NCBI GenBank assembly: GCA_025464025.1 | Contig: JAODBP010000174.1 | Span: 1 to 5,316, forward strand | Length of the DNA stretch: 5,316 nt | From: Actinomycetes bacterium | GTDB taxonomy: Bacteria > Actinomycetota > Acidimicrobiia > Acidimicrobiales > CADCSY01 | Direction: 5' to 3' | In this document: in pieces, positions 1 to 5,316 of the stretch | Layout of the letters: each line of letters starts with the position of its first letter | Position numbering within the stretch: the first letter of the stretch is position 1 | Notes under the pieces: generated by a model | The model's database searches: none | What the model was told of the DNA's origin: nothing | What the model saw: the letters and a program-made list of their open reading frames with translations, nothing else | Translations under genes and position numbers: made by a program

Positions 1-347
1 CGCTGGAGATCACGTCGGAGACGGTGAACAACCACGTGGTCTCGGTGGCGGTGAAGGACGTGCAGGAGGCGGTCAAGCGGGGCGAGACGATCCACCAGCC
101 GCTGTCGAAGCACGACGTGTTCCCGCCGATGGTCACCCAGATGCTCGCCGTGGGGGAGGAGACCGGCAACGTCGACGTGATGCTGGAGAAGGTCGCCGAC
201 TTCTACGACCAGGAGGTCGAGGCCACCGTCAACGCCCTCACCTCGCTGCTCGAGCCGCTGCTCATCGTCGTCCTCGGCGGCGCCGTCGGCGGGATGGTGA
301 TCTCGCTCTACCTGCCGATGTTCAAGATCATCGAGCTGGTCAAGTAG
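1..347 (+). CDS. Type II secretion/type IV pilus inner-membrane platform protein, PilC/GspF family (C-terminal part)
   Basis: This is the last 114 residues of a gene that begins left of the window; the reading frame is open from base 3 and ends at TAG 345-347. PilC/GspF proteins sit in the inner membrane and link the cytoplasmic assembly ATPase to the growing pilin or pseudopilin fibre. The visible part matches the end of the second GspF domain. A soluble helical stretch carries the conserved Gly-Glu-Glu-Thr-Gly signature (visible residues 51-55), followed by LEKVADFYDQEVE-type helices. A Leu-Glu-Pro motif opens the final membrane helix (about residues 84-106), and the short tail ends FKIIELVK, as is usual in the family. 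Nothing is truncated at the C-terminus. The rest of the pilus operon presumably lies to the left. No gene symbol is given because PilC and GspF homologues cannot be told apart from this fragment. Confidence 0.93.
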   Translation, partial: LEITSETVNNHVVSVAVKDVQEAVKRGETIHQPLSKHDVFPPMVTQMLAVGEETGNVDVMLEKVADFYDQEVEATVNALTSLLEPLLIVVLGGAVGGMVISLYLPMFKIIELVK

Positions 348-357
348 CTCGGGGTCC

Positions 358-389
358 GTGCAACTCGCTCGCTCCGAGCGTTGTTGCAC
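358..389 (+). terminator. Imperfect inverted repeat after the pilC-like gene, probable terminator
   Basis: The outer arms GTGCAAC (358-364) and GTTGCAC (383-389) are perfect complements. Inside them CGCTCG (366-371) pairs with CGAGCG (375-380) around a CTC loop. A 1x2 internal bulge (T365 against T381-T382) separates the two stems, giving 13 base pairs in total. It starts 10 bases after the pilC-like stop codon and ends 14 bases before the methyltransferase start. No T-run follows, so it would be a stem-only terminator of the kind common in high-GC actinobacteria. It could also be a dispersed genomic repeat or an attenuator in the methyltransferase leader. Confidence 0.5.
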
Positions 390-403
390 GCGAACCTCCC
401 TGC

Positions 404-1138
404 GTGCTCGACGACCACTTCGCCGGTGAGGTCGCGGCCCGCTACGACGACAGGCTCGGCGCCGTGGGCTCGCGCGAGGTGCTCGGACCGACCGTTGACC
501 TCCTGGCCGGCCTTGTCGGCACCGGCGCCGCCCTCGAGATGGCGGTCGGCACCGGGCGGATCGCCCTGCCGCTCGCGGCCCGGGGCGTGCCGGTCTGTGG
601 CATCGAGCTGTCGCCCGACATGGTGGCCCAGCTCCGGGCCAAGCCGGGGGGCGACGCCATCCCCGTCACGATCGGCGACATGGCCACCGCGCGGGTCGAG
701 GGTGCCTTCCGGCTGGTCTACCTCCTCTACAACACGATCGGGAACGTCGAGACCCAGGACCGGCAGGTCGCGTGCTTCGCCAACGCCGCGGCCCACCTCG
801 AGCCTGGTGGATCCTTCGTCATCGAGGTCGGCGTGCCTGATCTGCGCCGCCTCGTCCCGGGCCAGGACTCGATCGTCTTCGCCCACGCGCCGGGCTACGT
901 CGGCTACGACCGCTACGACGACCTCGTCGCCCAGCACGCGGTCTCCCACCACTTCGTGGCCGAGGGCTCCGGTGCCCGCGAGGTTCGGACGCCGTACCGG
1001 TACGTGTGGCCCTCGGAGCTCGACCTGATGGCGAGGCTTGCCGGTCTCGAGCTGGGGGACAGGTGGGCCGACTGGAACCGGTCGCCGTTCACCGCCGACA
1101 GCCCGTCGCACGTGTCGGTGTGGCGCAAGCAGCCGTAG
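404..1138 (+). CDS. Class I SAM-dependent methyltransferase, 244 aa
   Basis: This is predicted to be a soluble methyltransferase with a Rossmann-like fold; the substrate is not identifiable. The SAM-binding motif I is a divergent ALEMAVGTGRIALPLA (residues 43-58, with E45, G49 and G51). An acidic strand end follows at IELSPDM (67-73), then the GDM motif with D92. After these come LVYLLYNTIGNV (104-115) and the post-motif strand LEPGGSFVIEVG (132-143). The C-terminal part (about 195-244, RYVWPSELDLMARLAGL then WNRSPFT and SHVSVW) looks like the tail of a methyltransferase group widespread in actinobacteria. The start is the GTG at 404: no other start codon lies upstream in frame before the pilC-like gene ends, and the protein is full length from here. 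No good Shine-Dalgarno sequence is visible. It lies 56 bases after the pilC-like stop with a hairpin between, so it is probably its own unit or a weak read-through member. Confidence 0.85.
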   Translation: MLDDHFAGEVAARYDDRLGAVGSREVLGPTVDLLAGLVGTGAALEMAVGTGRIALPLAARGVPVCGIELSPDMVAQLRAKPGGDAIPVTIGDMATARVEGAFRLVYLLYNTIGNVETQDRQVACFANAAAHLEPGGSFVIEVGVPDLRRLVPGQDSIVFAHAPGYVGYDRYDDLVAQHAVSHHFVAEGSGAREVRTPYRYVWPSELDLMARLAGLELGDRWADWNRSPFTADSPSHVSVWRKQP

Positions 1139-1177
1139 ACGCACGGCCGGCGGCAGTCGACCCGCGCTGCATGCCCG

Positions 1178-1286
1178 CGTGTCAGGCGAAATGGCGCGTC
1201 GCGATCACCAGGAATTCAGATCGCCGCGGCGATCCCGACACACGTTTGAAGGTGACTGGACCGAACGAGTCATTTCTCGTGTCAGG
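1178..1286 (+). repeat. Nine-base direct repeat CGTGTCAGG, two copies
   Basis: CGTGTCAGG occurs at 1178-1186 and again at 1278-1286, exactly 100 bases apart, and the two copies bracket most of the structured intergenic segment. The second copy supplies one arm (CGTGT) of the central stem of the larger hairpin. It could be a pair of regulator half-sites, a small duplication or chance. Nine bases in a 204-base region is only weak evidence. Confidence 0.3.
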
Positions 1287-1301
1287 GTTTCGGGATCAGC
1301 C
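1197..1301 (+). ncRNA. Candidate structured RNA or structured 5' leader upstream of the dCTP deaminase gene
   Basis: Two consecutive hairpins can be drawn. Hairpin A pairs GCGATC 1201-1206 with GATCGC 1219-1224 around a 12-base loop, with three weaker pairs below a C/C mismatch. Hairpin B is long. GGC 1228-1230 pairs with GCC 1299-1301, and GATCCCG 1231-1237 with CGGGATC 1291-1297, with bulged A1298 between the two. ACACG 1240-1244 then pairs with CGTGT 1278-1282, and 1250-1257 pairs with 1268-1275. Hairpin B has 23 pairs, two of them G-U wobbles (1251/1274 and 1252/1273) that work only in plus-strand RNA. The segment is about 57% G+C (52 A/T in 1201-1320), well below the neighbouring genes. 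In the AvcID anti-phage system, a small inhibitory RNA is encoded just 5' of the deaminase gene, which is the position seen here. Resemblance is by position and structure only; no sequence match to AvcI is claimed. It could instead be a riboswitch-like leader or a cluster of operator sites. Confidence 0.35.
1219..1234. repeat. Perfect 16-bp palindrome GATCGCCG/CGGCGATC
   Basis: The two eight-base halves (1219-1226 and 1227-1234) are exact reverse complements with no spacer. The site lies 109 bases upstream of the deaminase start codon. It may be a dimeric repressor operator. In RNA it could form a short stem that excludes both hairpin A (shares 1219-1228) and the base of hairpin B (shares 1228-1234), giving alternative folds. 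The symmetry is plainly visible; the role is not known. Confidence 0.45.
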
Positions 1302-1333
1302 CCGTTCATCTAGAAAGCGCCCTCTTCGATCGT

Positions 1334-1340
1334 GGGGGAA
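1334..1340 (+). promoter_or_regulatory. Shine-Dalgarno-like site for the deaminase gene, in a small hairpin
   Basis: GGGGGAA sits four bases after its G-run from the ATG at 1343 and supports that start over the in-frame ATG at 1394. ATCGT (1329-1333) and ACGAT (1340-1344) are exact reverse complements flanking the G-run, so the ribosome site would lie in the loop and the first two bases of the start codon in the stem. With only five pairs the hairpin may be coincidental. Confidence 0.45.
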
Positions 1341-1342
1341 CG

Positions 1343-3154
1343 ATGGACGAGCAACGGGCGCAACAACGCTTCTTCGAGGTGCTCCGGCCGGCCATGGAGG
1401 AGCCCGTCCCTGAGCTCTACTTCGCGACGGTCCGCGCCATGGGCACGCCGGTCGGCCGCATCCAGCGCGCGCTGGAGGATCGGCTCGCCGAGGGCCGCTA
1501 CGCGCTGCAGGAGGTCAAGCTCGCCGACGCCCTCGCCGCGTCACCCCACACGCCACGGGACCTGGCCGCGCTGCCGGCGTCCTCGAAGCGGTACCGCCGC
1601 CTGGCCGAGGCGGCGGTCAAGCTGCGCTTCACGTCGAAGAAGCGCGACGCCGTCGCCGTCACGGCCATCGCCGACCTGCATCGGCGGTTGCGATCGGAGG
1701 GCAAGGCCAAGGCGCGGGCCATGGGGGCGGTCGGCACCGCGTTCCTGTTCCGCAACCTCATGCACCACGACGAGGTCGGCCGGCTCCGGAAGGTGTACGA
1801 CCGGCAGTTCTTCCTCATCTCGATCTACGAGGAGCGCGTCGAGCGGATCGCCGAGCTGGCCGACCGACTGGCAGGCGGGCCGGGGATGGCCACGGACGAG
1901 ACCAAGAAGGAGGCCGAGGAGCTGGTCGAGCGGGAGGAGGAGTTCTTCCGTCGCAGCCAGCTCTACGACCCGGGGATCGCCGAGCGACGGAAGTTCGTCA
2001 CCAACATCCCCAAGGTCTTCCAGTACGGCGACCTCTTCCTGGATTCGAGCGACCCGAAGAACGGGGAGCACATCGACCGGTTCGTCGACGTGATCTTCGG
2101 CGAGCCGTTCATCACGCCGACCCGTGACGAGATCGGGATGGCTGACGCGTTCTCGGCGGCGCTCCAGTCGGGCAACCTGGCTCGCCAGGTCGGCGCGGCC
2201 ATCTGCACCGACGATGGCGACCTGATCGCCATGGGGACCAACGACGTCCCCAAGCCCGGTGGTGGCGTCTACCGGTACGACGACGAGCCCAACGACCACC
2301 GAGACCACCACCTGAGCCCGGCAAACCCGGACTTCGCCCGGGGTTGGGACGCGAGCGATCGCACGCGGCGCGAGATCTTCACCGACCTCGTGCACCGGAT
2401 GCTGGCCGATCCGAGGTGGCTGGCCCGGTTCGACGTGATGCGCGGTGGTGACGGCCACGGCGCCAAGCTCGCCGAGCAGCTGCAGGCGTCCCGGCGCCGC
2501 CTTCCGGCCGCGGTCGAAGGGCTCGTGGACGAGCTCATCAACGTCGAGCTGGTGTGGGGCGCCCAGCTGTTCGACGTCCTCGAGTACGGCCGCACGATGC
2601 ACGCCGAGATGGACGCCATCACCTCGGCGGCGCGCAAGGGCATCTCGACGCGGGGAGCCACGCTCTACTGCACGACCCTGCCGTGCCACGAGTGCGCCCG
2701 GCTCATCGTCGGCGCCGGCATCAAGCGCGTGATCTTCATCGAGCCGTACGAGAAGAGCCGGAGCGACCACCTCTACGCATCGGAGATCCGCTTCACGACC
2801 CTCGCCCACTCCCGCGAGGAGGAGCGGGTGCGTCGGACCGGGACGGCCAAGGAGGTGGCCAAGCTCGATCGCCACGAGCGGGTCGACTTCGTCCCCTACG
2901 TCGGCATCTCGCCGAGGCGGTTCGCCGAACTGTTCGCCAAGGGCGAGCGGAAGCTCGAGGACCAGAAGGACTACGACGGCGCCCGCACCCTCCAGGGGAA
3001 CCGGGCGAAGTGGTCCCGCGCCGACGGCAAGGTCAAGGAGACCATCATCTCGAAGAGCGCGCTCAAGTCGGTCCCGCGACTCGCCGACGTGCTCGACCAC
3101 GAGCGCTACCTCATCGAGGAGCTCGACGAGCTCATGGGCAAGCGGCATCCATGA
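1343..3154 (+). CDS. Anti-phage dCTP deaminase (AvcD/DCD type): P-loop-kinase-like domain plus deoxycytidylate deaminase domain, 603 aa
   Basis: Members of this family deaminate dCTP and/or dCMP during phage infection, depleting the cytidine deoxynucleotides needed for phage DNA synthesis. Residues about 24-165 look like the N-terminal kinase-like domain. Strand ELYFATV is followed by a loop MGTPVGRIQ (33-41), where a P-loop would lie but with no Gly-Lys-Ser/Thr, and later come LFRNLMHHDEV (135-145) and FFLISIY (156-162). A charged helix at about 185-205 leads to the family segment FGEPFITPTRDE (252-263). The deaminase domain follows, with RQVGAAI (281-287), PKPGGG (303-308) and the zinc site HAE (H420, catalytic E422) plus PCHEC (C448 and C451 as ligands). 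All catalytic residues are present. The C-terminus (about 470-603) contains FVPYVGISPRRF and a basic, helical tail. The ATG at 1343 has a G-rich ribosome site. The stop overlaps the next gene's ATG, so the two are probably cotranscribed and translationally coupled. The family assignment is strong; defence activity here is inferred. Confidence 0.92.
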   Translation: MDEQRAQQRFFEVLRPAMEEPVPELYFATVRAMGTPVGRIQRALEDRLAEGRYALQEVKLADALAASPHTPRDLAALPASSKRYRRLAEAAVKLRFTSKKRDAVAVTAIADLHRRLRSEGKAKARAMGAVGTAFLFRNLMHHDEVGRLRKVYDRQFFLISIYEERVERIAELADRLAGGPGMATDETKKEAEELVEREEEFFRRSQLYDPGIAERRKFVTNIPKVFQYGDLFLDSSDPKNGEHIDRFVDVIFGEPFITPTRDEIGMADAFSAALQSGNLARQVGAAICTDDGDLIAMGTNDVPKPGGGVYRYDDEPNDHRDHHLSPANPDFARGWDASDRTRREIFTDLVHRMLADPRWLARFDVMRGGDGHGAKLAEQLQASRRRLPAAVEGLVDELINVELVWGAQLFDVLEYGRTMHAEMDAITSAARKGISTRGATLYCTTLPCHECARLIVGAGIKRVIFIEPYEKSRSDHLYASEIRFTTLAHSREEERVRRTGTAKEVAKLDRHERVDFVPYVGISPRRFAELFAKGERKLEDQKDYDGARTLQGNRAKWSRADGKVKETIISKSALKSVPRLADVLDHERYLIEELDELMGKRHP

Positions 3155-3759
3155 GCGACGGGCTGTCGCTCGCCGGCGAGCTCGCGCACTACCGCGACCG
3201 GTGGCGGGCGACCGAGCGGATCGTCGACCAGCGGCTCACGATGCTGATCGCGGCGCTGGGCAGCGTCATGGCGGCCACGGTGGCCGTGCTGGCCCGGAAC
3301 GCCAAGGACACGCCGGTCGACATCGACCTCATCCTCGGCTCGGTGTGGCTTCTGCTCTCGTTCCTCGCCGAAGGGATCTTCTTCCGGCTGATCCGGGCCC
3401 GGAACACCATCCACCGGAACATCGCGGTCATCAACCACCTGCGCGCCGCGGCCTCTCTCCAGCTGCCGACGTGGGAGCAGCAGGTCCTCATGCCCGTGTA
3501 CGCCGCGGATTCCCGGTTGCCTCGTCCCTTCTACTTCTGGGGCTCGACGACGGCGAGCGCGCTCGTGCAGGGCGCTGGGCTGCACTTCTCGATCTGGTTC
3601 TTCGGTCCCGGGATCAGAGAACGGATGCCGCTCGGCGGTGTGATCGCGGGCCTGAGCGCCTTCGCGCTGAACATGGCCTACTACTGGGTGCGCTGTCGGG
3701 CGATCGACCTGGGGACAGTCGGGTCGCTTCCGCCCCAGCCGCCGGCGCCCGCCGCCTAG
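3151..3759 (+). CDS. Unrecognised four-helix integral membrane protein coupled to the dCTP deaminase, 202 aa
   Basis: I do not recognise this family. The start is the ATG at 3151, whose last two bases open the deaminase stop codon (ATGA overlap); this implies translational coupling and a shared function. The order is a charged amphipathic N-terminal helix (about 10-28, Arg/Glu-rich), TM1 (about 30-48), a short loop and TM2 (about 59-79). A 45-residue Arg-rich loop (about 80-126, RARNTIHRNIAVINHLR then LPTWEQQV) follows, then TM3 (about 127-151), a short loop and TM4 (about 161-180). The tail is Pro/Ala-rich and ends PPQPPAPAA. Charge distribution suggests both ends and the long loop are cytoplasmic. 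There is no signal peptide and no enzyme motif. Compact proteins with paired membrane helices and a cytoplasmic sensor part are common as putative pore-forming effectors in bacterial conflict systems (S-4TM and SLATT types). Membership in either is not shown. It could also be an anchor for the deaminase or an unrelated passenger. Confidence 0.85.
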   Translation: MSDGLSLAGELAHYRDRWRATERIVDQRLTMLIAALGSVMAATVAVLARNAKDTPVDIDLILGSVWLLLSFLAEGIFFRLIRARNTIHRNIAVINHLRAAASLQLPTWEQQVLMPVYAADSRLPRPFYFWGSTTASALVQGAGLHFSIWFFGPGIRERMPLGGVIAGLSAFALNMAYYWVRCRAIDLGTVGSLPPQPPAPAA

Positions 3760-4136
3760 TCGTCGAGCAACGTCCGCAGGCGGTTCGGGGCCAGGATGCG
3801 GTAGCTCTCGGTGACCAGCTCGGCGACCTCGGACCAGTCGGTCCGGTCGTCGAGGACGAGGCCGACGATGTCGGTGAACCACACTGGCTTGAAGAACGGC
3901 GGGCCGGCGTTGGCCAGGGCGTCGAGCTCGCTCGGTGACGAGCGGAAGGTGAGCACGGTGGCGTCGGTGGCGCTCGCCGCTTCGGCGTAGGCCGGTGGGT
4001 GTCCGTCGACGATGTCGACCACGTGGGCGAAGTTCTTCTTCCGGATCGTCCACCGGGTGCCGACCCAGGCCTGCTCCTCGACCACCTCGGGCAGGGCCAT
4101 GCACAGCACGCGCACCCGCTCGAGCGCGGCGCTCAT
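3756..4136 (-). CDS. MmcQ/YjbR (DUF419) family protein, 126 aa
   Basis: This is a small soluble protein of the MmcQ/YjbR family, which has a CyaY-like fold and is often annotated as DNA-binding, though its biochemical role is poorly defined. The family pattern is clear. The N-terminal helix leads to ALPEVVEEQAWVGTRWTIRKKNFAHV (residues 14-39), the equivalent of the usual LPG-x-x-E-x-x-W-G block followed by a strand with Lys-Asn-Phe. Then come a variable strand, PPFFKPVWF (79-87) and the terminal helix with DWSEVAELVTESYRILAPNRL (100-120). Length is normal. The ATG (4134-4136) overlaps the upstream methyltransferase stop as ATGA, and a GGTGAG a few bases earlier may serve as ribosome site, so the two form an operon. 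Its stop codon overlaps the stop of the convergent membrane-protein gene by four bases (CTAG). Confidence 0.88.
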   Translation of the reverse strand: MSAALERVRVLCMALPEVVEEQAWVGTRWTIRKKNFAHVVDIVDGHPPAYAEAASATDATVLTFRSSPSELDALANAGPPFFKPVWFTDIVGLVLDDRTDWSEVAELVTESYRILAPNRLRTLLDD

Positions 4137-4774
4137 CGCTCACCGACGAGGAGGGCGAAGCCGCGCCAGCGCCAGAGGCAGTCGACGTTGGTGAGGCCGG
4201 CGTCGCGCATCCAGACCAGCTGGTCGTCGACGGGGGCCAGCCGGTCCTCGGGGTCGTCGGCGTCGCGGCCGATGGCGACGAGGAACTCGGCGTGGCGCTC
4301 GGGGGTGGCCGAGGCCACGACCTCGAGGTTGGCGAACGTGCCGCCAGGGGCCAGCAGTCCGGCGACCTCGCCGAACAGCGCCCGCTTGCGCTCGTGCTCG
4401 AGGTGGTGGATGGCGAAGCCGGACACGACCACGTCGAACGGGCCGGTCGCGGTGATGGGCTGCTCGAGGTCGCCCACGACCACCTCGACCCGGGGGTCGT
4501 CGGCGAAGTTGGCTCGGGCCCGCTCGAGCATGGCCGGCGACCGGTCGACGCAGACCGCCTCCTCGACCGTCGCCCGGTTGGTCAGCACCAGGGCGGCCAG
4601 GCGGCCGTCACCGCAGCCGAGGTCGAGGACGCGTCGGGGTGCCTCGGGCAGCACATCGGCGAGCACGCGCTCGCCGGCCTGCCTCGCTTCGAGCTTGCCG
4701 ATGCGGCCGAGGTACCACGCGACCTGCTCCTCGTCGGCCCATCCACCGACCGGTGTCGTGCTCACGTTCGTCAT
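4133..4774 (-). CDS. Class I SAM-dependent methyltransferase (methyltransferase domain 25/11 type), 213 aa
   Basis: This is a soluble SAM-dependent methyltransferase of unknown substrate. Motif I is canonical, VLDLGCGDG (residues 49-57). The acidic residue closing strand 2 is D77 in CVDRSPAMLERA, motif III is GDL (101-103), motif IV is FDVVVSGFAIHHL (113-125), and the post-motif is LLAPGGTF (140-147). An N-terminal helical cap (VAWYLGRIGKLEARQAGE) and a C-terminal substrate-side segment (LVWMRDAGLTNVDCLWRWRGFALLVG) complete a normal-length protein. The start is uncertain. The ATG at 4774 has GGGAAG directly against it, too close for normal initiation, whereas an in-frame GTG three codons later would put the same motif nine bases upstream. 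It is the first gene of a two-gene unit with the MmcQ/YjbR protein (ATGA overlap). A strong hairpin lies between it and the HNH gene. Confidence 0.9.
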   Translation of the reverse strand: MTNVSTTPVGGWADEEQVAWYLGRIGKLEARQAGERVLADVLPEAPRRVLDLGCGDGRLAALVLTNRATVEEAVCVDRSPAMLERARANFADDPRVEVVVGDLEQPITATGPFDVVVSGFAIHHLEHERKRALFGEVAGLLAPGGTFANLEVVASATPERHAEFLVAIGRDADDPEDRLAPVDDQLVWMRDAGLTNVDCLWRWRGFALLVGER

Positions 4775-4779
4775 CTTCC

Positions 4780-4798
4780 CGCGGCCCGGTGGGCCGCG
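4780..4798 (-). terminator. GC-rich hairpin between the HNH gene and the methyltransferase
   Basis: CGCGGCCC (4780-4787) and GGGCCGCG (4791-4798) form a perfect eight-pair stem with a three-base loop. It begins six bases after the HNH stop codon in the direction of transcription and ends five bases before the methyltransferase ATG. It is probably a stem-only terminator for the HNH gene. There is no T-run. Because part of the GGGAAG ribosome site lies at its foot, it could also damp methyltransferase translation from read-through RNA. Confidence 0.5.
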
Positions 4799-4804
4799 CC
4801 GGCA

Positions 4805-5316
4805 TCAGGGGCCGCGGTTGCGGGCTCGGTTGTGGAAGCCGCAGGCGGGTCGGCCGTTCCAGGTCCGGGTGGGGCCGCCTTTGGCAACTTCGATGATGTG
4901 GTCGATCTGGGCGTCTTCGGACGGGACTTCGCAGGTGTCTTCGAAGCATTCCTCGCCGAGGACTTCGACGGCTCGTCGGGTGGCGCCGGTGAAGCAGCGG
5001 GCTTCGCCGACGTCGAGGGCTCGGCCCTTGCCGTCGGCGACGATGCGCTCGATCAGCGAGTCGGTCAGGTACGGGATCAGCGAGCCGGGGGTGACGACGG
5101 TGCGGTTGGCCAGCTCGCAGACCTGCTTGAACTTGTCGTAGCCCATCACCACGGTGAAGAGCGGCTCAGGCCGCCGAGCATCGTTCGGGACGGATCGGGC
5201 GCGGACAGCCATCTCCACGAACGCGTCGGCTCGCCGTTGCTTGGCGGTGCGGCGCAGCTCGGTGACGAGCGGGTCGCGTCCGAGGCGTTCCTTGGCTTCG
5301 GCCCAGTCGGCCTTGA
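4805..5316 (-). CDS. DUF222/13E12-type HNH endonuclease-domain protein (C-terminal part, cut by the window edge)
   Basis: This is the last 169 residues of a longer protein; the frame stays open to the right edge, so the GTG at 5218 is internal and not a start. The visible part resembles actinobacterial DUF222-HNH proteins (REP13E12-like). A helix with RRTAKQRRADAFVEMAVRA is followed by PEPLFTVVMGY, CELANRTVVTPGSLIPYL, and GEARCFTGATRRAVEV. The HNH nuclease core then has a Cys pair in ECFEDTC, DHI (codons for Asp and His at 4898-4903), the central Asn in WNGRPAC (4856-4858) and the closing CGFHNRARNR with His at 4832-4834. All HNH positions are filled, so a metal-dependent nuclease fold is likely. 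The biological role of this multicopy family is not settled, and it is not thought to be tied to the neighbours here. The C-terminus is normal for the family. Confidence 0.92.
   Translation of the reverse strand, partial: KADWAEAKERLGRDPLVTELRRTAKQRRADAFVEMAVRARSVPNDARRPEPLFTVVMGYDKFKQVCELANRTVVTPGSLIPYLTDSLIERIVADGKGRALDVGEARCFTGATRRAVEVLGEECFEDTCEVPSEDAQIDHIIEVAKGGPTRTWNGRPACGFHNRARNRGP

Follow-up and report, generated by a model that had tools for sequence, protein, structure and literature searches.

Does a four-base overlap between the gene of an AvcD-like deaminase and that of a small membrane protein join two partners in phage defence, or does it simply reflect a compact operon? The locus that raises this question lies in a window (the whole stretch of DNA that was analysed, which is one whole contig) of 5,316 bases, and the overlap is seen directly in it. 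Our main reading, to which we give a probability of roughly 45%, is that the pair represents a two-gene, clade-restricted variant of dCTP-deaminase phage defence with membrane control of the enzyme. That the deaminase and the membrane protein function together in defence is rather probable in our estimate, and any single mechanism for the pair is less probable than such joint function.

The locus and its deaminase

The following features were recognised in the window:

24-347, forward strand: type II secretion F protein, end only (gene and family scan)
404-1138, forward strand: methyltransferase (gene and family scan)
1139-1342, forward strand: 204-nt leader, AvcI-like structured RNA not indicated (shuffle fold test, Rfam)
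1343-3154, forward strand: AvcD/dCTPase-like deaminase, 603 aa (PADLOC, NCBIfam, Pfam, AF2)
3151-3154, forward strand: ATGA overlap of the deaminase TGA stop and the membrane-protein ATG start (sequence)
3151-3759, forward strand: four-pass membrane protein, 202 aa, without known family (six relatives; AF2 pLDDT 75.7)
3756-4136, reverse strand: YjbR protein (gene and family scan)
4133-4774, reverse strand: methyltransferase (gene and family scan)

The reverse-strand methyltransferase has good matches (45-51% identity) in 4 of 149 genomes, a sample of one actinobacterial phylum, the sole phylum searched, which tentatively favours an actinobacterial source. A partial ORF at the contig end (4805-5314, reverse strand) matched HNH weakly, under the cut-off (E 0.0015). 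No tRNA was found in the 5.3-kb window, no further defence gene was recognised there by a Pfam scan of seven proteins and by PADLOC, run on two genes only, and the one row of the window's Rfam scan, on the minus strand and within the bounds of the deaminase gene, fell far short of the gathering score.

Within the deaminase the following parts can be distinguished:

1415-2098, forward strand: N-terminal adenylate-kinase-like domain with a degenerate P-loop (residues 25-252)
2114-2956, forward strand: cytidine-type deaminase domain (residues 258-538)
2600-2608, forward strand: H420-A421-E422, zinc ligand and catalytic glutamate, invariant in 42 aligned proteins
2681-2695, forward strand: P447-C-H-E-C451 with the zinc cysteines C448 and C451 (alignment of 42 and listed proteins)

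The AvcD-type architecture with an intact zinc site described in the first-pass annotation was borne out: a P-loop kinase-like domain is present at the N-terminus, the HAE...PCHEC site is complete, and residues 19-595 match the PADLOC dCTPase model at E 2.2e-119 (PADLOC's own cut-off is not displayed). Pfam matches were obtained to PF00383 and PF14437, and the AF2 model reached a pLDDT of 85.6. Against the NCBIfam equivalog NF041025 the protein scored 333.8 bits, under the curated cut-off of 400; all 30 of the aligned subfamily members matched this model at E <= 1e-10. The HAE..PCxxC zinc site was found in every one of the 120 proteins compared (the best 120 of 651 relatives, the window's deaminase included). 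Family members at E <= 1e-20 were found in 2 of 296 genomes of one sample and 5 of 399 of another, each sample containing one carrier known beforehand (G008 and G007), and matches in plasmid records are 27-33% identical (best 20 of 64 with a match). We infer that this AvcD-like protein would deaminate dCTP/dCMP and would act in phage defence.

A deaminase subfamily (P0005-P0036, 40-61% identical to the window protein) mostly carries an A-I/M/L/V-GTP loop; its rows come mostly from metagenome sources, P0022 and P0029 being also tagged ncbi, and it was absent from the genome_contigs scan, made with the deaminase query only, where 12 loci were found, all at most 34% identical.

Published excerpts on AvcID describe AvcD as held by AvcI RNA and released when phage halt host transcription (PMC10511110, PMC12409362). 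The leader upstream of the window deaminase gave a fold z-score of +0.71, with 156 of 200 shuffles folding at least as well, in a weak test of one sequence with no covariation, and the 204 nt had no Rfam match at E <= 1. The leader thus gives no sign of an AvcI-like RNA antitoxin, and by so weak a test such an RNA may still exist.

A membrane protein family without a name

Three relatives of the membrane protein were obtained by sequence search (51-56% identity) and three further ones (33-41%) by a profile search that scored only the 7,997 candidates with most words in common; with six relatives found the protein can be taken as real, and together with them it forms the set of seven sequences used below. 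Pfam, PADLOC and NCBIfam assign none of the seven to a family above cut-off, and the window protein has no match in PHROGs, no relative of known structure by sequence (the best of four rows at E 0.72) and, as a model, no structural match at E <= 0.001 in PDB and BFVD, the VIA structural rows being mainly 14-3-3 proteins and other helical bundles. None of the libraries searched names or models its family, and its earlier description as an unrecognised four-helix membrane protein stands, as does that of its ATG overlapping the deaminase stop.

The AF2 model (pLDDT 75.7, with only seven sequences behind it) shows a long helix with TM1, a long helix beginning at TM2 and a TM3-TM4 hairpin, which correspond to these features:

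3178-3246, forward strand: most conserved stretch, helix entering TM1, predicted cytoplasmic (residues 10-32)
3235-3291, forward strand: TM1, residues 29-47 (hydropathy 2.24; AF2 helix 3-53)
3328-3384, forward strand: TM2, residues 60-78 (hydropathy 2.07; AF2 helix 58-104)
3385-3444, forward strand: arginine-rich helix past TM2, predicted cytoplasmic (residues 79-98)
3544-3603, forward strand: TM3, residues 132-151 (AF2 helix; hydropathy in P0002-P0004, absent in the window protein)
3631-3693, forward strand: TM4, residues 161-181 (AF2 helix; hydropathy 1.34 at residues 159-177)

The seven sequences share 27 invariant columns, of which 12 (including M1) fall in residues 1-28, nine in residues 79-128 and one in TM3 and TM4 together, so that 21 of the 27 lie within two predicted cytoplasmic stretches; counts in the middle of the protein are lowered by one relative, P0127, which appears frameshifted mid-protein. 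Residues 79-128 hold seven K/R and two D/E, and residues 1-28 are balanced with five of each; judged from charge, the N-terminus and the TM2-TM3 stretch would be cytoplasmic.

Identity with the S_4TM or SLATT families, which the first-pass annotation had put forward for checking, was not upheld. For S_4TM (PF18159) no row at E <= 5 was found among the seven proteins, and a search of genomes returned none in 119, and likewise none in 14 controls, hence there were no S_4TM sequences for profile comparison. Pfam gave no SLATT row among the seven, and NCBIfam SLATT_1 matched two of them in the same register at E 0.033 and 1.7 (14.2 and 8.6 bits); SLATT membership is not supported by these scores, both lying far under the cut-off of 41 bits. 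Against individual SLATT and DUF4231 proteins, hhalign gave probabilities of 1% or less. In the profile-profile comparison SLATT_1, represented by 28 sequences from 28 of 30 loci, reached a probability of 2.2% with a score of 20.0, barely above eight reversed or shuffled controls, which scored up to 16.1. The positive controls relied on were L051 (93.6%) and L049 (92.6%); a SLATT_3 positive control aligned over just 16 columns, its fragment having probably extended into the SLATT_1 domain. SLATT domain proteins and the window protein have the succession helix, TM1, TM2, helix in common, and the window protein differs from them by two additional TM helices; its first half is SLATT-like in layout, with kinship unproven.

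The membrane protein was found in none of 399, 121 and 24 sampled genomes (samples that may overlap and contain no positive genome, a weak result), nor in IMG/VR or the plasmid collection, and 13 deaminase-bearing genomes or records held no credible copy, four of them giving rows at E 0.018-0.59. P0128 was considered as a remote relative on a pairwise hhalign E of 7.7e-5 over 149 columns and was discounted, because it had entered as a chance-level row (E 4.9) when 5.8 billion proteins were searched. Pfam assigns P0128 to no family, 2 of 198 genomes gave weak rows for it, and one relative lies in a Nonomuraea record, where it carries no annotation.

Possible pairing in close and distant relatives

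Evidence on whether the two genes travel together comes from contig sizes, given for each protein as those of its longest contig only. Two membrane-protein relatives, P0002 and P0003 (54-56% identical to the window protein), lie on contigs of the same size as those of two deaminases: P0002 and P0008 on 5428 bases, P0003 and P0006 on 14434 bases, the deaminases being 58% (P0008) and 60% (P0006) identical to that of the window. Among deaminases themselves none of 6,786 pairs coincided in contig size (117 with a size, from the best 120 of 651, the window's excluded), and we take each of these two membrane protein and deaminase pairs to share one contig, on which the genes may be neighbours. An overlap in P0002 and P0003 argued from codon compatibility was dropped, short overlaps fitting nearly any gene pair. 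For two of the four other relatives the contigs, of 1052 and 1538 bases, are too short for a decision, and the two most divergent, P0126 (3,587 bases) and P0127 (7,992 bases), matched none of the 117 deaminases (best 120 of 651), a comparison that would overlook deaminases that are broken, truncated or ranked beyond the best 120.

In a deaminase tree of 43 of the 120 proteins, the window deaminase and its five closest relatives among the matches listed (P0005-P0010) form one clade with support 100/100. Within it the window protein groups with P0009 and P0010 (89/94) and P0006 with P0008 (89/87), both under the 95/80 bar. Paired members likely stand on both sides of this six-member clade, and at that support the tree suggests that the pair originated before the clade split. 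The label 'pair', set against P0007, P0009 and P0010, was not clustered on the tree beyond chance (288 of 500 shuffles as low). No membrane relatives were found on contigs sized as those of P0007 (2,837 bases), P0009 (3,741) and P0010 (3,510), which is not decisive as these contigs are short and a partner cut to less than about 111 aa was ignored by the search.

Further away the membrane gene is missing. Nineteen distant loci were examined (L001-L009, L011-L013, L028, L032 and L043-L047, with L010 excluded as a near-copy of L009), of which 17 were evaluable after removal of L047, which repeats L007, and L008, which ends at the gene (26.5% identity). With a neighbour defined as an ORF of at least 60 aa whose start lies between 60 bases ahead of the deaminase stop and 150 past it, none of the 17 loci, whose deaminases are 29-33% identical to that of the window, had a membrane-protein-like ORF; the sole ORF with a hydrophobic stretch, in L045, begins like a ParA ATPase. 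Anti-phage dCTP deaminases therefore do not in general have the membrane protein as a partner, the enzyme family working without the gene elsewhere, and the protein is tied at most to one small deaminase clade. The dedicated membrane partner proposed in the first-pass annotation may thus hold for the nearest relatives, by the two size matches, and fails for the family at large. The same division applies to the two findings it had named as arguing against a pair: deaminases lacking the neighbour are the rule among distant loci and may or may not occur in the near clade, and membrane homologues away from deaminases may include the two of six with no deaminase contig of equal size listed.

Several of the distant loci have neighbours of their own. 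In three Actinomycetota loci the deaminase adjoins a gene pair (L003, 2472-3730, forward; L005, 5093-6480, forward; L006, 7517-8754, reverse), the second gene of which gave hits to PF00227, the proteasome subunit family (E 4.6e-6, 0.033 and 1.9e-5, of which the second is below cut-off), and the first to no family above cut-off; L007 has an ORF similar to that of L005, beginning 129 bases after the deaminase stop. A gene pair of this kind may be found recurrently beside dCTP deaminases. Two Antrihabitans genomes encode a ThiF/DUF6791 protein close to the deaminase (L001, 7923-9619, reverse; L002, 6022-7197, reverse; Pfam-tested in L002 only), with a DUF6527 protein also nearby in L001, a neighbourhood reminiscent of ubiquitin-like conjugation defence loci. 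In L032 (genome G049) a minus-strand deaminase at about 6000-7900 appears, on inspection of the translations by eye, to be flanked by type I restriction-like genes and by one that is integrase-like.

Proposed function of the pair and known systems

As we picture the main reading, the AvcD-like enzyme would deaminate dCTP/dCMP upon infection and so starve phage replication, and the membrane protein would be made by translational coupling at the ATGA overlap. Its conserved, predicted cytoplasmic face, formed by the helix entering TM1 and the arginine-rich helix leaving TM2, would hold, position or restrain the deaminase at the membrane, where an infection event would set enzyme output, taking the place that AvcI RNA has in AvcID. 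We infer both the physical contact between the two proteins and the direction of control; membrane disruption and tethering, the examples given in the first-pass annotation, have the same standing. In favour of a two-gene variant stand the ATGA overlap, the two pairs of equal-sized contigs, the 100/100 deaminase clade, the conserved, predicted cytoplasmic stretches, the lack of a sign of an RNA and the precedent of RADAR; the variant would be rare in the data searched, and its membrane accessory would probably serve to position or restrain the enzyme. A narrower version, in which a dedicated four-pass membrane protein replaces the RNA antitoxin and gates the deaminase by sensing phage entry or membrane disturbance directly, seems doubtful to us; if true, gating by a membrane protein of a new family would constitute a distinct subtype of nucleotide-depletion immunity.

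Three other explanations have to be weighed. ATGA overlaps are common in operons, and the membrane protein could be a hitch-hiker in a compact operon, unrelated to the deaminase; its absence from all 17 evaluable distant loci, the two relatives (P0126 and P0127) without a deaminase contig among the matches listed and the three of six clade members without a matching membrane relative all fit this. We nevertheless hold a chance neighbour to be rather unlikely, as the two size matches among six relatives, at 54-56% identity, each lead to the same six-member deaminase clade, and the gene's absence from the sampled genomes points weakly the same way.

The membrane protein might instead be a second effector whose membrane damage backs up nucleotide depletion, in the manner of small multi-pass effectors of other abortive systems. 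This we consider unlikely: TM3 and TM4 are its least conserved helices, the conserved positions lie mostly in the helices predicted to be cytoplasmic, and PADLOC, Pfam and NCBIfam offered no match above cut-off. Least probable is a housekeeping dCMP/dCTP deaminase whose pair serves nucleotide metabolism or transport. The sub-threshold NF041025 score and the window's lack of a further recognised defence gene would suit it, but the PADLOC match, the scarcity of the family in sampled genomes (known carriers included) and a large N-terminal kinase-like domain, impossible in the matched dCMP deaminases of 138-193 aa, speak against it.

The two-gene variant can finally be set beside known systems. 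With AvcID, NF041025 and PADLOC dCTPase the window deaminase shares a kinase-like N-terminus and a zinc deaminase with HAE and PCxxC motifs; it differs from NF041025 in falling below the NCBIfam cut-off, from AvcID in a leader without a sign of an RNA antitoxin (one sequence, weakly tested), and from three annotated plasmid deaminase loci, which do not show an overlapping membrane gene in PLSDB gene tables that are incomplete. Among the open-access full-text papers listed by the literature searches, which do not include the first descriptions of 2022 (Nature Microbiology), none was seen to describe a dCTP deaminase that has a membrane partner of its own.

There is a precedent for joining a deaminase to a small membrane protein, one that the first-pass annotation does not mention: according to published excerpts, RADAR variants combine a nucleotide deaminase with such a protein in one locus, Csx27 in rdrABC and SLATT in rdrABCD (PMC11676413, PMC7699616). 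RADAR consists of the ATPase RdrA and the adenosine deaminase RdrB, whereas the window deaminase is of the cytidine type (PF00383), no ATPase occurs among the seven scanned proteins of the 5.3-kb window, and the window membrane protein matched no PADLOC model. For dCTP-deaminase defence the available excerpts describe switch-on in AvcID, by loss of a labile RNA (PMC10511110, PMC12409362). A coupled membrane protein whose predicted cytoplasmic face is conserved could plausibly act as the controller instead, and a membrane partner of a related enzyme would give a second control route, parallel to the SLATT and Csx27 accessories of RADAR.
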